A DNA stretch of 64,000 nucleotides from Nitratidesulfovibrio sp. SRB-5. Its GTDB lineage: Bacteria; Desulfobacterota; Desulfovibrionia; Desulfovibrionales; Desulfovibrionaceae. The position numbers were made by a program, and so were the translations under genes. Within the stretch, counting starts at the first letter, position 1. Each line of letters starts with the position of its first letter. The DNA lies in assembly GCF_019931275.1 (NCBI RefSeq), contig NZ_JAIOTY010000002.1:1204631-1268630 (forward strand), given 5' to 3'. A model generated the notes under the pieces. That model was not told where the DNA came from and did no database searches. It saw nothing but the letters and a program-made list of their open reading frames with translations. This document shows positions 1-64,000 of the stretch, one piece after another.

Positions 1-197
1 CGGTTCGAAAAGCCATACCACAATGGTTGCGGCATGCAAACCGGAGCGGGATGCTTTTTCAGTGGGTGCTGCAAAAATGTCTATTTTTACAAAAAAGAAA
101 CTATAAGATCATCATCTGTTACCAAAATGGAAAAATATAAAAAACCCTGATTTGCGCAATATGCCGAATTCATTGGAAGCGACCTTTTTGTAGCAAA

Positions 198-212
198 TGG
201 CACGCTCCTTGC
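198..212 (+). promoter_or_regulatory. sigma-54 promoter of amt-glnB-glnD
   Basis: TGGCACG, four bases, then TTGC. GG at 199-200 and GC at 211-212 are 12 bp apart, the exact sigma-54 spacing. The start point would be near 224, giving a leader of about 70 nt before amt. An AT-rich tract at about 70-190 could bend DNA (IHF-like). Short dyads lie upstream, ACCA-CAA-TGGT near 17-27 and TTGCGCAA at 152-159, but neither is a clear NtrC site. Confidence 0.85.
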
Positions 213-293
213 CTTTACCATGGCATCGTTCGGGTTTGCCCCTGTCCTTTCGGTCCGGCAGGGGGTGTACGTCAACATTTCGAGGAGGTTCAC

Positions 294-1502
294 ATGAACG
301 CGGCGGATACCGCCTTCATCCTGGTCTGCTCCGCTCTGGTCATGTTCATGACCCCGGGGCTCGCCCTGTTCTACGGGGGGCTCGTGCGTGCGCGCAACGT
401 GCTGTCCACTACCATGCACAGCTTCATTCTTCTGGGCGTGGCCAGCATCGTCTGGGCGGTCATCGGCTACACGCTGGCGTTCGGCCCCGACATCGGCGGG
501 GTCATCGGCGGGCTTGATTTCGCCTTCCTGAACGGCGTGGGCATGGAACCCAGCGAATCGGTCACCAACATCCCGCACCTTCTGTTCATGGTGTTCCAGT
601 GCATGTTTGCTGTGATCACCCCGGCCCTCATTTCCGGCGCCTACGCCGAACGCATCCGCTTCCGTGCCATGCTGCTGTTCTCGGTGCTGTGGCTGGTGGT
701 GGTGTACGCCCCCATGGCCCACTGGGTGTGGGGTGGCGGCTGGATGTTCGGCCTTGGCGCGCTTGACTTTGCCGGTGGCGCCGTGGTGCACATGAGCTCC
801 GCCGCCGCCGCCCTGGCCGCCGCCCATGTGCTGGGCCGCCGCCATGGTTATGGCCGCGAGCCCTTCGTGCCCCACAACCTGCCCATGACCGTTCTTGGCG
901 CGGGCATCCTGTGGTTCGGCTGGTTCGGCTTCAACGCTGGCAGCGCCCTTGCCGCCAACGGCCTTGCCGCCAACGCCTTCGTCACCACGCACCTGTGCGC
1001 TGCTGCCGCCGTCATCAGCTGGGTGGCCGCAGAATGGCTGCACACCGGCAAGCCCACCACCCTTGGTGCCGCTTCCGGCGCCGTGGCCGGCCTTGTGGTC
1101 ATCACGCCCGCCGCTGGCTTCGTGGCGCCCATGCCCGCCATCATCATGGGCCTCATCGGCGGCGCCCTGTGCTACGGCGGCGTGCTGATGAAGCATGTCT
1201 TCAAGTACGACGACGCCCTGGACGTGGTGGGCGTGCACGGCGTGGGCGGCACCTTCGGCGCCCTGGCCACCGGCATCTTCGCCACCAGCGCCGTGAACAC
1301 CGCCTCCGGCCTGCTCGAAGGCAACCCCTCGCAGCTCTGGATCCAGTTCATCTCCGTGGTCGCCACCTGGCTGTTCTGCTACGTGGCCAGCCGCATCCTC
1401 TTCCATGTGGTTGACGCCCTTGTCGGCCTGCGCGCGGATACGGAATCGGAGATCGCGGGCCTCGACGTCAGCGAGCACAACGAGACGGGTTACCAGCTCT
1501 AA
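294..1502 (+). CDS. amt: ammonium transporter Amt
   Basis: Inner-membrane ammonium channel of the Amt/Rh family, 402 residues. The N-terminus runs straight into a membrane segment with TPGLALFYGGLVR, a hallmark of Amt. The two pore histidines can be placed in GGAVVHMSSA and VVGVHGVGG. About eleven hydrophobic segments are visible and the short cytoplasmic tail is acidic. A GAGGAGG ribosome site lies 7-8 bases before the ATG. It is first in an operon with glnB (85 bp on) and glnD, behind a sigma-54 promoter. This suggests expression under nitrogen limitation and gating of the channel by the neighbouring PII protein, as is known for AmtB-GlnK pairs. Confidence 0.96.
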   Translation: MNAADTAFILVCSALVMFMTPGLALFYGGLVRARNVLSTTMHSFILLGVASIVWAVIGYTLAFGPDIGGVIGGLDFAFLNGVGMEPSESVTNIPHLLFMVFQCMFAVITPALISGAYAERIRFRAMLLFSVLWLVVVYAPMAHWVWGGGWMFGLGALDFAGGAVVHMSSAAAALAAAHVLGRRHGYGREPFVPHNLPMTVLGAGILWFGWFGFNAGSALAANGLAANAFVTTHLCAAAAVISWVAAEWLHTGKPTTLGAASGAVAGLVVITPAAGFVAPMPAIIMGLIGGALCYGGVLMKHVFKYDDALDVVGVHGVGGTFGALATGIFATSAVNTASGLLEGNPSQLWIQFISVVATWLFCYVASRILFHVVDALVGLRADTESEIAGLDVSEHNETGYQL

Positions 1503-1925
<423 letters not shown>

Positions 1926-2016
1926 CCGCAACATACAGCAATCCATGGGCGGCGCCTCGGCAGCGAACGGGGCGCCGCCCGTCCATACCCACCCTCCAGC
2001 CACCCCCGATTCTTCC

Positions 2017-4920
2017 ATGACGCAGGCACACGGGCCATCTTCCTCCGCTCCCGCCGGCAGTTCCGGCACGCCGCGCGATGCCGCATCGGTGCTGCGCGAA
2101 GGGCGCGCCGCGCTGCTCGAAGGCCTGGACGCCTCCCTGCCCCCCACGGACGCGGCACCGCAGGAAAATGCCTGCGCGGCCCGACCCGACGCGTACTGCC
2201 GCGACACCGCGCCCCCGTTCTCGTCCATGAGCGCGTCGCGTTTCGAGCGGGCCTACAGCCGCCTGCTGGACGACTATTTTCGCCTTCGCTTCGCCGAACT
2301 GCGCGGCGGCCACGACAAGGTGGCCCTGGTGGCCGTGGGCGGCTACGGCCGCGAGGAGCTGTGCCTGGGGTCGGACATCGACATCCTGATCCTGTGCGGT
2401 CGTTCCATCCCGCCGCAGGCCATCGACCTGGCCCAGCCGCTGTTTCTGCCCCTGTGGGACGCGGGCTACACCCTTGGGCACGGGTTTCGCACCATAGGCG
2501 ACTGCGTGAAGCTGGCCGCCAAGGATCACAAGGTGCTGGCCAGCCTGCTGGACGCGCGGCTGATTACCGGCAACGAGGCCCTGTTCCGCGAGATGGTGGA
2601 CCGCCTGAACGACAAGGTGCTGCCGCGCCGGGGGGCCTCGTTCCTGTCATGGAACGACGAGGAGCACGAACGCAGGCGCGCCTCGCACGGCGACGGCGCC
2701 GTGCTGCTGGAGCCCAACCTGAAGGAAGGGTTGGGCGGCCTGCGCGACTACCACCGCATCCTGTGGCTGGGCCGCATCCGCAACGAGGCGGGCACGGTGG
2801 AGGAAATCCTGGCCCAGGCCGGGTTTTCCGCGTCCGATGCCGCCCTGCTGCGCGAAAGCGTGGGCTTTCTGCACGACGTGCGCAACCTGCTGCACCATCT
2901 TTCGCACCGCAAGAACGACCAGCTGTTCCTGGACCTGCAACCGGAAATCGCCGCGCGCCTCGGCTTTCGCGAATGCGGCAACCTGCTGGCCGTGGAATGC
3001 TTTCTGGGCCGCCTGCACCGGTGCATGTCGCACATCAAGGCCCTGTCCGCCGCCTTCCGGGGCATCCCCGGCGGGCCGGTGCATCCCGACCAGCCCTGTC
3101 CCGAGGTGGAAGGCCCCGTGGTCATGGCGGGCGGCACGCTGCACATCTGCCTGCCCGACCCGGCGGTGGTCACCCCCGGCCTGGCCCTTTCCGCCTTCGT
3201 GCGTGCCGCCCAATGGCCCGGTCCCGATGCCCCCGCCCCAGACTGGAATACCCGCAAGGCCATGGAGCAGGCGCTGCAACAGGCCCTGTCCGGCAAGGAG
3301 GGCGCCCTGTCCGGGCCCGAGGTGGGCGCGGCGCTGATGCGCATCCTGGGGTCCGGCAAGGCGTTTCCCGTGCTGGGGCACATGGACGAGACGGGTCTTT
3401 TGCCCGCCATCCTGCCCGCCTATGCCGAAGCGCGCGACCGGGTGCAGTTCGACGGGTTTCACACCTATCCCGTGGGCATGCACACCCTGTTCGTTATCCG
3501 CCAGCTGGAATCGCTGGCAAGTGAAGATTTCGAGCCGTTTTCCGGCTTCTGGCGCGGCGGTTGTCTGAGCGTTCCGGAAGGGCAGACCGGCATGGGCGAA
3601 GGCGCCGCCCGCATGCCCGCGCAGCCGTCCGGGCATGACGCGGATGCCGCGCGCGACAGGCTGTGCCTGCTGCTGGCCGCACTGCTGCACGACCTTGGCA
3701 AGGGCGGGGCCGACGCCTCGCACCATTCCGAGGTGGGGGCCGAGATGGCCATGCGCCTGTTGTCCGAGTGGGGCGCGCCGCCCGAGATCATCGACGATGT
3801 GGTCTTTCTGGTGCTGCACCACCTGCTGCTCATCCGCACCGCCCAGCGCCGCGACCTCAACGATGAATCCGTGGTTGCCCAGTGCGCGGGCACCGTGGGC
3901 AGCCTGCGCCGCCTGAACATGCTCTACCTGCTCACCCACGCCGATTCCATGGCCACGGGCCACAAGGCGTGGAACCGCTGGACCGCCAGCCTGCTGTACG
4001 AACTGCACGGCAAGGTGGCCAACATGCTGCGCGACGGGCAACTTGCGGGCACGCAGACCGCCCAGGCCATCGCGCGCACGCGCGACATGGCGCGGGCCCT
4101 GGTGCGCGAGCGGCAGTCGGCGCTGCACTACACGCTGGAAACGGCGGGGCTGTATCTGGATGCCATGCCCTCGCGCTATCTGCTGGCCATGCCGCCGGAA
4201 GACATCGTGCGGCACATGTCGCTGGTCTATCAGCTGAACCGCGACGTGGCCGAATCCCGCCGCCGCCTGCCCGAGGACAGGGCCGAGCGGGGCGTGGTGG
4301 TGCTGGAGGGCAGGCCGCTGCACGGCGGGCGCGACAGCGAGCTGTGGGAGGTGCTGGTGGCCGCGCGCGACCAGTCCGGGCTGTTCGCCACCATTGCCGG
4401 GGTGCTTTCGCTGCACGGTTTGAACGTGTTCGGGGCCGATGCCTATGTGTGGAGCGACGGCACCGTGCTGGACATCTTTCATGTTACCGCGCCGCCGGAC
4501 CCGCTGTATGCCAGGGATTTCTGGGGCAAGGTGCGCGGGGCCGTCCATTTCGCGCTGACGGGCAAGCTGTCGCTGGATTACCGGCTGGAGCAGGCCCGCG
4601 CGTCCAACGCGCTGAAGCACAAGGTGCCCAGTGTGCTGCTGGATGCGGTGCGTCGTCCGCCAGAGGTGCGCATCGACAACGAGTTGTCGGACTTCCACAC
4701 CGTGGTGGAGGTGTTTGCGCCGGACCGGCCCGCGCTGCTGTATGATGTCGCCCGGGTGTTGCAGGCGTTGCAGCTGGACATCCTGTTCGCCAAGATCGCC
4801 ACCTTGGGCAACCGCACGTCGGACAGTTTTTCGGTGCGCACGGTGTACGGCCAGAAGATCACCGACGAGCAGCAGATGGACGAGGTGCGCGCGGCCCTGC
4901 TGCACGTGGTGTCGCAGTAG
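2017..4920 (+). CDS. glnD: PII uridylyltransferase / uridylyl-removing enzyme GlnD
   Basis: Bifunctional sensor that adds UMP to PII when glutamine is low and removes it when glutamine is high. From 2017 it has 967 residues, somewhat longer than the usual 850-900. The nucleotidyltransferase motif GGYGREELCLGSDIDILIL is at about residue 107, the HD hydrolase motif LLHDLGKGG near 555, and two ACT domains fill the last ~200 residues. Start is uncertain: no ATG (1945, 2017, 2227) has a good ribosome site. 2017 is chosen because the family-like N-terminal stretch VLREGRAALLEGLD follows it. The frame stays open back into glnB, so translational coupling is possible. A hydrophilic Ala/Pro/Ser N-terminus and a Gly-rich insert near residue 515-545 are extra. 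Confidence 0.93.
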   Translation: MTQAHGPSSSAPAGSSGTPRDAASVLREGRAALLEGLDASLPPTDAAPQENACAARPDAYCRDTAPPFSSMSASRFERAYSRLLDDYFRLRFAELRGGHDKVALVAVGGYGREELCLGSDIDILILCGRSIPPQAIDLAQPLFLPLWDAGYTLGHGFRTIGDCVKLAAKDHKVLASLLDARLITGNEALFREMVDRLNDKVLPRRGASFLSWNDEEHERRRASHGDGAVLLEPNLKEGLGGLRDYHRILWLGRIRNEAGTVEEILAQAGFSASDAALLRESVGFLHDVRNLLHHLSHRKNDQLFLDLQPEIAARLGFRECGNLLAVECFLGRLHRCMSHIKALSAAFRGIPGGPVHPDQPCPEVEGPVVMAGGTLHICLPDPAVVTPGLALSAFVRAAQWPGPDAPAPDWNTRKAMEQALQQALSGKEGALSGPEVGAALMRILGSGKAFPVLGHMDETGLLPAILPAYAEARDRVQFDGFHTYPVGMHTLFVIRQLESLASEDFEPFSGFWRGGCLSVPEGQTGMGEGAARMPAQPSGHDADAARDRLCLLLAALLHDLGKGGADASHHSEVGAEMAMRLLSEWGAPPEIIDDVVFLVLHHLLLIRTAQRRDLNDESVVAQCAGTVGSLRRLNMLYLLTHADSMATGHKAWNRWTASLLYELHGKVANMLRDGQLAGTQTAQAIARTRDMARALVRERQSALHYTLETAGLYLDAMPSRYLLAMPPEDIVRHMSLVYQLNRDVAESRRRLPEDRAERGVVVLEGRPLHGGRDSELWEVLVAARDQSGLFATIAGVLSLHGLNVFGADAYVWSDGTVLDIFHVTAPPDPLYARDFWGKVRGAVHFALTGKLSLDYRLEQARASNALKHKVPSVLLDAVRRPPEVRIDNELSDFHTVVEVFAPDRPALLYDVARVLQALQLDILFAKIATLGNRTSDSFSVRTVYGQKITDEQQMDEVRAALLHVVSQ

Positions 4921-5140
4921 GGACTGCATTTCTTCCTGCGGAGCGGTCGCCTTGCGGGAGCAGTTCGTCCGCAGCCATCTTCGTTTTTTTAAGCCTCCGG
5001 CGGGCAGGGGGCCTTGTGCGCGTTGCGATCAGTATCCGCGCTTTGCGGTCCCTATCCGCAAGGTTCGCTGCACTCACCTAACGGCTAGGGCAATGCTCGA
5101 AGACTCGCATAACGGCGACCGTCCCCTGTACCCTCGTTTC
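4921..5140. other. gene-free stretch after glnD
   Basis: No convincing reading frame. A CTGCGGA/TCCGCAG hairpin (4936-4974) followed ten bases later by seven Ts (4984-4990) could be a first, weak terminator of glnD. A second small hairpin TTGCGG/CCGCAA lies near 5043-5060. A stronger terminator begins at 5141. A short untranslated RNA between the two terminators cannot be excluded, but I see no promoter. Confidence 0.4.
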
Positions 5141-5187
5141 GTGCGTTCCTGATGCCGGTGCATCCCTTGGGAACGCACGTTTTTTTT
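5141..5187 (+). terminator. intrinsic terminator after glnD
   Basis: Nine-base-pair stem GTGCGTTCC/GGAACGCAC (5141-5149 with 5170-5178), a 20-nt loop and eight Ts at 5180-5187. Orientation fits the end of the amt-glnB-glnD transcript, 220 bp after the glnD stop. Confidence 0.85.
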
Positions 5188-5319
5188 GTTATCCAGCGTG
5201 GGCGACGCGACAATGCGGGGCAGGGCGAAGGTGCAATGCCCCGCGAACTGATTTGCGCGGCGGTCGCGCGGATGGGAACAGGGCCGGGCAGGCGGATTTT
5301 CACGGCACACGGAGGCAGC

Positions 5320-6000
5320 ATGTTCGAGCGGTATGCCGCGCAGGTGGACGAGTGGCGCGACGTTCATTCCGGGGTGGACTTCATCAACAGCCGCAGGCAG
5401 GGCGAGGCCGAGGCGCGCGCGCTGCTGGATGCGGCCTATGGTCCGGGCGGCAGCGGGGTCATGTCTGCCGAAGACTTCCGGGCCCTGTGCATGGCCGTGA
5501 ACCGCGAATGCATCGAGGGCAGCGTGCCCAAGCGCATCACCTGCACCCGATTCGGGGCGGGGCTGGCCAGCCTGTTGCGGCTTGCGCCGCGCATGGGCGA
5601 GCTTGGCCCGTGGCTGTCCGGGCTGTGGGCGCTGCCCGTTGCCGGTAGCGTGGACGCGGTATTGGGCGAGGCCTTTCGCCTGCACGAGGCGCGCAGGGTT
5701 GCGGGCGTGGGCGTCCTTGCGCTGTCGCTGCTGCTGTACCTGAAGTCGGGCGCGAATATGGGCACGGACAACGAGACCGACGACGCGGATTTCTTTCTGC
5801 CGTGCACCCCGGCCCTGTGGCGGGGGCTGGCCTTCCTGAAGGGGCAGGCGGTGCGTGAGGGCTCCGGCCCGCGCACGCAGGCCGACTACCGGCGTTTTTT
5901 GCTCGACGCTCATGCCCTGCGCGAGCGGTTCTGCCTGCTGCCGCTGGAGGTGGACTTCGCGCTGGCCCGCGCCGAGGCCTTGCGCGTCGCCGGTCGTTGA
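5320..6000 (+). CDS. hypothetical protein
   Basis: 226-residue soluble protein that I do not recognise. The open frame extends upstream to 5152, but GGAGG five bases before the ATG at 5320 (MFERYAAQVDEW) decides the start. The earlier frame runs through the glnD terminator. It is mostly alpha-helical by appearance, with a moderately hydrophobic stretch around GVGVLALSLLLYLKSG (about residues 130-145) too short and charged at its edges to be a sure membrane segment. No metal or nucleotide motif is seen. Codon use resembles its neighbours. It stands alone between the glnD terminator and the convergent ABC transporter operon. Confidence 0.75.
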   Translation: MFERYAAQVDEWRDVHSGVDFINSRRQGEAEARALLDAAYGPGGSGVMSAEDFRALCMAVNRECIEGSVPKRITCTRFGAGLASLLRLAPRMGELGPWLSGLWALPVAGSVDAVLGEAFRLHEARRVAGVGVLALSLLLYLKSGANMGTDNETDDADFFLPCTPALWRGLAFLKGQAVREGSGPRTQADYRRFLLDAHALRERFCLLPLEVDFALARAEALRVAGR

Positions 6001-6170
6001 GGCGGGCCGCTGCCCGTCATCGCGGACCATTCCTGTTTTTGCGGAGTAATCCGGGCCGGGGCCACGTTCCGGCCCGGTGGCATTTCCGCTCCGGTAGATT
6101 GCGCAGCCTTGTCTGGCGGCCAGCCATCAGGCCGGGTATTCCCTGACTGCCGGACAATGCGGCAGGCACG

Positions 6171-6203
6171 CAAAAACGGGCCGCCCCTTGTGGAGCGGCC
6201 CGT
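6171..6203 (-). terminator. terminator of the amino acid ABC operon
   Basis: Read on the minus strand, a 9-bp stem ACGGGCCGC/GCGGCCCGT (6203-6195 with 6184-6176) is followed by five Ts. It lies about 40 bp after the ATPase stop codon. Confidence 0.8.
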
Positions 6204-6240
6204 TCGCATTCGTCCCGTTGCCTGCGGCGCGGCGGGCGCG

Positions 6241-6987
6241 CTACAGAATCTGGTTCAGGAACTTCTGGAGGCGCGGGTGCTTGGGCGCGCCGAAGAAATC
6301 CTGCGGCGCGTTTTCTTCCAGCACCTGGCCGTGGTCCATGAAGATGATGCGGTCGGCCACTTCGCGGGCAAAGCCCATTTCGTGGGTCACGCAGACCATG
6401 GTCATGCCTTCGCGGGCCAGGGTGACCATGACGTCCAGCACTTCGCCGATCATTTCCGGGTCCAGCGCGCTGGTGGGTTCGTCGAACAGCATGATCTTGG
6501 GGTTCATGGCCAGGGCGCGGGCAATGGCCACGCGCTGCTGCTGCCCGCCCGAAAGCATGGCCGGAAACACGTTGGCCTTGTCGCTGATGCCCACCTTCTT
6601 CAGCAGTTCCAGCGCCCGGCTTTCCGCCTCGGCGCGCGGGGTCTTGCGCAGCCGCATGGGGGCCATGGTCAGGTTCTGCAGCACGGTCTTGTGCGGAAAG
6701 AGGTTGAAGCTCTGGAAGACCATGCCCAGTTCCTGGCGGATCTTGTTGATGTCGTTGTCGGGCGAGTTCACGTCCTGCCCGTCCACGATGATGGTGCCCT
6801 TGTCCACCGTTTCCAGCCGGTTGATGGAGCGCAGCAGGGTGGACTTGCCCGAGCCGGACGGACCGCAGATGACCACCTTTTCGCCGGGCATCACGTCAAG
6901 GCTGACGTCGTTGAGGGCCGTCAGCTCGCCGAAGAACTTCCAGGCGTGGCTGATGCGGATGATGGGTTCGACGCTATCGGCGGTCAT
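6241..6987 (-). CDS. polar amino acid ABC transporter, ATP-binding protein
   Basis: Cytoplasmic ATPase of a GlnQ/HisP-type importer, 248 residues, full family length. Walker A is GPSGSGKST (about residues 37-45), the ABC signature is [14 protein letters not shown] and Walker B is [12 protein letters not shown], followed by the switch histidine in CVTHEMGFA. Its start overlaps the permease gene by 14 bp, so the two are translationally coupled. It is the last gene of the operon and a strong terminator follows. The specific amino acid cannot be told from the ATPase. Confidence 0.93.
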
Positions 6988-7765
6988 AGTAGTTCAACCT
7001 CGATTCCATGATGCTGACGCCCTTGGACAGGAACAGCGTGATCAACAGGTAGATGAGGGCGACCATGGTGTACGTCTCGAAGTACAGGAAGCTCTCCGAG
7101 GCGAATTCGCGCCCGCGACGCAGGATGTCGGCCACGGCGATGATGGACACCAGCGAGGTGTCCTTCAGCATGGCGATGAATTCGTTGCCCACCGGCGGCA
7201 GGATGGTGCGCCACGCCTGCGGCAGGATGACCATGAACATGGTCTCCGCCCGGTTGAAGCCCAGCGAGCGGGCGGCTTCGGTCTGGCCCTTGGAGATGGA
7301 GTCGATGCCCGCGCGGAACACCTCGCCCATGTAGGCGCCGTAGCACACGCTGAGGGCGATGATGGCGGCCAGCAGGTCCGGCACCTTCAGGAACCGGCCA
7401 AGGGCGTAGTAGATGTAGAAAAGCTGCACCAGCAGGGGAATGCCCCGCACCACTTCCACGTAGGTGGAGGCCACCAGGTTGATCAGCCGGTTGCGCGACA
7501 GGCGGCCAAGCCCGGTGATGAGCCCGATGGGGATGGAGCACAGGATGGACAGCACGGTCACCTTGAAGGTGACGGCAATGCCGTCGGGCAGGAATTGCAG
7601 CAACCGCCAGTAGGGTTCGGGCCTGCTCGTGCACAGGTAGACGAGCGCGGCCAGCGCGCCCACGAAGGAGATGGACCATGCGGTTATGATCCGCCGTTCC
7701 TTCGGGTCCGGTATGATCGCGCCGTCGGTGATGACGATGCGGACGTTCTGGGGTTCGTTGGTCAT
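6974..7765 (-). CDS. polar amino acid ABC transporter, permease
   Basis: Inner-membrane subunit of the HisMQ/GlnP family, 263 residues. A hydrophilic N-terminus (about 28 residues) precedes a first membrane segment, and about five segments follow. The EAA loop that docks on the ATPase is seen as [22 protein letters not shown] (around residue 165). Only one permease gene is present, so a homodimer is likely. The final residues NYYDRR lie in the overlap with the ATPase gene. The upstream hairpin at 7796-7825 separates it from the binding-protein gene and probably lowers its expression. Confidence 0.92.
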
Positions 7766-7789
7766 GGCGTCTCTGAGGCTTTGGCGTTG

Positions 7790-7825
7790 AAAAACGGGGG
7801 ACCGGCGTAATACCGCCAGTCCCCC
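7790..7825 (-). terminator. attenuator-like hairpin between binding-protein and permease genes
   Basis: On the minus strand GGGGGACTGGCGG pairs with CGCCGGTCCCCC (7825-7796, one mismatch near the loop) and is followed by CGTTTTTC. It sits in the 89-bp gap between the two genes. Such partial terminators usually allow excess binding protein over membrane parts, and the hairpin would also protect the upstream mRNA 3' end. Confidence 0.7.
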
Positions 7826-7854
7826 ATGGTGCGCAAGTATCTAGCCGGGCACGG

Positions 7855-8595
7855 CTAGCGGCCGATCCACTTTTCGCGGAGCTGCTTGTCGATGCCCTTG
7901 GCCTTCACGGCGGCGATGCCCTTGTTCAGAAGGTCCAGAACTTCCTTGTTCCCCTTCTTCACGGCGATGCCGTAGAATTCCTTTTCCTGGGTTTCGATGA
8001 CGAAGGCGATCTTCATCTTGGCGGCGTACTGTTCCTGCTGCAGGGCGTAGCTGGCGGCAACGGGGTCGTCGCACACCACGCCGTCGATGCGGCCGTTGAA
8101 CAGGTCTTCCATGGCCAGGCCGATTTCGTCGTACGACTTGGGGGTGACGCCGGCGGTCTTCTTGATGGTGAAGTAGCCGGTGGTGCTGATCTGGCCGCCA
8201 AGGGTCTTGCCCTTCATTTCGTCCAGCTTGGTGACGTTGGTGGTCTTGGGCACCACGAGGGCCTGGCGCACTTCGTAGTAGGGGGCGGTGAAGTCCATGG
8301 CGTTCTTGCGTTCGTCGGTGATGGACACCGAGGAGACGATGGCGTCGTAGCTGCCGGATTCGAGCCCGGCGAAGATGCCGTCCCAGGCCACGTTCTTGTG
8401 CACTATCTTGAAGCCTGCTTCCTTGGCCATGGCGTCGGTGTAATCGACGGAGAAGCCGACGAGGTTCTTGTTCGCGTCAACGAATTCCATGGGCGGCCAG
8501 GTGGCGTCCTGGGCAACGACAATGGTCTTCTCGGCAAAGGCCACGTTGGCGGTGACCAGCAGGGCCGCAAGGGTGAGGACGATCTTCTTCAGCAT
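7855..8595 (-). CDS. amino acid ABC transporter, periplasmic binding protein
   Basis: Family 3 solute-binding protein, 246 residues from MLKKIVLTLAALL. The start is set by GAGGAG seven bases upstream. The open frame continues upstream without a ribosome site. A signal peptide of about 21 residues ends at AFA. Mature sequence begins EKTIVVAQDATWPPMEFVD, and the family pattern GFSVDYTDAMAKEAG follows, as does the domain-2 signature GSYDAIVSSVSITDERK. No lipobox, so it is freely periplasmic. First gene of the operon, with its own promoter region at 8640-8730. Confidence 0.93.
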   Translation of the reverse strand: MLKKIVLTLAALLVTANVAFAEKTIVVAQDATWPPMEFVDANKNLVGFSVDYTDAMAKEAGFKIVHKNVAWDGIFAGLESGSYDAIVSSVSITDERKNAMDFTAPYYEVRQALVVPKTTNVTKLDEMKGKTLGGQISTTGYFTIKKTAGVTPKSYDEIGLAMEDLFNGRIDGVVCDDPVAASYALQQEQYAAKMKIAFVIETQEKEFYGIAVKKGNKEVLDLLNKGIAAVKAKGIDKQLREKWIGR

Positions 8596-8650
8596 CCCGG
8601 ATTCTCCTCTGGACATGTGGTTGGTGTGACGGACGGACTTCCCTTTCTGG

Positions 8651-8725
8651 AGTATAAGTGGGCAAATTGTCAATGAATGAGTGAGGAAACGCCAGCCCCT
8701 GGCGGCTTGATTGACACATTTGTCA
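8651..8725 (-). promoter_or_regulatory. possible promoter and dyad upstream of the amino acid ABC operon
   Basis: On the minus strand a good -10 hexamer TATACT (8656-8651) lies about 55 bp before the start codon. A perfect TTGACA (8673-8668) is only 11 bases upstream of it, too close for a standard pair. The correctly spaced -35 would be the poor CATTCA. Further up, TGACA-N4-TGTCA (8712-8725) is a 14-bp dyad that could be an operator. Confidence 0.4.
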
Positions 8726-8786
8726 CCACTTCGCAGGGGCGACCCGCCGGGAGGGCGCGCATTCACGCGGCCTCGTGCGGGCATCC

Positions 8787-9392
8787 CTACAGCCAGGTGA
8801 AGATGGCCGTCACCAGGATGGGCACGGCCACGGTCAGCACCATGCCGCTGAATACGGCGATGATGCCGTAACGCTCACCGGCGTAGCGGGCGATGATGGG
8901 CAGGCTGGTGTCCATGCTGGTGGCCCCGCCCGCCATGACCGGGGCCAGCCCGCCGAACAGGCGCACCAGCAGGGGGGCGGACAGCAGGGTGACCAGCTCG
9001 CGCGAGATGTTGGCGATGAGCGCCATGGAGCCGAGGGCCGCGTCGCCCATTTTCGTTATCATGATGCTGGACAGGCTGTAGTAGCCAAAGCCCGCGCCCA
9101 CGCCCAGCACGTCGCGCAAGGGCATGTCGCCCAGCAGGGCCCACGCCGCCAGCGAGCCGCCAAGGGTGCCGATGCCCACGAACAGCGGCACCAGCGCCAC
9201 CTTCACGTGCAGTTCGCGCAGGATGCGGAACGAGCGGGTATCGAACCCGATGCCCATGCCCACCACGAACAGCAGCATGTACAGCGCCCACGAGGCCAGG
9301 TCGCCCGCCTGGTCGGCCCTGGGGATGATGTCCAGCTTGCCCAGCAGCACGCCGGACAGGAAGAAGCCGAGAATGATCAGGCTGCCCTTCAT
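8787..9392 (-). CDS. LysO-family lysine exporter, C-terminal half
   Basis: 201-residue inner-membrane protein matching the larger, C-terminal part of the LysO (DUF340/YbjE) lysine exporter. Conserved features are GMGIGFDTRS, GAGFGYYSLSSI and GGATSMDTSLPII, with about six hydrophobic segments. The E. coli protein is one chain of about 300 residues. Here the first membrane segments are encoded by the preceding gene, which overlaps this one by four bases (ATGA). The two products presumably assemble. The substrate lysine is inferred from the family only. Confidence 0.85.
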   Translation of the reverse strand: MKGSLIILGFFLSGVLLGKLDIIPRADQAGDLASWALYMLLFVVGMGIGFDTRSFRILRELHVKVALVPLFVGIGTLGGSLAAWALLGDMPLRDVLGVGAGFGYYSLSSIMITKMGDAALGSMALIANISRELVTLLSAPLLVRLFGGLAPVMAGGATSMDTSLPIIARYAGERYGIIAVFSGMVLTVAVPILVTAIFTWL

Positions 9393-9760
9393 GGCCGGTT
9401 CTCCGAATGGTCATCCGCGCGCGTTGTGGCTGATGGCGTGGCCGCACCCGTGTCCGGCGAGGCCGGGTGGGCGGCACCGGGGCCGTCCAGGGCGCCGCGC
9501 AGCAGCACATGTTGCAGCAGCCACCCAGCCGCCACGCTGCCCGCCAGCGACGCCATGCTGATGACCACGGCCCGCAGGCCGATGTCGCCCGCCTTTGCCA
9601 CCAGCGCGTCGTCCGACCCCAACGACAGGCCCAGCAGAAACAGCAACGTGTAAATGGACCAGGTGGTCAGCCGGTCCACGGCGCCGACAACGGCGGGACG
9701 CGTGCGCAGCAGGTAGCCTGCGGGCACGCCCACGACGATGCAGCCAATTTCGACGATCAT
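9389..9760 (-). CDS. LysO-family lysine exporter, N-terminal half
   Basis: 123-residue membrane protein corresponding to the N-terminal domain of LysO. Segments IGCIVVGVPAGYLL and YTLLFLLGLSLGSDDAL are typical, and a third segment plus a 45-residue polar Ala/Pro/Thr-rich tail follow. AAGGAC lies about eight bases before the ATG at 9760. The open frame extends 100 codons further up but without a start signal. The stop overlaps the next gene's ATG. The extra polar tail is not part of ordinary LysO and may be the remnant of the join. Confidence 0.8.
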   Translation of the reverse strand: MIVEIGCIVVGVPAGYLLRTRPAVVGAVDRLTTWSIYTLLFLLGLSLGSDDALVAKAGDIGLRAVVISMASLAGSVAAGWLLQHVLLRGALDGPGAAHPASPDTGAATPSATTRADDHSENRP

Positions 9761-10062
9761 GAAAACTGTCCTTGCGCGGCGTTGCCTGGGCACGCCGCCA
9801 TGATGCGCGGCAACGGGCCGCCGATTCAGGGAAAGGCCAGCGGTAGCCTGCCCGTACCGGACTGTCAACCCGGCGCCCGGCAAGGCCGGACGGGTAGAGC
9901 CGAGCCGAAGGAGGCGGGACGAGCCGTGATGCGTTGGGCCGAGTTGGGCCGAGCCGGGGGGCGGATCGTACGGAAAGACGGGAACGTACAGGAACGGGCG
10001 GGGTGGCGGCGGGGCGTCATCCGCCGGGTCGATGCAAAAAAAAGCGAAAAAGCCCATCACCC
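9761..10062. other. gene-free stretch between lysO-like genes and cupin
   Basis: No gene seen. It holds short repeats of the type GGGCCGAGTTGGGCCGAG and GACGGG near 9910-9975, and an A-rich tract (AAAAAAAAGCGAAAAA) just before the CRP/FNR-like site. It must contain the promoter of the two minus-strand exporter genes, but I cannot point to convincing hexamers. Confidence 0.4.
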
Positions 10063-10103
10063 GTGATGTGCGTCACGCATGGCCCGCACGGAGAACCTAT
10101 TGT
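10063..10103 (+). promoter_or_regulatory. CRP/FNR-type operator and -10 of the cupin gene
   Basis: GTGA-N6-TCAC at 10063-10076 is a symmetric CRP/FNR-superfamily operator. A -10-like TATTGT at 10098-10103 puts the start near 10110, so the operator is centred close to -41, the classical class II activator position. There is no good -35, consistent with activator dependence. In Desulfovibrio such sites are typical of HcpR, but CRP-like relatives are possible. Confidence 0.6.
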
Positions 10104-10231
10104 ATGGGCGAGGGCGGAGGCAACCACTCCGCCCCGCAACAGGACCGCACCGGGCGCATACCGCCGCCCGCTACAAACCAGGCCCGCTACAAACCAAGCC
10201 GACAATGAACCACGACGAAAAGGAGCCCACC

Positions 10232-10549
10232 ATGCGCCACATCCGTCTCGACGACATGCGCACCTTCAAGGACGCCGGGTTCGCCATGAACCTGGTGCAC
10301 GACTCGGAAAACTTCAAGATCATCAATTTCAATTTCAGGGCCGGGCAGGAACTGCCCGTGCACAGCCATGACATCGACGGCGAACTGGCCATCACCGTCA
10401 TCGAGGGCGAAGGCGAATTCCTGGGCGCGGACGGCGCTGCCATCCCCGCCAGGCAGGGCGACATGCTGGTCTCGGAAATCCGCGTGCCCCACGGGGTGCG
10501 GGCAAAGACCGAGATGCGGGTTGTTGTCGTTATCGCCCCTCCCATCTAG
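10232..10549 (+). CDS. small cupin-domain protein
   Basis: 105-residue single-domain cupin. The start MRHIRLDDM is set by AAGGAG eight bases upstream. An in-frame ATG at 10205 lacks one. Cupin motif 1 is seen as LPVHSHDIDGELAITVIEGEG (metal ligands His, His and Glu) and motif 2 as GDMLVSEIRVPHGVRA. Such stand-alone cupins bind a metal and often act as sensors or accessory proteins in nitrosative or redox stress, but the substrate is unknown. Its CRP/FNR-like site suggests control by redox or nitrosative signals. The TAG stop overlaps the left end of a MITE-like element. Confidence 0.85.
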   Translation: MRHIRLDDMRTFKDAGFAMNLVHDSENFKIINFNFRAGQELPVHSHDIDGELAITVIEGEGEFLGADGAAIPARQGDMLVSEIRVPHGVRAKTEMRVVVVIAPPI

Positions 10550-10678
10550 GGCAAACCGTCGTTTTGCACGCTGGCATCATCAAACAGCGCCTGCCATGAC
10601 GGTCGAATACCAGAAAAGTATACTCCCGCCATGGCAGGCGCGTTTTCCTTGCCAGCGCACAAAAATCCTGGTTTGCCC
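10549..10678. mobile_element. MITE-like 130-bp imperfect palindrome
   Basis: Terminal inverted repeats GGGCAAACC (10549-10557) and GGTTTGCCC (10670-10678), with nested matching blocks CGCTGGCA/TGCCAGCG and a perfect 12-bp GCGCCTGCCATG/CATGGCAGGCGC (10587-10598 and 10630-10641). The dinucleotide TA flanks both ends, the target duplication of IS630/Tc1-mariner elements. It has no coding capacity. The inner stem is followed by GTTTT and may also terminate the cupin transcript. The stop codon TAG is made of the flanking TA plus the first G. Confidence 0.65.
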
Positions 10679-10757
10679 TATGCGTCGCGCAGGTGGGGTC
10701 GTCTCCTCGCCATCTGCATTTTTCGGATAAGCAGTAGGAACGCCGATTCCCTATTCC

Positions 10758-10805
10758 CGCGAACGACAAAGGGAGGCCCCATGGGGCCTCCCTTTGTCGT
10801 TCGCG
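10758..10805. terminator. 48-bp perfect palindrome, terminator of mla operon
   Basis: A perfect palindrome centred at 10781/10782. Its core AAAGGGAGGCCCC/GGGGCCTCCCTTT is a strong stem closed by A and T runs, and it works in either direction. It lies 22 bp past the mlaA stop codon on the minus strand and also faces the cupin gene. Confidence 0.85.
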
Positions 10806-10827
10806 GATTGAATTGGCGCCTGCCTGA

Positions 10828-11607
10828 CTACTTGGCCACCTTGGCGCGGCGCATCTGGATGTAGGCGTTGCGCACCGAGGTGTACGGCTCCACCGCGCTC
10901 TTGGTCACGGCTTCGTAGCTGTTGATGGTCTCGTCCGCCTTGTTGAATTCGCCGTAGGCGCGAGCAGAGAAGTAGGTCAGGTCGTCGTCCACCATGTAGC
11001 CGAACGGTTCGGCGAAGTAGTCGCCCGCAAGGCCCACGCTGTCGCGCAGGGTGCTGGGGCCGATCAGCGGCCAGACGATGTAGAAGCCTTCGCCCGCGCC
11101 CCATACGCCCAGGGTCTGGCCGAAGTCTTCCTTGTCCGGTTCCACGATGGGCTTGTCCTTCTTGGCCACGTCGATGAACCCGGCCATGCCCACGGTGGAA
11201 TTGATGATGAACCGTCCCATTTCCACACCGGCCTCCCTGGGCTTGCCCTGCAACAGGCAGTTCAGGAAGCGGATGGGAAAGGCGATGTTGTGGAAGAAAT
11301 TGCGGACGCCGCTGCGCAGTTCGTCCGGCGTCACCGCCACGTAGCCCTGGTGCGCCGGCTTGATGACCTTGAGCAGCAGCACGTCGTTGACGGCGAACCA
11401 CATGCGGTTCCAGCCTTCCAGCGGATCGGCCACCATGTCTTCGTTGTTGGTGTCGTAGTCGTCCAGGTCCGCCGTGACCGTGGGCGGGGCATGGGGCGTG
11501 CCTTCGTCGGGCGTGTCGGCTCTGGCGGCCGCCGGGGCCAGCAGCAGGGCACAGGCAAGGCACGCCGTACACAGCGCGATGTTGATGCGGAACGAACCTG
11601 CGGCCAT
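10828..11607 (-). CDS. mlaA: outer-membrane lipid asymmetry protein MlaA (VacJ)
   Basis: 259-residue VacJ family protein that removes misplaced phospholipid from the outer leaflet and hands it to MlaC. The start MAAGSFRI is chosen because GGAGG is seven bases upstream. An ATG two codons earlier directly abuts it. A signal peptide ends near AARA. There is no cysteine lipobox, unlike E. coli MlaA. Family features DPLEGWNRMWFAVND, RSGVRNFFHNI and FIINSTVG...DFGQTLGVWGAGEGFYIVWPLIGPSTLRD (split here by other residues) are clear. Last gene of the mlaEFDCA operon. Confidence 0.94.
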   Translation of the reverse strand: MAAGSFRINIALCTACLACALLLAPAAARADTPDEGTPHAPPTVTADLDDYDTNNEDMVADPLEGWNRMWFAVNDVLLLKVIKPAHQGYVAVTPDELRSGVRNFFHNIAFPIRFLNCLLQGKPREAGVEMGRFIINSTVGMAGFIDVAKKDKPIVEPDKEDFGQTLGVWGAGEGFYIVWPLIGPSTLRDSVGLAGDYFAEPFGYMVDDDLTYFSARAYGEFNKADETINSYEAVTKSAVEPYTSVRNAYIQMRRAKVAK

Positions 11608-11647
11608 GTGCATTCCTCCGAAGGCGGGTTCTTGTTCGTGCGGCGGA

Positions 11648-12361
11648 CTACTTGCCGGGCTGGCCCGGCTGGCCCGATTGGCCCGATTGGGCAGGCTGCT
11701 TGCGCACTTCGTCGGCCTTGATCCGCACCCTTTCGATGAGCTGGTCGGCGGTGCCCTTTTCCAGCAGGTCCTGGAACTGGGTGCGGTAGTTCTTCACCAT
11801 GCTCACGCCCTCGATGATCACGTCGTACACCACCCAGTTCTGCTGGCGATTCTGGAGCATGCGGTAGGCCACGGGCACCTGCTTGTCCTTGATCACCACG
11901 GTGGTCTGCACTTCGACCTTGTCGCCCTTGCCGCTGACAAGCTCGCCGGTGAACAGCACCTGCTGGCCGGTGTAGCCGTCGAACTTTTCAAGGTAGGTGG
12001 CCCGCAGCAACGAGGCGAACGCCTCGGCAAAGCGGTCCTGCTGGTCGGGAGTGAACGAGGGCCAGTTCATGCCCACGGTGCGGGCCGAGAATTCGCGAAA
12101 ATCGAAGATGTGGCGGATTTCGTTCTCCACCTTGTCCATGAGCGCGGGGCGCTGGGCGGGGTCGGTGTAGCCCGGCTGCTTCACGATGTCGAGAATGCGG
12201 TCCACCGAGGTCTTCAGGGCCTCGCGGGCGGCACCCGCGCTGTCTGCGGCGGCAAGGGCAGGGGCGGACCAGCCGAGCAGGATGCACAGCAGGCCGCAGG
12301 ACAGGGTCTTGAAAAGCGGCGCGGCAAAAAGGGCCCCGCGCCGGAAAGCGTGCATGAACAT
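11648..12361 (-). CDS. mlaC: periplasmic phospholipid-binding protein MlaC
   Basis: 237 residues. The start at 12361 has GGAGGAG seven bases upstream, placed just before the mlaD stop. A signal peptide of about 33 residues ends near ALA. The Tol_Tol_Ttg2 (MlaC) fold is shown by FREFSARTVGMNWPSFT, the FTGELVSGKGDKVEVQTTV region and YDVIIEGVSMVKNYRTQF. The C-terminus QSGQSGQPGQPGK is a short repeat tail. It shuttles phospholipid between MlaA and the inner-membrane MlaFED complex. Confidence 0.93.
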   Translation of the reverse strand: MFMHAFRRGALFAAPLFKTLSCGLLCILLGWSAPALAAADSAGAAREALKTSVDRILDIVKQPGYTDPAQRPALMDKVENEIRHIFDFREFSARTVGMNWPSFTPDQQDRFAEAFASLLRATYLEKFDGYTGQQVLFTGELVSGKGDKVEVQTTVVIKDKQVPVAYRMLQNRQQNWVVYDVIIEGVSMVKNYRTQFQDLLEKGTADQLIERVRIKADEVRKQPAQSGQSGQPGQPGK

Positions 12362-12363
12362 GC

Positions 12364-12810
12364 CTAGACTCCTCCGAACACGTACTTGCTGATCAGCGAT
12401 TCGATGTCGATTGCCGATTCGGTTTCCGTGATTTCGTCGCCTTCGCCAAGCTGGTCCGGAGAACCGCCGGGCGAAAGCTTGATGTACTTGTCGCCAATGA
12501 GGCCGCTGGTCTTTACCGAAGCGATGACATCGTCGGTCAGGTGCACGCCTTCGCGCATGCGCAGGCTGACCACAGCCACCGGCTTGTCCGGCGCCAGGTT
12601 GATGCCCGCCACGCGCCCCACGGGCACGCCCGCGATTTCCACCTCCGCCCCCACGCGCAGGCCGGTGATGGAGGTGAACCGGGCGTGCACGGTGTAGCCC
12701 TTGTCGGACAACAGTTCCATGCGCCCCAGCTTGATGGTGAGGTAGCCGACGCACAGCAGCCCGATAAGCACGAAGATGCCGACCGATGTTTCTCGCGAAT
12801 ACTTTTTCAT
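12364..12810 (-). CDS. mlaD: MCE-domain lipid transport protein MlaD
   Basis: 148 residues, the usual MlaD length. One N-terminal membrane anchor (about residues 8-27, VGIFVLIGLLCVGYLTI), then an MCE domain with FTSITGLRVGAEVEIAGVPVGRV and LIGDKYIKLSPGG. A GGAAGGG element lies about eight bases before the ATG. The stop is two bases from the mlaC start. It forms the periplasmic hexameric ring on the MlaFE transporter. Confidence 0.94.
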   Translation of the reverse strand: MKKYSRETSVGIFVLIGLLCVGYLTIKLGRMELLSDKGYTVHARFTSITGLRVGAEVEIAGVPVGRVAGINLAPDKPVAVVSLRMREGVHLTDDVIASVKTSGLIGDKYIKLSPGGSPDQLGEGDEITETESAIDIESLISKYVFGGV

Positions 12811-12873
12811 GCTGCCCTTCCCGTATCCGTTGGGGGCTTTGGTTGACAGTATTTGTCGCGCCTGCCGCAGCGG

Positions 12874-12960
12874 CCAGGCGTCACCGGCTCTGCCAGGCGT
12901 TAGCGGCTCTGCCAGACGCCAGCGGTTTCGCCAGGCGTCAGCGGTCCAGCCAGGCGTCGA
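12874..12960. repeat. 19-bp tandem repeat at the mlaF 3' end
   Basis: Four full units and part of a fifth, plus-strand consensus CCAGGCGTCAGCGGCTCTG, at 12874, 12893, 12912, 12931 and 12950. The mlaF stop codon (12938-12940) falls inside the fourth unit, so the last residues of MlaF (DAWLDR) are written in repeat sequence, and the remaining units lie in the mlaF-mlaD spacer. Confidence 0.85.
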
Positions 12961-13759
12961 GGGCCTGCTGCACCTCCGGCGCCAGCGATACCTCGGCCCG
13001 CTGGTCCTCGTCGGCCCGCCGGTCCAGAAAGCTGCGCACGTACGGATCGTTGGACGCGCGCAGCGCATCCACCGGCCCCGCGAAGGCCGCCGTGCCGTCG
13101 TGCAGCATGAGCACGTAGTCGGCGATGGCGTCCAGGCTGCGCAGGTCGTGGCTGACCACAACAATGGTCATGCCGGGAAAATTGGCCTGCATGTCCAGCA
13201 GCAGATGGTCCATGCGCGCGGCGTTGACCGGGTCCAGACCCGATGTGGGCTCGTCGCACAGCAGGATGGGCGGGTCCATGACGATGGCCCGCGCCAGGCC
13301 CGCGCGCTTGCGCATGCCGCCGGAAAGCTGGTTGGGGTAGTAGTCCGCGTAGTCGGCCAGGCCCACCAGAGCCAGCTTGTGCAGCACGATCTGGCGGATG
13401 GTGGCCTTGGGCAGGCCGGTGTGCTCGCGCAGGGGCAGGGCCACGTTGTCGCCCAGCGTCAGCGAACCCAGCAGCGCCCCGTCCTGGAACAGCACGCCCA
13501 TGCGCCGCCGCACCTTGCGAAAGTCGCGCCCGGCAAGGGCGAACAGGTCGCGTCCGCCCACCGAAAGGGTGCCCGCCATGGGGCGTTGCAGGCCCAGCAC
13601 GTGGCGCAGCAGGGTGGACTTGCCGCAGCCCGAGCCGCCGATGATCATGGAAATTTTGCCCGCGGGCAGCAGCGCGTTCACGTCGCGCAGCACCACGTGG
13701 TCGCCGTAGCCCACCGCAAGGCCGTCAAGCCGTATGTCCCATCCGGTAGTCGCGCGCAT
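12938..13759 (-). CDS. mlaF: phospholipid transport ATPase MlaF
   Basis: 273-residue ABC ATPase. Walker A GGSGCGKST, signature LSGGMRKRAGLARA and Walker B ILLCDEPTSGLD are intact, and the Q-loop lies near GVLFQDGALLGSLT, the usual Mla pattern. Start at 13759 (second ATG) is preferred since AGAGG is eight bases away. It is only two bases from the ATG at 13765. It energises MlaE-MlaD lipid movement. The C-terminal end overlaps a 19-bp tandem repeat. Confidence 0.93.
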   Translation of the reverse strand: MRATTGWDIRLDGLAVGYGDHVVLRDVNALLPAGKISMIIGGSGCGKSTLLRHVLGLQRPMAGTLSVGGRDLFALAGRDFRKVRRRMGVLFQDGALLGSLTLGDNVALPLREHTGLPKATIRQIVLHKLALVGLADYADYYPNQLSGGMRKRAGLARAIVMDPPILLCDEPTSGLDPVNAARMDHLLLDMQANFPGMTIVVVSHDLRSLDAIADYVLMLHDGTAAFAGPVDALRASNDPYVRSFLDRRADEDQRAEVSLAPEVQQALDAWLDR

Positions 13760-13771
13760 GGACATGGCCTC

Positions 13772-14575
13772 TTACAGCAGGAACGAGGTCAGCACGTAGT
13801 CGGCCACAAGCACGAACACGCACGAAAGGACCACGGCGGAAGTGGTGGAGTTGCTGACACCCTCGGGCCCCACGCCGTCGCGGCGCATGTGGGTGAAATA
13901 GCCCTGGTAGCAGCTTACCGTGGCCACGATGACGGCGAACAGCACAGACTTCATGAAGCCGCCGGTGATGTCGGCCATCTCGACGCTGGTCTGGATGCGG
14001 TAGAAGTACACGCCCTCGTTGATGCCCAGCAGGGTTACGCCGGTGACGTACCCGCCAAGGATGCCCACCACGTCGAAAATGGCCGTCAGCAAAGGGAAGG
14101 AAATCAGCGAGGCGGCGATGCGCGGGGCCACCAGGTAGGCCATGGGGTTGATGTCCATGACGTCCAGCGCGTCGATCTGGTCGGTGATGCGCATGACCCC
14201 GATTTCGGCGGCCATGGACGACCCCGCCCGGCCCGTGACCATGATGGCCGTCAGCACCGGCCCCAGCTCGCGGATCAGCGAAAGGGCCACGGCGGCGCCC
14301 AGCAGCCCTTCGGACCCGAACTTGACCAGCGTGTAGTACCCCTGCAGGCCCAGCACCATGCCGGTGAATACCCCGATGAGCAGGATGACGAACAGCGACT
14401 TGGAGCCGATGACGAACACCTGGTTCAGGATCTTGGGGATCTGCTTGGGCGAGGCGAAGATGAGGCGCAGGCCGTCCGCCAGGAACAGGAACATGGCCCC
14501 CATCTCGCCCAGCAGGCGCAGGGTTGCGGCGCCAAGGGCGGTAACGGGGGCGAGTATGCCGGGGCCTGTGCTCAT
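13772..14575 (-). CDS. mlaE: phospholipid transport permease MlaE
   Basis: 267-residue inner-membrane permease of the MlaE/TTG2B family. Conserved blocks include GVFTGMVLGLQGYYTLVKFG, ELGPVLTAIMVTGRAGSSMAAEIG (the coupling region) and VTEQIDAL-like ITDQIDALDVM, with about five membrane segments. The first gene of the five-gene mla operon, with mlaF starting 12 bp after its stop. No promoter was identified in the 160 bp before it. Confidence 0.94.
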   Translation of the reverse strand: MSTGPGILAPVTALGAATLRLLGEMGAMFLFLADGLRLIFASPKQIPKILNQVFVIGSKSLFVILLIGVFTGMVLGLQGYYTLVKFGSEGLLGAAVALSLIRELGPVLTAIMVTGRAGSSMAAEIGVMRITDQIDALDVMDINPMAYLVAPRIAASLISFPLLTAIFDVVGILGGYVTGVTLLGINEGVYFYRIQTSVEMADITGGFMKSVLFAVIVATVSCYQGYFTHMRRDGVGPEGVSNSTTSAVVLSCVFVLVADYVLTSFLL

Positions 14576-14735
14576 GCTGTCCTCTTCCGGTGGCGCGGCG
14601 GTGGCCGCGCCGGGCCCGTGTGATTCGCGGGCGGTTTGAAGCGCTGCGGGCAGGGGGCGGGAGTGGTCTCGTCCGATCCTGACGCCTTTACATCATGCCA
14701 AGGTAGTCCTGTCGCAACATGCCGTCAAGGCTGCC

Positions 14736-15674
14736 CTATCGGGAAACCGGCGTCTTGCTGCGCAGGATGACCTTGTCGATGCCGTGCTTGGACAGCGCGG
14801 CGCGCAACTGGCGCGTGTCCTCGGGCGTGCCCCGGAACAGCGCATTCAGGCGGTACCACGATACGCCGTTTTCCACCGAGGAATCCATGCGCACCTTGAT
14901 GCCGGAGGCCTCAAGCTTGGCCTTCAGGGCGTTGGCGGGGTCCGCCGCCTTGTAGGCCGCCACCTGGTACACGTAGTCGAAGCGGTCGCCGTCGGCGGGC
15001 TTGGCCTCCGTTGCCTTGGTATCCTTGGTGTCCTTGGAATCCTTGGACTCCCGGGCGTCTTTCGGCGCGGCGGTGGACGTCGCGGTCTTTCTGGTGTCCT
15101 TTTGGGCGTCCTTTTTGGTGTCCGCCTTGGTATCGGGCTTGGCCTCGGTCTTCTGGGCGGCCCTGGAATCCGTCTTGGTATCGGCCTTGGCGGTCTTGGT
15201 GTCCTTTTTGGCGTCCGCTTTCGTGTCAGTCTTGGTATCGGGCTTGGTATCGGGCTTCTGGTCCTTCTTCCCGTTTTTGGCCACGATTTCCGAAGCGTTC
15301 ACCGACACCCCCGCGTTGCCGGAAACCGGGGCGGGCTTGGCGCGCAGCGAATCCATGAACTGAAGCTCTTCCGGCTTGATCACGCCGCCGGGCATGGGGG
15401 TGGGGCTTGCCCCGGCGCTCGCGTTGGCGGCGGGCTTGGGCATGATGCGGTCTATGCCCAGGCGTTCTTCCGGGTTGTAGCCGCGCCCCACGATGACCCC
15501 GAGCACGAACACCCAGCCGAAGCCGATGATGGCCACGATGCCCGCCGAAATGAGCGAGGGCAGGGTGACGTTGATGGTGTAGACGCCCTTCTTGCGTCCG
15601 CCATCCTTCGTCCCCTGGCCGCCACGCCCGTTTTGCGGGCCCGGTCCGTTCTGCCCTTGTCTGGGTGCTGCCAT
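14736..15674 (-). CDS. SPOR-domain membrane protein
   Basis: 312 residues. A short cytoplasmic N-terminus rich in Gln/Gly, one membrane segment (about 33-62, VTLPSLISAGIVAIIGFGWVF region), then a long linker. From about residue 135 to 225 it is almost entirely Lys/Asp/Thr with DTK repeats. The C-terminal ~75 residues form a SPOR domain (YVYQVAAYKAADPANALKAKL ... SWYRLNALFRGTPEDTRQL). SPOR domains bind denuded peptidoglycan at the septum, so a role in division is inferred. The ATG is 24 bp from the argS stop, so the two may be cotranscribed. Confidence 0.88.
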   Translation of the reverse strand: MAAPRQGQNGPGPQNGRGGQGTKDGGRKKGVYTINVTLPSLISAGIVAIIGFGWVFVLGVIVGRGYNPEERLGIDRIMPKPAANASAGASPTPMPGGVIKPEELQFMDSLRAKPAPVSGNAGVSVNASEIVAKNGKKDQKPDTKPDTKTDTKADAKKDTKTAKADTKTDSRAAQKTEAKPDTKADTKKDAQKDTRKTATSTAAPKDARESKDSKDTKDTKATEAKPADGDRFDYVYQVAAYKAADPANALKAKLEASGIKVRMDSSVENGVSWYRLNALFRGTPEDTRQLRAALSKHGIDKVILRSKTPVSR

Positions 15675-15698
15675 GCCTTGTTCCCGCGCTGCGGCGCG

Positions 15699-17354
15699 CT
15701 ACATGGCCTCTGGCGCTTCGACGCCAAGCAGGTTCAGGCCGTTGGCCACGGCCTGGCCCACGACGCGCAGCAGGGCAAGGCGGGCCACGATGGTTTCCGC
15801 GTCGGCGGCGTTCAGCACCGGCACCTTGGCGTAGTAGCTGTGCAGGGCGCCCGCCACTTCCATCAGATAGAAGCTGACGTGGTGCGGGGCCAGCCCTTCG
15901 GCGGCAGCGGAAAGGGTGTCGGGCATGCGGTCCACAAGGCGCAGCAGGTCCAGTTCCTCCGGCAGGGTCAGCGGGGCCAGCGCCGCCGCGTCCAGCCGCG
16001 CGGGCAGGACGATGGAGCGTTCCGCCGCCTTGCGCAGCACCGCGCACACGCGGGCGTGGGCGTACTGCACGTAGTACACCGGGTTGTCCATGGAGCGCTG
16101 CTTCACCAGTTCCAGGTCGAAGTCGAGGTGGCTGTCGCTCTTGCGCGAAAGGAACATGAACCGCGCGGCGTCGGCGCCCACTTCCCTGACCACGTCGTGC
16201 AGGGTCTCGAATTGCCCGGCGCGGGTGGACATGGCGATCTGCTCGCCGTTCTGCAACAGGTTCACCAGTTGCACCAGGATCACGTCGAACTGCTCGGGCC
16301 GCTTGCCCAGCGCGGCCACGGCGGCGCGCATGCGCGGCACGTAGCCGTGATGGTCGGCGCCCCAGATGTCCACCACGAGGTCGAAGCCCCGGTCGTACTT
16401 GTTGTCATGGTAGGCGATGTCCGAGGCGAAGTAGGTCAGGGTGCCGTCGGACTTGCGCAGCACCCGGTCCTTGTCGTCGCCGAGGGTGGTGGTGCGGAAC
16501 CACAGCGCGCCGTCCTGCTCGAAGGCAAGGCCGGCGGCCTTCAGCCGCTCGAAGGTCTTTTCCACCGCGCCCTCGCGCACCAGCGAAAGCTCGGAGAACC
16601 ACACCTGGTGCTCCACGCGGAAGTCGGCGAGGTCCTGCTTGATGCCGTCCATGATGGAGCTCATGGCGTATTCGAAGCAGCGGTCCTGGCCCTCGGCTTC
16701 GGGCAGGTCCACAAGGCCGGGGTCTTTGGCCAGCATCTCGGCGGCGATGTCCTTGATGTAGTCGCCGCGATAGAAATCTTCGGGCAGGGTGAACGGACGA
16801 CCGGAAAGCTCCAGCGCGCGCAGCCAGACGGAAAGGCCCAGCAGGCGCATCTGCCGACCGGCGTCGTTGATGTAGTATTCGGTGGTCACGTCGTACCCGG
16901 CAAAGCGCAGCACGCGCGCCAGGCAATCGCCAAGGGCGGCTCCGCGCCCGTGGCCGATGTGCAGCGGCCCGGTGGGGTTGGCGGACACGTACTCCACCTG
17001 CGCCTTGCGGCCCGCGCCCACGGTGGTGGCGCCGTAGCGGTCGCCCGCGGCTTCAACGTGCAGCACGGTTTCGCGCCAGAAATCGGGCGAGTAGGTGACG
17101 TTCAGGAAGCCCGGCCCGGCGATGTCCACGGAGGCGATGGCCGGGTCGGAATCGCGCAGGGCACCGGCAAGGCGCGAGGCCAGCTCGCGCGGGGGAACCC
17201 CCGCGTCTTTGGAAAGCACCAGGGCGATGTTGGCGGCAAGGTCTCCGAACGACTTGTCGCGGGGCGGTTCAAGGGTGGCCTTTTCGGGCCAGGAAAGCCC
17301 CATGTCCTTCACGATGGCCTGAAGGGAGGCCAGCAGCTGCTGACGTGCGCGCAT
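15699..17354 (-). CDS. argS: arginyl-tRNA synthetase
   Basis: 551 residues, the normal bacterial length, from [12 protein letters not shown]. The class I signature is [13 protein letters not shown], the KMSK-region equivalent [13 protein letters not shown], and a DALR anticodon-binding domain forms the C-terminus ([12 protein letters not shown] ... [15 protein letters not shown]). It charges tRNA-Arg in the cytoplasm. The open frame runs on upstream through the 10-bp repeat tract but has no start signal there. AGGA lies 11-12 bases before the chosen ATG. The 547-bp gap to fabD should hold its promoter. Confidence 0.96.
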
Positions 17355-17823
17355 GGATGTATGGTGTCCTGTTGGCTTGTGGGATTGTGCCGTCTGTGTG
17401 GGCGGCGGCTGGCCGCTGTTCGCTGGCTGCCGTACGAAAAATGTGCGGATTCCGCCGTGCGGAAGTGCCGAAGCGCACCGGACTTTGCCGGACATCACTG
17501 GATATCGCCGGATATCACCGGACCTCGCCGGACTCCGCCGCAGATCGCCGGATGGCCCGAGGTTGTCCGCACCGGCCTGCAAAGGCCCGCAAGCGGCCTG
17601 TCGCGCGGGTGGGCGGGTACGGAGCCGCAAGGGCGGGGCGCTTGTCCGAAGTGGGTCGTGTACCAGAAAACGGCGCGACTGCAAAGCCGTCGGCACGCGC
17701 GGCAGCGGCGGGGTGCACGCGGCGCCGGGGCGGGGAACATGGCGGTGACGCGCTGCGTGTTTGCCGCGATGCAGGCAGGGCCAGCCGGGGTGCCGCAACC
17801 GGGAAGGGGGCCGCGCATGCAAG
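17355..17823. other. gene-free stretch between argS and fabD
   Basis: No gene supported. It contains the 10-bp tandem repeat at 17478-17557 and otherwise GC-rich unstructured sequence, with a fabD-proximal palindrome at 17824. The argS promoter must lie here, but no clear hexamers are seen. Confidence 0.4.
17478..17557. repeat. 10-bp tandem repeat, eight units
   Basis: Eight consecutive 10-bp units with consensus CCGGATATCG (some units vary at positions 6-10), starting at 17478. The period is close to one helical turn, so every unit faces the same side of the DNA. It lies about 125-205 bp upstream of argS. Confidence 0.8.
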
Positions 17824-17851
17824 GGGCCGGGTGCGCATGCGCACCCGGCCC
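17824..17851. terminator. 28-bp perfect palindrome after fabD
   Basis: GGGCCGGGTGCGCA and its exact complement, centred at 17837/17838, 50 bp past the fabD stop on the minus strand. No T run follows, so it may act as an mRNA 3' stabiliser or a Rho-independent stop of the T-poor type. Confidence 0.6.
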
Positions 17852-17901
17852 GTGGAATGTCTGCCTGTTCACCCGCGCAAGCGGGGAGCGGTGGTACGCA
17901 G

Positions 17902-18864
17902 CTAGAACGACAGCGCGTCGGCCTGTTGCAGGCTGCCCGCGCCCTCCGCCGTCCAGCCGCCTTCCTCGGCGGCGGGCACGCCCGACGCGGCAAGTATGGG
18001 GCCCACCATCTTGGTCAGCACGCCCTTGGGGCCGGATTCCACCCAGCGGCGCACTCCGGCGTTCCACTGGTTGGTCACGGTGGCGATCCACTGCACGGAG
18101 GACGTCATCTGCCGGGTCATGACCTCGTGCAGCGATTCGCCGTCGGTGACGGCCTGGCCGGTCACGTTGCAGTACACGGCAAAGCGCGGGCGCGACCAGG
18201 TGACCGTGCGCATGGCCTTGGCCAGTTCCTTCGCCGCCTCGTCCATGAGCGGGCTGTGAAAGGCCCCGCTGACGGGCAGGACGAGCGCGCGGCCCTTGCG
18301 GTCCTTTACCCTGGCGGCGGCATCGGCGATGGCGTCGCGCGTGCCGGACAGCACCAGCTGGCCCGGCGTGTTGTAGTTGGCGATGCGGATCATCTGGCCG
18401 GTGGCTTCGGCGGCCTCCGCCACCACGGCGTCCACGTCGGCCTGCGAAAGCTTGAGCACGGCGGCCATGGCCCCCTTGCCGTCGGGGTCGGCCTCGGCCA
18501 TCAGGCGTCCGCGCAGGGCCACCAGTTCCAGGGTGCTGTCCACGGAAAGCGCGCCGGAGGCGGCGGCAGCCGCGTATTCACCCAGGCTGTGCCCGGCGGC
18601 GCAGGCCGGGCTGACGCGCCCGGCAAGGCGCAGCCACAGGGACAGGTTGACCACGGTCAGCGCGGGTTGCAGATTGCGGGTATCGGCCATGGCCTTGTCG
18701 TCGCCGCCGTCCCAGTAGATTTCGCGCAGGGGCAGGCCGCTTGCGCGTTCGGCCTTCTTCCACAGGTCCATGGCCTCGGGCATGGCGTCGGCCACGTCGC
18801 GGCCCATGCCGGGTTCCTGCGAGCCCTGGCCGGGGAAAAGGATGGCGATGTCGGTACGGTTCAT
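17902..18864 (-). CDS. fabD: malonyl-CoA:ACP transacylase
   Basis: 320 residues from [21 protein letters not shown]. An ATG 13 codons upstream lacks a ribosome site. The nucleophile elbow GHSLGEYAA holds the catalytic serine, and the partner histidine is in [13 protein letters not shown]. The family's second signature [12 protein letters not shown] is present. It loads malonyl groups on acyl carrier protein for fatty acid synthesis. It stands alone here, outside a fab cluster. GGAG lies about nine bases before the ATG. Confidence 0.95.
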
Positions 18865-19379
18865 TGGGTGTCGCTCCAGACGTGGGAATGGTGCCGGGTG
18901 CATGCCGGCGATGCGGTGTGCGGTATGGTGCGCGGGCGGACGCGGTGGCCGTCCCCCTCAGGACGGTGCCCGGCGGTGCCGGGCGCGTTGCCCGTTCGCT
19001 GCCCGTTCGCTGCATAGTCAAACACGCGCGCGGACGCAAGTGGTGCTGCCGTTTTCGCCCGCGCGGCCCAATGCGCGAGGGAGAGGACGGGTGCGGAAGC
19101 ACAGGAAAGCTGCCCCGTTGCGTATAGTTGCCCGACGCCGTTCCGGCGCCATTGCGCCATTGCGCCATTCGCCCGGCGGGCCCTGTCGGGACTGGTCGGG
19201 CCCTGTCGGGACAGGTCGGGACAGGACGGGCCAGTCGGGACCGGTCGAACACGTCGGCCTCTGTCGGGTCCATTGCCTGACTCTTGCCGGTGCTTGCCAG
19301 CGCGCGCCGGGGCGGCTACAAGGCCGCCAACTCCCGCATCCGGCGCGCCGCGCCGACAGGGTCACCATCAGGAGACGCC
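18865..19379. other. gene-free stretch between fabD and rsmG
   Basis: Divergent spacer of about 515 bp. It holds three direct copies of ATTGCGCC near 19150-19170 and an irregular repeat block at 19180-19272 built on CTGTCGGGAC and GGTCGGGAC. No gene or clear promoter hexamers were recognised, though both flanking genes must start from here. Confidence 0.4.
19180..19272. repeat. irregular direct repeats with GTCGGGAC core
   Basis: About eight imperfect copies of a 9-11 bp unit with GTCGGG, including two copies of the longer CGGGCCCTGTCGGGAC. It lies about 110-200 bp upstream of rsmG in the divergent spacer. Confidence 0.6.
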
Positions 19380-20156
19380 ATGCCCCCCGCAGATGTCCAC
19401 GTATCGTTAAAAGAGCTGACCCGGCTGTGCGCCGAGGCCGGGTTCGGTCCCGACAGCGTGCCCGAGGCCGCGCAGAAGTCCCTGGCGGGCTATCTGGAAC
19501 TGCTGATGAAGTGGAACCGGGTCATGAACCTGGTGGGCACGCACACCTGGCAAGCCACCTTCCGCACCCTGATCGTGGACAGCCTGCACCTGGCGCGCTT
19601 TCTGCGCACGCTGCCCCTGCCCGAGGCGCCGGAAACGTGGGATCTGGGCGCGGGGGCCGGGCTGCCGGGCATTCCCCTGCGTGCGGTATGGCAGGCGGGC
19701 ATCTACCATCTTGTTGATGCGCGCGAGAAACGCACCCTGTTCCTGTCCAACGTGCTGGCCCGCCACCCCCTGCCGGGCACCGTGGTGTTCCGGGGTAGGG
19801 TGGAGGAGTTCATGCCCACGCGTCCCAAGGCGGATTGCGTGGTGAGCCGCGCCTTTCTGCCCTGGCCGGCGGTGCTGGAACTGGTGCGCGGCCACATGGC
19901 CCCCGGCGGCATGGTGGTGTTTCTGGCCAACGAAGGCGCGCCCGCAAGCCTGCCCCCCGGCTGGAGAGTGGCTGTGCGGGCGGAATACGGGGTGCAGGCC
20001 CCGCCGCCGCACGGTGCGGGCGGGATGTCCGGACGGGCCGGGCACAACGGCCATAGTGGGCGGATCGGGCGGAACGTGACCGGCGGTGCGGCCGGGAAGG
20101 GCGGCACGGAGCCCGCCTTCACCACGCGCCATCTGTGGGCGCTGGCTTTGGAGTGA
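19380..20156 (+). CDS. rsmG: 16S rRNA (guanine-N7)-methyltransferase RsmG
   Basis: 258 residues. The start MPPADVHVSL has GGAG seven bases upstream. SAM-binding motif I is WDLGAGAGLPGIPLR (about residue 88), preceded by the family stretch LMKWNRVMNLVG. It methylates G527 of 16S rRNA. The C-terminal third is interrupted by a Gly/Arg-rich low-complexity insert (about residues 213-243) before the conserved end. This insert is not usual in the family. Confidence 0.92.
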   Translation: MPPADVHVSLKELTRLCAEAGFGPDSVPEAAQKSLAGYLELLMKWNRVMNLVGTHTWQATFRTLIVDSLHLARFLRTLPLPEAPETWDLGAGAGLPGIPLRAVWQAGIYHLVDAREKRTLFLSNVLARHPLPGTVVFRGRVEEFMPTRPKADCVVSRAFLPWPAVLELVRGHMAPGGMVVFLANEGAPASLPPGWRVAVRAEYGVQAPPPHGAGGMSGRAGHNGHSGRIGRNVTGGAAGKGGTEPAFTTRHLWALALE

Positions 20157-20286
20157 TGCCGACGCCGGGGCGGGTGGCCCTGGGCTGAACCCGGAAGGTG
20201 CGGCGGCTGCCTGCACGCTGCCATTGCCCGGGCGGTGCGTTCGCGCAATGGCCTGCGCGTGCCCCCGGCGGGGAATGGCGGACGGG

Positions 20287-20505
20287 CTATTTTTCGGGCG
20301 GGGTGCCCATCAGCGCACCCAGCTGCGACTTGCGGAAGATCAGCCGGGTGGCGGCGGCGTCGGCCTTGTCCGCCACGTCCATGAGGCGTTCGAGGAATTC
20401 GAGGATTTCGTGCCGCCGTTCTTCGGGCGAATATTCGAATTCGTCATCCAGGCGTTCCGACGACAGGTATTCCTCGATTTCGTCGAGATACTTCATGTTC
20501 AGCAT
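20287..20505 (-). CDS. small acidic hypothetical protein
   Basis: 72 residues from MLNMKYLDEIEEYLSSERLD, with GGAG eight bases upstream of 20505. The frame stays open to 20604 without a better start. The N-terminal half is strongly acidic and helical (EFEYSPEERRHEILEFLERLMD), and the C-terminus carries a basic patch. Not recognised. It lies convergent to rsmG and divergent from the STT3 gene. Codon use is normal for the region, so it is probably real. Confidence 0.65.
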   Translation of the reverse strand: MLNMKYLDEIEEYLSSERLDDEFEYSPEERRHEILEFLERLMDVADKADAAATRLIFRKSQLGALMGTPPEK

Positions 20506-20981
20506 GGCGGCGTCTCCATGGGCCGACGGGGCTGACCCGGCGGTGCAGTGTGGTGGCGGCGCGCGGTCCGGCGCATGGGCGTCCGGCGGCGTGCCCGTGC
20601 GCATGGACCTGGCGGTTCGGGCGGGTTGTTGCCCGCGCGGCTGTTTGGTTCGCGCAGTGCTCTAACGTATTTCGCGGCGCAGGTGAAGCGGTTGCTCGCA
20701 CCCTGTGTCGCCCCCCTGTCACCTCATTGTCGGACGCAGCCCCGGCGTGCCCGTTCGGTCAGGCTTGCCCGTTCGGTCAGGTTTACCCGTCAGGTCAGTT
20801 TCCTGTCCGGCCCGGGTTTACCTGTTCGGCCCGGGTTTACCTGTTCGGCCATGACGTTGCCGCGTTCGGGTGGCACCGGTTTTCACGCGGGCGCCCCGGC
20901 CCGCTGGCGATGCGCCACCGTTTCGCGTATATCCCCCCTGCGCGGTCCATTGGCCGCAACCCTTTTTCACGGCAGGAAGCC
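20506..20981. other. gene-free stretch before the STT3 gene
   Basis: About 475 bp without a supported gene. The right half holds tandem repeats (18-bp unit at 20749-20784, 19-bp unit at 20808-20845). The open frame of the STT3 gene continues through it, but the ATG at 20982 has the only ribosome-site-like AGGA. Confidence 0.4.
20749..20850. repeat. adjacent 18-bp and 19-bp tandem duplications
   Basis: GCCCGTTCGGTCAGGCTT is repeated with two changes (20749-20766, 20767-20784) and starts a third time. A second unit CGGCCCGGGTTTACCTGTT is exactly duplicated at 20808-20826 and 20827-20845. The two units share CCGTTCGG-like parts, so they may derive from each other. Confidence 0.75.
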
Positions 20982-23339
20982 ATGAGCGTGCACACGCCCG
21001 AAACATCTCCCCTTGCCTCCTCCAGCGCCGGGCACCCGGAAGCCGGGGGCAACGGCGAATCCCATACCCTGCCGGACGGCGGGCAGCGTCCCCCGGTGGG
21101 GCGGTCCCCGCGAACCCCGCAAGCTGGGCTGCGCGCCGCCGCCGTGGCGCTGTGTTCACCGGGCGGACGCGCCGTGCTGCTGGCCCTGCTGGCCTTTGGC
21201 GTGGCCTTTGCCATGCGCATGCTGGAATACCCGGCCTGGCAGACCCCGGAATACCAGTTGGACGGCGAATACCTGCTGGCCACGCACGACGCCTATCACT
21301 GGACTGCGGGGGCCGACGGCTTCGAGTTCGGTGCGGGGCACCCCATGTCCGAACTGGTGCGCTATGTGGCCCTGCTCACCGGGTCCACCTCCGGAGGGGT
21401 GGGCTTCTGGCTGCCGCCGGTCATGGGCAGCCTGCTGGCGGTGGCGGTGTTTGCCTGGGCCGCCGCGCTGGGCGGCATGGAGGCGGGGCTGTGCGCCGGG
21501 GTGCTGGCGTCGCTGGCGCCCGGCTTTCTGGCCCGCACCCTGCTGGGCTACTGCGATACCGATCTGGTGACCCTGCTGTTCGCCCTGATGGCCGCGCTTG
21601 GGCCGGGCCTGTGGCTGGCCCCGCGCCTGCGCACCCTGCCGGAGATGGCCGTGGCCCTGTACCGGCGGCTGCGGCGCGGGAGCAAGCGCGCCGCCACGGC
21701 TTCCGGAACAGCTGCGGACGGGGCTGCTGGCGCGACTGCTGGCACGACTGATGACGCATCGGGCGTCGACGATGCCCTTGCCCCCCACTGGATGGCGCTG
21801 CTGCTGTGCAGCGGCCTTCTGGGCTGGTGGTCGCAGGAGTGGCATTCCATGTTTCCGTACCTGGTGCGCTACTACGCACTGCTGGTGCCCGGCCTGGCCG
21901 TGGTGTTCGGCAGGCGCGGCGGCCGGGCCGACCTGATGGTGGGCGGGCTGCTGTACGCCCTGCCCATGCTGGGCGGCTGGCCGGGTTTTGCCGGGGCGGT
22001 GCTGCTGGCGGTGGGGCTGCGCGGTCCGTGGCCCTTCCTGCGGGCGCTGGCCGAACGGCGGGTGGTGCACGCCGCTCTGTGGCTGGTGGTGCTGTGGCTG
22101 GTGGCCGATGCCGAAGTGTTCCAGACCATGCTGAATTCGGCCCAAAGCTACATCAAGCGGGCGGGCGATGCCGTGTCCCAGGCCGACGGCGACGTGCTGG
22201 TCTACCCTTCGGTGGCCCAGAGCATCATCGAGGTGCAGGATCTTTCGGTGGCGGAGGTGCTGGCCTACTTCCACCCGTGGATGCCCGCCGCGCTGGCGGG
22301 GCTGGCCGGGTTCGGCATCGCGCTGGTGGCGCGCCCGGCGGCGTTGTTCCACCTGCCGCTGGCGGTGCTGGCCTTCCTGTCCATCAAGCTGGGCGGGCGC
22401 ATGGTCATGTTCGGGGCTCCGGTGATGGCCCTTGGCATCTGCATGCCGGTGCACTGGCTGGCGGGCCTTGTGCTGCGCGACAACTTCTACCGCACCGCCG
22501 GGCGGCTGCTGGTTTCCGCCGTGCTGCTGGTGGTGCTGGGCGCGCCGTACCTGGAGGTCATCCCGGCCATGACCCAGGGGCCCATCCTTAACCGGCGGCA
22601 CGCGGCTGCGCTGAAATTCCTGCGCACCAACACGCCGGAAGAAGCCATGATCTGGAACTGGTGGGACTGGGGCTATTCCACCCACCACTTCGCGCACCGT
22701 TCGACCATCGCCGACGGAGCGAGCCATGGCGGGCCTTCGCTGTTCGTGCCCGCCGCCGTGTACGCCTCGGACAACCCGCGCTTTGCCCGGCAGCTCATCA
22801 AGTACGCGGCCAGCAAGGGCAACATTCCCGGCAACGTCTTCGAGGGCATGAACAACCACGACGCCGACGACCTCATGCGCAAGCTGGCCGCCCGAAAGGA
22901 ACCGCTGGTGGCGGCGCAGGGCAGGCAGTATCTGGTGGTCAGCTTCGACATGCTGCGCCTGGGCTTCTGGATAACAACCTATGGCCGTTGGAACTTTCTG
23001 GCCAAGGAAGGGCGCGGCTACCAGATAGCCTCCATCAGCAAGCCGCTGCAATTCAGCATGGAAAACGGCGTGGTGCTGGTGCAGAACATGGACCCGGTGT
23101 ACGCGGAATCCATCGACGTGCTCGACGATACCGGCCTGCAACGCCAGATGTACTTCCGGTTCAACGGGCGGCACTTCATCTTCAACCGCACCACCGGCGA
23201 CAAACTGGTCATCGACGACGACATGTACAACACGCTGATGGTGCAGCTGCTGCTGTCGTCACCGGAAGACCCGCGCTTCACGCCGTATTTCAGGCTGGTG
23301 TTCGACAACGTGCATACGCGCGTGTACGAAGTATTGTGA
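20982..23339 (+). CDS. STT3/PglB-type oligosaccharyltransferase
   Basis: 785-residue multi-spanning inner-membrane protein. After a 55-residue polar N-terminus come about twelve membrane segments. The metal-binding loop aspartate can be placed in ATHDAYHWTAG (compare NDGYAFAEG of Campylobacter PglB). The catalytic WWDYG signature is present as WWDWGYSTHHFAH (about residue 558), followed by a soluble periplasmic C-terminal domain of about 220 residues. This family transfers a lipid-linked glycan to asparagine in N-X-S/T. No other pgl genes are in the window, but a family 9 glycosyltransferase lies 2 kb away. Confidence 0.88.
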   Translation: MSVHTPETSPLASSSAGHPEAGGNGESHTLPDGGQRPPVGRSPRTPQAGLRAAAVALCSPGGRAVLLALLAFGVAFAMRMLEYPAWQTPEYQLDGEYLLATHDAYHWTAGADGFEFGAGHPMSELVRYVALLTGSTSGGVGFWLPPVMGSLLAVAVFAWAAALGGMEAGLCAGVLASLAPGFLARTLLGYCDTDLVTLLFALMAALGPGLWLAPRLRTLPEMAVALYRRLRRGSKRAATASGTAADGAAGATAGTTDDASGVDDALAPHWMALLLCSGLLGWWSQEWHSMFPYLVRYYALLVPGLAVVFGRRGGRADLMVGGLLYALPMLGGWPGFAGAVLLAVGLRGPWPFLRALAERRVVHAALWLVVLWLVADAEVFQTMLNSAQSYIKRAGDAVSQADGDVLVYPSVAQSIIEVQDLSVAEVLAYFHPWMPAALAGLAGFGIALVARPAALFHLPLAVLAFLSIKLGGRMVMFGAPVMALGICMPVHWLAGLVLRDNFYRTAGRLLVSAVLLVVLGAPYLEVIPAMTQGPILNRRHAAALKFLRTNTPEEAMIWNWWDWGYSTHHFAHRSTIADGASHGGPSLFVPAAVYASDNPRFARQLIKYAASKGNIPGNVFEGMNNHDADDLMRKLAARKEPLVAAQGRQYLVVSFDMLRLGFWITTYGRWNFLAKEGRGYQIASISKPLQFSMENGVVLVQNMDPVYAESIDVLDDTGLQRQMYFRFNGRHFIFNRTTGDKLVIDDDMYNTLMVQLLLSSPEDPRFTPYFRLVFDNVHTRVYEVL

Positions 23340-23352
23340 CAGTGTCCTGCCG

Positions 23353-23820
23353 CTAGTGGTGATACGGGGAACCGCGCAGGATGCAGTCCGCCCGGTACAG
23401 CTGTTCCAGCAGCACCACCCGGGCCATCTCGTGGGGTAAGGTCATGGGGCCAAGGCAGACGCGCAGGGTGGCCCGCTTCAGGACGGCATCGTCCAGGCCG
23501 TAGGCGCCGCCGATGACGAAGCACGGCACCGCCGTGGCGTTTTCCGTCAGCCGGTCCAGCAGCGCGGCGAACTCGCGCGAGGTGTGGGCCTTGCCGCGTT
23601 CGTCCATGCATACCACGATGTCGGCGGGGCCAAGGGCGGCCAGCAGGCGCGCGCCTTCGTCGGCGTTGCGTTTGGCGGGCGGCAGGGCGGCGTCGCCGTC
23701 GCGGACCAGGGTTTCGGTCACGCGCCAGGTGTGGCGCAGCCGTTCCAGGTAATGCGCGGCGGCCTGCTGCCAGAACGGCGTCTTCAGCTTGCCCACCGCC
23801 AGCAGGCGCAGTGATTTCAC
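23353..23820 (-). CDS. rlmH: 23S rRNA (pseudouridine1915-N3)-methyltransferase RlmH
   Basis: 155 residues, full length, starting at GTG (23820) with GGAGG five bases upstream. The SPOUT-class knot is recognised by CMDERGKAHTSREFA, FVIGGAYGLDD and the C-terminal LEQLYRADCILRGSPYHH. It methylates pseudouridine 1915 in helix 69 of 23S rRNA. It converges on the STT3 gene with only 13 bp between stops, and diverges from the YrdC gene. Confidence 0.95.
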   Translation of the reverse strand: MKSLRLLAVGKLKTPFWQQAAAHYLERLRHTWRVTETLVRDGDAALPPAKRNADEGARLLAALGPADIVVCMDERGKAHTSREFAALLDRLTENATAVPCFVIGGAYGLDDAVLKRATLRVCLGPMTLPHEMARVVLLEQLYRADCILRGSPYHH

Positions 23821-23931
23821 GAAACCTCCGGATGCGTATCTTCTCGGGCCATGGTCTACCCCGGCGCGGCACGGGCGGCAAGCCGCATGGCGCGGCGGGG
23901 CATTCGGCCAGATTCCATGCTTTTTCCTGTC

Positions 23932-24606
23932 ATGCCTGACCCAACAACGGATTGCCTCATGCTCGACCTGGATGATGCCGCCGCGCTGTTGCGCGCGGGA
24001 CGGGTGGTGGTGTTTCCCACCGAGACCTTTTTCGGAGTGGGGTGCCTGGCCACCCATGCCGGAGCCGTGGACGAGGTGTACCGGGTGAAGCGCCGCGCCC
24101 ATCGCCTGGCCCTGCCGGTCATCGTGGGCCATGTGGACCAACTGGCGCAGGTGGCGGCCCCCATGGGCCCGGTGGCGGAAGGGCTGGCCCGGCGGTTCTG
24201 GCCGGGGCCGCTGTCCATCCTGCTGCCCGCGGCGCCCGGCGTGCCCGAGCCGCTTACAGGTGGTACGGGGCGCGTGGCCGTGCGCCTGACCCCGCATCCC
24301 GCGGCCCGCGAATTGTGCCTGCGGGCCGGTGGGCCGCTGGTGGCCAGCAGCGCCAACATCAGTGGGCGCCCAGCCGTGACGCGCGCCGTGGACCTTGATC
24401 CGGAACTGCTGGCCGAGGTGGCCGGGGTGATGGACCTGCCCCCCGCACCACCCGGCGGACTGCCCTCCACGCTGGTGGAAGTGCTGGATGGCGTCTGTTG
24501 CGCTACCGGCGGCTGTACTGGTGAGGGCGCGCCGCGCCTGCGGGTGTTGCGTGCCGGGGCCGTATCGGCGCAGGCCTTGCGCGATGCCGGGTACGCGCTG
24601 GAGTGA
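23932..24606 (+). CDS. Sua5/YciO/YrdC-family protein (threonylcarbamoyl-AMP synthase)
   Basis: 224 residues from 23932. ATGs at 23851 and 23959 are alternatives, none with a clear ribosome site, and 23959 (MLDLDDAAALLR) would give the tightest family fit. Key motifs are VVVFPTETFFGVGC, KRRAHRLALPVIVG (the KxR...K nucleotide site), LTPHPAAREL and the closing SSANISGRPA. It makes threonylcarbamoyl-AMP for t6A37 of ANN-decoding tRNAs. A Cys-bearing insert near the C-terminus (GVCCATGGC) is odd. Confidence 0.9.
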   Translation: MPDPTTDCLMLDLDDAAALLRAGRVVVFPTETFFGVGCLATHAGAVDEVYRVKRRAHRLALPVIVGHVDQLAQVAAPMGPVAEGLARRFWPGPLSILLPAAPGVPEPLTGGTGRVAVRLTPHPAARELCLRAGGPLVASSANISGRPAVTRAVDLDPELLAEVAGVMDLPPAPPGGLPSTLVEVLDGVCCATGGCTGEGAPRLRVLRAGAVSAQALRDAGYALE

Positions 24607-24731
24607 ACGGGTGGGGACAATCCTGCCGGGAGTACAAAAAATTTTTGCGGGGCCGTGACGGCAAAAGGGCCGCAAAACCGCATGGGACGGGCGCTGCACG
24701 GCGGCGGGAAAGTGGGTGGCAAAAAAGTTGA
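24607..24731. other. gene-free stretch after the YrdC gene
   Basis: An A/T run (AAAAAATTTTT, 24639-24649) next to an imperfect stem TTTTGCGG/CCGCAAAA may terminate YrdC transcription. Nothing else is recognised. Confidence 0.4.
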
Positions 24732-24749
24732 ACTGTTTGGCCAAACGGT
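24732..24749. promoter_or_regulatory. putative enhancer dyad (UAS) of the sigma-54 promoter
   Basis: Perfect palindrome GTTTGGCCAAAC (24735-24746), extended to 18 bp with one mismatched pair. Its centre is about 115 bp upstream of the -24 element, the normal distance for an NtrC-type activator site. Confidence 0.5.
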
Positions 24750-24854
24750 CCGTGCCGGTTCGCAGGCGGATGTTTCTTGCAAAAGCATGAAAAATCATGT
24801 GGATGCGAAGATGTCTGAAGGCGAAGCTGCCTGTGTTCAACCGCCTCGACGAGT

Positions 24855-24869
24855 TGGCACACCGCTTGC
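24855..24869 (+). promoter_or_regulatory. sigma-54 promoter of a candidate small RNA
   Basis: TTGGCAC, five bases, TTGCT. GG at 24856-24857 and GC at 24868-24869 are 12 bp apart. The match to the sigma-54 consensus is close to perfect. Predicted start point near 24881. There is no plus-strand gene before 26554. Confidence 0.8.
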
Positions 24870-24880
24870 TATATCCTGAT

Positions 24881-24936
24881 CACCTTCCTTTCTTTGCAGA
24901 TAACCGGTCCTACAGGGGTGTGGGACCGGTTTTTCT
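24881..24936 (+). ncRNA. candidate sigma-54-dependent small RNA (~55 nt)
   Basis: Predicted transcript from the sigma-54 start to an intrinsic terminator: AACCGGTCC/GGACCGGTT (24902-24910 with 24923-24931) and a T-rich tail TTTTTCTTTT. The single-stranded 5' part is C/U-rich (CACCUUCCUUUCUUUGC) and complementary in character to ribosome binding sites, as in many trans-acting regulators. No start codon with reading frame fits. It is a candidate only; it could also be the end of a longer YrdC transcript. Confidence 0.5.
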
Positions 24937-25046
24937 TTTGTGCCCCGTCCGCCATGGTCGTGTGCTGGCGTGGTTTCTGCCTTTCGGGGATATGTCGTGT
25001 GCTTCCGCCACGGACCTCCTGCCTGCCGTGCCTATTTGTCTTTATT

Positions 25047-26399
25047 TCAAGATATTCCAAGCAATTCAAGGGTGTTGGTCAGTGTTGTCCGCACGGTGAT
25101 GGCGGCCATGCACGGGCAGGGACCGTGGGGGTCAGTGGTGCCGTTGCGCCCTGTGTTCCCGGGGGGGCTGCCGTTGCCGTGTCCCCAGCCGCAGGCAAGC
25201 CTGCGCAGGGTGGCGGAGCAGGGCGCGCATTCCAGCGGGCTGGCCAGCGCCACCGCCCCGTGCGGGCACCATGCACTGGCGGGGGCCGGGCCGAACAGGG
25301 CCAGTACCGGCACTCCGTGCAGTGCGGCAAGATGCAGCGGCCCGGAATCGTTGCCGATCACCAGACGCGCGCTGCGCAGCAAATGCGCCAGCTCGTCGTG
25401 GTCGGCGGGGGTGACAACGGGCACATCACCTCCCTCCGGCATCAGGGAGCCCCGATCAAGGCCGCGTTCCAACTCCGCCGGACCCAGCACGTACAACGGA
25501 TTGTACCCGGCACGACGCAGTTCACCGGCCACGACGGCAAACCGTCGGGGAGGCCACTGTTTGGCCCGGTGTCCCGCGCCCGGCACCAGCACAACGGTGC
25601 GCGAATCCCCGCCGTCCCAGCCGCCGAACAGGGTTTGCCAGGTGCCGTGCCAGTTCTCGTCCCAGCGGGGCGGCCAGGGCAGGGCGGACGGAACCACATG
25701 TTCAAGCCGGTTGCGGAGCGTCTCGGTGACATGCCGGGCTTGACCAGTCGGCCCGATCTGCCCGATCTGCCCGATCTGCCCGATCTGCCCGATCTGCCCG
25801 ATCTGCCCGATCTGCCCGATCTGCCCGATCTGCCCGATCTGCCCGATCTGCCCGATCTGCCCGATCTGGCTGACATGGCTGACATGACTGGCATTGCCGG
25901 GGTGCGCAGCGGGGGCCATTGCCGGGGCTTCCGCGCCAGTGGCATCGCCGCCCGTGCCGCCGCCGCCCGTGCCGCCGCCGTCCATGCCGCCCCCGTCCAC
26001 ACCGGACGACAGGCAGGGCAGGGGCAGCACGCGCGGGTGGGCGGCCACCGAGGAGCGGTCCAGGCAGAACCACGCCAGCGTGGCCCCGGCCAGGGCTTGC
26101 GGCCAGACGGCTATTTCCGGCTCGCCGTACAGGCCGTCCAGCGCCCTGCGCATGTCCGGGGGGCAGGGCGCATAGCCCAGCGGGGCCAGCCAGCGCATGC
26201 GTTCCATGTTGCCTGCGAACAGCAGGCGCGGGGCATCGCCGCCCTTGCCGCCCTGGGCCACGGCGTGTTCTGGCCCGGCGCCGTCCGGCCTGGTGCCCGG
26301 CGTACCCGCCCCCCTCGCCAGCGCCAGCAGGGCGGGCCAGGCGCACAGGAAGTCGCCCAGCGCGCCGTTGTGCACGGCTATCAACTTGTCACTTTTCAT
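25047..26399 (-). CDS. glycosyltransferase family 9 (heptosyltransferase-like) protein
   Basis: 450 residues. The N-terminal Rossmann start LIAVHNGALGDFLCAWPALLAL and the C-terminal ADP-sugar site LVIGNDSGPLHLAALHGVPVLALFGPA...WCPHGA are typical of LPS heptosyltransferases (GT9). Between the two domains lies a low-complexity linker of about 90 residues: a Gly-rich run (GGGTGGGGTGGD), then thirteen repeats of Gln-Ile-Gly encoded by exact 9-bp units. Without the linker the length would be ordinary (~350). It probably adds a heptose or related sugar to a surface glycolipid at the inner membrane's cytoplasmic face. Confidence 0.85.
   Translation of the reverse strand: MKSDKLIAVHNGALGDFLCAWPALLALARGAGTPGTRPDGAGPEHAVAQGGKGGDAPRLLFAGNMERMRWLAPLGYAPCPPDMRRALDGLYGEPEIAVWPQALAGATLAWFCLDRSSVAAHPRVLPLPCLSSGVDGGGMDGGGTGGGGTGGDATGAEAPAMAPAAHPGNASHVSHVSQIGQIGQIGQIGQIGQIGQIGQIGQIGQIGQIGQIGQIGPTGQARHVTETLRNRLEHVVPSALPWPPRWDENWHGTWQTLFGGWDGGDSRTVVLVPGAGHRAKQWPPRRFAVVAGELRRAGYNPLYVLGPAELERGLDRGSLMPEGGDVPVVTPADHDELAHLLRSARLVIGNDSGPLHLAALHGVPVLALFGPAPASAWCPHGAVALASPLECAPCSATLRRLACGWGHGNGSPPGNTGRNGTTDPHGPCPCMAAITVRTTLTNTLELLGIS
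25752..25868. repeat. 9-bp in-frame tandem repeat, 13 units
   Basis: Thirteen consecutive exact copies of CCCGATCTG (plus strand), coding QIG on the minus strand inside the glycosyltransferase linker. Copy number changes would keep the frame and only alter linker length. Confidence 0.95.
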
Positions 26400-26553
26400 C
26401 TCTGCGCGTACTCTGGGAAAGTGGTGTCATATCCTCGCCGCCTTCCGGGACAGTCCGTTCCGGCCTGCGGCGGCGGGACGGAGGGGCGGACAGCCCGCCC
26501 GCAACCCCGTCACGTCAACCTCGTCACAACCGGCAAGAACGGTCACGCCCGTC

Positions 26554-27084
26554 ATGGAACATCGCGTCCCCTGCCCGCACTGCGGCGGCTCCGTGGTCAT
26601 GTACCGCAACCCCGCGCCCACCGTCGACATCCTCATTCACGAGCCGGGGCGGGGCATTGTGCTCATCCGGCGGCGCAACGAGCCGCCCGGCTGGGCACTG
26701 CCCGGCGGGTTCATCGACTACGGCGAATCGGCGGAAGCGGCGGCGGTGCGCGAGGCCCGCGAGGAAACCGGACTGGACGTGGAACTGACCGGCCTTGTGG
26801 GGGTGTATTCCGAACCGGGGCGCGACCCGCGCCACCACACCCTCAGCGTGGTCTATGCCGCGCGGGTGCGCGGCGGTGCCGGGGCGGGACCGGCGACCGG
26901 GGATGCTGCTCCCGTGGCGGAGGGCCCCAGTGCCGCTCCCGTCGCGGGTGACGACGCGGCGGATGCCCGGTTCTTTATGCCGGACGATCTGCCGCACCCC
27001 ATGGCCTTCGACCACGCGAAGATCATCGCCGACTGGCTGCACGCCCGGGGTTGTTGCCCAGGGCACGCGGCGGACGGGGCCTGA
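26554..27084 (+). CDS. Nudix hydrolase
   Basis: 176 residues. The Nudix box GX5EX7REUXEEXGU is present as GFIDYGESAEAAAVREAREETGL (broken up: GFIDYGES, then REAREETGL, about residues 51-73). The N-terminus CPHCGG suggests half of a small zinc-ribbon-like motif, as in some ADP-ribose / NADH-type Nudix proteins. A Gly/Ala-rich insert (about 112-140) interrupts the fold. Substrate unknown; sugar-nucleotide hydrolysis would fit the glycogen genes downstream, but this is a guess. Ribosome site is weak; no other ATG is near. Confidence 0.9.
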   Translation: MEHRVPCPHCGGSVVMYRNPAPTVDILIHEPGRGIVLIRRRNEPPGWALPGGFIDYGESAEAAAVREAREETGLDVELTGLVGVYSEPGRDPRHHTLSVVYAARVRGGAGAGPATGDAAPVAEGPSAAPVAGDDAADARFFMPDDLPHPMAFDHAKIIADWLHARGCCPGHAADGA

Positions 27085-27249
27085 GAAGCCCCGCGCCGCC
27101 CGCGCAGGCAGACCAAACGTGCCGCGCCGTCTGGCGGGGCAATGGTTTTGCCGGGGCCCACGCCCCGGCATGATCGGGACGCACGCGCCGGATGGCGCGC
27201 AACGCGTCGCGCGGGTACGCCGCGCGCGCAAGGGGAGGAACGCGCGATC

Positions 27250-28734
27250 ATGCGACGTGAGGTCGTTTTCGTCACCTCGGAAATGTATCCCTTCTCCAAG
27301 AGCGGGGGACTTGGCGACGTGCTGGGCGCGCAGCCCCTGGCCCTGCACCGCATGGGCGTGCCCACATCGGTGATCACGCCGTTCTACGGTCGCCTGCGCA
27401 CGGCGGACTACGGCATCCACCTGACCATTTCCGACTGTCACGTGGGCTACCCGTGGGATCCCATCACCTGCGACATCTACGAGGCCGACTACCACGGCAT
27501 GAAGGTGTACTTCGTGCACCGTGGCGAGTACTTCGACCGCCGCTATTACTACAACGACCACAAGGGCGACTATTTCGACAACTGCGAGCGGTTCATCTTC
27601 TTCTGCCGCGCCGCCATGGCGCTGCTGCGCCGTCTGGGCACGCCGCCCGCCGTGCTGCACGCCAACGACTGGCAGAGCGGGCTGGTGCCCGCCTACCTGC
27701 ACTTCTGGCGGCAGACCGACCCGTTCTGGGCCGACACGCGCAGCGTCATGACCATCCACAACCTGGCCTTTCAGGGGCGGTTCGCCTCTCGCCTGTTCAC
27801 CGGCTGCGGCCTGCCGCCGCAGGCATGGACCATGAGCGGGGTGGAATTCTGGGGCGACTTCAACCTGCTGAAGGCGGGCATCGCCTATGCCGACATGGTC
27901 ACCACGGTCAGCCCCAGCTACGCCCGCGAAATCCTGGGCCCTGCCTACGGCTGCGGGCTGGAGGGCATCCTTCAGGCCCGCCAGCACGCGCTGCACGGCA
28001 TCCTCAACGGGGCCGACTATGGCATCTGGAACCCGGCGCAGGACAAGTTCCTGCCGTGCCGTTACGGGCCTCCGGACGGCTCCGGAGCGGTCGATCCGCA
28101 GGGCTTTGCGGGCAAGCAGCGCTGCAAGACGGCCCTGCTGGACGAACTGGGCCTTGCGCCGGAACTGGCCCGCCGGCCCGTGCTGGGCTTCATCGGGCGG
28201 CTGCGCGGGCAGAAGGGCATAGACCTGCTGCTGGACATCGTGCCCCGGCTCATGGAGCGCAACGTGGGCGTGATCATTCTGGGCGAGGGCAACCTTGCGC
28301 ACGAGGCGCGGGCGCTGGACCTGATGGAAACCTACCGGGGCAGGCTGTGCGCCATCGTGGGCTACACGGAAGACCTGGCCCACCGCATCCAGGCGGGCAG
28401 CGACATATTCCTCATGCCCTCGCGCTACGAACCCTGCGGCCTGACCCAGATGTACGCCCTGCGCTACGGCACCCCGCCCGTGGCCACCGCCGTGGGCGGC
28501 CTGCGCGACACCATCGTGCCGTGGCCGTCGCCAGAGGCCACCGGCTTCACCTTCGGGCGGAGCGACCCGCAACTGTTCCTCGAAGCCATCCTGGATGCCG
28601 TGCACTACTGGGAGCACGACACCGAAGGCTGGCGCGCCATGATGACCCGCGCCATGCACCAGGACTTTTCGTGGGAGCGGGCCGGGCGCAGCTACGTGAA
28701 CCTGTACCGGCAACTGGGGTTCGACTTTTCCTGA
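27250..28734 (+). CDS. glgA: glycogen synthase
   Basis: 494 residues, GT5 family, normal length. The start [20 protein letters not shown] has GGGGAGGA about ten bases upstream. The ADP-glucose-binding motif KSGGLGDV is at about residue 17. [15 protein letters not shown] and the GT-B C-terminal active-site stretch [20 protein letters not shown] are intact. It extends alpha-1,4-glucan chains from ADP-glucose. GlgB follows after 75 bp, so the two form a glycogen operon. glgC is not in the window. Confidence 0.96.
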
Positions 28735-28809
28735 TCTCGGCCCGCCATTGCCGTAACCCGTCCGCCCCTTCCCGAACCGGTCGACCCCAAGCCACGGAAC
28801 GCACACGCC

Positions 28810-30741
28810 ATGCAGCTTACCTACCCCGCCTTCATCGAGCCCTTCGACCTGTACATGTTCGGCAAGGGCGAACACTGGGACCTTTACCGGGTGCTCGGCG
28901 CGCATCCCGTGGCGCAGGACGGCGCGGAAGGCTACCGGGTGGCCGTGTGGGCGCCCTCTGCCCGCGAGGTGTATCTGGTGGGCGATTTCAACGACTGGCG
29001 CTGGGGCGAATACCCGCTGTACCCGGTGGGCGTTTCCGGCGTGTGGGCGGCCTTCGTGCCCGGCATGCGCAAGGGCGCGCTGTACAAGTTCGGCATCCGC
29101 ACCGGGGAGGCGGGCGACGGGCGCATCGTCTACAAGACCGACCCCTTTGCCCTGTACGCCGAAATGCGTCCCGGCGTGGCGGCAGTGGCCTGGGACATCG
29201 ACAATCACCAGTGGGCCGACGGCGACTGGATGCAGCGCCGCGCCGAGGCGGGGACGCCGCTGCGGCAGGCCGTGTCCATCTACGAGGTGCACGCGGGCTC
29301 GTGGCAGCGCAAGACCGACGGCACGGGGGTGGGCGGCCATCCCTTCCTGTCGTGGGACGAACTGGGCGACGGGCTGATCCCGCACGTGCAGAACCTGGGC
29401 TTCACCCACATCGAGCTGCTGCCCGTGGCGGAACACCCGCTGGACCAGTCGTGGGGCTACCAGACCGGGCACTACTATGCCCCCACGTCGCGCCACGGAA
29501 CGCCGGAAGACTTCAAGCGCTTCGTGGACCGCTGCCATCAGGCGGGCATAGGGGTCATTCTCGATTGGGTGCCCGCGCACTTTCCCAAGGACGACTGGAG
29601 CCTTGGCCGCTTCGACGGCACGGCCCTGTACGAGCATCTGGACCCGCGCCGGGGCGAGCACCCGGACTGGGGCACCTTCATCTTCAACTACGGTCGGCAC
29701 GAGGTGCGCAACTTCCTGCTGGCCAACGCCCTGTACTGGCTGCGCGAATTCCACATCGACGGCCTGCGCATGGATGCCGTGGCCTCCATGCTCTACCTCG
29801 ACTACTCGCGCGAGGACGGCGACTGGCTGCCCAACGACCACGGCGGGCGCGAAAACCTGGACGCCGTGGAATTCCTGCGCCAGCTCAACGTGGTGGTGCA
29901 CGGGCAATTCCCCGGGGCCATGACCATAGCCGAGGAATCCACGGCCTGGGCCGGGGTTTCGCGCCCGGTGTACACCGGCGGCCTCGGCTTCACCTTCAAG
30001 TGGAACATGGGCTGGATGCACGACACGCTGGACTACTTCCGGCACGAGCCGGTGCACCGCGCCTACCACCACAACGCGCTGACCTTTTCGCTGCTGTACG
30101 CCTTCACCGAGAATTTCGTGCTGCCGCTCTCGCACGACGAGGTGGTGCACGGCAAGGGCGCGCTGCTGTCCAAGATGCCCGGCGACGCGTGGCAACAGCA
30201 GGCCAGCCTGCGCGCGCTGTACGCCTACATGTGGGCGCATCCGGGAAAGAAGCTGCTGTTCATGGGCGGCGAGTTCGGCCAGTGGAACGAATGGGACGAA
30301 AGCCGCGCGCTGGACTGGTGCCTGTACCAGTTCCCGGCGCACGGGGGCATCCACGCCCTGCTGCGCGACCTGAACTCCATCCTGCGGCGCGAACCGGCCA
30401 TGCACGTGCACGACCACGACTGGACGGGCTTTCGCTGGATGGACTTTTCCGACTGGGGCGGCTCGGTGATCAGCTTCGTGCGCCAGTGCCCGGACGGGGA
30501 GGGCGCGCCGCCCGTGCTGTGGGTGTTCAACTTCACCCCGGTGGTGCGCGAATACTACCGGGTGCCCGCGCCCAGGGGCGGCACATGGCGCGAGGTGCTG
30601 AACACCGACAGCGAATACTACGGCGGCTCCAACGCGGGCAACGGCGGCGCATTGCAGGCCCGTACCGACGAGTGGGGCGGCGGGCATCACCTTGTGCTCA
30701 CCCTGCCGCCGCTGGCAGGGGTGGCGTTGATGCCCGGGTAG
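28810..30741 (+). CDS. glgB: 1,4-alpha-glucan branching enzyme
   Basis: 643 residues, GH13. An N-terminal CBM48 domain (about 20-125, VWAPSAREVYLVGDFNDW) leads to the catalytic barrel: nucleophile in GLRMDAVASMLY, acid/base Glu in TIAEESTAW, and the histidine/aspartate pair in PLSHDEVVHGK. The N-terminal region is of the shorter (~640 residue) type without the extra N1 domain of E. coli. It makes alpha-1,6 branches in glycogen. The ribosome site is weak, but no other start is near. Confidence 0.96.
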   Translation: MQLTYPAFIEPFDLYMFGKGEHWDLYRVLGAHPVAQDGAEGYRVAVWAPSAREVYLVGDFNDWRWGEYPLYPVGVSGVWAAFVPGMRKGALYKFGIRTGEAGDGRIVYKTDPFALYAEMRPGVAAVAWDIDNHQWADGDWMQRRAEAGTPLRQAVSIYEVHAGSWQRKTDGTGVGGHPFLSWDELGDGLIPHVQNLGFTHIELLPVAEHPLDQSWGYQTGHYYAPTSRHGTPEDFKRFVDRCHQAGIGVILDWVPAHFPKDDWSLGRFDGTALYEHLDPRRGEHPDWGTFIFNYGRHEVRNFLLANALYWLREFHIDGLRMDAVASMLYLDYSREDGDWLPNDHGGRENLDAVEFLRQLNVVVHGQFPGAMTIAEESTAWAGVSRPVYTGGLGFTFKWNMGWMHDTLDYFRHEPVHRAYHHNALTFSLLYAFTENFVLPLSHDEVVHGKGALLSKMPGDAWQQQASLRALYAYMWAHPGKKLLFMGGEFGQWNEWDESRALDWCLYQFPAHGGIHALLRDLNSILRREPAMHVHDHDWTGFRWMDFSDWGGSVISFVRQCPDGEGAPPVLWVFNFTPVVREYYRVPAPRGGTWREVLNTDSEYYGGSNAGNGGALQARTDEWGGGHHLVLTLPPLAGVALMPG

Positions 30742-30770
30742 CCCGAGCGCTACGCCGAAGGCGCGGTTAT

Positions 30771-30816
30771 CCGCACGGCATGAAAGAGAATGTCGTTTCT
30801 CCGCATGCCCGTGCGG
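30771..30816 (+). terminator. stem-loop after glgB
   Basis: CCGCACGGCATG pairs with CATGCCCGTGCGG (one bulged C), and the loop contains a smaller GAGAA/TTCTC stem. It lies 30 bp past the glgB stop. There is no T run, so it may be a stabilising 3' structure rather than a true terminator. Confidence 0.5.
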
Positions 30817-30949
30817 CCTGCCTTCCCTCCCGCTTTCCCCCTCTGCCTTTCCCCTTCACCTTCGGGCCGCAATTGCGTAGATTCCGCCCCGTCCTCGCAG
30901 AGTGCATGAGGCACGCCGCGCGGGCGCATTCGGAACCGCAGAGACACAC

Positions 30950-31939
30950 ATGACCGAACCGAGAATCATCGTGCACGGCGGCGCGTGGACCATCCCCGCC
31001 GACCGGCGCAAGGCCCATGTCGACGGCTGCCGCGCGGCGGTGGACGCCGTGTGGGGCGAGCTGCGACGCGGCATGCCCGCGCTGGAGGCCGTGCGCCTGG
31101 CCGTCAACGTGCTGGAGGCCGACCCCACCTACGACGCGGGGCGCGGGGCCGTGCTGAACGCCGATGGCCGGATCGAACTGGACGCCGCCATCATGGACGG
31201 GGCCACCCTGAACTTCGGGGCCGTGGCGGCGGTGCGCAACTTCCTGCATCCCGTGGACATCGCCCGCAAGGTCATGGACACCGAATTCTGCTTCCTGGTG
31301 GGCGAGGGGGCGGAACGCTTCGCGCGCGAGGCGGGCATTGGTGCCATCGACCCCGCCGAACTGGTGGTGGAGCGGGAGGTGCGCCTGTACAACGAACTGC
31401 GCGCCCGCGCGGGCTTTTCCACCCATGACGCCTTCCGGCCCCAGGCCGGGGCGAATGGCGCGGCGACGGAAGCCCCTGCCGCGAACGGCGCGGCGTGCCG
31501 TTGCCCGGAACCGGACATGCCCAGGGGCACCGTGGGCGCCGTGGCGCTGGATGCGGCGGGCAACATCGCCGCCGCCACCTCCACCGGCGGCACGCCCATG
31601 AAGCGCCCCGGCCGGGTGGGCGATTCCCCCTTGTGCGGCGCGGGCACCTACGCGGACAACGAAACCGGCGGGGCTTCGGCCACCGGCTTCGGCGAAGGCA
31701 TCATCCGGGTGCTGATGACCCGCTCCGCCTGCGATTTCCTGCGCGATGGCGGAGCATCCCCCGCCGATGCCGCGCGCAGGGCCATCGAACTGCTGCACCG
31801 CCGGGTGGCGGGCCACGCCGGGCTTATCATGCTGGACAGGCAAGGCCGCTACGGCGTGCATTGCAACACCGAGCACATCGCCCATGCCTACGCCCTGCCG
31901 GGGGGCGGCATCCACGCGGATGTGGAATTGCGGCGCTGA
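30950..31939 (+). CDS. isoaspartyl peptidase / L-asparaginase (Ntn hydrolase)
   Basis: 329 residues. The plant-type (IaaA) asparaginase family is shown by IIVHGGAWTIP at the N-terminus, the autoprocessing site with catalytic threonine MPRGTVGAVALDAAGNIAAATSTGG (split: GTVGAVALD / AAATSTGG, about residue 190) and GAGTYADNETGGASATGFGE. It is made as a precursor that cleaves itself before that Thr. It hydrolyses isoaspartyl dipeptides and asparagine. An ATG at 30902 is possible, but 30950 starts right at the conserved part. A low-complexity loop (about 160-185) precedes the cleavage site, as is normal. Confidence 0.93.
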   Translation: MTEPRIIVHGGAWTIPADRRKAHVDGCRAAVDAVWGELRRGMPALEAVRLAVNVLEADPTYDAGRGAVLNADGRIELDAAIMDGATLNFGAVAAVRNFLHPVDIARKVMDTEFCFLVGEGAERFAREAGIGAIDPAELVVEREVRLYNELRARAGFSTHDAFRPQAGANGAATEAPAANGAACRCPEPDMPRGTVGAVALDAAGNIAAATSTGGTPMKRPGRVGDSPLCGAGTYADNETGGASATGFGEGIIRVLMTRSACDFLRDGGASPADAARRAIELLHRRVAGHAGLIMLDRQGRYGVHCNTEHIAHAYALPGGGIHADVELRR

Positions 31940-32120
31940 CACCGGAGCGCCTTCAAGGGGAAACACGCATGCATGACGGCGGCGGGCCATGGTCCGCTGC
32001 CGTCTTTCACATGCGGTCGCCCGCCCATCCCCGGCACTGCCCGGTCCGCCATCAGGCCAGCGGGCGGCCCCGGCCATACGCATATGGACAGCCCGCGCGA
32101 ATGCGCATAGCCTGTGCGGC

Positions 32121-33197
32121 ATGCGTGCGGAACCGTTGCTGATAACCCTTGGCGACGCCAACGGCCTCGGGCCGGAACTGGCGTGCCGCCTGCTGTCCGG
32201 CCATCTGCCCGGCCACCTGCCTCCCTATCTGGCAGACCGCGTCTTGCTGCTGTTGGGAGCGGAAGCCTCTCTGCGGGCGCATCTTTCGTTCGCGGGGGGC
32301 ACCCCCTTCTGGACACGGGTGGACGACCCGGCGCGGGTGCTGGCCCCGTCTGGCGAGTCAGCCTCCCCCGGCGTGTACCTGTACGAGCCGCCGGGGCTTG
32401 CCGACATCCGCGTGCAGGTGGGCCAGGCCACCCCGGACGGCGGCAGGGCGGCTGGCGTGGCCCTTGCCACGGCCTGCGACCTGCTGCTGGCTCCTGCGCC
32501 TGCCGGCGTGCCCTCTCCCGGCGGCCCGCCCCTTCAGCGCGGACCCCGCGGACTGGTCACCCTGCCGCTGCACAAGGCTATGCTGCACGCCGCCGGCTAT
32601 GACGTGCCCGGCCATACCGAATACCTTGCCCGGCGCGCTGGCCTTGGCGACGACGAGGTGTGCATGCACCTTGGCGGCGACGTGCTGCGCGTCAGCCTGG
32701 TGACCACCCACCCGCCGCTGCGCGATGTGCCCGGCCTGATCACCCGGCAGCGGGTGCTGCACTGCCTGCGCCTGACGGCGGCCCACGCGCGGGCCATCGG
32801 GGCTGACGGCTCGGTGGCGGTGTGCGGGCTGAACCCCCACGCCGGGGAATCTGGCCGCATCGGCAGCGAGGAAATCGATACCATCGCCCCGGCGGTGGCC
32901 GACGCGGTGGCCGAGGGGCTGGACGTCATCGGGCCGCTGCCCGCCGACACGCTGTTCGTCAAGGCGGCGCGCGGCGCCTACGCCGCCGTGTTGGCCATGT
33001 ACCACGACCAGGGGCTGGCACCCCTGAAGATGCTGCATTTTTCCGACGCCGTGAACGTGACCCTGGGGTTGCCCTTCGTGCGCACCTCGGTGGACCACGG
33101 CACGGGCTTCGACATCGCCGGAACCGGCACGGCGGACACCGGCAGCTTTGCCGCCGCGCTGCGCCTTGCCTGCACCCTCTGCGACGGAAAGGACTGA
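32121..33197 (+). CDS. pdxA: PdxA-family 4-hydroxythreonine-4-phosphate dehydrogenase
   Basis: 358 residues from MRAEPLLITLGDANGLGPEL. The frame is open further upstream, but no start there has a ribosome site. Metal-binding and catalytic family motifs are present: PLHKAMLHAAGYDVPGHTEYLA, NPHAGESGRIGSEE, MYHDQGLAPLK and VDHGTGFDIAGTG. PdxA oxidises 4-phosphohydroxythreonine in vitamin B6 synthesis. Some paralogues act on other hydroxy acids. The gene is three bases from a hydantoinase-type gene, so a catabolic paralogue is possible. Confidence 0.85.
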   Translation: MRAEPLLITLGDANGLGPELACRLLSGHLPGHLPPYLADRVLLLLGAEASLRAHLSFAGGTPFWTRVDDPARVLAPSGESASPGVYLYEPPGLADIRVQVGQATPDGGRAAGVALATACDLLLAPAPAGVPSPGGPPLQRGPRGLVTLPLHKAMLHAAGYDVPGHTEYLARRAGLGDDEVCMHLGGDVLRVSLVTTHPPLRDVPGLITRQRVLHCLRLTAAHARAIGADGSVAVCGLNPHAGESGRIGSEEIDTIAPAVADAVAEGLDVIGPLPADTLFVKAARGAYAAVLAMYHDQGLAPLKMLHFSDAVNVTLGLPFVRTSVDHGTGFDIAGTGTADTGSFAAALRLACTLCDGKD

Positions 33198-33200
33198 GCC

Positions 33201-34952
33201 ATGTACCTGGGAATCGACGTCGGCGGCACGCATACCGATGCCGTGGTCATGGATGGCCGCACCATGGCGGCCAGCGCCAAGGTGCCCACAGACCACCACG
33301 ACCTGCTGGCCTCGGTGCGCGCGGCCATGCAGGGCCTGCTGAAGCCCCATGGGGGGGTGGAGCCGGGGCGCATCACCCGCATGAACCTCAGCACCACGCT
33401 GTCCACCAACGCCATCGTGGAAGGCAAGACCGAGGACGTGGCGGTGGTGGTGTCCGCCGGGCCGGGCATCGACCCGGAACACTTCCGCGTGGGGCGGTTC
33501 TACTTTCCGGTGGGCGGGTCCATCGACCACCGTGGCGAGGAGATTGCCCCCCTCGACCCGGCGGAGATGGCGCGGGTGTCCACCGCCTGTTGCGACGCGG
33601 GCGTGCGCCTGTTCGCGGCGGTGGGCAAGTTCTCCACCCGCAACCCCGCGCACGAGACGGCCATGGGCGAGGCCCTGGGCGCGCGTAGCGGCGGCAGTCC
33701 CGCAAGCTGCGGCTGCGGCGACTTCGTCTCGCTGGGGCATCGCCTGTCGGGCCAGCTGAACTTTCCGCGCCGGGTGGCCACGGCCTACTACAATTCGGCG
33801 GTGTGGCGGGTGTACAACCGCTTTGCCGACGCCATAGAGCAGTCGGCCCGCGAATTCGGCATCACCGCGCCCATCCACATCCTGAAGGCCGACGGCGGCA
33901 CCATGCCGCTGGCCGTTTCGCGCGAGCTGCCGGTGGAATCCATCCTGTCCGGCCCGGCGGCCAGCGTCATGGGCATCATCGCCCTGTGCGACATCCGCGA
34001 AGACTGCGTGATCCTGGACATCGGCGGCACCACCACGGACATCGCCGTGTTCGCCTGCGGATCGCCGGTCATCGAGAAGGACGGCATTGAGGTGGGCAGC
34101 TACCCCACGCTGGTGCGCGCGCTGAAGACGCGGTCCATCGGCGTGGGCGGCGATTCGCGCCTGCACGTGGCCGCCGGGGCGGTGCGCGTGGGGCCGGAAC
34201 GGGCCGGGGCCAGCATGGCCCTGGGCGGCACGCGGCCCACGCTCATCGACGCGCTGAACTACCGTGGCCACGCCGCCGTGGGCGACGTTGCCGCCTCCGC
34301 GCGGGGCATCCGCGAACTGGCCGGGCTGTGGGACCTGTACCCGGAACGGCTGGCCGACGACGCCATTGCGGAAGCAGTGGCGCGCATCCGCGCCGCCGTC
34401 ACGGACCTGGTGGACGAGGTCAACGCCCGCCCGGTGTACACCATCATGGAACTGTTGCAGGGCAGGGCGGTGGAGCCCGCCGCCGTGTACCTGATGGGCG
34501 GCCCGGCAAGGGTGATGCAGCCGCTGCTGGCCCCGGCGCTGGGCAAGCGGGTGGAGGTGCCCGACGACTTCGCCGTGGCCAACGCCATCGGCGCGGCGCT
34601 GACCCGCACCACGGCGGAACTGGAACTGTTCGCGGACACCGAAAAGGGGGTGCTGTTCATCCCCACCCTGGGCGTGGAGCGCAAGACGAGTCGGGGCTTC
34701 GACCTGGAACGGGCCAAGGCGGACGCGCGCGACGCCCTGCTGGAACACCTTGCGGGCCTTGGCGTTACCGGCGGCGAGGCGGCGGTGGAGGTGGTGGAGG
34801 CCTCGTCGTTCAACATGGTGGGCGACTACGGCACCGTGGGCCGCAACATCCGCGTGAAATGCCAGGTGCGGCCCGGCATAATGGGTGAGCAGGGCAGCGG
34901 CGGCAGGAACACCTGCGGCTGCAAGCCCTGCGCCGACGAGGCCGGAGCGTGA
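33201..34952 (+). CDS. hydantoinase/oxoprolinase family protein
   Basis: 583 residues. The N-terminal ASKHA-type phosphate loop MYLGIDVGGTHTDAVVMDG, STTLSTNAIVEG, and the hydantoinase A core VESILSGPAASVMG and DIGGTTTDIAVF identify an HyuA-type ATPase subunit. No partner HyuB gene is adjacent. The C-terminus ends in a Cys-rich tail (NTCGCKPCADE), and another CGCGD occurs near residue 172, which might bind metal. It starts three bases after pdxA and its end overlaps the GH3 frame by four bases if that gene starts at GTG 34949. Substrate unknown. Confidence 0.85.
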   Translation: MYLGIDVGGTHTDAVVMDGRTMAASAKVPTDHHDLLASVRAAMQGLLKPHGGVEPGRITRMNLSTTLSTNAIVEGKTEDVAVVVSAGPGIDPEHFRVGRFYFPVGGSIDHRGEEIAPLDPAEMARVSTACCDAGVRLFAAVGKFSTRNPAHETAMGEALGARSGGSPASCGCGDFVSLGHRLSGQLNFPRRVATAYYNSAVWRVYNRFADAIEQSAREFGITAPIHILKADGGTMPLAVSRELPVESILSGPAASVMGIIALCDIREDCVILDIGGTTTDIAVFACGSPVIEKDGIEVGSYPTLVRALKTRSIGVGGDSRLHVAAGAVRVGPERAGASMALGGTRPTLIDALNYRGHAAVGDVAASARGIRELAGLWDLYPERLADDAIAEAVARIRAAVTDLVDEVNARPVYTIMELLQGRAVEPAAVYLMGGPARVMQPLLAPALGKRVEVPDDFAVANAIGAALTRTTAELELFADTEKGVLFIPTLGVERKTSRGFDLERAKADARDALLEHLAGLGVTGGEAAVEVVEASSFNMVGDYGTVGRNIRVKCQVRPGIMGEQGSGGRNTCGCKPCADEAGA

Positions 34953-34975
34953 CGAAGAAATTCTCGAGGGGTGCG

Positions 34976-36772
34976 ATGGAGGCGACATGCCTGCGCCGCG
35001 CCCGTGTGCTGCTGTGTGCCGGGGCGATCCTGCTGGCCTGCGCCGTGCTGCCGGGCGGGGGGAACCAGGGGAACTGCGAGGGCAGGGCGCCCGGTGTGCC
35101 CGGTATGCCCGGTGTGTCCGGTGTAATGGACGTTGCCGGTGGCCTCGTGGCCTCCGGGGCCATGGCCGCCACGGGTACTGCTGCCGCCAGTGCCGCAGTT
35201 GACGGCCCCACGGCGCCGGTGGTTCCGGCACCGAAGGTGGCCGCCCCCAAGGCGCCGTCCGTTCCCGGCGTGTCCGTTCCCGGCGTGTCGGGCCCTGCCA
35301 ATGTGGTCGGCCCGGCGGCCCCCAAGGGGGCGGCGGGCAAGTCCGCGTCCGGGGCAGGCCAGGGTCAGGGACGGGTGCAGGGCGGGACACGGAGCCACGG
35401 CGAACCCTCCCTTTCCGACATGATCGGCCAGATGCTCATGGTGGGTTTTCGCGGGGCAGAGGCACAGGCCGTTGCCGCACGCGCGGGTGATGTGATGGGC
35501 CTGGGCGGCCTGATGCAGCCGCTCTTTCCCGCAGCGGCCAGCGCGAAGAAGGCAGGTACTGCCAACGCGACAAAAACAGGCGCGACCGCTGCGGCCACCG
35601 CAACCACCACAGCGGGCACGCCCGGTACATCCGCCACATCCGGAACCTACGGCGTGAACGAGGTGCTGGACGACGTTCGCGCCGGGCGCGTGGGCGGGGT
35701 CATCCTGTTCGACCGCGACGTGACCACCCGCAGCCCGGAACGCAACATCATTTCCCCCAAACAGGTGCGCGCGCTGTCCGCCGCATTGCAGGCCGCCGCC
35801 GGGGCATCCCCCGCCGGGCTGCCGCTGTTCGTGGCCGTGGACCAGGAAGGCGGGCGCGTGCAGCGGCTGAAGCCGGAGCGCGGCTTCACCCAGTATCCTC
35901 CGGCGCGCCAGCTGGGGCAGGGCACAACGGGCGAAACCCGGCTGCGCGCCGTGGCCATGGGCCGCGAACTGGCCGACGTGGGCGTGAACCTGAACTTCGC
36001 GCCGGTGGTGGACGTGGACGTGAACCCGGACAGCCCGGCCATAGGCAGGCTGGGGCGGGCCTACGGGAGCGACCCGCGCGTTGTGGCGGCCCACGCTGCG
36101 GCGTTCATCAACGGCATGGCCCAGGCGGGCGTGGTGTCGTGCCTCAAGCATTTTCCCGGCCACGGCAGCGCCCGGGCCGATTCGCATCTGGGCGTCACCG
36201 ACGTGTCCGCCACCCGCAGGCCCGAGGAACTGTGGCCCTACCGCGCCCTGCTGCGCCCGGCGGGCAACGCCTGGGCCGGCGGCTGGGGCGGCATGGTCAT
36301 GGTGGGCCACCTGTACGACAACCGGCTGGACGCAGCGCACCCGGCCACCCTGTCGCGGGCGACCATCGACGGGCTGCTGCGCCGCGACATGGGGTGGCGG
36401 GGCGTGGTCATCACGGACGACTTGCAGATGGGCGCCATCACCGATCGCTACCCGCTGGAAGAGGTGGTGTTCCGCGCGGTGGACGCAGGGGCGGACATCC
36501 TGCTGTTCGGCAACAACCTGCGCTGGCAGCCGGACCTGACCGCGCGGGTGCATGCAACGCTGACCGGCCTCGTGCAGTCGGGCCGCATTTCCGAAGACCG
36601 CATCCGCCAGTCGTACCAGCGCGTCACCCGGCTGAAGGGGCTGCTGCGCGCGGGCGATGCCACGCTGGGCGGCAGCGGGCTTGGCGTGCCCGAGTTGCCG
36701 GATGTTGAGGGAGTTACCGGGGCAAAGATGCTGGACTCTGATGGCAATGTAGGCGTTATGCAGCAAAATTGA
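34976..36772 (+). CDS. glycoside hydrolase family 3 (NagZ-like) exported protein
   Basis: 598 residues from ATG 34976 (GAGGGG five bases before). A GTG at 34949 overlapping the previous stop is an alternative. The N-terminus is a signal peptide with a lipobox-like ILLAC, so a lipoprotein is likely. About 100 residues of Ala/Pro/Gly/Val-rich linker follow, then a GH3 domain: VAVDQEGGRVQRLK, NFAPVVDVDVNPDSPAIG, the KHFPGHGSARADSHLG active-site loop, and nucleophile Asp in VVITDDLQMGAI. A second Ala/Thr-rich insert splits the domain near residue 200. Typical NagZ enzymes are ~340 residues and cytosolic, so this is an enlarged, exported beta-N-acetylhexosaminidase. Confidence 0.88.
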   Translation: MEATCLRRARVLLCAGAILLACAVLPGGGNQGNCEGRAPGVPGMPGVSGVMDVAGGLVASGAMAATGTAAASAAVDGPTAPVVPAPKVAAPKAPSVPGVSVPGVSGPANVVGPAAPKGAAGKSASGAGQGQGRVQGGTRSHGEPSLSDMIGQMLMVGFRGAEAQAVAARAGDVMGLGGLMQPLFPAAASAKKAGTANATKTGATAAATATTTAGTPGTSATSGTYGVNEVLDDVRAGRVGGVILFDRDVTTRSPERNIISPKQVRALSAALQAAAGASPAGLPLFVAVDQEGGRVQRLKPERGFTQYPPARQLGQGTTGETRLRAVAMGRELADVGVNLNFAPVVDVDVNPDSPAIGRLGRAYGSDPRVVAAHAAAFINGMAQAGVVSCLKHFPGHGSARADSHLGVTDVSATRRPEELWPYRALLRPAGNAWAGGWGGMVMVGHLYDNRLDAAHPATLSRATIDGLLRRDMGWRGVVITDDLQMGAITDRYPLEEVVFRAVDAGADILLFGNNLRWQPDLTARVHATLTGLVQSGRISEDRIRQSYQRVTRLKGLLRAGDATLGGSGLGVPELPDVEGVTGAKMLDSDGNVGVMQQN

Positions 36773-36792
36773 TAACTAGCTGAGCGTGGCCA

Positions 36793-36876
36793 ATTTTACT
36801 CCCCCCACCCTTTGAAAAGTTTGGGAGGATGGGGGTCCGGGGGAAGGAACCTTTTCCAAAAGGTTCCTTCCCCCGG
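36793..36876. repeat. dispersed hairpin element, copy 1
   Basis: Palindrome 36837-36876 (CCGGGGGAAGGAACCTTTT, two Cs, then the complement) with a left flank rich in C and G runs and TTTGAAAAGTTTGGGAGG. The same arrangement occurs in reverse orientation at 62213-62300. It sits between the GH3 gene and trmL and could terminate the former. Confidence 0.8.
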
Positions 36877-36905
36877 TATGGTCTTTTCAACATACAAGGC
36901 GTTAC

Positions 36906-37364
36906 ATGCACATCGTTTTGTACCATCCGGAAATTCCGCCCAACACGGGCAACGTGGCGCGGCTGTGCGCGGCCACGCGCACCCAGCTGCACCTCATCGA
37001 GCCGCTGGGCTTCAGCCTGGATGACCGCTACCTGAAGCGGGCCGGGCTGGACTACTGGCCGCACGTGAACCTTTCCGTGTGGCCGGACTGGCAGGCCTAC
37101 CTTGACGGGCCGGGGCGCGAACGCCGCCTGGTCATGACCAGCGCCCGCGCGGGCGCGGCGGTCCACCGTTTCGACTTCACGGAGCGCGATGCCCTGGTGT
37201 TCGGGCCGGAGACCACCGGCCTGCCCGCAGAGGTGCTGGACGCCACGCCGCATCACGTGCGCATCCCCATCTGGGGCGAGGTGCGCAGCCTTAACCTGTC
37301 CACGGCCACGGGCATCGTGCTGTACCAGGCGCTGGCGCACACCGGGGCGCTGGAAGGCCGCTGA
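36906..37364 (+). CDS. trmL: tRNA (cytidine/uridine-2'-O)-methyltransferase TrmL
   Basis: 152 residues, the standard length of this SPOUT-class enzyme. MHIVLYHPEIPPNTGNVARLCAATR, FGPETTGLP and VRSLNLSTATGIVLYQAL form the SAM-binding knot. It methylates the 2'-O of the wobble base of some leucine tRNAs. The ATG of cbiB overlaps its TGA stop by one base, so the genes are coupled. A dispersed hairpin element lies 30 bp upstream. Confidence 0.94.
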   Translation: MHIVLYHPEIPPNTGNVARLCAATRTQLHLIEPLGFSLDDRYLKRAGLDYWPHVNLSVWPDWQAYLDGPGRERRLVMTSARAGAAVHRFDFTERDALVFGPETTGLPAEVLDATPHHVRIPIWGEVRSLNLSTATGIVLYQALAHTGALEGR

Positions 37365-38488
37365 TGGATTTCCTGTGGGGCGCGTGGGGGGCGTGGGGCC
37401 TGCTGGCCGTGCCGCCGCTGGCCCTGCTGCTGGACCTGTGGCTGGGCGACCCGCGCGGCCTGCCGCACCCGGTGTGCGGGGTGGGCCGCATGCTGCGCCG
37501 GGCGGAGGTCATGGCCCGCCGCCATGCCGATGGCCTGCCGGAAGGGGAACGCCCCGCCGCGCTGCGCCGGGCGGGCGTGCTTGCCGTCATGGTCGTGGCG
37601 GGGGGCGTTGCGCTTGCCGTGTGGGGGCTGGTGCGCCTGCCCGTGCTGGCCCCGTGGCCGGGCGCGCTCGCGGCCGTGTATTTCGCCTGGGCCGGGCTGG
37701 CCTTGGGCAGCCTGCTGCGCGAGGGGCGGTGCACCTTGCACGCCATCGAGCACGGGACGCTGGACGAGGCCCGCGCGGCGGTATCCATGCTGGTCAGCCG
37801 CGACACGGCGCAACTGGACCGCCCGGACCTGCGCCGCGCGCTGGCGGAAACGCTGGCAGAGAATTTCAACGACGGCTTCGTGGCCCCGCTGTTCTGGTTG
37901 CTGCTGGGCGGCCCCGCCGCGCTGTGGGGCTACAAGGCGGTGAGCACCATGGATTCCATGTGGGGTTACCGCACGGACCGATGGCGCGACCTTGGCCGGG
38001 CCTGCGCCCGGCTGGACGATGTGCTGGCGTGGCTGCCCGCGCGGCTGTCCGCGCTGTTCCTGTGGCTGTCGGCCCCGCTGGTCCTGACGGATAAGGGACC
38101 GGGCGGGGCGCGCGGGGGCTGGCAGGGCTTCGGCCCCATGGCCCGCGATGCCCGCAGCATGGAATCGCCCAACGCGGGGTGGCCCATGAGCGCCGCCGCG
38201 TGGCTGCATGGCGCGCCCATGGGCGGGCCTACTCCCTATTTTGGGGTGGTGAAGGACAAGCCGGTGCTGGGGCCGCGCCCGTCGTGGAATGTGGCCGGTT
38301 GCACTGTCGCGGATGCCAGCGGCACCGCCTCCACGTCTGCTCCCGTCCCTGCTCTCGCATCTGGCCCCGCCCCGACGTGGGATGCCGAACGGCTGCAAGG
38401 GCTGCTGCGCCATCTGCGCGTGGCCGGGCTGGCGGCGACGGGCTGCCTGTGGGCCGGGGCGCTGCTGCTGCGCGTGCTGGTGATGTAG
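37364..38488 (+). CDS. cbiB: adenosylcobinamide-phosphate synthase CbiB/CobD
   Basis: 374-residue membrane protein of the cobalamin pathway that attaches the aminopropanol linker. Conserved stretches are LLLDLWLGDPRGLPHPV, VSRDTAQLDRPDLRRALAETLAENFNDGFVAPLFW (broken by other residues) and KAVSTMDSMWGYRTDRW. About four membrane segments. The variable region after the pattern FGPMARDARSMESPNAGWPMSAAA carries a low-complexity insert (about 310-345). It overlaps trmL by one base; no other cobalamin gene is nearby. Confidence 0.93.
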   Translation: MDFLWGAWGAWGLLAVPPLALLLDLWLGDPRGLPHPVCGVGRMLRRAEVMARRHADGLPEGERPAALRRAGVLAVMVVAGGVALAVWGLVRLPVLAPWPGALAAVYFAWAGLALGSLLREGRCTLHAIEHGTLDEARAAVSMLVSRDTAQLDRPDLRRALAETLAENFNDGFVAPLFWLLLGGPAALWGYKAVSTMDSMWGYRTDRWRDLGRACARLDDVLAWLPARLSALFLWLSAPLVLTDKGPGGARGGWQGFGPMARDARSMESPNAGWPMSAAAWLHGAPMGGPTPYFGVVKDKPVLGPRPSWNVAGCTVADASGTASTSAPVPALASGPAPTWDAERLQGLLRHLRVAGLAATGCLWAGALLLRVLVM

Positions 38489-38608
38489 CAGGCAGGACGG
38501 GATAGGGCGGAACTGGGCAGGACTGAACGGAACTGGGCAGGGCCGGGCTTGTCAGCACAGAGTCGGGTCGGGCAGGGCACCGGGCAAAAAGCCATCGGCC
38601 GGAAATGC

Positions 38609-38645
38609 AAAGGGAGGCGCTTCGCAAAGCTCCTCCCTTCCTTTT
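38609..38645. terminator. bidirectional terminator between cbiB and the TraR-like gene
   Basis: Stem AAGGGAGG/CCTCCCTT (38610-38617 with 38632-38639), followed by CCTTTT on the plus strand and TTTGCATTT on the minus strand. It serves the convergent cbiB and zinc finger genes. Confidence 0.75.
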
Positions 38646-38697
38646 GGCATCGGCATCGATACCGGACGTGCTCCGTTCCCCGGCAGGGCAACTGCCG

Positions 38698-38964
38698 TCA
38701 GCGCAGCTGGCTGTCCTTGCTGCCCTTGCGGTTGTACAGCGAGACCGTCTGGCGGTCCCGGTCGGCCTCTTGCTGGCAGGACACGCACAGGCGCACACCG
38801 GGCAGGGCCTTACGCCGGGCTTCCGGAATGGGGTCGCCGCATTCCTCGCAAAAGTCCAGACCCGGTCCCTTGGGCAGGCTGTCGCGTGCCCGCTGCACCT
38901 CGTCGGCGATGGAGTCGCGTATCTGATCGTTGACGGCGTTGTCGCCCGCCCAGCCGGTGGCCAT
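38698..38964 (-). CDS. DksA/TraR-type C4 zinc finger protein
   Basis: 88 residues from MATGWAGDNAVNDQIRD, with GGGGAGA seven bases before the ATG. A C4 zinc finger CEECGDPIPEARRKALPGVRLCVSC forms the centre (CxxC, 17 residues, CxxC), preceded by a helical arm too short for a full DksA coiled coil. Small TraR-like proteins bind the secondary channel of RNA polymerase. A function there is inferred from the family. It lies 153 bp downstream of the CNNM gene, in the same direction. Confidence 0.88.
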   Translation of the reverse strand: MATGWAGDNAVNDQIRDSIADEVQRARDSLPKGPGLDFCEECGDPIPEARRKALPGVRLCVSCQQEADRDRQTVSLYNRKGSKDSQLR

Positions 38965-39117
38965 GGTGTCTCCCCGCGCGGGCGTTTCTCCCGCGCATGG
39001 ACAGTCTGTAATGCCTGCTCCCGCGCTGGCAAGGGCTGGTGGCGCGCGGGAAGTGAAGGAAGCCGCACGGGCCCCCACCCGGCGGCGTGGACCGCCCGCG
39101 CTGCGGGCAACGGGTCG

Positions 39118-40476
39118 CTACGGCGCGTCGTCGCCCACGTCGTCGGCGCGTTCCGGATCGGGGATTACCAGCACGCGGTCGATGCGGCGGCCATCCATGT
39201 CCACGATCTCGAAGCGGTGGCCGCGCCAGCGCAGGGCATCGCCCATGGCGGGCATGCGCCCCAGCCGGTGCAGCATGAACCCGGCCAGGGTTTCGTAGGA
39301 GCCGGGCCGGTCGTCGGGATCCTCCGCAGCGCCCAGCCCCGCCAGCGAGCACATCTCGTCGAAGGGCAGCAACCCGTCCAGCAGCCAGCTGCCGTCCTCG
39401 CGGCGCACCGCCGCCGGGTCTGGGGCGCCGCCTTCGTCGGGCAGTTCGCCCACCACGGCTTCCAGCACGTCGTTGGGGGTGACCACCCCCTGCACCTCGC
39501 CGTATTCGTCCACTACAAGGGCGAAGGGCAGGCCTTCGGAGTGGCGGAACAGGTCCAGCAGGGTCAGGGCGCGGGCCGTTTCGGGGATGTACAGGGGCTG
39601 CCGGATGAAGCCGTCCACGGGAATGTCCGGGGTGACCAGCCGCGCGGCCAGGAAGTCGCGCGCCTTCAGCACCCCTGTGGCGGCGGCGATGTCGCCCCGC
39701 GCCACGGGAAAGCAGGAATGGGACGACTGCGCGATGCGCTGCATGTTCTCCGCGTCGGGCATGTCCAGGTCCAGCCATTCCACCTGCGAGCGGTGGGTCA
39801 TCAGCGACCCCGCCCGCCGGTCTCCCAGCCGGAAGATGCGTTCCAGCATGTCGCGCTCGGCGTGTTCCACCACGCCGGATGCCGCGCCTTCGCCGATGAG
39901 CCCCCGGATGTCCTCTTCCGTCACGGCCCTGTCGCCGCCCTCGGGCAGGCGCAGCAGGCGCGAGGCCGCGCGCGACGAGGCGCTGAGCAGGTGCACCAGC
40001 GGCAGGGCCAGGCGCAGCATTAGCGCCATGACCGGCGCGGTGCGGCGGGCGCAGGCCTCCGGGTTGCCGAAGGCCATGCGCTTGGGCACCAGTTCGCCAA
40101 GAATCAGGGTGAAATAGGTGATGAGCAGGATCACCAGGCCGAAGCCCAGCGGGCCGCTGTAGGGGCGCAGCACGTCCACGCGGGCCAGCGCGGCGGAAAG
40201 GTGCTCGGCCAGCGCGGCGCCGCCGTAGGCACCGGTAAGGATGCCCACCAGGGTGATGCCGATCTGCACTGTGGAGAACAGCCTGTCGGGCTCGCGCAGC
40301 AGGCGCAGGGCCGTGGCCGCGCCCTTGACGCCGCGTTCCGCGTCCTGGCGCAGTCGCACCTTGCGCGAGGCCACCAGCGACATTTCCGCCAGCGAAAAGA
40401 ACCCGTTGATCAGGATGAGCAGGAGAATGACGCCTGCCTCGAAGTAGATGGAGCCGGATGTGCCTGTGTCGTCCAT
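39118..40476 (-). CDS. CNNM/CorC-family (HlyC-like) membrane protein
   Basis: 452 residues. A DUF21 (CNNM) domain with four membrane segments covers about 1-190 (LILINGFFSLAEMSLVASRKVRLRQ, TLILGELVPKRMAFGNPE), then two CBS domains (about 210-330, PVDGFIRQPLYIPE, FALVVDEYGEVQGVVTPNDVLEAVVGE) and a CorC_HlyC domain at the end (about 350-440). The family takes part in Mg2+/Co2+ efflux. The older name hemolysin is misleading. Start at ATG 40476; no strong ribosome site was noted. It may be cotranscribed with the TraR-like gene. Confidence 0.92.
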   Translation of the reverse strand: MDDTGTSGSIYFEAGVILLLILINGFFSLAEMSLVASRKVRLRQDAERGVKGAATALRLLREPDRLFSTVQIGITLVGILTGAYGGAALAEHLSAALARVDVLRPYSGPLGFGLVILLITYFTLILGELVPKRMAFGNPEACARRTAPVMALMLRLALPLVHLLSASSRAASRLLRLPEGGDRAVTEEDIRGLIGEGAASGVVEHAERDMLERIFRLGDRRAGSLMTHRSQVEWLDLDMPDAENMQRIAQSSHSCFPVARGDIAAATGVLKARDFLAARLVTPDIPVDGFIRQPLYIPETARALTLLDLFRHSEGLPFALVVDEYGEVQGVVTPNDVLEAVVGELPDEGGAPDPAAVRREDGSWLLDGLLPFDEMCSLAGLGAAEDPDDRPGSYETLAGFMLHRLGRMPAMGDALRWRGHRFEIVDMDGRRIDRVLVIPDPERADDVGDDAP

Positions 40477-40714
40477 GGGGGTGTGTGGTGTGCGTGGGCG
40501 CGCTGCGCCAGGTGGGCCGGGCGGGCCGGGCGTGTGTGGTGGCCACCGGAAGGGCCTGTGGAGTGGGGGCGCGTGTCATGTCCGGTCTTCGTCATCGGAC
40601 CGCGCACGTGTCATTCCATGATGTTAGGACGCGGATGCCCCGCAGGCAAGGGCACAGGGGGGAAAATCGTGCAAATGCCGCGCAAGGGGGAGGGCGCAGG
40701 GGCGGCGGCGGGGG

Positions 40715-41980
40715 CTACGCAACCTCGCCCGCAGCCTTGCCGCTGGCCCACGCCCAGTGCAGGTTGTAGCCGCCAAGCTGCCCGGTGACGTCCAGCACCT
40801 CTCCGGTGAAGAACAGGCCGGGGCGCAACGCGCTTTCCATGCTGCGCGAGGAAATCTGGTCAACGCGCACGCCGCCAGCCGCCGCTTCCGCCTTGCGCAT
40901 GCCCTCGGTGCCCGTGGGCACGGCGGAGTGGGCGTGCACGGCCTGGTGCAGGTCGGCGCGGGCGGCCCTGGACAGTTCCGCGATCTTGCGTCCGGCCAGA
41001 TCGGGCCCCACCAGCCGTTCCGCCAGCCGGTCGGGCAGCAGGCGACCGAGCAGGGTGCGCACCAGCAGTTTGCCGTGTTCCGGGGCGCGCAGCCGTTCGT
41101 CCAGGCTTTCGCCGGGCAGGAAGTCTATCTCCACCGGCTGGCCGGGCTGCCAGTGGCAGGAGGCCTGCAAGGTCGCCGGGCCGCTGATGCCCCGGTGGGT
41201 GAACAGCAGGGGCAGGGTGAACGCCGCCCCTGCCGTGGTCACGCGGGCGGGCAGGGCAATGCCCGCAAGGCCGTGCAGCGGCCACTGCGGGGCCATGACC
41301 AGTGGCACCAGCACCGGGCGCGGCGGCGCCACCGCGTGGCCGAACTGGCGGGCGAGGCGATGGCCCATGTCCGTGGCCCCTATCTGCGGCCAGGCCGCGC
41401 TGCCCGTGGCCACCACCAGCGATGCGGCGCGCAGCCGGGTGGTCTTGCCGGGGGCGTCAGGCGTGCCGCCGTTCGCGCTTCCGGGCGTGCCGCCTTGCGT
41501 GTCGGCGTTTCCATCGGCGGCAGCGGCCTGCGCCGGGGCGATGGTCACCACGAAGGCGTCACCGTCGTGCTCCACCCCTTCCACGCGCTGGCCCAGCAGA
41601 AAGCGGCAGCCCGATGCGCGGCAACGCTGTTCCAGCAGGTCGGCCACGTCGTCGGCGGAGCGCAGGCAGAACAGTTGCCCGTGTTCGCGTTCTTCCCAGG
41701 CGATGGCGTTTTCGGAAACCAGGCTGACCATGTCCCACGGGGTGAACCGGGCCAGGGCGGACTTGGGGAAGTGGGGGTTGCCGCCCACGTAGTGCCGGGC
41801 GTGCATTTCCAGGTTGGTGAAGTTGCACTTGCCGCCCCCGGCGATGCGCACCTTGCGTCCGGTGGCGCGGGCGTGGTCCACCAGCGTCACGCGGCGGCCC
41901 CGCGCGGCGGCGGTCATGGCGCAGAACAGGCCGGAGGCTCCGGCCCCCAGAATCAGCACGTCGGTATCGGTGCGGGTCAC
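40715..41980 (-). CDS. HI0933/YhiN-family flavoprotein
   Basis: 421 residues. N-terminal FAD site DVLILGAGASGLFCAMTAAARG and the family's GRKVRIAGGGKCNFTN; the closing FTGEVLDVTGQLGGYNLHWAWASG is the HI0933 (BaiN) signature that completes the FAD pocket. Members are NAD(P)/FAD-dependent reductases of mostly unknown substrate. A Gly/Asn-rich insert (about 155-180) is present in the middle domain. It is divergent from the YheT hydrolase gene. Confidence 0.9.
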   Translation of the reverse strand: MTRTDTDVLILGAGASGLFCAMTAAARGRRVTLVDHARATGRKVRIAGGGKCNFTNLEMHARHYVGGNPHFPKSALARFTPWDMVSLVSENAIAWEEREHGQLFCLRSADDVADLLEQRCRASGCRFLLGQRVEGVEHDGDAFVVTIAPAQAAAADGNADTQGGTPGSANGGTPDAPGKTTRLRAASLVVATGSAAWPQIGATDMGHRLARQFGHAVAPPRPVLVPLVMAPQWPLHGLAGIALPARVTTAGAAFTLPLLFTHRGISGPATLQASCHWQPGQPVEIDFLPGESLDERLRAPEHGKLLVRTLLGRLLPDRLAERLVGPDLAGRKIAELSRAARADLHQAVHAHSAVPTGTEGMRKAEAAAGGVRVDQISSRSMESALRPGLFFTGEVLDVTGQLGGYNLHWAWASGKAAGEVA

Positions 41981-42432
41981 GTGGTGTGGTGTGCCGGGAT
42001 GCGCCCGGCGCCGCCAGAAGGTTGGGAGATGGCGCGGAATGCGCCCGTGGCGGCACTCCTACCCGAGGCCGCGCCGCTTGTCACCCCGCGTGGCAGGGGA
42101 TGATGCGTGTACCCTGTTGCCCCCTCAGTCTGCCAATTCGGCCATTCGGGCAAGTCCGCCCATTCGGGCAAGTCCGCCCATTCGGGCAAGTCCGCCCGGT
42201 CCGGTCCGGCTATCCGCCCTGTCGGCCTGTCGTCAGGATCACCGTATTCGCCCTTCGCACTGGTGCGCAGCCGCCCATCGACAGCCGTGGCCGGGTGCCG
42301 TATGGTCGCGCTCCGCGTCCGTGCGGGTGCCGCCAATTCGACCGCCAGCAGGCTTCACGCGCCCTTTCCGCGCAAAGATTCCCCCTCGAAATTCCCCCGA
42401 AAGCTCCCCCGAAGCTCCAAGGATCGCCGCCC
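41981..42432. other. gene-free divergent spacer
   Basis: About 450 bp between the flavoprotein and the YheT hydrolase. It contains an exact 18-bp triplication at 42143-42196. The YheT frame remains open through it, but only the ATG at 42433 has AAGGAT upstream. No promoter hexamers were recognised. Confidence 0.4.
42143..42196. repeat. 18-bp tandem repeat, three exact units
   Basis: CATTCGGGCAAGTCCGCC is repeated three times without change, with a partial fourth copy on the left. Confidence 0.9.
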
Positions 42433-43425
42433 ATGCCCGTCTCCTTCGCCTCCAGCTACCGCGCGCCGTTCTTCCTGCGCAACGGGCACGCGCAGACCAT
42501 CTTTCCCGTGCTGTTCCGCCCCCGCCCGGAGGTGGAGCAGCGCCGCGAACGGCTGCATCTGCCCGACGACTTCATCGACCTGGACCTGACCTCCGCCGAT
42601 CCCTTTGCCCCGTTCCGGGGCGTGGTCGTCATCTCGCACGGGCTGGAAGGCAATTCGCGCCGCCGCTACGTGCAGGGCATGGCCAGTGCTCTGGCCGCCA
42701 ACGGCTGGGACGTGGTGGCCCGCAACTTCCGGGGCTGCGGTGGCGAAACCAACCGCCAGCCGCACATGTACCACAGCGGCGAGACGAATGACCTGCACGC
42801 CACCGTGCAGTTCTGCCTAGCGCGGGGCTACCGGCGCATCGCGCTGGTGGGCTTCAGCATGGGCGGCAACCAGACCCTGAAGTATCTGGGCGAGAACCCC
42901 GACCGCGTGCCGCCCGAGGTGATGGGCGCGGCGGCCTTTTCCGTGCCGTGCGACCTGGTGGGCGCGGCGGCCGTGCTGGACCGGCCCGCCAACCGCATCT
43001 ACATGGAATACTTCCTGCGCTCGCTGCGGGTGAAGATGCGCGAAAAGGCTGCCCTGTTCCCCGGGCGGTTCGACCTGACCGGGCTGGACGCCATGCGCAC
43101 CTTTGCGGAGTTCGACGAGCGGTTCACCGCGCCGCTGCACGGCTTTGCCTCGGCCATGGACTACTGGACGCGCAGCGGCTGCCTGTCGGTGCTGCACGCC
43201 ATCCGGGTGCCCACCCTGCTGGTCAACGCCTGCGACGACCCCTTCCTTTCGCAGGGCTGCTTCCCCGAGGCAGAGGCGGCGCGCAACCCGGCGCTGCATC
43301 TGGAAATGCCGCGCGACGGCGGCCACGTGGGCTTCGTGACCCTGAACGGCGACAACCGCTACTGGTCCGAGGCGCGGGCGGCGGACTTTCTGGGGGGGCT
43401 GGGCGCGGAGCCGGTAGGGCATTGA
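42433..43425 (+). CDS. YheT-family alpha/beta hydrolase
   Basis: 330 residues. FASSYRAPFFLRNGHAQTIFPVL is the typical YheT N-terminus. The oxyanion loop is VISHGLEGNS, the nucleophile elbow GFSMGGNQTLKYLG, the acid in NACDDPFLS, and the histidine in DGGHVGFV, so the catalytic triad is complete. The family contains esterases of unknown physiological substrate. It is well separated from other plus-strand genes and followed by a 17-bp hairpin at 43484-43521. Confidence 0.92.
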   Translation: MPVSFASSYRAPFFLRNGHAQTIFPVLFRPRPEVEQRRERLHLPDDFIDLDLTSADPFAPFRGVVVISHGLEGNSRRRYVQGMASALAANGWDVVARNFRGCGGETNRQPHMYHSGETNDLHATVQFCLARGYRRIALVGFSMGGNQTLKYLGENPDRVPPEVMGAAAFSVPCDLVGAAAVLDRPANRIYMEYFLRSLRVKMREKAALFPGRFDLTGLDAMRTFAEFDERFTAPLHGFASAMDYWTRSGCLSVLHAIRVPTLLVNACDDPFLSQGCFPEAEAARNPALHLEMPRDGGHVGFVTLNGDNRYWSEARAADFLGGLGAEPVGH

Positions 43426-43483
43426 GCGGAACCGTCGAAACGACGGGCGCTCACCATCCTTTTTCCATTCCGTGAACATGACG

Positions 43484-43521
43484 CGACGACGGGACGATGC
43501 ACGCGCATCGTTCCGTCGTCG
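43484..43521. terminator. hairpin between YheT gene and unknown gene
   Basis: Seventeen-base-pair stem CGACGACGGGACGATGC/GCATCGTTCCGTCGTCG (one G-T wobble) with an ACGC loop. No strong T run; it can serve both convergent genes. Confidence 0.65.
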
Positions 43522-43647
43522 TTGCGTTCCGGGCGAAAGCGGAAGATTCGGCGGGATGGGCGGACGCGGGGCGTCCCGGCGGGGCAGGTCGTCAGTACGC
43601 CAGTCAGCGGGCCAACCGGTGCGCCAACCGGTACGCCAGTCGGCCCA

Positions 43648-44013
43648 CTAGTTGAGCCGCTTGTTGTGCTCGGGCATGACGGCCAGCAGGGTGTCCTTGT
43701 CCAGCGCCTCGGAGCGGGCCAGCAGGCTCTGGCCGCGCAGGGCGGAGGCCCCGATGCGCCGCATCACCGACTGGTAGGCGGGGTGGGCCCGGTCGGGCAG
43801 GTTGTCCAGAAAGCCGTGGCGGTTCATCAGGGTCAGCAGGCTGCGCACCGCTTCGGCCATTTCGGCCATCTCGGCGCACAGGTCGGCGCGCAGATCCATG
43901 TCCAGCGCGGGCTTGGTGCCGTCGGTACGGGTGGCCTCGCCAAGGCGGCGGAGCATGTCCTGGTCTTCGTTGGTCAGGTTTTCAGCGGCCTGGCGCATGA
44001 TGTTTTCTTTCAT
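43648..44013 (-). CDS. hypothetical protein, possibly sigma-54 controlled
   Basis: 121 residues from MKENIMRQAAENLTNED, with GGAGG about nine bases before the ATG. A mostly helical, soluble protein with no motif that I recognise: an acidic first half (LRADLCAEMAEMAEAVRSLL) and a polar C-terminus ending NKRLN. The region from about 60 to 100 (LMNRHGFLDNLPDRAHPAYQSVMRRIG) looks folded. A sigma-54-like promoter places the mRNA start only about 20 nt before the ATG. It stands alone between convergent YheT and the ccmI-like gene. Confidence 0.7.
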   Translation of the reverse strand: MKENIMRQAAENLTNEDQDMLRRLGEATRTDGTKPALDMDLRADLCAEMAEMAEAVRSLLTLMNRHGFLDNLPDRAHPAYQSVMRRIGASALRGQSLLARSEALDKDTLLAVMPEHNKRLN

Positions 44014-44044
44014 GAGTGTGCCTCCTTGGCTTGGAATAGCCGAA

Positions 44045-44059
44045 GCAGGAAGCATGCCA
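44045..44059 (-). promoter_or_regulatory. possible sigma-54 promoter of the 121-residue protein
   Basis: On the minus strand TGGCATG, four bases, CTGCT. GG (44058-44057) and GC (44046-44045) are 12 bp apart. Two consensus positions differ (T for C in GGCAC, C for T in TTGC). The -24 element lies inside an 8-bp-arm dyad ATGCCATG-N7-CATGGCAT (44054-44076). Confidence 0.5.
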
Positions 44060-44194
44060 TGCATCCATCATGGCATATTTGCAGTGTTTTTTTGTTGCCG
44101 CGTCAGTTTTTGGACGAAAGGAAGGACTCGGGCGCGGCAACCTGCGCGGCTGTCGGCGGCATGTTCCTGCGCGACCCCGTGCGGCCCTTGCTAT

Positions 44195-44230
44195 CCGGCG
44201 CGGCGGTCCCCCACGGGGCCGCCGCGCCGG
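44195..44230 (-). terminator. terminator hairpin of the ccmF operon
   Basis: Twelve-base-pair stem CCGGCGCGGCGG/CCGCCGCGCCGG with an inner CCCC/GGGG pair and a tiny loop, 9 nt past the stop of the TPR gene on the minus strand. Confidence 0.75.
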
Positions 44231-44238
44231 GCGCGTTG

Positions 44239-44811
44239 TCATTTCAGGCTGGCGAGTTCCTTGTTGATTTCGGCCAGCAGCCCCTTGTCCTTGGGCTGCG
44301 CCGCCAGCGCCTTTTGCAGGTGTTCGCGCGCCAGGTCCGGCGCGTTCTTTTCGTATTTCTGGATCATGGCCGTGTAATAGTGGGCCACGGCCGATCCGGG
44401 CGTCAGCCTGATGATGGCCGCATAGTCGGCCAGGGCGTCATCGAACCGTTGCAGTTCCAGCAGGCCGTGTGCCCTGTGGTAGTAGGCGTCGTCGTCGCCC
44501 GCATCGAGTTCGATGACCTTGCCCCAGAAGGTCACGGCGTTGGGCCAGTCCTTGGCCCGGCTGAACAGTTCCCCCAGCTTGGAAAGCGATTCCGCATCAC
44601 CGGGGTTTTGTTGCACCTTTTGCATCAGGGCCGCGATTTCGCCCGCGTCGGCGCCGGCCTGTCTGGCTTTTGCCGCTTCCTGCCGCCCCGGCCCGGTGGG
44701 CCCGCGCAGAAAGGCTGTCAGGAACGTGGCGGCCACGGACAGCGCCACCAGCATGATGACGATTTTTCGCGCATGCAGCGCGTGCACGGCGGTACCTTCC
44801 GTATTACGCAT
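44239..44811 (-). CDS. CcmI/NrfG-like TPR membrane protein
   Basis: 190 residues from MRNTEGTAVHALHARK, with AGGAGGG six bases before the ATG. An ATG at 44850 lies inside ccmF without one. One N-terminal membrane segment (about 18-37) and three tetratricopeptide repeats (about 60-165; ESLSKLGELFSRAKDWPNAVTFWGKVIEL, DDAYYHRAHGLLELQRFDDALADY, split). Overlaps the ccmF end by eight bases. In cytochrome c maturation such TPR proteins hold the apocytochrome for the heme lyase; this role is inferred from the position. Confidence 0.85.
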   Translation of the reverse strand: MRNTEGTAVHALHARKIVIMLVALSVAATFLTAFLRGPTGPGRQEAAKARQAGADAGEIAALMQKVQQNPGDAESLSKLGELFSRAKDWPNAVTFWGKVIELDAGDDDAYYHRAHGLLELQRFDDALADYAAIIRLTPGSAVAHYYTAMIQKYEKNAPDLAREHLQKALAAQPKDKGLLAEINKELASLK

Positions 44812-46702
44812 CGGAGCCCTCCTGCGGCGCGCCTCGGCGGCGCAGGGCAAAGAACGGCAGCAGGCAGATGGCCAGGCTGCCTATCCACACCCAGTTGACC
44901 ATGGGGTTGATGTTCACCTTCAGCGGGGTAACCCGGTCACCGTCAAGGTCGTGGATGGTGGCGTACAGTTCCTCGCCCAGGCTGAACAGGATGGAAACCT
45001 CGCTGCTGGGGTGGCTGAAGTTGCGGTACACGCGGCTCTGCGGGGTAAGCTGTCCCACGGGTTTGCCGTCCTTGCTCACCGATATGACCGCCTCGTCGAT
45101 GGCCATTTCCGGCGTTTCGCGCTGGCGTTTTTCCACGTAGACGAAGTCGTAGCCGCCGAAGGAAAACTTTTCTCCGGGCGACAGCGGGGCTTCGTGGCTC
45201 TTCTGGAACGGGCCGGACACAGCCACGCCAAGGACGATGACCGCAAAGGCCAGGTGCGAGCCGTGGCTGCCCATGAACCAGCGGGTGCGGGCGGCGCCGG
45301 GGTTCCGCAGGGCCAGCAGGATGCACGAGACGGTCACGGCGGCGGCAGAGGCCACGCCCGCCGCCGACAGCAGGGGTTGCACCCCGCCCCACCAGCCTAC
45401 GGCCACGATACCGGCCCACGTGCCGGCCACGGCCAGCAGCGCGCCGGGCTGGCGCACCCCGCCGGTCCAGCCCAGCCACGGCGCCACGGCCAGCAGCATG
45501 GCCATGGCCGTGAACAGGGGCAGGCAGATGGTGTTGTAGAAGCCCTGGTTCACCCCGACGGGGTTGGCCTGCCACAGTTGGCTTATCACCGGCCAGATGG
45601 TGCCCAGCAGCACCACGCTTCCCAGGGCGGAAAGCAGCCAGACCAGCAATACCACCGCGCCACGCCTGCTGGCGGGGCCGGGAGTTTCGCCGCCCTTGCC
45701 GGGCCGGGGCGCCACGCCCAGCACGGCCAGCGTGATGACGATGCCGGCAAGCATGGCCAGCAGCAGCGGCCCGCCCACGCCGCCACCGCCGAAGGCGTGC
45801 AGCGATTCCACCACCCCGCTGCGTACCAGGTACGTGGCGAAAAGGCACAGCAGCAGGTTGAGGCAGGCCAGGAATACGTTGGTGCGGCGCAAATCGCCCA
45901 GCCGCCGTTCCACGAGCATGGTGTGCAGCAACGCCGTGGCCGAGAACCACGGGATCAGCGAGGCGTTTTCCACCGGGTCCCACGCCCAGTAGCCGCCCCA
46001 GCCCAGTTCCATGTACGCCCACCAGCCGCCCAGCAGTATGCCGGCGGTCAGCAGCACCCACGAGGCGATGTTCCAGTTGTGCGCGACGTCTATCCAGCGC
46101 TTGCGCTCTTCGGACATGACGGACGCCAGCGCCAGGCAGGCGGGAATGGCGAAGCCCGCATACCCCGCGAACAGCAGCGGCGGGTGCAGGATCATGCCGA
46201 TGCTGCGCAGCAGCGGGTTCAGCCCCTGCCCGTCCGGCGGAGGACTGGCGTTGATGACGAACGGGTTGTTGGGTCCGGTGAGCAACAGCAGGAAGAACGC
46301 CAGCAGCGGCAGGAAGAACAGCCAGAAGTGGGTGCGCGTGCGGGGTGCAAGGCCTTGGTAGGCGCCGGAAAACATGAACAGCAGCCCGGCAACGGCCATG
46401 CACAGCGCCCAGAACAGCAGCGAGCCCGCCTGCCCGGCCCAGAACGCGGTGATGGTATAGAACAGGGGCAGGGTGCTGTCCGTGTACTGGGCCACGTAGG
46501 CCAGCGAAAAGTCCCGCCCCAGCAGTGCCCGCAGCAATACGGCAGAGGAGAGGATAACCAGTGACGTTGCGCCAAGGTATGTCCGCTCCAGCCATGGCAG
46601 GGCGCGGTCCCTGCCGTGCCATGCCTCCAGGCAGGCTAAACCCGCCGCCAGGACGACGAGAAGCAGGGCGATGAGCATCGCCCCGTTGGCCATGAGATAC
46701 AT
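44804..46702 (-). CDS. ccmF: cytochrome c heme lyase subunit CcmF
   Basis: 632 residues, about fourteen membrane segments, normal family length. The heme-handling tryptophan-rich signature is GWGGYWAWDPVENASLIPW (about 245-263), and the conserved GAYQGLAPR.. / ILHPPLLFAGYAG blocks with pocket histidines precede it. A periplasmic domain (about 530-600) lies before the last segment. GGAGG is four bases before the ATG. It ligates heme to CXXCH cytochromes, which are abundant in sulfate reducers. No other ccm gene than the TPR partner is in the window. Confidence 0.95.
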   Translation of the reverse strand: MYLMANGAMLIALLLVVLAAGLACLEAWHGRDRALPWLERTYLGATSLVILSSAVLLRALLGRDFSLAYVAQYTDSTLPLFYTITAFWAGQAGSLLFWALCMAVAGLLFMFSGAYQGLAPRTRTHFWLFFLPLLAFFLLLLTGPNNPFVINASPPPDGQGLNPLLRSIGMILHPPLLFAGYAGFAIPACLALASVMSEERKRWIDVAHNWNIASWVLLTAGILLGGWWAYMELGWGGYWAWDPVENASLIPWFSATALLHTMLVERRLGDLRRTNVFLACLNLLLCLFATYLVRSGVVESLHAFGGGGVGGPLLLAMLAGIVITLAVLGVAPRPGKGGETPGPASRRGAVVLLVWLLSALGSVVLLGTIWPVISQLWQANPVGVNQGFYNTICLPLFTAMAMLLAVAPWLGWTGGVRQPGALLAVAGTWAGIVAVGWWGGVQPLLSAAGVASAAAVTVSCILLALRNPGAARTRWFMGSHGSHLAFAVIVLGVAVSGPFQKSHEAPLSPGEKFSFGGYDFVYVEKRQRETPEMAIDEAVISVSKDGKPVGQLTPQSRVYRNFSHPSSEVSILFSLGEELYATIHDLDGDRVTPLKVNINPMVNWVWIGSLAICLLPFFALRRRGAPQEGSDA

Positions 46703-46947
46703 CCATCCTCCAATGTCCGGAACAGCCCGGACATGCTGAAGGCGGAACGCGATGCGCCCCGCCGTTTACCGTCGTCCCGCCGTTTACCGTCGTCCCGCAG
46801 GTCTGCCGGGCCGTGTGCCATGCCTGATGAGGAACGTTGTCCGCATGCGGATTCCCCTTCCTTCACCCGTCCCTGCCGCACCATGCGGCAGGGGCGGGCG
46901 GAAGGCGTGGTGGGAAATCCGAAGGCGGCATGTCCGCAATGCGACCG
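46703..46947. other. gene-free stretch upstream of ccmF
   Basis: Three small hairpins (TGTCCGG/CCGGACA at 46714-46733, TCCGCATGCGGA near 46843-46854, CTGCCGC/GCGGCAG at 46873-46891) and an exact 18-bp duplication GCCGTTTACCGTCGTCCC (46761-46778, 46779-46796). The ccmF promoter should be here but is not obvious. Confidence 0.5.
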
Positions 46948-47160
46948 TCAGCCGCAGCGGGTATGCGGGCCTGAAGGAGGGGCGACGGCATGGTTTCCGT
47001 CCGCCGGGGCCTCCAGGACCGTCACGGAAAGGGCCACGCTTGTGCGGTCGTGCGTGGCGTCCGGGTCATGCGCGGCGCCAAGGTCGCCAAGAGTCAGCGC
47101 GGCAGCCATGGCCGCGCTGATGGCCATGGCCGCCGCGACGTTTCCGAGGCATTCGATCAT
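46948..47160 (-). CDS. possible small exported protein downstream of the SHOCT gene
   Basis: 70-residue frame, 28 bp after the SHOCT gene stop in the same direction. The N-terminus resembles a signal peptide (VAAAMAISAAMAAALTLG), with a short mature part containing HDPDATHD. Third codon positions are mostly G or C, as in real genes here, but there is no ribosome site before the ATG and the composition is simple. Listed because of its position; may be spurious. Confidence 0.3.
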   Translation of the reverse strand: MIECLGNVAAAMAISAAMAAALTLGDLGAAHDPDATHDRTSVALSVTVLEAPADGNHAVAPPSGPHTRCG

Positions 47161-47188
47161 CTGTGTTCACGGGGTCCGTCGGCGGGCA

Positions 47189-47425
47189 TTAAAAGGCGCC
47201 CTTCAAGGTGTTGTATTCCTCCAGGGTTATTTCCCCACGCGCCAGCCGACGGTTCAGGATGTCCATGGAATCGTTCCGATCCGCCCGGCAGTCTGCGGCA
47301 CGGCGGCTTCTGGCCACGAAAAGGCATGCCAGGGCCACCAGCGCGATGCCCGCCACGACAAGCGACGAATCAACGTGCAGGTTGTGCCAGAAGGCCCCAG
47401 AAAAATGGTGCGGGTATCCGGACAT
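47189..47425 (-). CDS. small SHOCT-domain membrane protein with His-rich N-terminus
   Basis: 78 residues with a strong GGAGGTGA site before the ATG. The short N-terminal segment YPHHFSGAFWHNLHVD holds four histidines and would face the periplasm. One membrane segment follows (about 21-39), then a basic stretch and a C-terminal SHOCT domain (DILNRRLARGEITLEEYNTL). SHOCT motifs are short oligomerisation or membrane-protein tails of unclear function. It is divergent from a ZraSR-like two-component pair and has a sigma-54 promoter, the arrangement of zraP with zraSR in E. coli, but it is not a ZraP homologue. Confidence 0.85.
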   Translation of the reverse strand: MSGYPHHFSGAFWHNLHVDSSLVVAGIALVALACLFVARSRRAADCRADRNDSMDILNRRLARGEITLEEYNTLKGAF

Positions 47426-47543
47426 GGGTGTCACCTCCGTCCTGCCTGTTGCAGGGGTGCGTGCCGCGTGCGCACGGCATGGATGTTGCGGACGAGCCAC
47501 AGGCCCGCCGCCAGCGGCGTCGCCTGCTGGCGGTTTGGCTAAG

Positions 47544-47558
47544 GCAGGAGTCGTGCCA
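47544..47558 (-). promoter_or_regulatory. sigma-54 promoter of the SHOCT gene
   Basis: On the minus strand TGGCACG, four bases, CTGC. GG (47557-47556) and GC (47545-47544) are 12 bp apart. Only one consensus position differs. The start point near 47532 gives a leader of about 107 nt. Confidence 0.75.
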
Positions 47559-47648
47559 GCGTGTGCGTTGAATTTTAACATCATGAAATGAAAAAGAATT
47601 ATGAACAGCCTGCCAGGTGGCCGCAGTTCAGCCGCCCCGGCGGCATGG

Positions 47649-47694
47649 GTAATTCGGTTACGGGTGGGTTGGATGGTGTGGGTAAAAAGGTTAC
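47649..47694. promoter_or_regulatory. paired 13-bp dyads, putative response-regulator sites
   Basis: GTAATTCGGTTAC (47649-47661) and GTAAAAAGGTTAC (47682-47694) share GTAA-N4-GTTAC. Their centres are 33 bp apart, about three helical turns, and about 100 and 130 bp upstream of the -24 element of the SHOCT promoter. They also lie in the leader of the histidine kinase gene, so autoregulation is possible. Confidence 0.6.
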
Positions 47695-47719
47695 ATATCC
47701 CCGCCGACAGGAGGAACCG

Positions 47720-49570
47720 ATGGTATTGAACCCCGACATGCCCGACCGCAAGGGCGCGGCATCTCGCCTTTCGCCGTGGCTGGTGGTGGGCATGGCCATG
47801 ATTCTGGCGCTGGCCGTGGTGGTCCTTGCGGTGCGCAACACCCAGCGTGAGCGACGGCACATGTCGCAGAATCTCATGGACCGGGCGGAAGCGCTGATCT
47901 GGGCGCTGGAGGCGGGCACGCGGATCTGGATGGGCAAGAGCGGGGGCGGGCAGCATTTGCAGGCCCTGCTGGCGGAAACCGCCAGGCAGCCGGGCATCGC
48001 CTACATGGCCGTGGTGGACGGGCGCGGCGTCATCATCGCCCACAGCAACAGGGACAGCATAGGGCAGCCCCTGCACGCGGCGGAGGACGGCGGCATTCCC
48101 GCAACCACGCAGGAGAGGCAGTGGCGCACCATTGAAACCCCTTCCGGCAAGGTTTTCGAGGTGTACAAGGTGTTCTCGCCGTCCCTGCCGCTGCTGCATG
48201 ATGCCGGGCACGCCCCCGGCTCCAGTTGCACGGACGGTGGCGGGTCTTCTCCGCCAACCCCTTCGGGATATGGCGAAAGTGGGGCGGAACGGCACGACAT
48301 CTTCGTGGGGCTTGCCGTGGCGCCGTTCGAGGAGGCGCTGACGGAAGACCTGCGCAATGCGGCCATGTTCGCCCTGCTGGTGGTCACGCTTGGCTTCGGG
48401 GGATTCATCTCGCTGTTCTGGGCGCAGAACTACCGGCTGTCGCGCAGGCTGCTGCGGGATACGCGGGCGTTCGCGACGGAGGTTGTCACCCAGCTTCCCG
48501 TGGGTCTGCTGGTCACTGACGGGGATGACGCCATCACCATGGCCAACGCCTCGGTGGCGGCCATGCTGGGGCAGAAGCAGGAGCGGCTGGAAGGTTCCCC
48601 CCTGGGCGGCAGGTGGGGCGTGGACTGGCGTGGGGCCTGCGACGACCTTGCCGCGGGAAAGCCCGTCATGGAGCGGGAATGCGAACTGGTGGCGGAGGAC
48701 GGAAGGGTGGTCCCCGCAAGCCTCAGCGCCTCGCGCATCGTCAATGAAGACGGCGAATTCCTGGGCCACCTGTTCATCCTGCGCAACCTGGAGGAAGTGA
48801 AGCGCCTGCAAGACCAGTTGCGGCGCAACGAACGGCTGTCCGCGCTGGGCAACCTGGCTGCGGGCGTGGCCCACGAGATCCGCAACCCCCTCAGTTCCAT
48901 CAAGGGCTTCGCCACCTATCTCGCGGGGCGGCTTCAGGACGACGGCAAGGGCAGGGATGCGGCCCGGCTCGTCGTGCAGGAGGTGGACCGGCTGAACCGC
49001 GTGGTCTGCGAACTGCTGGAGTTCGCCCGTCCCGGCGTGCCGGACCTGCGTGAGGTGCACGTGGACACGGTCATCGAGCGGTCCGTGCGACTGGCCGCAA
49101 CCGATGCGGCGGCACGGGGCGTGGATTTGCGCTGCGAGCCGGGCCCCGCGCTGCCTTTGGCCTTCCTGGATGCGGAGCGGTTCACCCAGGCCCTGCTGAA
49201 CCTGTTGCTGAACGCGGTGGAGGCCACGCCGCCGGGCGGAAGCGTGGAGGTGCGCGCCGCCGCCCGGTCGGAAAAAGGGCCGGAAAAAGGGCCGGAAAAA
49301 AGGGCGGAGAGGGGGCCGGGCGGCAAGCCGGATGCAGGGCCCCGCGCATGGCTGGACGTTCAGGTGGCCGACACCGGACGGGGCATGTCGCCAGACGTGC
49401 TGAAGGAGATATTCAACCCCTATTTCACCACCAAGCCCTCCGGAACGGGATTGGGGCTGGCCATCGTGCACGGGGTGGTGGAAGCGCACGGCGGGTCCAT
49501 AAAGGTCGAGAGCCAGCCGGACAGGGGAACCACCGTGACCATATCGCTGCCGCTGCGGCGGCCTGCATGA
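47720..49570 (+). CDS. ZraS/NtrB-like sensor histidine kinase
   Basis: 616 residues from MVLNPDMPDR, with AGGAGG six bases upstream (the frame extends to 47588 without a ribosome site). Membrane segments at about 19-38 and 214-236 enclose a periplasmic sensor domain of about 175 residues. A PAS domain (about 252-360) and HisKA with His385 in GVAHEIRNPLSS follow, then HATPase with NLLLNAVEATP, DTGRGM and GTGLGLAIVHG. A charged EKGPEKGPEKRAERG repeat insert lies in the ATPase domain (about 515-535). The domain order is that of ZraS. Next to an NtrC-type regulator (7-bp gap). Confidence 0.93.
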   Translation: MVLNPDMPDRKGAASRLSPWLVVGMAMILALAVVVLAVRNTQRERRHMSQNLMDRAEALIWALEAGTRIWMGKSGGGQHLQALLAETARQPGIAYMAVVDGRGVIIAHSNRDSIGQPLHAAEDGGIPATTQERQWRTIETPSGKVFEVYKVFSPSLPLLHDAGHAPGSSCTDGGGSSPPTPSGYGESGAERHDIFVGLAVAPFEEALTEDLRNAAMFALLVVTLGFGGFISLFWAQNYRLSRRLLRDTRAFATEVVTQLPVGLLVTDGDDAITMANASVAAMLGQKQERLEGSPLGGRWGVDWRGACDDLAAGKPVMERECELVAEDGRVVPASLSASRIVNEDGEFLGHLFILRNLEEVKRLQDQLRRNERLSALGNLAAGVAHEIRNPLSSIKGFATYLAGRLQDDGKGRDAARLVVQEVDRLNRVVCELLEFARPGVPDLREVHVDTVIERSVRLAATDAAARGVDLRCEPGPALPLAFLDAERFTQALLNLLLNAVEATPPGGSVEVRAAARSEKGPEKGPEKRAERGPGGKPDAGPRAWLDVQVADTGRGMSPDVLKEIFNPYFTTKPSGTGLGLAIVHGVVEAHGGSIKVESQPDRGTTVTISLPLRRPA

Positions 49571-49577
49571 GGAAGGC

Positions 49578-50948
49578 ATGACCAGAACATCCGGCACGCG
49601 GCTGCTGGTGGTGGACGACGACGCCACGCACCGCGGCATGTTGCAGACCCTGCTGGCCGACTGGGGCTACCGCACCGAATGCGCCGGTGACGGCGAAACC
49701 GCCGTCACCCTGTGCAGGGAAGCCCCGTTCGACCTCATCCTGATGGACCTGCGCATGGGCGTGCTGTCCGGCATCGGCGCGCTGCGGGAAATAAGGGCCT
49801 ACAACCCGGCCATCCCCATCCTGATAATGACGGCATATTCCAACGTGGAGTCCGCCGTGGACGCCATCAGGTCCGGGGCCTACGACTACCTGACCAAGCC
49901 GCTGGACTTCGAGGAACTGCGCCTGACGCTGGAACGCGCGCTGGACCACGCCGCCCTGCGCGACGAGAACGCCGCGCTCAAGACCACGCTGGCCGCATCG
50001 TTCGATCCGGCGGGCATCATCGGGCAAAGCCAGTCCATGCACCGGCTGATGGACATGATGGCCTCCATCGCGCCATCGGAAGCCACGGTGCTGGTCACGG
50101 GCGAGTCCGGCACCGGCAAGGAACTCATCGCGCGGGCCATCCACGCCAACAGCCAGCGGCGGCATGGCCCTTACGTGACGGTGAACTGCGCGGCCCTGAC
50201 GGAAACGCTGCTGGAATCCGAGTTGTTCGGGCACGAGAAGGGCGCGTTCACCGGTGCGGAAAAACGGCGCGAGGGGCGCTTTCAGTCTGCGGACAAGGGG
50301 ACCATCTTCCTCGACGAGATAGGCGAGACCTCGCTGCCCATGCAGGCCAAGCTGTTGCGCGCCATTCAGGAGCGCGAGATACAGCGCGTGGGCAGCGACC
50401 AGACGCTTCGGGTGGACGTGCGCATCATCGCCGCCACCAATCGCGACCTGAGGGCAGAGGTGGAAGCGGGGCGCTTCAGGCAGGACCTGTACTACCGGCT
50501 CAACGTGGTCACCCTGCACGTTCCGCCCCTGCGCGAACGGGTGGAGGACATCCCGCTGCTTGCGGGGCACTTCTTGCGCAGGTTCACCGAAAAGAACGGC
50601 AAACGGGTGAAGGGCTTCACGCCGCAGGCCATGGACAGGTTGCTCAAGCACGACTGGCCGGGCAACGTGCGCGAACTGGAGAATGCCGCGGAGCGTGCCG
50701 TGGTGCTGCTGGTGGGGGAATACATCAGCGAACGGGAACTGCCCCACGCCATCGCGGGGGAAGATGGGGACGCGACGTGCGCGGTGCCCCGGTTCAATGG
50801 CATGACGCTGGAGGAAATCGAGCGGGCGGCCATACTGGACGCCATGGACGTCTCGGAAGGCAACAAGAGCGAGGCCGCCCGGCGGCTGGGGATTACCCGC
50901 AAGACCCTGCATGCCAAGCTGAACCGCTACGCCGACGACGAACAGTGA
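49578..50948 (+). CDS. NtrC-family sigma-54 response regulator (ZraR-like)
   Basis: 456 residues. Receiver domain with phospho-acceptor Asp57 (LILMDLRM) and the acidic pocket VVDDD; AAA+ domain with Walker A GESGTGKE (175-182), the sigma-54 contact loop GAFTGA (222-227, intact) and Walker B region GTIFLDEI; a C-terminal Fis-type helix-turn-helix NKSEAARRLGITRKTLHAKL. It should open sigma-54 promoters when phosphorylated by the adjacent kinase. The sigma-54 promoter and paired dyads before the divergent SHOCT gene are the natural targets. Confidence 0.95.
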   Translation: MTRTSGTRLLVVDDDATHRGMLQTLLADWGYRTECAGDGETAVTLCREAPFDLILMDLRMGVLSGIGALREIRAYNPAIPILIMTAYSNVESAVDAIRSGAYDYLTKPLDFEELRLTLERALDHAALRDENAALKTTLAASFDPAGIIGQSQSMHRLMDMMASIAPSEATVLVTGESGTGKELIARAIHANSQRRHGPYVTVNCAALTETLLESELFGHEKGAFTGAEKRREGRFQSADKGTIFLDEIGETSLPMQAKLLRAIQEREIQRVGSDQTLRVDVRIIAATNRDLRAEVEAGRFRQDLYYRLNVVTLHVPPLRERVEDIPLLAGHFLRRFTEKNGKRVKGFTPQAMDRLLKHDWPGNVRELENAAERAVVLLVGEYISERELPHAIAGEDGDATCAVPRFNGMTLEEIERAAILDAMDVSEGNKSEAARRLGITRKTLHAKLNRYADDEQ

Positions 50949-51171
50949 CGCAGGGGGGCGGGGTGTCGGCCCGTTCGGCGACCCGTTTGGCGACCCGTTT
51001 GGCGACCCGTTTGGCGACCCGTTGGCAGGATGGTCCGGCGGCCTGCTGGCTGGCTTGCCCGTGCGATTGTCCGGCGGCTTGCCCGGGGCCTTGTCCGGTG
51101 TCTTGTTGGCGCTCCGTTGGCCAGCTTGCCCGGCGCACCTGCCCCCGGCGCGCTGCCGCCAGCAACGCAAA
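50949..51171. other. gene-free stretch after the response regulator
   Basis: Contains a 12-bp tandem repeat (50977-51023) and a longer run of degenerate CTTGCCCGG / CCGGCGGC repeats up to about 51130. It leads into a hairpin shared with typA. No gene seen. Confidence 0.5.
50977..51023. repeat. 12-bp tandem repeat, four units
   Basis: GGCGACCCGTTT repeated at 50977, 50989, 51001 and 51013 (last unit lacks one base). Confidence 0.9.
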
Positions 51172-51203
51172 GGCGGCCGGAACCCTTTCGGATTCCGGCC
51201 GCC
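51172..51203. terminator. terminator hairpin downstream of typA
   Basis: Eleven-base-pair stem GGCGGCCGGAA/TTCCGGCCGCC with a ten-base loop. On the minus strand TTTGCG follows. It lies 70 bp past the typA stop and also serves the convergent response regulator. Confidence 0.75.
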
Positions 51204-51273
51204 GTGCCTTTCGATGAACATGTCGCCCGGCTGTGCGCCGCGCGGCCACGCCTTCTCTCTGCGTGCCTTTCGG

Positions 51274-53112
51274 CTACTTGCTCTTCTTTTTGGCGGCTTC
51301 CATCTGGTAACGCTTCTGGGCGGCCAGGATGGTCTTGCGCAGACGGATGGACAGGGGGGTCACCTCCACCATTTCGTCCTCGCGCACGAAGTGCAGGGCG
51401 CGCTCCAGGGTCATGGGCCGCACGGGGGTAAGGATGACGTTCTCGTCCTTGCCCGAGGCGCGCATGTTGGTGAGCTTCTTTTCCTTGGTGGGGTTCACGT
51501 CGATGTCGTTTTCGCGGTTGTGCTCACCGCAGATCAGCCCTTCGTACACCGGGTCGCCGGGCACGCAGAACATTTCGCCGCGCGGCTCCAGGTTGAACAG
51601 GGCGTAGGCCACGGCGTTGCCCGAACGGTCGGACACCAGCGAACCGGTGAACCGGGTGGGGAAGTCGCCGCGATACGGCTCGTACCCTTCAAGGTACGAG
51701 TTCATGATGCCGGTGCCCTTGGTGTCGGTAAGGAATTCGTCGCGGTAGCCGATGAGCCCGCGCGAGGGCACGGAAAACTCCAGCCGCACGCGGCCCGTGC
51801 CGTTGTTGGCGCAGTTGGTCATGCGGCCCTTGCGGATGGACAGCTTTTCGGTGACCACGCCCATGAACACCTCGTCGCAGTCCACGTACAGGTGCTCGAT
51901 GGGCTCCAGGCGCTCGCCGTCCTTCTCGCGCATGATGACTTCCGGACGGCCCACGCACAGCTCGAAGCCTTCACGGCGCATGGTTTCGATAAGGATGGCC
52001 ATCTGGAATTCGCCGCGGCCCTTCACGATGAAGCTGTCACGCTCCTCGGAATCTTCCACGCGGATGGCCACGTTGGACAGCGCTTCGCGCAGCAGGCGTT
52101 CGCGGATCTTGCTGGACTGCACCAGCTTGCCTTCGCGGCCCGCCAGAGGCGAGGTGTTGATGGTGAAGCGCATGGCCACGGTGGGCTCGTCCACACGGAT
52201 GCGGGGCAGGGCGCGCGGGGCTTCGCGGGTGCAGATGGTGTCGCCGATCTTCACGTTCTCGATGCCCGCCACCACCACGATGTCGCCGGGGTCGGCCTCG
52301 TCGGCGTCGCGCAGTTGCAGCCCTTCGTAGACTTGCAGGCGGGTGACGCGCAGGGGGTTTTCCTTGCCGTCCTCGTCGATGCAGACCAGGCTGTCCTTGG
52401 CCTTGACCGAGCCGTGGAACACGCGGCCCACGGCCATGCGGCCCAGGTAGTCGGAGTAGGCAAGGTCGGCCACCAGCATCTGGAAGGGTTCCGCCGGGTC
52501 GTACATGGGACCGGGCATTTCCTTGACGATGGTTTCGAACAGCGGCGAAAGGTCCACCTGCTCGTCCTCAAGGCCGTGCATGGCCACGCCTTCGCGGCCA
52601 ATGGCGTACAGCACGGGAAATTCCAGCTGCTGTTCGTTGGCGTCCAGGTCGATGAACAGGTCGTAGATTTCGTTCAGCACTTCCTGCGGGCGGGCGTCCT
52701 TGCGGTCGATCTTGTTGACCACCACGACCACCTTCAGGCCTGCTTCCAGCGTCTTGCGCAGCACGAAGCGGGTCTGGGGCAGGGGGCCTTCCGAGGCGTC
52801 CACCAGCAGGATGGCGCCGCTGGCCATGGACAGGGCACGCTCCACCTCGCCGCCGAAGTCGGCGTGGCCGGGGGTGTCGATGATGTTGATCTTCACGCCC
52901 TGCCACGACACGGCGCAGTTCTTGGCGGCAATGGTGATGCCGCGCTCGCGTTCCAGGTCCATGCGGTCCATGACGCGGTCGTCCATCTGCTGGTCGGCGC
53001 GAAACACGCCGCTCTGGCGAAACAGGGCGTCCACGAGGGTGGTCTTGCCGTGGTCAACGTGGGCGATGATGGCGACGTTGCGCAACCTGTCGTTGTGCAC
53101 TGCGGTGCTCAA
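51274..53112 (-). CDS. typA: ribosome-associated GTPase TypA/BipA
   Basis: 612 residues, the usual length. No ATG fits. The TTG at 53112 has AGGAG about nine bases upstream and begins just before the conserved NVAIIAHVDHGKTTLVDAL. A GTG at 53100 is an alternative. G motifs: AHVDHGKTT, RGITI, DTPGHADFGGE and NKIDR. EF-G-like domains III/V and the BipA-specific C-terminal domain (RGEMFCVPGDPVYEGLICGEHNRENDIDVN..., split) follow. It binds 70S ribosomes and aids assembly under stress. The TTG start and an SD within a small GGAG/CTCC dyad may keep translation low. Confidence 0.93.
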   Translation of the reverse strand: MSTAVHNDRLRNVAIIAHVDHGKTTLVDALFRQSGVFRADQQMDDRVMDRMDLERERGITIAAKNCAVSWQGVKINIIDTPGHADFGGEVERALSMASGAILLVDASEGPLPQTRFVLRKTLEAGLKVVVVVNKIDRKDARPQEVLNEIYDLFIDLDANEQQLEFPVLYAIGREGVAMHGLEDEQVDLSPLFETIVKEMPGPMYDPAEPFQMLVADLAYSDYLGRMAVGRVFHGSVKAKDSLVCIDEDGKENPLRVTRLQVYEGLQLRDADEADPGDIVVVAGIENVKIGDTICTREAPRALPRIRVDEPTVAMRFTINTSPLAGREGKLVQSSKIRERLLREALSNVAIRVEDSEERDSFIVKGRGEFQMAILIETMRREGFELCVGRPEVIMREKDGERLEPIEHLYVDCDEVFMGVVTEKLSIRKGRMTNCANNGTGRVRLEFSVPSRGLIGYRDEFLTDTKGTGIMNSYLEGYEPYRGDFPTRFTGSLVSDRSGNAVAYALFNLEPRGEMFCVPGDPVYEGLICGEHNRENDIDVNPTKEKKLTNMRASGKDENVILTPVRPMTLERALHFVREDEMVEVTPLSIRLRKTILAAQKRYQMEAAKKKSK

Positions 53113-53487
53113 GGGAGATTCTCCTGGCGGGATGGGCTTCGGCCACGGGCGGGGCAGGGCCTCTGGCCCGGCGCGGCTGGTGGCTTGTGGGGGAAGACGC
53201 GTTCCCGCATGCGGCGGGGAGGCGGGGCGGGGCGACAACGCGGTGCCCATGCGGCGGGCCCGGCGAGGGACAATGCCGGCCACGGCGTGTCGCGGACGGC
53301 ATGCATACACCTACGCGGGCCGGGTGGCAAGCGTGTGTCGGGGGATCGGAATGATAAAGAAAAGCTGCGGCGAGGGGGGGCGGGACGTGACGCTGGAACG
53401 GTGGCGTAGGCGGTGAGGCGGCGATTCAGGGGGGAGACTCCCCGACCTTCTCATTACGCGAGAGGCCGTCTCCGGTTGGCATCAGGC
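53113..53487. other. gene-free stretch upstream of typA
   Basis: No supported gene. It must hold the typA promoter on the minus strand, which I cannot pinpoint. A GGGG/CCCC hairpin lies near 53430-53445. Confidence 0.4.
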
Positions 53488-53523
53488 ATGGCTGTTTGCG
53501 GGGCAGCTGCCGTATTTTTTTTT
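53488..53523 (+). terminator. plus-strand terminator without an upstream gene
   Basis: ATGGC/GCCGT stem (53488-53492 with 53509-53513) enclosing a GCTG/CAGC alternative, followed by a run of nine Ts at 53515-53523. The T run gives a plus-strand direction, yet the nearest plus-strand gene upstream ends at 50948 behind another terminator. Confidence 0.5.
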
Positions 53524-53965
53524 GATTGCAGCAACACGTGCGAGCTACATCGTTTTGTTACGTCTGAACAACCCACGCGGATTGCGCCCGCCGCCGGAGA
53601 TCGCCGCCGGAGGCCTTGCGAAGGGCGGAAGCTCCGGCGTAGCGGGTGCACCGCGAACCGACCGACGGTAAAGGCAGAACTCGGACCCTAGCCTGAACGA
53701 CGAGAGCCGCGTGCGCATACGCATTGCGCCGGACAGATCACCCGAAGGCGCTTGCGCCGCAGGGAAGCTGTCCGGTGAAAATGCGGTGCAGGATACGCTG
53801 GGGGTCCAGGGGAGGCGAAGCCCCCCTGGAGCGCGGGGGTTGGCAGGGGGCCGCCGCTATGCGGCCCCTTGCCCCACGCCGGAGGCGACCCAAACTATGA
53901 ATCAGTACAGCCTGTCATGAATGGCTAAACACCCGTATCACGACCACCAGCAAAGCGCACTCCCC
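53524..53965. other. gene-free, highly structured stretch
   Basis: Contains a stem CCGGACAG/CTGTCCGG (53729-53736 with 53768-53775) holding an inner GGCGC/GCGCC hairpin, and two adjacent strong hairpins at 53805-53830 and 53842-53873. Reading frames here have the composition of shadows. I could not match it to 6S, tmRNA, SRP or RNase P RNA by eye. Confidence 0.4.
53805..53873. repeat. two adjacent strong hairpins, repeat-like
   Basis: TCCAGGGGAGGC/GCCCCCCTGGA with a GAA loop, then eleven bases on GGCAGGGGGCCGC/GCGGCCCCTTGCC. They lie about 90 bp past the purine nucleoside phosphorylase stop on the minus strand and resemble intergenic hairpins of other Desulfovibrio genomes (from memory). Confidence 0.6.
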
Positions 53966-54811
53966 TTACACCCTCTCCACCACAGCGGCCACCAGCCGGG
54001 TCAACTTGTCCCCGGCCTCCCCCGCAACGCGAATGACCTCTTCCAGCGGGGCTTCCTGCATGCAGTCGGGCAGGTTCTTGTTGGTCAGGCACGAAATGCC
54101 CAGCACCCGCAGCCCCATGTGGCGCGCGGCAATCACTTCCAGCACCGTGGACATGCCCACGGCGTCTGCGCCCATCTGGCGGTACATGCGGGTTTCCGCC
54201 GGGGTTTCCATCTGCGGGCCGGGCACGCCCACGTACACGCCGCGCTCCAGGCGCACGCCAAGGCGCGCCGCTTCTTCCATGGCGATGCGGCCCAGCGTGG
54301 CGTCATAGGGGGCGCTCATGTCGGGAAAGCGCGGCCCCCAGGCGTCGTGGTTGGGGCCGGTCAGGGGGCTGCGCCCGGTGAAATTGATGTGGTCGGTGAT
54401 CAGCATCAGGTCGCCCGCGTCCCAGCGAGGGTTCAGCGCGCCCGCAGCGTTGGTGATGACCAGCATCTCCACGCCCAGGGCAGCCATGACCCGCACGCCC
54501 ATGCACACGTCTTCCGGGGCGTAGCCCTCGTACAGGTGGCAGCGGCCCTGTTGCAGCACCACCTCTACCGTGCCGATGCGCCCGAACAGAAACCGTCCCT
54601 CGTGCGAGGCGACCGTGGATTGCGGAAAGCCCGGCACCCGCGAATAGGGCAGGGGGCGGGCGTCGGCCAGGGCATCGGCCAGGCCGCCCAGGCCGGTGCC
54701 GCACACCACGCCCACGCGGGGGCGGGGCGCGGGCCCGGTCTGTCCGGAGATTCCGGACAGGGCGGAAGTGATAACGGATGTCGCATTCTGGACATTTTCC
54801 GGGTTTTGCAT
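53966..54811 (-). CDS. purine nucleoside phosphorylase
   Basis: 281 residues from MQNPENVQNATS. The frame remains open upstream, overlapping motA, but only this ATG fits the family. Motifs are VVCGTGLGGLAD (phosphate site), SHEGRFLFG, ITNAAGALNPRWDAGDLMLITDHIN (split) and METPAETRMYRQMGADAVGMSTV for base binding. It is of the trimeric, low-molecular-mass type (inosine/guanosine phosphorolysis). GGTGAT is a weak ribosome site. It diverges from motA with 138 bp between the starts. Confidence 0.93.
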   Translation of the reverse strand: MQNPENVQNATSVITSALSGISGQTGPAPRPRVGVVCGTGLGGLADALADARPLPYSRVPGFPQSTVASHEGRFLFGRIGTVEVVLQQGRCHLYEGYAPEDVCMGVRVMAALGVEMLVITNAAGALNPRWDAGDLMLITDHINFTGRSPLTGPNHDAWGPRFPDMSAPYDATLGRIAMEEAARLGVRLERGVYVGVPGPQMETPAETRMYRQMGADAVGMSTVLEVIAARHMGLRVLGISCLTNKNLPDCMQEAPLEEVIRVAGEAGDKLTRLVAAVVERV

Positions 54812-54949
54812 AAGATCACCGACATTATTGATTGTGCGTGAACGGTGGGGGGGCCACCAGACCGGTCGTTCCGGTCCGCACTGCCCGCGCCCATGGGGGG
54901 GAACTGCGGGGCGAAGCACGGCGAACAGGCAGGATATTAGGCCGAACCT

Positions 54950-55705
54950 ATGGATATAGCAACTTTTTTCGGGGTGCTCACGGGCTTCGGCCTGGTCATC
55001 AGCGCCATTCTCATGGGGCCGGAGCCGGGGAAATTCTTCGATATCCCCAGCGTGATGATCGTCTTCGGGGGCACCGCCGCATCCATCCTGGTCACCTTTC
55101 CGCTGGAGGAGGTGATGCAGGCGGTGCGGGGCGGCTGCAAGGCCTTTGGCACCAAGCGGGTGCAGGCGCAGGACGTGGTGAACACCATGGTCCGCATCGC
55201 CGAGATCAGCCGCCGCGAAGGGCTCATCGCCCTCGAGAACGTGCAGACCGAAAACGCCCTGATCAAGAAGGCCTGCCAACTCATTGCCGACAATGCCGAC
55301 CCCGGCCTGATCCGCGGCACCGTGGCCATCGAGATTGCCTCCATGAAGCGGCGGCACAACGTGTCCATCGGCGTGTTCAACCGGCTGGCGGGGTATTCCC
55401 CGGCCTACGGCATGATCGGCACGCTCATCGGCCTCGTGCAGATGCTGGCCACGCTCAACGATCCCTCGTCCATCGGCCCGGCCATGGCCGTGGCCATCAT
55501 CACCACCTTCTACGGGGCGCTGCTGTCCAACCTGCTGTTTCTGCCCATTGCCGGCAAACTGAAGGCGCGCAGCATGCAGGAGGAATTGCACCTGCTGGTC
55601 ATCTTCGAGGGTGCGAAATGCATTCTTGAAAACAACAACCCCAGGCTGGTGTACGAGAAGCTTTCCTCGTTCCTGCCCCCCAAGGAGCGCAAGGATGGCA
55701 GATGA
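54950..55705 (+). CDS. motA: flagellar stator protein MotA
   Basis: 251 residues, PomA/MotA family, four membrane segments: about 1-22 and 33-50 at the N-terminus, and 145-168 and 178-200 after the cytoplasmic loop. The loop carries conserved charged residues (MKRRHNVSIGVFNRLAGYSPAYGMIGTLIGLVQML contains the conserved proline/glycine pattern; split here). It overlaps motB by 11 bp. With MotB it forms the ion-conducting stator around the flagellar motor. Confidence 0.95.
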   Translation: MDIATFFGVLTGFGLVISAILMGPEPGKFFDIPSVMIVFGGTAASILVTFPLEEVMQAVRGGCKAFGTKRVQAQDVVNTMVRIAEISRREGLIALENVQTENALIKKACQLIADNADPGLIRGTVAIEIASMKRRHNVSIGVFNRLAGYSPAYGMIGTLIGLVQMLATLNDPSSIGPAMAVAIITTFYGALLSNLLFLPIAGKLKARSMQEELHLLVIFEGAKCILENNNPRLVYEKLSSFLPPKERKDGR

Positions 55706-56429
55706 CGACGACCTGGACATGGAATCCGAAGCCGACGAGCCGCCTCAGGAATGGCTGGCCACCCTTGCCGACGTTTCCATGCTGCTGCTGTGCTTCTTCA
55801 TCCTGCTCTTTGCCCTGTCCACCATCGATAAGACCAAGATAACCGAAACGTTCGATTCGGTGCGCACGGTGTTCGGCGGCAAGGACAAGGAACTCTCCAC
55901 GTCTGCCGTGCGCAGCGACGAATCCAGCGCGCTGCTGGAATCGGTGCGGCTGCAACGCCAGATCATCGAGGCCCAGCGCAACACCTATTCGGAAATGCGC
56001 ACCTACCTCAACAAGACGGGGGTAGAGGGCATCATCGGTGCCGTGTTCGACGAAGGCGTCATAACCCTGCGTATTCCGGCGGAAGTCATGTTCGCCCCCG
56101 GCGAGACGGATTTGAGTCCCCAGGCCGAACGTTACCTGAAACCTCTGGCCGACCTGTTCGTGCGCAAGAAGGACCAGTCCATAAATATCCGGGGGTTTAC
56201 GGATGACTCGCAACCTGGTCAAAACTCAAGATTCCGGGATAATTGGGAACTTTCTTCATTGCGCGCGGTGAGCGTATTACGCTATTTCCTGAAAGCGGGT
56301 ATCGACTCCAAGCGGTTGACAGCCACCGGGCTTGGTGAGTTAGACCCCCTCTTCCCGAATACCACGGAAGAAAACCGGGCGCGCAACCGGCGCGTGGAAT
56401 TCATGCTGGAACGCCGGGTGACAAAGTGA
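55695..56429 (+). CDS. motB: flagellar stator protein MotB
   Basis: 244 residues. An acidic N-terminus (MADDDDLDMESEADE) precedes one membrane helix in which Asp26 (TLADVSMLLLCFF) is the ion-binding residue. A C-terminal OmpA-like peptidoglycan-binding domain follows (about 125-240; IRGFTDDSQPGQNSRFRDNWELSSLRA, split; RNRRVEFMLERR). AAGGA lies four bases before the ATG within motA. The last ~180 bp of the OmpA domain are richer in A/T than the rest of the region. Confidence 0.94.
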   Translation: MADDDDLDMESEADEPPQEWLATLADVSMLLLCFFILLFALSTIDKTKITETFDSVRTVFGGKDKELSTSAVRSDESSALLESVRLQRQIIEAQRNTYSEMRTYLNKTGVEGIIGAVFDEGVITLRIPAEVMFAPGETDLSPQAERYLKPLADLFVRKKDQSINIRGFTDDSQPGQNSRFRDNWELSSLRAVSVLRYFLKAGIDSKRLTATGLGELDPLFPNTTEENRARNRRVEFMLERRVTK

Positions 56430-56466
56430 CGTCGGCTGGCCAAGTGACGTCGGCTGGCCAAGTGAC
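56424..56466. repeat. 18-bp tandem duplication at the motB stop
   Basis: AAGTGACGTCGGCTGGCC at 56424-56441 and 56442-56459 exact, with a partial third copy. The motB TGA stop lies inside the first unit. Confidence 0.9.
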
Positions 56467-56538
56467 TCCGGACGTCCATGTGGCGCCGGACGGCCACGTG
56501 ATGCGGGGGGGCCTGCACACAACCGGGGGGTGCCGGGG

Positions 56539-57075
56539 ATGGCGATGACGACGCACGACGAATTCGACGATTTCAATTTCACGCTGCCCTCGGACGTAGA
56601 GGGCGAACGCCGGGCCTACCGCACGTCGGTGCCCGGCCTTGAAGCAAGCGTGGCGGGGAAGGACGGCACATTCCCCGTGGAAAACGTGAGCGCGGTGGGC
56701 ATTGCCTTGCACGCCCCCGGCCACGCCTTTGCGGAAGGGGAGAACCTGCGGGTGGACCTGCTGATCATGGGCAGGTCCTACATCACCGAACTGCCCGCCA
56801 AGGTGGCGCGGTTGGGTGAAGGCGGCCTTGTCGGGTGCGAATTCGCCTCGCCGGACTTCTGGCAGGAAGCGCGCCTGGACAAGCTGGTGCTCGAGGTTCA
56901 GAAGCGGATGATCGCCCGGCGCAAGGCGGAATCCGAAAAACGTGATGCGCAGGCCGCAGGGCAGCGCCGCGAGGGCGGGGCTGCTTCCGACGCGTCTTCC
57001 GACGCGCCCGCAGGCGCGGGAGGCTCCACCGGGTTCACGGTGGACAGCGCCGCCGGGACGGGACTGGACGTCTGA
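56539..57075 (+). CDS. PilZ-domain c-di-GMP receptor-like protein
   Basis: 178 residues from the ATG at 56539 (a GTG at 56530 and an ATG at 56545 are alternatives; GGGGGG lies eight bases before 56539). The PilZ signature is ERRAYRTSVPG (RxxxR) with ENVSAVGIAL (D/NxSxxG-type), about residues 25-60, and the barrel continues to GCEFASPDFWQEARLDKLVL. The last 50 residues are low-complexity Ala/Gly/Asp. Following motAB by 110 bp, it may act like YcgR, braking the motor when c-di-GMP is high; this is an inference from position. Confidence 0.88.
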   Translation: MAMTTHDEFDDFNFTLPSDVEGERRAYRTSVPGLEASVAGKDGTFPVENVSAVGIALHAPGHAFAEGENLRVDLLIMGRSYITELPAKVARLGEGGLVGCEFASPDFWQEARLDKLVLEVQKRMIARRKAESEKRDAQAAGQRREGGAASDASSDAPAGAGGSTGFTVDSAAGTGLDV

Positions 57076-57182
57076 CGGCCCTGCGCGGGCATGAGGGTGC
57101 CCGTGCAGAGCCAGCGACGGTCCGTCGTCGCGGTGGCGTCGTGCGGCCCATGAAAATGTAACAACCATATCGAGGGACATTG

Positions 57183-58601
57183 GTGCAGACGAAAGACCAT
57201 AAGGTGCTGGTGGCGAACAGAGGGGAAATCGCCATTCGCATCGTTCAGGCCTGCCGCAAGCTGGGCCTGGCTTTCACGTGCGTGTACACGGCGGAGGACG
57301 CCGCGTCGGGCCATGTGCGCATTGCCCGCGAACTGGGCGGCGACAAGAGCCTCTGCCGCGTCTCCTCCTATCATGATGCCAACGAACTCATGGCCGTAGC
57401 AGACGATGCGGGCGCCACCGCCGTGCATCCGGGCTACGGCTTTTTCGCCGAAGACTACCGCTTTGCCCGCCGCGTTTCCCAGCGTGACCGCAAGCTCATC
57501 TTCATCGGCCCTTCGTGGCGGGTAATCCGCGAACTGGGCGACAAGATCAATACCAAGCGCCTTGCGCGCAGCCTGGGCGTGCCCACCGTGCCCGGTTCCG
57601 ACCGGCCCATCTACGACGAGATGGAAGCGGAAAAGGTGGCCCAGAGCCTGTTCGAATTCCAGGAACAGCAGGGCATCCGCAAGCCGCTGGTGCTGGTCAA
57701 GGCATCGGCGGGCGGCGGCGGCATGGGCATCGAAGAGGTGTACGACATCGACCTCTTCCGCTCCGTGTACCGGCGCATCCGCAACTATGCCCTGCGCCAG
57801 TTCAAGGACGAGGGCGTGCTCATCGAGCAGCGCATCCGCGACTTCAACCACCTGGAAGTGCAGGTGGTGTCCGACCGCAGCGGGCGCAACCCCGTGCATT
57901 TCGGCACCCGCAACTGCTCCATCCAGTCCACCGGCCTGCAGAAGCGCATCGAGATCGCTCCCGGTTTCGATCCTTCGTCCATCGAATACGGTTTCGACGC
58001 CGCCCAGGTGCTGCGCGACATCACCCAGCACTCGCTGACCATGGCCCGCAAGGTGGGCTACGACAACGTGGGTACCTGGGAATGGATCGTCACCCGCGAC
58101 GGCCGTCCCTTCCTGATGGAAGTGAACACCCGCATCCAGGTGGAGAACGGCGTGTCGGCCACCATCGCCCGCGTGCGCGGGCAGAAGGGCGTGGACCTCA
58201 TCGCCGAGCAGATCCGCATCGGCCTTGGCGAGCCGCTGGGCTACGGGCAGGAGGACGTCACCTTCGAAGGCGTGGGCATCGAATACCGCCTCATCGCCGA
58301 AGACCCGGACAACCGCTTCACCCCGTGGGTGGGCCGCGTGGACGGCTTCGGCTGGCCCGAGCGCCCCTGGCTGGCCATGCACACCCACGTGCCCAGCGAC
58401 GACCCCTACGACATTCCCACCGAATTCGACCCCAACCTGGCGCTGGCCATCATCTGGGGCAAGGATCTTGCGGAAGCCAGGGAACGCGGCGTCGAATTCC
58501 TCGACACGCTGGTGCTGGAAGGCGCCAACAACGCGGGCGAGCCGCTGCGTTCCAACGTCCGGTTCCTGCGGGACAACACCGGGCGCATCCTCAAGTTCTA
58601 G
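57183..58601 (+). CDS. accC: biotin carboxylase subunit
   Basis: 472 residues from GTG 57183, with GAGGG seven bases upstream (a TTG one codon earlier is possible). N-terminal VLVANRGEIAIRIVQACRKLG, the HPGYGFFAED motif, the glycine-rich ATP loop KASAGGGGMGIEEV, EIAPGFDPSS and the active-site MEVNTRIQVENGVSATIARVRG (split) show a complete enzyme. It carboxylates the biotin of the carrier protein using ATP and bicarbonate. Compared with AccC it has FEFQEQQG and other extra turns near residue 150. A large hairpin follows its stop codon. Confidence 0.92.
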   Translation: MQTKDHKVLVANRGEIAIRIVQACRKLGLAFTCVYTAEDAASGHVRIARELGGDKSLCRVSSYHDANELMAVADDAGATAVHPGYGFFAEDYRFARRVSQRDRKLIFIGPSWRVIRELGDKINTKRLARSLGVPTVPGSDRPIYDEMEAEKVAQSLFEFQEQQGIRKPLVLVKASAGGGGMGIEEVYDIDLFRSVYRRIRNYALRQFKDEGVLIEQRIRDFNHLEVQVVSDRSGRNPVHFGTRNCSIQSTGLQKRIEIAPGFDPSSIEYGFDAAQVLRDITQHSLTMARKVGYDNVGTWEWIVTRDGRPFLMEVNTRIQVENGVSATIARVRGQKGVDLIAEQIRIGLGEPLGYGQEDVTFEGVGIEYRLIAEDPDNRFTPWVGRVDGFGWPERPWLAMHTHVPSDDPYDIPTEFDPNLALAIIWGKDLAEARERGVEFLDTLVLEGANNAGEPLRSNVRFLRDNTGRILKF

Positions 58602-58676
58602 GGGCTGCCCTTCCGTGGGCCTTTCGCCCGTCGGCATCGTGCCAACGACCGAAAGTCCCGCTTTGGAAACAGCCCC
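58601..58676. repeat. 76-nt imperfect hairpin after accC
   Basis: The two arms, each about 36 nt, share GGGGCTG, GGG, CTTTCG, CGT and GGCA blocks in register (58601-58636 against 58640-58676). It begins with the last G of the accC stop codon and occupies the spacer to the carboxyltransferase gene. Confidence 0.7.
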
Positions 58677-58844
58677 CAAGGCACGTTCTGCACGGTCAGT
58701 TCTGCCGGATGCACCCCCGGCCATCGCCGTCCGCCACCCACACCGGCGGACATGCGGCAGCCTTCGTCCGCCACGGCACCGGCGCACGGATGTCCGCCGC
58801 CAAGCATGCTACCCGAACCCGCCGGAACTGCGGGGAAGCGACAT

Positions 58845-61109
58845 ATGGATACCGAAAAGAGAACGCAGCACCTGGCCGAACGTCTGGGCTACATCCGCGA
58901 CGTGTTCGGCGGAAAGCACAACGAGAACATCGCGCTCCTCGATTCCAAGTTGCAGGAATTCAACCTGCGGCTGTCCGAGGGCTCCATCAGCGACGAGAAC
59001 GCCGCGCTGACCACCCTTGAAGACCTGTTCGACTTCGTGGAGCGCAAGCTGGAAGCCGAACTGACGCCCATGGACAAGGTGCGCATCGTGCGGCACCCGC
59101 AGCGCATCTGCCTGCGCGACATCCTGGAAAACGTCTACGACAACTACACCGAAATCGGCGGCAAGGACGAACACTCCATCGATCCTTCCATGCTCATCGC
59201 CCGCGCCTACATCACCCGGCGCAGCGGCAAGAGGACCATCAACCAGCCGGTTCTGGTCATCGGGCAGGAAAAGGGCCACGGAGAGGAATTCCGCAACGGC
59301 GGTTCGGTGAAGCCGTGGGGCAACGCCAAGGCCCTTCAGTACATGAAGGTTGCCGAAACCGAAGGCATTCCCATCCACACCTACGTCTTCACGCCCGGTT
59401 CCTACCCGGTGGAGGACTACCCCGGCGCGGCCCAGCAGATTGCCCGCAACCTGTACGAAATGGCGGGCCTGCGCGTGCCGGTCATTGCCGTGTTCTCGGA
59501 AGGCGGCTCCGGCGGGGCAGAGGCCATCGGCCTTTCCGACCGGCGCCTGATGCTTTCGCACGGGTACTATTCGGTCATCTCGCCCGAAGGGGCGGCGGCC
59601 ATCGAAGGCCGCCTGCGCCACGGGCAGCGCGCCGCGCCCGAGCTGATCGAAAAGTGCGCCCAGCAGTTGCGCATCACGGCGGAAGACAACCTGCGCATGG
59701 GCTACATCGACCATGTGGTCACGGAACCGCCGCTCGGCGCGCGCCCGTACCATTACGACTTCTTCCGGGGCCTGCGGCAGGAGATCATCCGCGCCACGGA
59801 CGAGGTGATCCTGGGCGTGAAGGGCTTTGCCCCGTTCCGGGCCATGGTGCTGCGTCGCCGCCGCGGCAAGGCCGAAACCATGGACCTCGACAACATGTAC
59901 GTGCGCTGGAGCCTGTCGTCGTCCGCCAAGGACCGGCTGGTCAACCGTCGCCATCGCAAGTTCAACCGCCTGGCCCGCAACGCCGCGCGCGACAGGCGCC
60001 CCGTGCTGCGCAAGCTGTCCAACATGGGCTGGGACGCCTGGTGGGACATCTACTCCTACTTCAAGTACGACCTGCTGCGTAAGCACCAGCAGAAGATCGC
60101 CTACCTCATGGAAGAGGTGGAGGCCGAAGCACAGGTGCTCATGGAAAAGGTGGCCGCCCCGTGGCGCAAGATCACCTGCGCGCTGCCCGGCGGCGCGTGC
60201 CAGAGCAGCGAGCAGACCGAGCGCGAACTGACCACCCTGTCCGACTGGGACGAGGAAGGCCAGCGCAGCGGCAACTGGAGCTATGTCAGCCCCCGCGCCA
60301 AGGAAGACCGCGCCATCACCTGCCCCAACGCGGGCAGCCACGGCTGCCTCGACCTGTGGGCACCCGACCTGTTCGGCGAATTCGCCGGGGTGTGCACCTA
60401 CTGCGGGCACCATTTTCCCATGGAATACCAGTGGTACCTGCACAACGTGTTCGATGAAGGCTCCATCTTCGAGTTCAACGCCGAGATCGAAGCGGGCAAC
60501 CCGCTTGGTTTCGAAGGCTTCGACGTCAAGCTGGAGCAGGCCAAGAAGCAGACCGGCCTGAAGAGCGGCTGCGTCACCTTCGAGGCGCGCATCGACAACG
60601 TGAAGCTGGTGGTGGCCATGCTGGTTGCCCCGTTCCGGGGCGGCTCCGTGGGTGCGGCAGAGGGCGAAAAGTTCGTCCAGGCCGCCGAGCGCGCCAAGAA
60701 GAAGCGCTACCCCTTCCTGGCCTACGTGCACGGCACCGCGGGCATCCGCATCCAGGAAGGCACCAACGGCGTCATCCAGATGCCCCGCTGCACCATGGCC
60801 GTGCGCCGCTACATCGAGGCCGGTGGCCTGTACCTCGTGCTGTACGACACCAACTCGTACGCCGGGCCGCTGGCCAGCTTCCTCGGCTGCTCGCCCTACC
60901 AGTTCTCCATCCGTTCGGCCAACATCGGCTTCGCCGGGCCGGGCGTCATCAAGGAGACCACGGGCGTGGACATCCCGCCGGACTACCACCGGGCCTATCG
61001 CGCCCTGTCGCGCGGGCACATCCAGGGCATCTGGGACCGCCGCGACGCGCGCATGAACCTGAAGCAGGCCCTTCTGACCATGGGCGGCCGCAACCTCTAC
61101 TACCGGTAG
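58845..61109 (+). CDS. fused acetyl-CoA carboxylase carboxyltransferase (AccA-AccD order)
   Basis: 754 residues from MDTEKRTQHLAERLG (GGGGAAG seven bases upstream). The N-terminal ~330 residues are AccA-like (PVLVIGQEKGH, VFSEGGSGGAEAIGLSDRRLML, YYSVISPEGAAAIEGR near residues 130-260). A charged linker of about 150 residues follows, then an AccD-like half: zinc ribbon CPNAGSHGC ... CTYCGHHF (about 492-520), GGSVGAAEGEKFVQAAE, HGTAGIRIQEGTNGVIQM and IGFAGPGVIKETTG. Separate alpha and beta subunits are usual in bacteria, and eukaryotic fusions have beta first. It transfers the carboxyl from carboxybiotin, probably to acetyl-CoA. Confidence 0.9.
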   Translation: MDTEKRTQHLAERLGYIRDVFGGKHNENIALLDSKLQEFNLRLSEGSISDENAALTTLEDLFDFVERKLEAELTPMDKVRIVRHPQRICLRDILENVYDNYTEIGGKDEHSIDPSMLIARAYITRRSGKRTINQPVLVIGQEKGHGEEFRNGGSVKPWGNAKALQYMKVAETEGIPIHTYVFTPGSYPVEDYPGAAQQIARNLYEMAGLRVPVIAVFSEGGSGGAEAIGLSDRRLMLSHGYYSVISPEGAAAIEGRLRHGQRAAPELIEKCAQQLRITAEDNLRMGYIDHVVTEPPLGARPYHYDFFRGLRQEIIRATDEVILGVKGFAPFRAMVLRRRRGKAETMDLDNMYVRWSLSSSAKDRLVNRRHRKFNRLARNAARDRRPVLRKLSNMGWDAWWDIYSYFKYDLLRKHQQKIAYLMEEVEAEAQVLMEKVAAPWRKITCALPGGACQSSEQTERELTTLSDWDEEGQRSGNWSYVSPRAKEDRAITCPNAGSHGCLDLWAPDLFGEFAGVCTYCGHHFPMEYQWYLHNVFDEGSIFEFNAEIEAGNPLGFEGFDVKLEQAKKQTGLKSGCVTFEARIDNVKLVVAMLVAPFRGGSVGAAEGEKFVQAAERAKKKRYPFLAYVHGTAGIRIQEGTNGVIQMPRCTMAVRRYIEAGGLYLVLYDTNSYAGPLASFLGCSPYQFSIRSANIGFAGPGVIKETTGVDIPPDYHRAYRALSRGHIQGIWDRRDARMNLKQALLTMGGRNLYYR

Positions 61110-61139
61110 CCCGCGCCACGGCAAGGAACAGGTGAGACA

Positions 61140-61790
61140 GTGTTCGACATCACGCAATTGCTGGATGAGATAAAGGCGTCTCCCTACGAGGAGATCGTCG
61201 TCACCGCGCCGCATACCGGCGTGGTCACGTTCGCCGACGTGCGCGAAGGCACCCGGGTCATCGGGCCTTCCGGCACGTGGAAGGAAAAGAAGGGCACGCT
61301 GCTCGCCACCATCGAGCGCGAGCGCAACCAGAAGCCCATCCACGCCGTGGAAAAGGGCGAGGTCAAGGAAGTGCTGCGGCACCTGGAAGGCGCCTTCGTC
61401 GAGGCGGGCACCCCCCTCGTGCGGCTGCGCCACTTCCTGTCCAAGGACGAGGTGCTGGCCATCATCCTCAAGAAGGCCCTGCACCTCTTTGTCGCGCCGG
61501 AACGCGCCAAGTACTACTTCGCGCCCGACGTGGACAAGAAGGTCAAGGCCTCCGGCGCCAGCTCCGTCTCGCTGCACGAGGGCATGGACCTGTTCATCAT
61601 GTCGCGCATGAAGCGCGAGGCCTCGCTGGCCTATTCCGGCCCCAGCGGCGTCATCTACGCCGTGTACTTCCAGCACAACGAAAACGTGGATGCGGGCCAG
61701 CCCCTCATCGGCGTGTGCCCGCCGGACCAGCTGTCGCTCATCGAGGACGTGGTTGCCCGCGTGCAGACCGAGTGGGAAGAACGGGAGTAA
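61140..61790 (+). CDS. biotin carrier-like protein with unusual acceptor site
   Basis: 216 residues, 30 bp after the carboxyltransferase. The C-terminal part aligns with biotinyl/lipoyl domains: FIMSRMKREASLAYSGPSG (with Lys158), then VIYAVYFQHNENVDAGQPLIGV. The usual acceptor EAMKM is replaced by SRMKR. An N-terminal half repeats the barrel-like pattern IVVTAPHTGVVTFADVREGTRV. It is about 60 residues longer than ordinary BCCP and lacks the Pro/Ala-rich linker. I infer a carboxyl carrier for this cluster; biotinylation of Lys158 needs proof. Confidence 0.75.
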   Translation: MFDITQLLDEIKASPYEEIVVTAPHTGVVTFADVREGTRVIGPSGTWKEKKGTLLATIERERNQKPIHAVEKGEVKEVLRHLEGAFVEAGTPLVRLRHFLSKDEVLAIILKKALHLFVAPERAKYYFAPDVDKKVKASGASSVSLHEGMDLFIMSRMKREASLAYSGPSGVIYAVYFQHNENVDAGQPLIGVCPPDQLSLIEDVVARVQTEWEERE

Positions 61791-61793
61791 GCC

Positions 61794-62168
61794 ATGGGCA
61801 AGGTGTTGCAGGTGCGCGTGTGGGCTTCCACCTACCGCGACGAGGACGTGGAAAAGGCCTGGCCGCTGCTGGTGGCCCTTGTCTGGCCCGAACCCTTTGT
61901 CCGGCCCGTGGCCGGACAGATGCTGGGCCCCGCAGACCGGCGCGGCGTGCTGGAACTGGTGCAGGCCCTTGACGACGGGCTGCGCTTTGCCGGGTGGGAT
62001 GCCCCCGTGCGCGATGCCCTGGCCGACCGCGTGCCCGCCATCGTGGCCCTGCGCGACAAGCTGGACGCCGCCCTTGCCGAATGGGACGCCCGCACCGCCA
62101 ACCGCATCACCGATGAACTGGAAGAAGCCCTGGACCAGGCCGAAAAGGCGCTGGTGAAGGCGAAGTAG
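61794..62168 (+). CDS. hypothetical protein of the carboxylase cluster
   Basis: 124 residues, three bases after the carrier gene, with GGAG eight bases before the ATG inside the previous gene, so coupled to it. It is a soluble helical protein: VLQVRVWASTYRDEDVEKAWPLLVAL at the N-terminus and a charged C-terminal helix (DELEEALDQAEKALVKAK). Not recognised. Its place suggests an assembly or regulatory subunit of the carboxylase. Confidence 0.8.
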   Translation: MGKVLQVRVWASTYRDEDVEKAWPLLVALVWPEPFVRPVAGQMLGPADRRGVLELVQALDDGLRFAGWDAPVRDALADRVPAIVALRDKLDAALAEWDARTANRITDELEEALDQAEKALVKAK

Positions 62169-62212
62169 AGATAGGGCCGCCACCTTTTGAAGAGGAAAGG
62201 CGGAAGAGATAA

Positions 62213-62300
62213 CGGGGGAAGGGGAGGACACTTTGAAAAGTGTCCTCCCCTTCCCCCGACCCCTTCCCCTCCCACAAACTTTTTGGTTGGGGGTAGGGGA
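62213..62300. repeat. dispersed hairpin element, copy 2
   Basis: A 46-bp near-perfect palindrome (62213-62258; CGGGGGAAGGGGAGGACACTTT, two bases, then the complement) with a right flank CGACCCCTTCCCCTCCC-ACAAACTTTTTGG-TTGGGGG. The flank matches, in reverse orientation, the left flank of the copy at 36793-36876. It follows the carboxylase cluster and may terminate it. Confidence 0.8.
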
Positions 62301-62491
62301 CAGGCAGGGGAGAGTCGCAAGCATTCAGGCTGGTGTGCGGCCCCGCTCGGGCAGGGCAGATGATGACCAAGGCCCGCCTTCGCCGCGCATCACGGTTGCG
62401 ACAAAATGCATCCCACGGTATCACCCCATAGGGATGGCGAACGCCGTCCCACCCCCACGCATACAAAGCAGACCATCGCAAGGAAATACGC
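62301..62491. other. short gene-free spacer before ssb
   Basis: No gene or repeat recognised. The ssb promoter is expected here, but clear hexamers are not seen. Confidence 0.35.
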
Positions 62492-63043
62492 ATGCTCAAC
62501 AAGGTCATGATCATAGGACGTCTCGGCCGCGACCCCGAACTGCGCTACGCCCAGAACGGCACCCCCATCGCCAACCTGCGCATCGCCACCGACGAATCGT
62601 ACACCGACCGCGACGGCAACAAGGTCGACCGCGTGGAGTGGCACACCGTGGTGGTTTTTCAGCGCGCGGCGGAAAACTGCGCCAACTACCTCGGCAAGGG
62701 CAGCCTTGTCTTTGTCGAAGGCAGCCTGCAAACCCGCAAGTGGCAGGACCAGAACGGCCAGGACCGCTACTCCACCGAAATCAAGGCCCAGCGCGTCCAG
62801 TTCCTTGACCGGCGCGGCGAAGGCGCGGGCGCCCAGCCCGCCGAAGGCGGCGGCGCTCCCCGCCGGTCCTACCAGCAGCCCTCGGGTGGGCAGGGCGGCG
62901 GTCAGGGTGGTCAAGGTGGTCAGGGCGGGCAGGGCGGCCAGCGCCGTCAGGCCCCGCAGGGCGATCCCTACGGCGGCATGGACGACGACCTCGGACCGGC
63001 CTTCCCTTCCGAAGCCAGCGGCATGGACGACGTGCCGTTCTAG
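62492..63043 (+). CDS. ssb: single-stranded DNA-binding protein
   Basis: 183 residues. The OB-fold domain (about 1-108) opens MLNKVMIIGRLGRDPELRY and contains VEWHTVVVFQRAAENCANYLGKG. A Gly/Gln-rich disordered linker (about 120-150, GGQGG repeats) leads to the acidic tip MDDVPF that recruits repair and replication partners. AAGGA lies seven bases before the ATG. A strong terminator follows at 63115, so it is probably a single-gene unit. Confidence 0.97.
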   Translation: MLNKVMIIGRLGRDPELRYAQNGTPIANLRIATDESYTDRDGNKVDRVEWHTVVVFQRAAENCANYLGKGSLVFVEGSLQTRKWQDQNGQDRYSTEIKAQRVQFLDRRGEGAGAQPAEGGGAPRRSYQQPSGGQGGGQGGQGGQGGQGGQRRQAPQGDPYGGMDDDLGPAFPSEASGMDDVPF

Positions 63044-63114
63044 GCGCGACGGTATCTGGCCCGCAGCATCGAGTTTCCGGGGTCGCCTTGCGGCGGCCCC
63101 TTCGCATTTCCTTC

Positions 63115-63147
63115 CCCGGCGGCTCCCTGGAGCCTCCGGGATTTTTT
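63115..63147 (+). terminator. intrinsic terminator of ssb
   Basis: Stem CCCGGCGGCTCC/GGAGCCTCCGGG (one C-T mismatch) followed by ATTTTTT (63141-63147). Confidence 0.85.
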
Positions 63148-63465
63148 GTGGTTTCGCGCCAACGTCGTGGAAGCATTCGAAAACAAGAGTGGGTGCACTT
63201 GCGGGGCGTTGGCGTGGTGTGTGTTACCATTTGGAAAAGCATGAGATTTTATCTCTTGCTTCAAAAAAATACTGTGCGTCGTTCCAAGATTTTTGTTGCC
63301 ATGCCGCAGAAAGGTGACATATGTACGTTCTGTGAACAAAAGTGCCGGGCAGGCCGCGCGCCATGACGCAAGCCGGTGTTTCGCACCGCTTGCGGGCCAG
63401 CAACAGGGAACGCGCGCATGGTTTGCGGTACCACCTTCCGTCGCCGTGCGCGGCAGGAGACGCAG
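63148..63465. other. gene-free stretch before the SorC-type gene
   Basis: About 320 bp with an A/T-rich part at 63230-63300. The promoter and perhaps an operator of the downstream regulator are expected here; I see no convincing hexamers or dyads. No gene. Confidence 0.35.
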
Positions 63466-64000
63466 ATGATGCACGACCCCATGGAACGCGCGCTGCTCAG
63501 CCGTATTGCGTGGGCCTATTACGTCGAGGGCATGACCCAGTCCGACGTGGCCGACTGGCTGGGCATCAGCCGGGTACGCGTCAACAGGCTGCTTCAGGTC
63601 TGCCGCGACGAAGGCTACGTGCAGATTCTGGTCAACGCCGACCGGGCCGTCTGCTACGAGCACGAGCGCCGCATGGAGGCCACCTTCGGCCTGCGCCGCG
63701 CCGTGGTCATACCCACTCCACCTTCGCAGAAATCGCTCAACCGCAATCTTGGCCACGCCGCCGCCCAGTACCTTTCCGGGGTGCTGCGCGACGGTTCGTC
63801 GCTGGGCCTCGGTTGGGGCACCACCGTTGCCGCCGCCGCCACCGCCGTGCCGCGCAAGCCCGCGCAGGGGCTTACCGTGGTTTCGCTGTACGGCGGCCTG
63901 CCCTACAGCGTGGTGATCAATCCGTATGAAATCGTGGCAACGTTCGCGCGGCGCCTGTGCGCCTCGCAGACCTACTACATTGCCGCGCCCATGTTCGCCC
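63466..64000 (+). CDS. SorC-family sugar-binding transcriptional regulator (partial)
   Basis: The first ~178 codons are present; the gene is cut by the window end and has no stop. It starts MMHDPMERALLSRIAW, with GGAG seven bases before the ATG at 63466 (63469 possible). A helix-turn-helix lies at about 19-45 (YYVEGMTQSDVADWLGISRVRVNRLL, split) and the sugar-binding/effector domain begins near residue 55 (GLGWGTTVAAAA, SLYGGLPYSVVINPYEIV). Members are usually encoded next to the carbohydrate or polyol genes they regulate, which would lie to the right. Confidence 0.88.
   Translation, partial: MMHDPMERALLSRIAWAYYVEGMTQSDVADWLGISRVRVNRLLQVCRDEGYVQILVNADRAVCYEHERRMEATFGLRRAVVIPTPPSQKSLNRNLGHAAAQYLSGVLRDGSSLGLGWGTTVAAAATAVPRKPAQGLTVVSLYGGLPYSVVINPYEIVATFARRLCASQTYYIAAPMFA

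Follow-up and report, generated by a model that had tools for sequence, protein, structure and literature searches.

Trans-acting enterobacterial small RNAs such as MicF, MicC, MicA, and RybB require Hfq and block translation of outer-membrane protein mRNAs; RybB is transcribed from a sigma-E promoter, and its 5′ end is an autonomous seed. The Qrr RNAs of Vibrio, which are ~100 nt long and Hfq-dependent, are activated by LuxO and target quorum-sensing mRNAs, and the alphaproteobacterial 'cuckoo' RNAs (alpha-r14) are multi-copy and carry C/U-rich anti-Shine-Dalgarno motifs in hairpin loops. NcS25, an 84-nt RNA of the Hfq-bearing species Burkholderia cenocepacia, is constitutive, has no sigma-54-like promoter, and represses a porin, matching the Shine-Dalgarno sequence of its mRNA perfectly over 7 nt (PMC10117139). 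Desulfovibrio vulgaris Hildenborough produces four sigma-54-dependent ncRNAs of unknown function, which have four different regulators, adjoin the regulator gene in two cases, and have had no porin target proposed for them (PMC3333781, PMC4641369). Post-transcriptional regulation is almost unstudied in sulfate-reducing bacteria, and our literature search found no Desulfovibrio small RNA tied to a porin, the protein whose abundance governs entry of nutrients, metals, nitrite, and antimicrobials into the cell and their exit from it.

We analyzed a 64-kb window (the whole stretch of DNA under study, 64,000 nt) that contains a predicted small RNA, and the evidence from its sequence and from related genomes makes it very probable that this RNA acts in trans to repress the major outer-membrane porin, independently of Hfq and under the control of sigma-54. 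Like NcS25, it belongs to a conserved family predicted to bind a porin mRNA at its Shine-Dalgarno region, but it differs in its sigma-54 promoter, its 15–19-nt 5′-terminal seed, its lineage, and its multiple copies. The proposed mode of action is similar to that of the enterobacterial porin RNAs, which differ in their promoter classes and their need for Hfq; an Rfam scan of the 64-kb window gave nothing above gathering score, and no sequence relation to NcS25 or to the enterobacterial porin-silencing RNAs was found. The family resembles the Qrr RNAs in having several siblings per genome, sigma-54 promoters with upstream activator sites, and a shared conserved pairing region, but length, Hfq, activator, and targets differ, and no Qrr match appeared in the Rfam scan. 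The Hildenborough ncRNAs, located near DVU0653, DVU0679, DVU2357, and DVU3282, come from a close relative and likewise have sigma-54 promoters and enhancer-binding-protein sites. Multiple copies and C/U-rich anti-Shine-Dalgarno motifs recall the 'cuckoo' RNAs, whereas the motif described here forms a 5′ tail that is single-stranded and whose target is specific and co-varies with it, and both lineage and promoters differ. Judged in this way, the family appears to work like the known porin-silencing RNAs and is a member of none of them.

Table. Features of the small-RNA locus (window coordinates), its paralogues, and its predicted target genes.
Feature	Position	Strand	Remarks
sua5/tsaC-like L-threonylcarbamoyladenylate synthase (PF01300, TIGR00057)	23851..24606	+	conserved neighbor upstream of copy A
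Upstream activator palindrome 1 (putative), AGTACAAAAAATTTTTGC	24631..24648		12.5 bits
Upstream activator palindrome 2 (putative), TGGCAAAAAAGTTGAACT	24717..24734		11.6 bits; kept in sister species
Dyad ACTGTTTGGCCAAACGGT, 12-bp core GTTTGGCCAAAC	24732..24749		from the preliminary description; overlaps end of palindrome 2
Sigma-54 promoter TTGGCACACCGCTTGCT, TTGGCAC-N5-TTGCT (-24/-12)	24854..24870	+	kept in orthologues and paralogues
Predicted small RNA, ~58 nt (copy A)	24881..24938	+	3′ of sua5; start from -12 spacing, end from terminator
5′ seed ACCUUCCUUUCUUUGC	24882..24897	+	complementary to porin mRNA leader GCAAAGGAAGGAAGG
Intrinsic terminator	24902..24936	+	13-pair stem 24902-24931 plus U run
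Glycosyltransferase family 9 (PF01075)	25047..26399	-	conserved convergent neighbor downstream
Small RNA copy B	C2:1120093		near seryl-tRNA synthetase
Small RNA copy C	C7:4906		between acyl-CoA ligase gene and HDOD gene
Tandem DESULF_POR1 porins	C1:778384 and C1:780095		predicted RNA target genes in this genome

A preliminary description of this DNA had proposed a near-perfect sigma-54 promoter, a transcript start at 24881, and an intrinsic terminator with a T run on the plus strand, and each of these features held up. The promoter is the sole occurrence of TTGGCAY-N5-TTGCW on either strand of the window (0.035 expected from Markov shuffles), and its -24 and -12 elements (TGGCA-N7-TTGC) are correctly spaced relative to the RNA 5′ end, with the predicted start 12 nt past the C of the -12 element. 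Genome-wide, TGGCAYN5TTGC occurred 30 times compared to 6 for the reversed-pattern control, indicating that sigma-54 promoters are a real class in this genome, and we infer that the small RNA is transcribed and depends on RpoN. The predicted transcript contains no ATG and consists of a C/U-rich 5′ tail and a strong terminator hairpin, whose stem is trailed on the plus strand by TTTTTCTTTT; in the predicted fold (-24.5 kcal/mol), the 5′-most 17 nt are unpaired. By sequence and fold, this predicted transcript is a non-coding RNA with its own intrinsic terminator.

To find relatives, we searched with the 241-bp region, which recovered orthologues in sister species together with a block common to other loci that was limited to the promoter plus ~20 nt at the start of the RNA. 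There are three copies in the genome itself (A, B, and C), and one to four per genome in genus g32. A promoter-plus-CCTTCC pattern was present in 134 of 297 Desulfovibrionales genomes; in the relevant genera, the reversed control matched far less often. We gathered 118 distinct pattern hits, up to four per genome and nearly all from Desulfovibrionales, two of which (L054 and L165) are probably chance matches and were excluded from the palindrome analysis described below. Conservation of the CCTTCC core is partly built in, because the search pattern contained it, but the pattern included neither the remaining seed bases nor the terminators and palindromes. Family members have a C/U-rich tail (W-CCUUCCUYY...) 12–13 nt past the -12 element; in most cases, a terminator comes next, and its sequence varies between lineages. 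Thus, in the comparison with relatives that the preliminary description had called for, the promoter, 5′ tail, and terminator proved to be conserved throughout the order. A stricter pattern applied to 84,980 species returned 37 stretches, all labeled as Desulfovibrionales or with a broader deltaproteobacterial name except for one from a termite-gut bin labeled Betaproteobacteria. On the contig with this label (L083, WRKB01000277.1), a typical family member is accompanied by palindromes, and the contig is most likely that of a misassigned termite-gut Desulfovibrio.

Upstream of nearly all members, at a distance of 80–200 bp appropriate for enhancer-binding-protein sites, we found a palindrome, present once or twice, with the consensus GTWMAAAWWTTTKWAC. 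Using a matrix trained on the same 114 upstream regions, with porin and other sigma-54 loci kept outside the training, sites scoring at least 8 bits were present in 114/114 of these regions compared to 15/114 for the reversed control; 102 of the 114 members had at least two sites, and the median position was 131 bp upstream. The palindrome was found at 0/27 of the other sigma-54-like loci of this genome. Palindromes 1 and 2 are the best two sites of the entire 64 kb, and this pair is most likely the activator site, as judged from sequence. The dyad with a perfect 12-bp core noted in the preliminary description does exist, but it is unlikely to be the main activator site: it is only partly conserved within the genus (as TTG-NN-CAAACGG in sister species) and is missing from the paralogues.

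Two candidates for the activator were rejected. One, a ZraSR-like two-component system whose sensor gene is preceded by a palindrome (L341), has its own conserved motif, TGTGCAAN4TTGCACA, and the gut Desulfovibrio genus has the small RNA yet gives only weak sensor matches. This motif, found upstream of the ZraS-like sensor kinase gene in several genera (L341:5564, L344:4747, L349, L351, L359, and L360), is probably the regulatory site of that system itself. The other is encoded in the window itself: genes for a membrane histidine kinase and, after it, an NtrC-type sigma-54 response regulator (49578-50948) occupy 47588-50948, at a distance of 23 kb from the RNA, but there is no family palindrome near this regulator and nothing supports it as the activator. 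In a reduced Desulfovibrio genome of 1.41 Mb that retains the small RNA (G139), the 57% searched contains a single NtrC-type response regulator (L387:18224-19603), which lies near a phosphoglycerate mutase gene, has no assigned orthologue in the genome studied here, and is a candidate activator as a lead only.

Two independent routes, palindrome searching and seed complementarity, led to the same porin gene as the predicted target of the RNA. A genome search for the palindrome with at most one mismatch found copy B and one site upstream of the porin gene. Searching for leaders complementary to the seed, we found a single genomic match to RYRAARRRAGGAAGG-N3-12-RTG, which is the porin, and two matches to a looser pattern, the porin and its tandem porin neighbor. 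The porin leader CCGCAAAGGAAGGAAGGGAAAACAATG pairs with the 5′ end of the RNA over 15 bp, including one G-U. The predicted target encodes a homotrimeric porin of the outer membrane (NF033939, E 1e-177) from the family that includes DVU0799, the major or dominant porin in the outer membrane of D. vulgaris Hildenborough (PMC5686591).

To determine if this complementarity is maintained, we compared 90 porin starts from 40 genomes. Perfect seed-leader matches of 16–19 bp were observed in genera with different seeds, including G031 (seed ACCUUCCUCCUUUUGC, porin leader GCAAAAGGAGGAAGGU, match GCAAAAGGAGGAAGGT), G109 (seed ACCUUCCUUCUUUUGC, leader GCAAAAGAAGGAAGGU, match GCAAAAGAAGGAAGGT), and gut Desulfovibrio (seed ACCUUCCUUUCUUUUGC, leader GCAAAAGAAAGGAAGG, perfect match in G041, G186, and G233); pairing extended over 19 bases in G042 and over 17 bases in G241 (perfect match CAGCAAAGAAAGGAAGG). 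The seed of G110 lacks UUUUGC, and its leader is changed accordingly, with pairing retained. When partners were permuted at the level of 13 genera, own pairs averaged -20.7 kcal/mol compared to -17.8 kcal/mol (sd 0.66) for permuted pairs, with 0/100,000 permutations as good (p about 1e-5); restricting the test to the variable half of the seed gave p=0.0024. Complementarity was weak or absent in G008, G019, G058, G071, and G219, all of which have the RNA; in these genomes, the target may be different or may lie outside the leaders fetched. The small RNA has conserved complementarity to the porin translation start region, and the earlier proposal of a very short, C/U-rich, sigma-54-dependent RNA able to pair with ribosome binding sites gains support from sequence and, in addition, a specific, co-varying target.

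The tail, which is CACCUUCCUUUCUUU here and CCUUCCUCCUUUU elsewhere in the family, is similar to the anti-Shine-Dalgarno sequence and could pair generically with GGAAGG leaders, as would be expected for an RNA that mimics the 16S rRNA 3′ end and damps translation of many mRNAs. Such broad action is unlikely, however, because the complementarity extends well beyond the Shine-Dalgarno core and tracks genus-specific changes in porin leaders, because the pre-ATG motif occurs in this genome at porin genes only, and because none of the 2,027 ATG contexts in the window pairs with the RNA as strongly as the porin does.

The palindrome, as learned from the RNA genes only, scored at least 12 bits in 44/89 porin upstream regions compared to 1/89 when reversed, and it closely precedes a sigma-70-like -35 box there. 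The presence of the same palindrome at porin promoters suggests that the regulator of the RNA may also act directly on porin transcription, with a sign that the sequence leaves open. This ambiguity bears on another reading, in which the RNA targets the porin as a positive regulator or a sponge, either protecting the porin mRNA or being titrated by an abundant leader. Porin mRNA is indeed expected to be very abundant, given that DVU0799 is the dominant porin (PMC5686591), but the pairing spans the very Shine-Dalgarno sequence, an arrangement that normally prevents initiation, and the predicted leader has no buried Shine-Dalgarno sequence that pairing would obviously open; we consider positive or sponge action improbable.

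In the favored model of porin repression, a signal would cause an NtrC-type enhancer-binding protein to bind the palindromes and switch on the RNA, the 5′ end of which would pair in the cell over at least 15 bases with the porin Shine-Dalgarno region, block ribosome entry, and lower porin synthesis without Hfq. The same regulator would also be present at porin promoters via the shared palindrome, creating a feed-forward loop. No connection of the small RNA with nitrogen emerged among the results obtained, and the inducing signal is more likely to concern the envelope or permeability because the target is an outer-membrane porin. A search for Hfq (PF17209) was negative for all 39 Desulfovibrionales genomes examined and positive for all five controls reported, among them E. 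coli and B. subtilis; the RNA thus falls outside class I (Hfq-dependent) small RNAs, for which the organism encodes Hfq, and a long 5′-terminal seed fits pairing without this chaperone. We see even chances that these elements form an order-wide, Hfq-free outer-membrane circuit, in which one sigma-54 activator would recognize the same palindrome at sibling RNA genes and at the porin promoter, porin transcription and translation of existing porin mRNA would be adjusted together, and a 15–19-nt seed co-evolving with a single target would replace the chaperone. If true, a trans-acting RNA would function without Hfq by means of a long, near-perfect 5′-terminal seed that evolves alongside one target, and this conserved family, for which promoter class, start site, seed, and target are all predicted, makes the proposal testable in a tractable genus.

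The arrangement of copy A, 3′ of sua5 and convergent with the family-9 glycosyltransferase gene, is retained in families f1, f3, and f5, the Sua5 proteins of which are just 36–47% identical. The terminator is close to the promoter and the next gene is convergent, but it is highly improbable that the RNA serves a downstream gene as its leader or attenuated transcript, or is antisense to the glycosyltransferase, instead of acting in trans, because paralogues at unrelated loci retain the seed and promoter and not the neighbors, because no plus-strand gene follows for 1.6 kb, as the preliminary description had correctly stated (the nearest, a Nudix-type gene, starts at about 26554), and because the RNA stops ~110 bp short of the glycosyltransferase stop codon. 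In genera g34 and g30, small RNAs also occur as tandem pairs a few hundred bp apart (L338:5573 and 6087; L071:1500 and 1874; L125, L129, and L130), and in G133 the two tandem copies have distinct seeds, which match separate porin leaders. Finally, the family-9 glycosyltransferase gene contains (Ile-Gly-Gln)n tandem codon repeats at approximately 25750-25875 of the window, which are atypical of the fold of such enzymes and may vary in length from strain to strain.
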